NCBI GenBank assembly: GCA_020283715.1
Contig: JAIQCW010000149.1
Coordinates: 1-14,396 of the forward strand
From: Cytauxzoon felis
Lineage: Eukaryota > Apicomplexa > Aconoidasida > Piroplasmida > Theileriidae
DNA length: 14,396 nt
Reading direction: 5' to 3'
Shown piece by piece: positions 1 to 14,396 of this stretch (position 1 is its first letter; each line of letters starts with the position of its first letter). A program made the translations under genes and the position numbers. A model generated the notes under the pieces. It searched no databases, had not been told where the DNA came from, and worked only from the letters and a program-made list of their open reading frames with translations.

Positions 1-53
<53 letters not shown>
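1..53. repeat. (TA)n dinucleotide microsatellite
   Basis: An uninterrupted run of about 26 TA units opens the window, so its true length to the left is unknown. It stops one base short of the stop codon of the minus-strand NOP10 gene. The repeat therefore forms the start of that gene's 3' flank or 3' UTR. A run like this is prone to length change and to assembly breaks, and it may be why the contig or window begins here. Confidence 0.97.
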
Positions 54-54
<1 letters not shown>

Positions 55-56
<2 letters not shown>

Positions 57-282
57 AATAAATTAGGGGCATAAATAAATTAAACCTTCTTTTTAAAGTA
101 ATGCGATGTTTACTATATTGATCTTCAGGCGAAAACCTTGCTGGATGTGCGGTCAGCGTGATTTCTCCGTTAGGACCCTTACCCTGTTGGAAAAATTTTA
201 TGTTATAAGCCAAGTTATTATAACAAACCCTTATAGTGTATACTCTTTTACCTTCGTCATTTAAATAATATTTGAGATACAT
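55..282 (-). CDS. NOP10: H/ACA ribonucleoprotein subunit NOP10 (two exons)
   Basis: Nop10 is a small core subunit of H/ACA snoRNPs, with dyskerin/Cbf5, Nhp2 and Gar1. These particles guide pseudouridylation of rRNA in the nucleolus. I place exon 1 at 229-282 and exon 2 at 55-183, with a 45-nt GTTTGT...CAG intron at 184-228. The intron is a multiple of three and has no stop, so an unspliced reading gives 75 aa; removing it gives 60 aa, close to the usual size of about 64 aa. Family hallmarks seen are the MYLKYYLN start, the YT strand, and the [18 protein letters not shown] block, which is nearly invariant in eukaryotes. The ATG at 282 matches the family N-terminus. The gene is divergent from RTF2 (123 bp apart), and its TAA abuts the (TA)n tract. 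The identification is very strong; the intron is inferred from family length. Confidence 0.93.
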
Positions 283-405
283 GGTATAAATAGAATATAT
301 GTTTATCCTTATCTTGGTTCATGGAGGGTTAATCTATATATGGTGTAAACACGGTAACCATTTATCTCGTTTTAATTTCTTTACTTACTTAATTACTTAT
401 ATACA
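283..405. promoter_or_regulatory. Divergent NOP10/RTF2 intergenic promoter region
   Basis: These 123 bp separate the start codons of two head-to-head genes, so they must hold both 5' UTRs and both promoters unless these reach into coding sequence. The stretch is AT-rich, with one more mixed patch around 318-360. No motif could be assigned with confidence. Confidence 0.5.
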
Positions 406-1174
406 ATGGGTGGTGATGGTGGTAGTATACCTAGCAGAATAGATATGGTACGTACCTCTGGGTATGTATTTACTAGAAATATGGGTGGTATGGGCTATTT
501 GCCTAATACCCAGAGCAAAATCGCAGACGAACATTTATCAAACAATCAAATAAAGGACTTGAGGTGGAAAATTTGTGCAATATCGCAGGTAAGTTTGATC
601 TATTTATTTATTCTTAAATTTAGGAACCTCTATGCAAACCAGTCGTTGCGTGTAGAATAGGATTATTGTATAATAAGGAGGCTATAATAAAGTATATTTT
701 ATCAAAAAGGATTGATAACTCGTTTGAACATATAAAAAAGTTAAAGGATGTAAAGGATATAAATTTCGTCGTTTGTTTTAAGTTCCACAAAAATAATATT
801 GTATAGGTTGATAAAAAAACAAACAGATTTATTTGTCCAATATTAAGAACAGAATTTTCTGGATCTAACCGTGGTATATTAATATGGAACTGTGGTTGTT
901 GTGTCTCGGAAAAGGCTTTTAAAGAATTTATTGGAAATTATAAACATATGAATATTAGTGTTAGTTATCCACTTGTAATTAATTAAATATTACATAGGAA
1001 CAGAATTGCCCTAGCTGTAATAGTTCTTTCAAGTACAATCCTTATATTTTTAAACAATCGGATTCTCCAAATGTAATCAATGATCTTGTCATATTAGTAC
1101 CAGATCTTAATGAGGAAGGAATCATACGTGCAAAGATGATTAGCGTTAAGGAAAGATCAAACAACAACAACTGA
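406..1174 (+). CDS. RTF2: Replication termination factor 2 (RTF2) family protein, four exons
   Basis: RTF2 proteins carry a divergent RING-like fold. They act at stalled replication forks and have also been linked to splicing. Exons are 406-588, 624-770, 807-959 and 998-1174, all joined in phase 0; the introns are 35, 36 and 38 nt. The spliced protein is 219 aa. The MGGDGGSIPSR start is the family signature. An ISQEPLCKPVVAC strand runs across the first junction, and HIKKLKDVKDIN matches the family's conserved central segment. Later come FICP (about residues 118-121), an NCGCC knuckle (139-142) followed by SEKAFKEF, and a CPSC pair (165-168). The C-terminus is short and Asn-rich and lacks the long lysine-rich tail of animal RTF2. 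Unspliced, only the first 84 codons are open. The second donor could lie a codon or so upstream; the family alignment favours GTTTGT at 771. Confidence 0.93.
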
Positions 1175-1388
1175 TAACATCTTATATCCCTTTTGTCAAA
1201 ATGTAATCATATGTCAAGATAATTATAAAACATACATAAAATCCCACTTTTTGTTCATATGGCATTTTATTTTTGTCAGCACTAGTCATTAATAGCAATG
1301 TTGTTTTCATAAATTTATCCAAAATTGGAATAATATATATTAAAAAATTGTGTATTAATAATACATGTGATAATTAGTGTGTCATTAA

Positions 1389-3069
1389 ATGTCTAAGGAT
1401 CGTATTGGCGTCTTGTGGCACATGCCTTGGATGAAATACTCTTTTGATGTGAATCGCCTTTCACCTAAATCAATAGGAATCCCTAATAAAATTGATGCAA
1501 ATATATTAAACGTTGATAATACGAATTATGTTGAAATTCGTATCCTATTATCATCTATTTTAGGAAACCGCTCAACCATTCCTCATCTTAAATTATCCAA
1601 CTGGATCACATTGTACGACGCCGTATCTAAATATTTGGAAAGATTTAGATCAACTAGTTCTAAAAATTTATCTAGACATCAAATTACTGAACTTGTTAAC
1701 ATTTTGCAAAATGCTTCATATGTAGCGAATGTATTGATCAAAGATACGGTTTCCCTTGATTTTCTTAAACAACCTTTGACATTAATTGCAAACAATATTG
1801 CTAAAAATATTAATGCCGTCAGTAATAATGACCTGACAAGGATAGTATACGCTTGTTCCAAAGGTGGATTCTCATCACATAGCCTAATTAATCTTTCTTT
1901 CCTCCATTTGCTAGACAATGAAGGTACACAAACATTCTAACATGAAAATTATACTACAGTTATTCAACGGCTTAAAGATTTACATTATATACATATGATG
2001 AAAATATTACATTCTGCATCGCACATAGAGGTTGGATTCATTCGTAATCAAGACAATCTACCATTTGGAAATGAATTTAAGAGGTCTATAATAGATAGAC
2101 TAATAAATAGAATCGCAGATATACGACTAGTAGTTAGTAATTTTATGATAACACATAATGATATAGGATATAGCAAATTTGGTTTCGATTGCAGTAAAAC
2201 ATGATATTTTAAATAGAAATATTACTAATAAGATAAATAAAACATTTGAAAAACGGTAAAAACTATGATTCTCATTAATTTACATTCTAGTTTATATTCA
2301 TATAAACAACTAGATGAAACAATAAACACAGCGGTCTCGCTGTCAATGTATGGGATGCTTAATGCAAAAATTGCGGTATGCACGACATATAAAAAATAAT
2401 AGACAAATACAGAATATTATATTGCATAACTTAAACGATTTGAATCTAAAATTTAGTAATGACGTCAAACTGGTAATATTTAAACTTTATAAATAGCTAT
2501 TAATTTAATAGTCTGAGCCGAACCAATTATCAAAAAATAGTACCATGCTGTTTTTATTAAAGTTATTGGAAATATGTTTAAGATACAATACTCCAGAGGT
2601 ATAATAATTCGGTCATTATAATTAAATATTGCCTTAGGTCTATAGCTCAATATCTGAACAATCTAAATTAGTCTTGAAAAAAATACGAGATACAATTCCC
2701 ATATTAAATGAACCTAATGATTGGTGGTGTGGCATCAACTACAGCTCTAAATTAATCAAAGCAACATTAAAAAATATCGATATAAAACCTTTAAATATAA
2801 TTCCATACATTCACGGCCCATATGTTGTCGAAATATGTGATCCAACACACAAATTAATTATAGAACTTGATGAACCATGGATCTTCAATAAACACACATG
2901 GTCACATAAACATTTGTCATATTTTTACAGTATGAGATTAAAACACTTGTCAAACGACGGATTCCGATTTGTTAAGGTACCACATAAATTCTTATCACTT
3001 GATGAAGACCAACGTACCGAGTTCGTTTTAATAATATCCTTTATATTATACAATCAGAATTATATCTGA
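1389..3069 (+). CDS. RAP-domain protein, probable organelle RNA-binding factor, seven exons
   Basis: RAP proteins are expanded in apicomplexans. They bind RNA, and many act on mitochondrial or apicoplast transcripts and rRNA fragments. My model has exons 1389-1923, 1960-2129, 2167-2255, 2291-2375, 2413-2472, 2512-2598 and 2638-3069. The introns are 36, 37, 35, 37, 39 and 39 nt, giving 485 aa. The RAP domain lies at about residues 398-472: a GPYVVEICDP strand, then IIELDEPWIF, a TW...LSYFYSMRLKHL helix and GFRFVKVP, which is the restriction-endonuclease-like fold typical of RAP. Residues 60-390 are mostly helical with short leucine-rich repeats (for example NNDLTRIVYACSKGG), as in FASTK/OPR-like RAP proteins. 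The N-terminus has no clear transit peptide. The second donor is ambiguous (GTAGTT at 2130 or GTTAGT at 2133, adding one Val). The target RNA and the organelle cannot be told from sequence. Confidence 0.87.
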
Positions 3070-3096
3070 AGCACTTCGATGTATTAAGAATGATAT

Positions 3097-4443
3097 TCAA
3101 AACATGTAAAATGCCAAGAAATTCGCTACAAATTTTTTACCACTAATTGAGTAATAATCATCTATAGTCTTAATGTTGATAAAATTTATACGTTTGTACA
3201 TGTCAGTGGCTAAATTATTATAATCTATTGTGTGAAGGTATACTACAAAAGGTAAACAGTCTAAGTTTTCGTATTTAATATTGTACTCTATTAGTTTATT
3301 GTCATCAATAACAGCGTCATTAATATCTAATTCAACATCTAGCACAAGTTTGTAATAAAGATTTAAGAGCCTATATTCACTAAAAACGGTCGTGTTGTAA
3401 TGAAGAGTTATATTGTCAAATAATTGTTTCATGGTAACATTGTTTAAACTGACCGATTGGTATAGTTTGTCATGATACAGAAACGTTCCAAAACATCCAA
3501 AATATAGCAACACTTGTACAAATAAGATTAATGTGGTACCAAGAAAACGTCCACGTAATCCCATTGTTATACCTGCGCTTAGTATATAAAATGTTTTAGC
3601 GTTCTTAATGTTAAATAATCTGACATAATCTAATATCTCTACATTATTGTAGATATAATTATATATTAATTGATAAAATATGTTATCCATCATTTTAGTA
3701 TTTAATTTCAAACAATTACGTATAACTTCATCATCATTGGTAATATAGTTGTTACGAGGTAAGGGGGATGATATCTTCCTGTTTTTTATTATTGGCTTTA
3801 TCATATCCTCATAAAAACATCCAAGTATAAAATAATCATCATCAGCAATCAAACAGTTGGTTTCAGCAATATTAATTAGAATGGTAACAAAACCAACCAA
3901 ATATTCATCATATTCAGGATCATAAGATATGAGCTCGGTAAATGGGTCATTATAGTCACAATTCAAGTCTTTCATCGAATTTAAATAATACAAATAACCA
4001 TTGATATCATAACATCCTGTGTCTATGTTATAGTCTATGTATTTCTTCGGAAAAAAACAACCAATAGATAATATTTTAGTACCTTCCCATTCCTAAAACA
4101 TAATAAATAAATATTTTGAAAAACATACGTTGTGATTACTATTCTTGTTATTGATATCAAAAAAATCAAAAAAAAGATGTCTGTTTTTAAAAGGATCGTG
4201 TATCGTACCGCATGATGCTTCAAAAAACCTGGGATCATATTGTATCGGAAACATTTGAGTATGCATCTCCTCTAAAGCCAAACAATGCTTCGGTTGTAAA
4301 GGTCTAAAACGTATTATAGGCCTTAAATCTATATCGTTTGGAATCTTAAACAGCATAAGTGTCAGTTGGTTAAACTCCGATTCGTTAGGGGCATCACTTG
4401 GAAGCAACGCAGAGGACCGCATTAATCTGGATTTATTCTTCAT
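3097..4443 (-). CDS. GNAT-family N-acetyltransferase, NAA60/HAT MCC1-like, two exons
   Basis: This family (NAA60/NatF, plant MCC1) transfers acetyl groups from acetyl-CoA to protein N-termini, in animals on the cytosolic face of the Golgi, or to lysines. Exon 1 is 4129-4443 and exon 2 is 3097-4092, split by a 36-nt GTATGT...TAG intron; the product is 436 aa. Family marks are IRFRPLQPKHC...LEEMHTQMFPIQYDPRFFEASCG (about residues 44-79), LVGFVTI (170-176), the acetyl-CoA loop motif YILSAGITMGLRGRFLGT (about 274-290), and a C-terminal block with VVYLHTIDYNN and DDYYSISGKKF (about 388-427). Between the CoA loop and the C-terminal block lies an insertion of roughly 80-100 aa, rich in hydrophobics and Asn, that ordinary NAA60 lacks. 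It may hide an in-frame intron. I chose the ATG at 4443; the frame stays open upstream but only TTG codons are found there. Substrate is unknown. Confidence 0.82.
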
Positions 4444-4773
4444 TATTTTATTTAAAAATAGCAGAAGCAAAATTAAAAGAGATGCGATATATGACAGTCA
4501 TGATAGAACGGGATATTATGATACATTTTACTAGTTAATTAAGATACATTAAAGACAAATAATCTTAGCACATTTTATAAATTACTAAGACAACAAAAAA
4601 CAAATATAAAGTAATTATATATATATATAAGTGATAAATTCATCAGGGCGGCAACAACACCATTTACGATATGGAATTAAATATTTACCGGGCTTAATCA
4701 AATTCATATATTAACTAATCATTAAATTCGTAAAAATAAAACAAACACATAATCCGTTTTAAACAAATTATTG
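4444..4773. other. Intergenic region without a recognisable gene
   Basis: These 330 bp lie between two minus-strand genes: upstream of the acetyltransferase start and downstream of the hydrolase stop. They are AT-rich, with only very short ORFs (15-17 codons) on either strand and a short TA repeat at 4616-4629. A less AT-rich patch at about 4645-4695 forms no tRNA-like or obvious snoRNA structure that I can see. It presumably holds the acetyltransferase promoter and the hydrolase 3' UTR. Confidence 0.6.
4616..4629. repeat. Short (TA)7 repeat
   Basis: Seven uninterrupted TA units inside the intergenic region. This is a minor microsatellite with no assigned role. Confidence 0.9.
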
Positions 4774-6174
4774 TCAAAGATCAGCGTAAATGGTTTTTGG
4801 TATTGTTATATCCAATGGATTAAGCCATTCCTCTATTATAGAAGATATTGATGAAGTATATAATGGAGATGTTATAACGTGTGTTCTCCCATCTAATTCA
4901 AATAGTTTTGTCAGATCACTGTCTTTAAAATATGTGTCTATATACTCTCTTGGACCCTGAAACATTGAAGTGATCATAGATGGAAGTACATAGACTTACC
5001 TCTACACTACACATTTGGTCATCTTTCGAGTGAATGAAGAGTGTCGGTAGATCTTTGGGGTAATAATCCATTTTAGTTCTTAAATCTTTAGTTGCATCAT
5101 ATACTATTAAAACCATTCTCGATGGCAACCTCTTCTTAAAGAAAATTGGGTCCTGTAGAGATAAATTTTGCTGGATAAGACATCATGACTTACGTTATAA
5201 CGCATGCATGGAATCATTCCATCAGCGTATCCATCAGTATTTTCAAGAATTATTGTATGTTTTGGTGCGATAAGTGAATAAAGTCTAAGAATGGGCATTA
5301 GAAGAAACTTAATACCACTGTAGTGATGGTCAATATTAAGCATGCCCCCCATGCTTATTATACCGTCTACGAATTTAGTCGGTTTTTCAATATTCAAATT
5401 AAATAAGATTTGTGATTTTAGGACTATATTTCCACCCATTGATAGTCCTCCTAAGTGATATTTATTATCATCAGATCTTTCGTCCCTAAATACTACATCC
5501 GCATTCCACGTTTCACCAGGATCGTCGAATTTTCCTCTCTTTACGATACTGACGAATTGTATGACGTCATAAACAAAGTCGTCGAACTTTTCAACATAAC
5601 ACCTTTGGTCACATACACCACCAGATAATCCATGGGATTGTAGATCTAGGCCATACACGGAATAATTTAAATTATTTAATGCTTGTACAAAACTACCTTC
5701 ATATAAAAATCTGGGTGTTAAATCAAATGCATTTTTACCATGTAATGAATCCTTATATGTCAATGATTGACCATTATAAGATTTCGTAAAACTAGGGAAA
5801 ATACCATCCAACTCTCTATTTCCTACGATTTTAGCAGTCGAATTTACATACTCTGTAACATATTTCATATACCAATCAACATTATATGAACAAAATTCTG
5901 CTCTAAAATGACTGCGGATGCCATGAACCAATATTACGTGACCTTTTGGATTGTTCACCCTAGAAGCATATGTACGTATTAATACCCCTTGCTTGTTTTT
6001 AAAATAACCCAATAATAAATTGCCATTTTTACTTAAAGGTGCCATGCTAGATACGCCTAAGCGAATCGGCCTAAGGGTGTACAATTGAAAAGGATTAGGC
6101 TTATAACAAAGGACGGATGTATTAAAGAATAAATTTATAGTAAATGTAACTACACCAATTCTAAAAACAATCAT
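4774..6174 (-). CDS. Secreted alpha/beta hydrolase, PST-A/lysophospholipase-like, three exons
   Basis: This is a serine hydrolase of the monoglyceride lipase/lysophospholipase superfamily that apicomplexans have expanded (Plasmodium PST-A and PARE-type esterases). Exons are 5194-6174, 5000-5152 and 4774-4956, with introns of 41 and 43 nt, both GTAAGT...CAG; the product is 438 aa. Residues 1-23 (MIVFRIGVVTFTINLFF...) look like a signal peptide. The fold landmarks are VILVHGIRSH (oxyanion side, about 80-89), YGLDLQSHGLSGG (174-186) and the nucleophile elbow GLSMGG with Ser245. Asp372 (in HSKDDQMC) and His404 (in GRTHV) complete the triad, so the enzyme looks active. The triad is whole only after splicing, because Asp and His are on exons 2 and 3. 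Residues 110-155 form a family-typical insertion near the lid. Substrate is unknown: a lysophospholipid, monoacylglycerol or other ester is possible. Confidence 0.9.
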
Positions 6175-6388
6175 TACACGACAAAACTAGTGAATATTCC
6201 GGGTAGAAAAATCATATAATGCAAATAGTTCCCCATTTGCTTTATGGACAATTAGACAAAAACAAATTTTTGGTGCATATATGAACATAATGGGTTAAAA
6301 TATTACACAGATAAATTGATCTGATTTAAAATTGTTGTTTTGGTACAAGAAACATCGGTCTCTTATCCCTATTCTATATATATGATTT

Positions 6389-9300
6389 TTATTTAGTACA
6401 ACGTACGTTATGATTTGGGCGTTCTAACATCATAGCATTAATATTTACATGAGTAACGTTGTTATTCCTTCGATCAATCGGTACCGATCCATATATGTTA
6501 TTGTATCCCCAATTCTGTATGCCGTGTTGGTTGTTGATACTTCCAGTATTATATTGCGATATAAAGTGTTTATTAATTGGAATATGCGGACTACCTATTG
6601 GGGTTTTAATGCGATTGTTTACGATTCTATTATCTTGTGTGTGTTGATTTAGTTCCGTTGAGCCGTTGGTACTCAAGAAATTACTAATAGCGTTTATACC
6701 ATACCTTGGTAATTCACCAAAGAATGTACGAGGTAACCCATACATTATGGACACCATTGCGGGTGGAGCAGAATCAGCTTTTATAATTCTATTGGTGAAT
6801 GGTTCTGTAACAATTCTTTTAACATATTCGTGACGCAATAAATTTTTGTGAGGCCTTCTCAGAGGTCCGGTTTTATCAATGACAACTGGACTATAAACCA
6901 ATTCCAGTGGAAGGCTAATTCTGTTTTTGATACGTTGTTTACCGAATGGGTCGGGATTATATAAATAGTGCGTGTACGCATAAGCTCTTTTCGAACATTG
7001 TTCTTGAACGATCCTACAAATTATCGATGTATAACAATATAAACATACTCTTTATTAAACATTTCTATAGTGTGTTCTATACAATAAGGACGTAAGCAAA
7101 TGGCTGGAAAGACATAATCCTTTATACGTTCGCATTTGATCATACCACTTGATATAGATGAATCATGTAAAGGAGAGTATTCTACATATATCCCACCAAT
7201 CCATGCGCACATTGGATGAAATTTAGAACTACAAAAATCCCTAGAACATTTAACTAAATAACCGTCAAAAACACCACATATACTACAAGTATTTCCGTCG
7301 TTTTCAGAATTAATATTTTTTATATCCCACAAACTCAACGCATAAAGATCATAGCAATTTATATTAGGCATTAAAAACACAGCACAAATTAAGTGTATCC
7401 ACAGAGGAGGATCACTAATTGACCTATTACTACCACCAGCAACCCTTTTCAATGCTCCACCGCTACTGCAACATATACAGCATACAGCACTATTTCCAAT
7501 ATATTCACATTTTGGAGCCAGACTATCTTCAAATTCACACGGTTCACAAAACCAAATGGATAATAGTTCTTCCTGTCTGCCAACTATCTTTGATTCAATT
7601 AAAGGTCTATACGATGAGTAACATTTGTGATGAACACGCATACAACAACGACTACATTGCTGCAGTACATGTTTGTGTGATAATTCGGGCATTAGACACA
7701 CTGAACAATATTCGTTACTTGTAGGTATATTATCGTCGGGATTATCACTGCAATGTCCCTTTTCAGAATTATTTGACATTGATGAAATAAAGCTTTCTAT
7801 TGAATTTTGAAAAGAGTTTTTGAAATGAGACCACCTATGCATATGACCAAATATCTCTTTTGACTCTTCAACGTGAGTTTTGTCTTCAAATTTACGATTG
7901 TAAAATTCGGAGTTTATTTTCACTCTCTCCAGTAGACGTACTTTATGGTGGGATATAGATCTGTTCACAACATTCAGTGCCATCATTAGAGCCACAGCTT
8001 GTTTTCCAACAAAATCATCCTTAGATATATCCCGTGTGATATCTGTAAATTGTTTAGTAATACCAATAATATCACGTAGATCGCAAAGTTCCATTGTGTC
8101 ACTAATAGTTGATTGCTTATTGGACACAAGAACATTTGCTATACTAGAGGGTTTCCTTTTAACTGAATCTAAAGCGATACAATATAAAGGAGGATCTAAA
8201 TCCCAATTATATCCATTTAATGTTATTACTGGTTTTTCATCATCAAACTTTGATTCGTTTTTATTGACATGATTGTGCGACATTAATGGAACCACCATGG
8301 CGTGACCTAGTTTATTAGATGGAAGATAATATAACGACTGTATAACGCGACGACAATATTCATATTCTAATGTGGATAATGGTATGTATTCCAATATTAC
8401 AATATCATGCTTCGAGGTTTTTACATTATTATTAACTATGAAAGAAAACCAAGCAGATTTGTTGTTATTCAAATGTAGCAGCGCAAAAAATGGTTTGCAG
8501 TAATTTATTTTGGGTTCAACTCCACATTTATGATTAGATAATGTTGATAGCGACTCATCGTTATTAGAATGTTGATCAACATTATCATTTGGATTGTTTC
8601 TCTTATATAAAGCTTCTAAATCTACGGTGGGATTTAGTTGCATGAGTATTGAATTTAAAACATTTTGTATGGTCAATTCATTATCACATACAATCCTTTT
8701 AAAATCAGTTAACATACATTTCGTCTTAAGTTTTAACAAATCCTTAATATCATTGTACATATAATACAGTTGTCCTTCATCATTCGGAGCATTATCGTCA
8801 AAAAGATCTGGTCTTATTTTAGCAAATAAAATATCATAGTGCCACCATTCAAAATTTTTAGCATTCTTTTGGCCGCAACTCCTACGTAAAGTATTATATT
8901 CTACCATTAGAGTTGTAATTGATTGCATATATTGGCTATTTGTAAGAGAATAAGATATATTTACGCTAGATACAGATTCAGATCTGGCAATACTTCTGGA
9001 TACAGTTTTACCAAATGTTTTTAATTGGTATTTTGGAACACTGTTATATGAATACAATGCATTACTATTTCTTGTAGTTGGTTTGAATGTATCAGTGTTT
9101 CTATTTTTAGATATTACCGATAATGATTTGAAAGTTGTAAAATCGTCCTTAACATCGACTGTTGTATCTATTAAAACTTCTACTTTACCATTAGCATTAT
9201 TGGTAGTATGTATATCCAAATATTCTTTAGTCAACGACAATTTTGACAAGAATCTGCATTTAACTATATTGATTTCATCCTCTTTAAGATGCGTTTGGCA

Positions 9301-9768
9301 TAGTACAAACCTATAATTTACACGTTTAACATTTGGATCATCAGTGTCAACTATTATAAACCCATTTCCAGCGCAATGTAAATGCATATAATTCGAACAG
9401 CCTTCTGCAGCACATTTAAAATACACATTCCTAGCATCACACGAATAACACTTATTACGATATATAGTCATTTGTTTTAAAATCGGCTGAAGATCTAACA
9501 CCTCAAGAAGTGAGACCGCATCTTTATTTTCTTCCTTGGTAATATTTAAATTATTCATAAACTCGTAAAATAATATAAGCGATAGGCATTCATAATGAAT
9601 GTGGATTGAAACATTATTATACGTATATCCAGTTGATGTGGCTCTCTTACAAATTACACATGAAACACGCCTATCCAAAGGTATGCTTTCGTATTTTGAA
9701 AAAATGAATTCTTCAAAGGAAAGGGAATCTTCCTTAGTACCATCACTTGTTAATTTCCTTTTATACAT
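6389..9768 (-). CDS. Large PHD / extended-PHD zinc-finger chromatin protein, two exons
   Basis: Exon 1 is 7049-9768 and exon 2 is 6389-7013, joined in phase 2 across a 35-nt GTATGT...TAG intron (7014-7048); the product is 1114 aa. Zinc-binding residues form two clusters. The first (about residues 37-160) has CVIC, HYEC, CYSC, FKCAAEGC, HLHC and a final CQTH, the C2HC-plus-PHD layout of an extended PHD. The second (about 688-900) has CSVC, CSRCC, HHKC and FCEPC (a PHD), then CCICC, HLICA, CSICG, CSRDFC, FHPMCAW and YCIEH (a second extended PHD). Such modules read histone H3 tails or bind DNA in BRPF, MLL and JADE-type proteins, and apicomplexans have several lineage-specific PHD proteins. Residues 170-685 are mostly low-conservation, Asn/Ser-rich sequence with a WWHYDILFAKIRPDLFDD helix. 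The tail after 905 is basic, then Asn-rich. No SET, bromo or acetyltransferase domain is visible. A nuclear chromatin role is inferred. Confidence 0.85.
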
Positions 9769-10405
9769 AATGTTGTTTGTTCATTTGCACAGATGCTATC
9801 ATTTCGTCAAGTGATATATGATAAATAAATACTCAACAAAGATGAATATTAAGACATAACGAAAAATATATAAATGAAACTAGACAAATACAAATGATAT
9901 ATTTACAAAACTCGTATATATCATAAAACAAACCAACAATTTCCAACTAAAATATTAAATACACATGTATGTATATGTTTACAGAGAACATTCACACCCG
10001 TCTTGAGAGCAGAGAGGTTGAATCTTACATGTATAATAAATATAATATAATTCTCCAGGTAAAAATCCAATGTAGAGCATAGTTAAAACGAATTATAATA
10101 ATGAGAATTGAGATATATCATAAATATAATACATATATAAACATAAAATAACGGGTCGGACTACAGATTTTAGTGTGTTCAATATCAATGGGGGATGTTA
10201 TTCGGTATTTATAACAACGGAACTTTATATACAGTTATAATATGACTTATTTTTGTACAACGTATTTAAAACTTCTTGTTCTAGTGTTAATTCAATCGTA
10301 GTTTTATAATATAATTGTTTTATCAATATATTAAACATAGTTCTACCAGGAATCTGGTAATAATTGCATATTATAATAAGAATCGCATTACCATTGATTT
10401 TTTAA
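9769..10405. promoter_or_regulatory. 637-bp divergent intergenic region (PHD protein / TRAPPC1)
   Basis: This is the longest gap in the window and separates two head-to-head start codons, so it should carry both promoters and 5' UTRs. Most of it is AT-rich with repeated TATA-like runs. Two islands are less AT-rich: about 9988-10028 (around ACACCCGTCTTGAGAGCAG) and about 10150-10225. A perfect 6-bp inverted repeat lies at 10344-10359. No tRNA, U-snRNA or convincing ORF was found. A tiny two-exon reading starting at 10189 is discussed under rejected items. Confidence 0.55.
10344..10359. repeat. Perfect inverted repeat TACCAG-GAAT-CTGGTA
   Basis: Two perfect 6-bp arms flank a 4-nt loop, 47 bp upstream of the TRAPPC1 start codon. 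In a region this AT-rich, a mixed-composition palindrome stands out. It could be a dimeric factor site or a small 5' UTR hairpin; chance is also possible. Confidence 0.5.
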
Positions 10406-10969
10406 ATGGCTGTTTTACATGGTTTTCATATATTTTTTAACAATCGTTGTATATATCGCTCTCTATATACTGATGCATCATTAAGGGCCGTAAGACGATG
10501 TAGTTCACATAGTAATTCAAATGAAGTGTCTAATAACCAAAATTCGTGTAAAAATATATCTATATCAATGGATTCAAATAAACAATATGAAAAATTGTTG
10601 ATTGGCTTTTTATCTGGATTGACATCATTTAGTAAAACTATTAATATGATGAATGATTTGAAGGTGCCAGATGCCTTATCTATCGCATATTTTAATTCAT
10701 GTACTACTTATAAGTTTAAAATACATTACTTAGAAACCATTACAGGCGTGTTATATATATATTAATTAACATTAATTTTAGGTTACAAACTAGTCTGTAT
10801 AACATCACCGGACGCGGTCGGATTGAAAAATACACTTAAAACTATATATATAGATTTGTTAACGAATGTTATACTATCTAATCCAGTATACAAGGTAGGT
10901 ACAATCATAGAATCAGATGAGTTTGACGAATTACTTTATAAGATGTTAACATCTAGTATACAACAATAA
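10406..10969 (+). CDS. TRAPP complex subunit TRAPPC1/Bet5, two exons
   Basis: Bet5/TRAPPC1 is a longin/sybindin-fold core subunit of the TRAPP complex, the exchange factor for Rab1/Ypt1 in ER-Golgi traffic. Exon 1 is 10406-10745 and exon 2 is 10782-10969, joined in phase 1; the product is 175 aa. Visible family features are a first strand with FHIFFNNRCIY, the LLIGFLSGLTSFSKTINM helix, YKFKIHYLETITG (the family's HYYETPTG strand), then YKLVCITSPD, LKNTLKTIYIDLLTNVILSNPVYK and a final ESDEFDELLYKML helix. Residues 25-60 are a Ser/Asn-rich insertion after the first strand, in the position of the usual short loop. The only splice that keeps the family frame uses a GC donor, described separately. 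The stop codon lies 2 bp from the stop of the convergent MSH1-like gene. Identification is firm; the exact junction is inferred. Confidence 0.88.
10746..10781 (+). other. Probable GC-AG intron in TRAPPC1
   Basis: Reading through exon 1 meets a stop after VLYIY. The conserved downstream frame (YKLVCITSPD...) is reached only if a phase-1 junction falls after ACAG, giving a 36-nt intron that starts GCGTGT and ends TTTTAG. Its length equals the local intron mode. The nearest GT donor (10748) gives a stop four codons after the same acceptor. Confidence 0.68.
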
Positions 10970-10971
10970 TA

Positions 10972-13900
10972 TTAATCTAAATAAGGTAAATCTTTAAAAT
11001 TTCCGTCTCTATGCGATATTAGTAGTAGTTTGCTGGGATATTTATATATTTTATTGATTAATTCCCTTTCATATAATTTGGCATCTTTTCTTGATTTACA
11101 TTTCATTAATATGGAATGTGAACCTTCCCAATCCATAATGTCAACTGAATTACTCTGATTACCGACCTTATAATTTAAGAATCGAGTAACTTCATCACTG
11201 TGCTCATTATATGTTTCGATTAGATATTGATCAATACCCTTACAATCCTTATTCCTATGCTTCTCTAGCCTATGTATTATATTACCAGATTCTCCTATGT
11301 ATATAGCATATTTTGGTCGATGTTTGGCTACTGTCTTAATGGGAATCAGTAGAATGTACAATATCGGCAAATGTGAGTATGATGGTGGTGGTATACTACG
11401 CGGAAATAGATATATAAAATTGCTAGTTCGTGGAGGTGTAAATATCTCGCTAATAGCTTTTAATATAATCAACACCTCGTGTTTAATAGATTCTGGAATA
11501 TCATTAATAAAAGAATGATTATTAATATTATTCGAGTCAGGTTGGTATTTCAAATCCAATGACAGATGTTGATATGTATTATTTGGCAATTTTAGGAGCA
11601 AATCTACATATTCATCACATTTCTCTTGTATGAATACACCATCTAAAATTGTTTTATAGCCATTTTCATTTACTATTTTACTGTATCGGAGTCCATCAAG
11701 GTTGATTGTATTCATCAAATATTCTTGAAAATGAGTAGAAATTACCGCAATGCACTTGTTTTTGATCAATATATCAACCATTTTAAGTAATATTTCTATA
11801 TAAATATTAAATGATATCGTATAAACATACTAATTGTAGTAGTTGTATTAGTCCCGATGCCTGGATTGTCCAATAGTACAATGGAATCCTCTGTAACATG
11901 ATCAATAATATATTTCAATTTCTTAACATTGCAATGAAATGGAATATTATTTCCGATACCCGAATTGTAAAAGTATCTTTTTATCATGGGTACGGATGAT
12001 GATGAAGATATGGGTGAATATAAACCTAAAGTGATAAAAATGTATCCATGTTAAAAATACCAATATTTGTTAGTAATAATGATTTTAAAATCGATAATAA
12101 TAGTGTAGATTTACCAGTGTTATGTTCACCTGTAATGATAGTTAACCCAGTCAAATCAATATTGAATGGTATTGAATCGTTAGAAAATATATAATGCAAA
12201 CCATTGATATTAAAACTATTACTTTTTAAATTAGGAATACACCATCCCCTTGATAAGGACCACCTTACATGATATGAAAGTGTCTAAAACAATGAATTTA
12301 ACTATAAATTACACATACCTGTAGTATAATCAAAAATTGGGATACAATTTCGAAGGATTGTAAATACGGTGTCAGTGATGAAGATAATCCAGTGATTATA
12401 CGGTTAACATTTATATCTGCTATGCTGCATATATGTTTGTAATTGATTAAACATTGAGTTACGTTAGGGTTTACATAAAAGACAGATGTATGACAATCTT
12501 TTGGAGACTAATAAAGTAAATCTTATAAATTCAATTACTAACTTCTATTGTAAATAAATTCGTATGGTCTATATATTCATTAAGCTTGTCAATATATATA
12601 TAATTGGAATTTTCTTTAATACTTCTATATACATGTGTATAATCACCTTTTATATCATTAAGATAATTTGATATGTAATCACGTCTTTCATTTATTTCAC
12701 ATGTATTTAATGGTATATGATATCCAACATAATGTTTTAATATACTATCCAACAAATTTACAGCAGCATTGTCGACCTTAGTTTGATCAACATTGTATAG
12801 GAATGAATGGCATTTAGTTCTAAAGGATTCCTAAATGATATCATACAATAAAATACGATAACAAACCATATTATTAAACAAATTATCAACTGATTCAATT
12901 CCAGTAGTAGGTATAATATTGTCAAAATCATCTACTTTGATCACTGATTTAATAATCTCAATGCACATCGAAACATCACTAATTATTGCATCAAGTCTCG
13001 AATGAATGTTCAATTCATAATCAACAATCTTCAATATTGATTCAACTAGTTCATTAGGCATATTTTCATAATAATGCTTAAAAGATGTCAAATTATGATA
13101 AACATTTTTATAAAAATTCACATCATTCTATAAAATTGATAAAAAATATTAAGAAACATACAGATATATTAATAAATTTCTTATTTGAAGTATAGACATT
13201 CATTGATTTAATTTGAATAAATGGGATATCAATCGTTTTGAGCTGTATATTAATAAATCTTATAATATCAGATATGTGAGATTTTGGATGCTTTAACAAC
13301 AACGATTTAATATAATTGATCATATATACAGGAGAATCTGATGGTAAAACTAAGTTTTGCAAACCAAAATCGCTATTAAGCCCCAAAACACTTGCACATT
13401 CATGATTTAATGGACAACTATCGTCATTTTCAAATGTCACTTTTGAACAATCAAAATCATCTGTAATATTTAAACGTCTAGCTATATCGTGGTAAGCTGC
13501 AATATGAAATTCATCTTCATCATATTTTCCCTATACAATATAACATATAAATAACAATACAAACCTCTAGTGTTTGACAATGTATAGATGTAGAAACATA
13601 TTTGACCAAACTTAATATTTCAGGTGAATTATTTTGAATCATAAAAACATCGCTAGGAACAGAGTTTAGTAGGGATAAAGCGCCAATCATGGTCAAACAT
13701 TCATGTAACCTAATAGATTTAACAGTAGTATCTATAATAGATATATTATATCCAAATTTACCATATGATATTGCCGGAATAATAAACAATTTAGTAGTAT
13801 TGTACTTATTCAATGTGTTTCTGTTGTTAAAATTATATATAGGAGAATATTTTGTCACAATTTGTGAAAGATAATGTGATTTTGAGTTAAATTTACAATT

Positions 13901-14220
13901 CATACCAGAATTAACCAGCTGTTCATATACAGCCACTGATAGTCCTATATCCGTCATCTTATTTAGTGTATTCTGAATTTGTGATAAATGTACCTCAACG
14001 AGAGGTGTAAGGGGAACATGTGATAAGCCGGCATATTCAACTAATAAAATCGAATCAATTCCAGTAGCATAATAACAATTATCAAATCTAATTAAAACAA
14101 TATGATCGGGGTAAGATTCTTTGGCATATTTAACTATGTTATCCAAACGATTAAATTTAGACAATTTAAAAGACGATGTTTTAAATATAATTTTATCAAG
14201 AAGCTTGCGAGCAGAATCAT
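10972..14220 (-). CDS. MSH1: MSH1-type MutS protein with C-terminal GIY-YIG nuclease domain, about nine exons
   Basis: This MutS homologue is of the MSH1/MutS7 type, which in plants acts in mitochondria and plastids to suppress mutation and recombination. Exons on the minus strand: 14220-14175, 14133-13565, 13530-13162, 13127-12867, 12830-12543, 12507-12319, 12283-12061, 12025-11831, 11795-10972; introns are 34-36 nt except the first (41). The product is about 987 aa. Domain I starts near residue 22 (HIVLIRF...GIDSILLVEYAG, very MSH1-like). Helical lever/clamp sequence spans about 230-570. Walker A is GEHNTGKST (626-634), the Walker B region is IVLLDNPGIGTNT (697-709), and a STHF switch is at 733-736. 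The GIY-YIG domain is about 857-983. The mismatch Phe-x-Glu and the Walker B Glu are both replaced. The first exon (MILLASFLIKLYLKH) is the weakest part; it supplies the only ATG and may be a targeting sequence. The core exon chain is well supported by open frames and homology. Confidence 0.88.
10985..11370 (-). other. GIY-YIG endonuclease domain of the MSH1-like protein
   Basis: Within the last exon, the first strand reads LPILYILLIP, with the Tyr of the GIY half but no Gly. The second half is YAIYIGES, an intact YIG. The helix IIHRLEKHR gives the conserved Arg, LYERELINKIYK the catalytic Glu, and HRDGNF a terminal Asn-Phe as in plant MSH1. A linker of about 40 residues between the helix and SHSILMKC is longer than in plants. 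Part of it (11155-11190, GTTACT...CAG, 36 nt, in frame) could be a hidden intron. Confidence 0.85.
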
Positions 14221-14396
14221 TTTTTTAGATTCAACAAATAAGATTTAATCTTGGAATTAGTAGAAGATAAGTTTATACGATTGGAAAAATGTCGAGAAGT
14301 AGTAATATACAAATTAAAAAAATAAATTGGATAATTATAAGAATAATAATTAGATAAAAAATTATGATTTAAAAACAAATTAGTATATTTATTAAA
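14221..14396. promoter_or_regulatory. AT-rich upstream region of the MSH1-like gene
   Basis: These last 176 bp are extremely AT-rich. They contain no ATG on the minus strand and no ORF of note on either strand, which fits a 5' UTR/promoter for the minus-strand gene. An upstream exon beyond the window cannot be excluded. Confidence 0.45.

What the first reader, a model, noticed from the sequence alone, without database searches (positions are those of the whole stretch)
10972..14220. MutS-GIY-YIG fusion (plant-MSH1 architecture) in a probable apicomplexan nuclear genome
Seen: nine open segments splice in frame through 34-41-nt introns into one protein that runs from an MSH1-like domain I to Walker A/B, a STH switch and a GIY-YIG domain. 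Known: this architecture is best known from plant organelle MSH1, and a mitochondrial MutS homologue has been reported in Toxoplasma; I cannot recall whether that one carries GIY-YIG. Inferred: this parasite keeps an MSH1-type system for its mitochondrial and/or apicoplast genome. That matters because piroplasm mitochondrial DNA is tiny and linear.
Basis: partly seen in the sequence, partly recalled or inferred. Interest (0 to 1): 0.82.

Follow-up and report, generated by a model that had tools for sequence, protein, structure and literature searches.

The report
Organelle DNA-repair gene of a parasite
A parasite whose nearest match is a horse blood parasite carries the same MutS-plus-nuclease gene that guards plant organelle DNA, a pairing already reported in its relatives, but here the residues thought to read mismatches and split ATP are gone while those of the DNA-cutting part remain.

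Summary
The gene is real: on the minus strand 8 exons (14224-10972) join through 7 GT-AG introns of 34-36 nt into one 1002-aa frame. The nearest protein found is a 'conserved hypothetical' of Theileria equi, 34% identical and colinear. The window protein aligns with plant MSH1 in two stretches, residues 29-755 and 851-913. Both piroplasm proteins group with plant MSH1, apart from bacterial MutS1, on very long branches. PPPS linker and GIY-YIG residues are kept. The architecture is known: PMC5687708 reports it for Toxoplasma MSH1 and related Apicomplexa. Not met in print: both proteins lack the mismatch-reading Phe-X-Glu (C-Y-Y, T-Y-Q) and the Walker B glutamate (Asn in both), while another MutS gene of this genome keeps both and a second keeps the glutamate. 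I read it as an organellar MSH1 that probably works as an ATP-binding clamp carrying a branched-DNA nuclease, not as a classical mismatch reader. The targeting end is missing: the contig stops at 14396 and the upstream frame breaks at an A7 run. Localisation and activity are untested.

The parts
13565..14224 (-). exon 1 as modelled (5' end incomplete, no start codon); holds MutS domain I
   Evidence: MutS_I E 0.17 here, 3.1e-8 in the T. equi orthologue
14069..14077 (-). residues 50-52, C-Y-Y at the place of the mismatch-reading Phe-X-Glu
   Evidence: T. equi T-Y-Q, Arabidopsis F-Y-E
13162..13530 (-). exon 2
   Evidence: T. equi match
12867..13127 (-). exon 3
   Evidence: in the T. equi match 12516-13127
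12543..12830 (-). exon 4
   Evidence: in the T. equi match 12516-13127
12319..12507 (-). exon 5
   Evidence: T. equi match
12061..12283 (-). exon 6, start of MutS domain V with Walker A GEHNTGKST (12107-12130)
11831..12025 (-). exon 7, Walker B region
   Evidence: MutS_V match at 11823-11942 (below cut-off); no T. equi match of its own
11865..11870 (-). Walker B Asp716-Asn717 (the catalytic Glu is Asn, as in T. equi)
10972..11795 (-). exon 8: STH switch (11731-11739), linker, PPPS (11380-11391), GIY-YIG domain, stop codon at 10974-10972
11068..11358 (-). GIY-YIG residues: Tyr875 (11356-11358), Tyr894 and Gly896 (11293-11301), Arg904 (11269-11271), His908 (11257-11259), Glu971 (11068-11070)
   Evidence: identical in T. 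equi and the four plant rows of A1, and in all 15 rows of A4. Glu971 is alignment-dependent: A3 (T. equi with plants, no window) puts another T. equi residue, Asp1022, at the plant Glu
14217..14396 (-). upstream open frame, 59 codons, no acidic and 7 basic residues, running off the contig end; in another frame than exon 1, which begins in the A7 run at 14220-14226; probably the N-terminal (targeting) part
   Evidence: resembles the T. equi sequence around ISRQFSS by eye. Frame break described, not mended

Best explanation
This is a single-copy nuclear gene for a piroplasm MSH1 of the plant/Toxoplasma type. The protein is probably imported into the mitochondrion (inferred), binds ATP through an intact Walker A and closes as a MutS-type clamp on DNA. 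It would act mainly through its C-terminal GIY-YIG nuclease on branched recombination or replication intermediates of the small linear mitochondrial DNA. Because the mismatch-reading Phe-X-Glu and the Walker B glutamate are both lost in two lineages that are only 34% identical, it most likely no longer reads mismatches by the Phe wedge and does not hydrolyse ATP at the usual rate. Shown: gene structure, orthology to T. equi, MSH1 membership, motif states. Inferred: import, clamp without turnover, branched-DNA cutting.
For: Spliced frame and exon-wise orthology; colinear match to plant MSH1; MSH1 profile 96.5 bits against 34.5 bits for the MutS1 profile; tree groupings with and without the GIY part. 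Motif states: C-Y-Y / T-Y-Q at F-x-E; N / N at the Walker B Glu; Walker A, Walker B Asp, STH and six GIY-YIG residues kept. The GIY-YIG region (58 of 146) and ATPase (50 of 124) are the most conserved parts of the pair at 40% each; the linker is 19%. Internal control: the two other MutS genes found in this genome (named MSH6- and MSH2-like by me) keep DELG, and the MSH6-like one keeps FYE. The Walker B Glu is kept in 120 of 120 plant proteins examined, the 120 listed of 496 hits. The plant GIY-YIG domain binds branched DNA (passage of PMC6963530 citing Fukui 2018), and plant MSH1 is titled a displacement-loop-specific endonuclease (title only, in the reference list of PMC12225983). Rieske-domain matches in the genome are consistent with a complex III.
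Against: No assay, transcript or localisation. Only two piroplasm sequences were compared; TgMSH1 and other apicomplexan MSH1 sequences were not reached, so the losses might be wider, or not shared by other piroplasms. The same passage of PMC6963530 says the isolated plant GIY-YIG domain was not active as an endonuclease, and PMC12225983 says there is some evidence for mismatch recognition followed by double-strand breaks in plants. Pfam and hhalign support only the first half of the GIY-YIG domain, and Glu971 depends on the alignment. Some MutS-family ATPases may tolerate changes at the Glu. COX1 and cytochrome b were not found in the assembly. The gene has a 5' frame break. The full-length T. 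equi model is unusable (mean pLDDT 41.5), so residues could not be placed in a structure.
Confidence: 0.5

Rival explanations
1. It is an ordinary organellar mismatch-repair MSH1 working as proposed for TgMSH1 and plants: mismatch sensing by other residues of domain I, followed by GIY-YIG cutting and recombinational repair. The substitutions are compensated drift.
For: Toxoplasma lacking TgMSH1 accumulates mitochondrial point mutations and loses mtDNA (PMC5687708, passages); some evidence in plants for mismatch recognition followed by double-strand breaks (PMC12225983 passage); domain I remains recognisable in T. equi and is 33 of 96 identical between the pair.
Against: Both residues of the Phe-X-Glu pair and the Walker B Glu are gone in both piroplasms, while a MutS paralogue in the same genome keeps them.
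Confidence: 0.28
2. The gene is decaying: degenerate motifs and a broken 5' end mark a pseudogene.
For: No start codon, upstream frame broken at an A7 run, weak Pfam scores.
Against: 1002 codons open through 7 clean introns; orthologous over its length with T. equi; nuclease, Walker A and STH residues kept. A homopolymer indel in the assembly explains the break more simply.
Confidence: 0.07
3. It is targeted to the apicoplast (or to both organelles, as in plants).
For: Plant MSH1 is dual-targeted (PMC12225983 passage).
Against: TgMSH1 is reported mitochondrial (PMC5687708 abstract). The upstream frame has no acidic residue; the first 55 residues of T. equi have 7 basic and 3 acidic ones. No targeting predictor was run.
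Confidence: 0.1
4. It is another MutS type (yeast MSH1/MutS1 or MutS7) that gained a GIY-YIG domain on its own.
For: Long branches; the plant MSH1 profile also scores the four bacterial MutS1 rows tried at 135-143 bits, above the window.
Against: Grouping with plant MSH1 holds on the MutS part alone (100/99), and holding the pair with MutS1 is rejected (p-AU 0.0027); shared PPPS linker before GIY-YIG. MutS7 was not sampled.
Confidence: 0.05

Closest known systems
Theileria equi strain WA 'conserved hypothetical protein' (P0121, 1103 aa)
   Same: Colinear, 34% identical, same losses at F-x-E and Walker B, same GIY-YIG residues, same insertion in the GIY-YIG domain relative to plants
   Different: Complete N-terminus; MutS_I above the Pfam cut-off
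Toxoplasma gondii TgMSH1
   Same: Domains I and V plus C-terminal GIY-YIG; mitochondrial MutS homologue (PMC5687708, passages)
   Different: Sequence not reached here; whether it shares the motif losses is unknown
Plant MSH1 (CHM), Arabidopsis P0002
   Same: Architecture, PPPS linker, GIY-YIG residues, order of the aligned regions
   Different: 20-21% identity; plants keep FYE and DE; the piroplasm GIY-YIG domain carries one insertion of about 40 residues and one of about 9
Yeast-type MSH1 / bacterial MutS1
   Same: MutS domains I and V
   Different: Yeast-type MSH1 is a different part of the MutS family (PMC12292046 passages); bacterial MutS1 rejected as nearest kin. That they lack GIY-YIG is from PMC5687708 for yeast; the 61 bacterial frames used are all under 1000 aa

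Membership tests
Plant-type MSH1 (MutS + GIY-YIG) | C-terminal GIY-YIG domain on the same polypeptide | tested here: met
   Same exon as STH; hhalign 93.8% with linker, 69% without, 50 shuffles of the latter at most 6.8%, first half of the domain only; Y,Y,G,R,H,E aligned in A1 and A4, Glu not in A3. Pfam alone is below cut-off (E 0.039; none)
Plant-type MSH1 (MutS + GIY-YIG) | MutS domain V | tested here: met
   MutS_V 51.1 bits, cut-off 30.2
Plant-type MSH1 (MutS + GIY-YIG) | MutS domain I | tested here: met
   Window below cut-off (12.6 of 20.6 bits); aligned in the MSH1 profile; orthologue 34.3 bits, above cut-off
Plant-type MSH1 (MutS + GIY-YIG) | Groups with plant MSH1 in a MutS tree | tested here: met
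   100/99 on the MutS part alone, AU test 0.0027; long-branch warning applies; no MutS7, protist or viral MSH1 in the tree
Plant-type MSH1 (MutS + GIY-YIG) | Organelle targeting | not testable with these tools
   N-terminus missing or in another frame; contig ends at 14396
Classical mismatch-reading MutS (function) | Phe-X-Glu in domain I | tested here: not met
   C-Y-Y here, T-Y-Q in T. equi
Classical mismatch-reading MutS (function) | Walker B Asp-Glu | tested here: not met
   Asp-Asn in both piroplasms
Toxoplasma-type apicomplexan MSH1 | Orthology to TgMSH1 | not tested
Yeast MSH1 / MutS1 | Nearest kin among MutS1 | tested here: not met
   Held together with 9 bacterial MutS1 rows: p-AU 0.0027; yeast MSH1 itself was not in the tree

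The most novel reading that the evidence does not exclude
Piroplasms have turned MSH1 from a mismatch-repair enzyme into a mismatch-blind, ATP-locked clamp that delivers a GIY-YIG nuclease to branched DNA. It may serve as the resolvase or recombination gatekeeper for their tiny linear mitochondrial chromosomes with terminal inverted repeats.
Probability: 0.3. Interest if true: 0.75.

Novelty: new variant of a known kind. Interest (0 to 1): 0.5.

Why it matters
MSH1 keeps plant organelle mutation rates very low and is usually explained as mismatch reading joined to a nuclease. A natural MSH1 that keeps the nuclease residues and drops both the mismatch reader and the ATP-hydrolysis glutamate would separate the two roles, and it offers a candidate for how small linear piroplasm mitochondrial DNAs handle recombination and ends.

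Tried and rejected
Protein search with the whole spliced protein: none of 7954 candidates scored E<=0.001; a search with denser words from the C-terminal part found T. equi as the only hit at E<=10 of 359 candidates. The tool reaches only relatives sharing short exact words, so this does not show that other piroplasms lack the gene. NCBIfam on the C-terminal 413 aa: best matches KamC ATPase 50.7, MutS2 45.0 and MutS 44.3 bits, all far below their cut-offs.

Scans for bacterial and viral MSH1: one search found 1 stretch and no relative; one search gave 65 loci, of which 61 gave a usable open frame, all under 1000 aa, used as MutS1 outgroup; one search gave 1 weak viral locus; one search gave 76 viral loci; in these and the locus the MSH1 profile matched one frame at E<=1e-5, in the locus.

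Circular counts set aside: the bacterial MutS1 frames were selected for FYE and DE, so '61 of 61' means nothing. Of 120 plant proteins, 120 have DE; FYE was read in 78, and 42 did not match the flanking pattern (not examined further).

An intron joining the upstream frame to exon 1: two GT-AG joins keep both frames open, but they are 145 and 148 nt long, against 34-36 nt for the seven modelled, and would remove part of exon 1; judged unlikely. The chance that the 177-nt upstream frame stays open by composition is 221 of 20000 single-base shuffles.

Full report
What is there. On the minus strand, exons 14224-13565, 13530-13162, 13127-12867, 12830-12543, 12507-12319, 12283-12061, 12025-11831 and 11795-10972 join through seven GT-AG introns of 34, 34, 36, 35, 35, 35 and 35 nt into 1002 codons and a stop. 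The model opens directly after an in-frame TAA and has no start codon; the window is the whole of contig C88 (14396 bases), so nothing further upstream exists here.

Independent support for the model. A search of the whole unspliced genome (8.62 Mb, 181 contigs) with the T. equi relative gave six matches at E<=1, all in this locus, in order, covering its residues 62-743 and 802-1100. So the gene is single copy at that sensitivity. Exon 7 had no match there; it is matched by MutS_V below cut-off and inside the spliced MutS_V match.

Family. Pfam finds MutS_V at 2.2e-13 and MutS_I at 0.17, below cut-off. Against solved structures the best matches are bacterial MutS at 1.5e-8, over the ATPase. 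A profile from 94 of the 120 plant MSH1 proteins listed matches residues 29-755 and, weakly (5.9 bits), 851-913, at 96.5 bits in total, while the best of 500 shuffles reaches 1.8. The same protein scores 34.5 bits with a MutS1 profile, and T. equi 121.3 against 53.1. The four MutS1 rows scored (of 61) reach 135-143 bits with the MSH1 profile, above the window, so the score alone is not specific; the difference between the two profiles and the tree are what count. In trees, the two piroplasm rows join plant MSH1 with 100/100 (18 rows) and 100/99 when the MSH1 and MutS1 rows are cut after STH (20 rows); the opposite grouping is rejected at p-AU 0.0027. The program warns of long branches and odd composition, and the stem of the pair is about 3 changes per site.

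GIY-YIG. The last exon carries STH, a poorly conserved linker, PPPS and the GIY-YIG region in one open frame. Pfam GIY-YIG reaches only E 0.039 there, nothing at E<=1 on the whole protein, and nothing at E<=0.001 in the genome. The pair alignment of window and T. equi matches 93 plant GIY-YIG ends with hhalign probability 93.8% including PPPS and 69% without it; 50 column shuffles of the latter reach at most 6.8%. Both hhalign matches stop before the second half of the domain. Tyr875, Tyr894, Gly896, Arg904, His908 and Glu971 are identical in T. equi and the four plants of A1 and in all 15 rows of A4. In A3, T. equi with 19 plants and no window, the plant Glu falls on T. equi Asp1022 instead, so Glu971 is the least secure of the six. 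That these are catalytic positions of the superfamily is recalled knowledge, not from a call.

What is different. At the mismatch-reading Phe-X-Glu the window has C-Y-Y and T. equi T-Y-Q, where plants have F-Y-E; at the Walker B Glu both have Asn. Walker A, the Walker B Asp and STH are kept. All 120 listed plant proteins keep the Walker B Glu. In the same genome two other MutS genes were found: one on contig 102 (MSH6-like, my naming) keeps FYELF, GPNMGGKST and DELGRGT, and one on contig 85 (MSH2-like, my naming) keeps GPNMGGKST and DELGRGT, so the change is specific to this gene. The two piroplasm proteins are 34% identical overall, with 40% in the ATPase and GIY-YIG parts and 19% in the linker. 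That the two motifs read mismatches and support ATP hydrolysis is established MutS knowledge, recalled.

How it most likely works. I infer an imported organellar protein that still binds ATP and can close as a clamp, cannot read mismatches by the usual wedge, hydrolyses ATP slowly or not at all, and delivers a GIY-YIG nuclease to branched intermediates. From the plant enzyme: its GIY-YIG domain binds branched DNA, though the isolated domain was not active as an endonuclease (passage of PMC6963530 citing Fukui 2018), and the full protein is described as a displacement-loop-specific endonuclease (title of Penafiel-Ayala 2024 in the reference list of PMC12225983; the paper itself was not held). 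Against it, PMC12225983 says some evidence supports mismatch recognition followed by double-strand breaks in plants. Piroplasm mitochondrial genomes are small linear molecules, several with terminal inverted repeats, and the B. microti group shows flip-flop inversions (PMC5104439 passages; PMC8554336 passages; the latter names neither MSH1 nor MutS). This organism's mitochondrial genome was not found: COX1 and cytochrome b profiles gave no match in the assembly, while Rieske-domain matches and a weak cytochrome c match are consistent with a respiratory chain.

Source organism. The rRNA search did not complete, so the genus is not settled.

Novelty. PMC5687708 says TgMSH1 has a C-terminal GIY-YIG domain like Arabidopsis MSH1, and that MSH1 of related Apicomplexa contains it too (passages). 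PMC12292046 reports plant-type MSH1 in protists with secondary plastids, a gammaproteobacterial clade and giant viruses (passages). So the fusion is a new member of a known kind. The paired loss of F-x-E and Walker B Glu was not met in the listings of searches or in the passages read; those searches cover only open-licence papers, and none asked for these motifs by name.

Noticed in passing
14217-14396: Open frame of 59 codons with no Asp/Glu runs off the contig end and is in another frame than exon 1, with the change at an A7 run; likely the targeting end of the same protein behind an assembly indel.
   Followed up: partly
10406-10974: A plus-strand Sybindin-like (TRAPP-type) frame (PF04099, 25.7 bits, cut-off 25) whose downstream frame ends at 10969, two bases from the MSH1 stop codon: convergent genes with almost no space.
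   Followed up: partly
1389-3069: Plus-strand frames, one with a RAP-domain match just below cut-off (21.5 of 24.2 bits); RAP proteins are often organellar RNA factors (recalled).
   Followed up: no
7021-9780 and 5107-6186: A 919-aa PHD-type zinc-finger protein and an S33 hydrolase-like protein, both minus strand.
   Followed up: no
G000 contig 102, 29839-31631 (L156): The MSH6-like gene has about 1.24 kb between its Walker A and Walker B halves, although the introns of the window gene are 34-36 nt; unexplained.
   Followed up: no
G000 whole assembly: No COX1 or cytochrome b match, so the mitochondrial genome seems to be missing from the assembly.
   Followed up: partly
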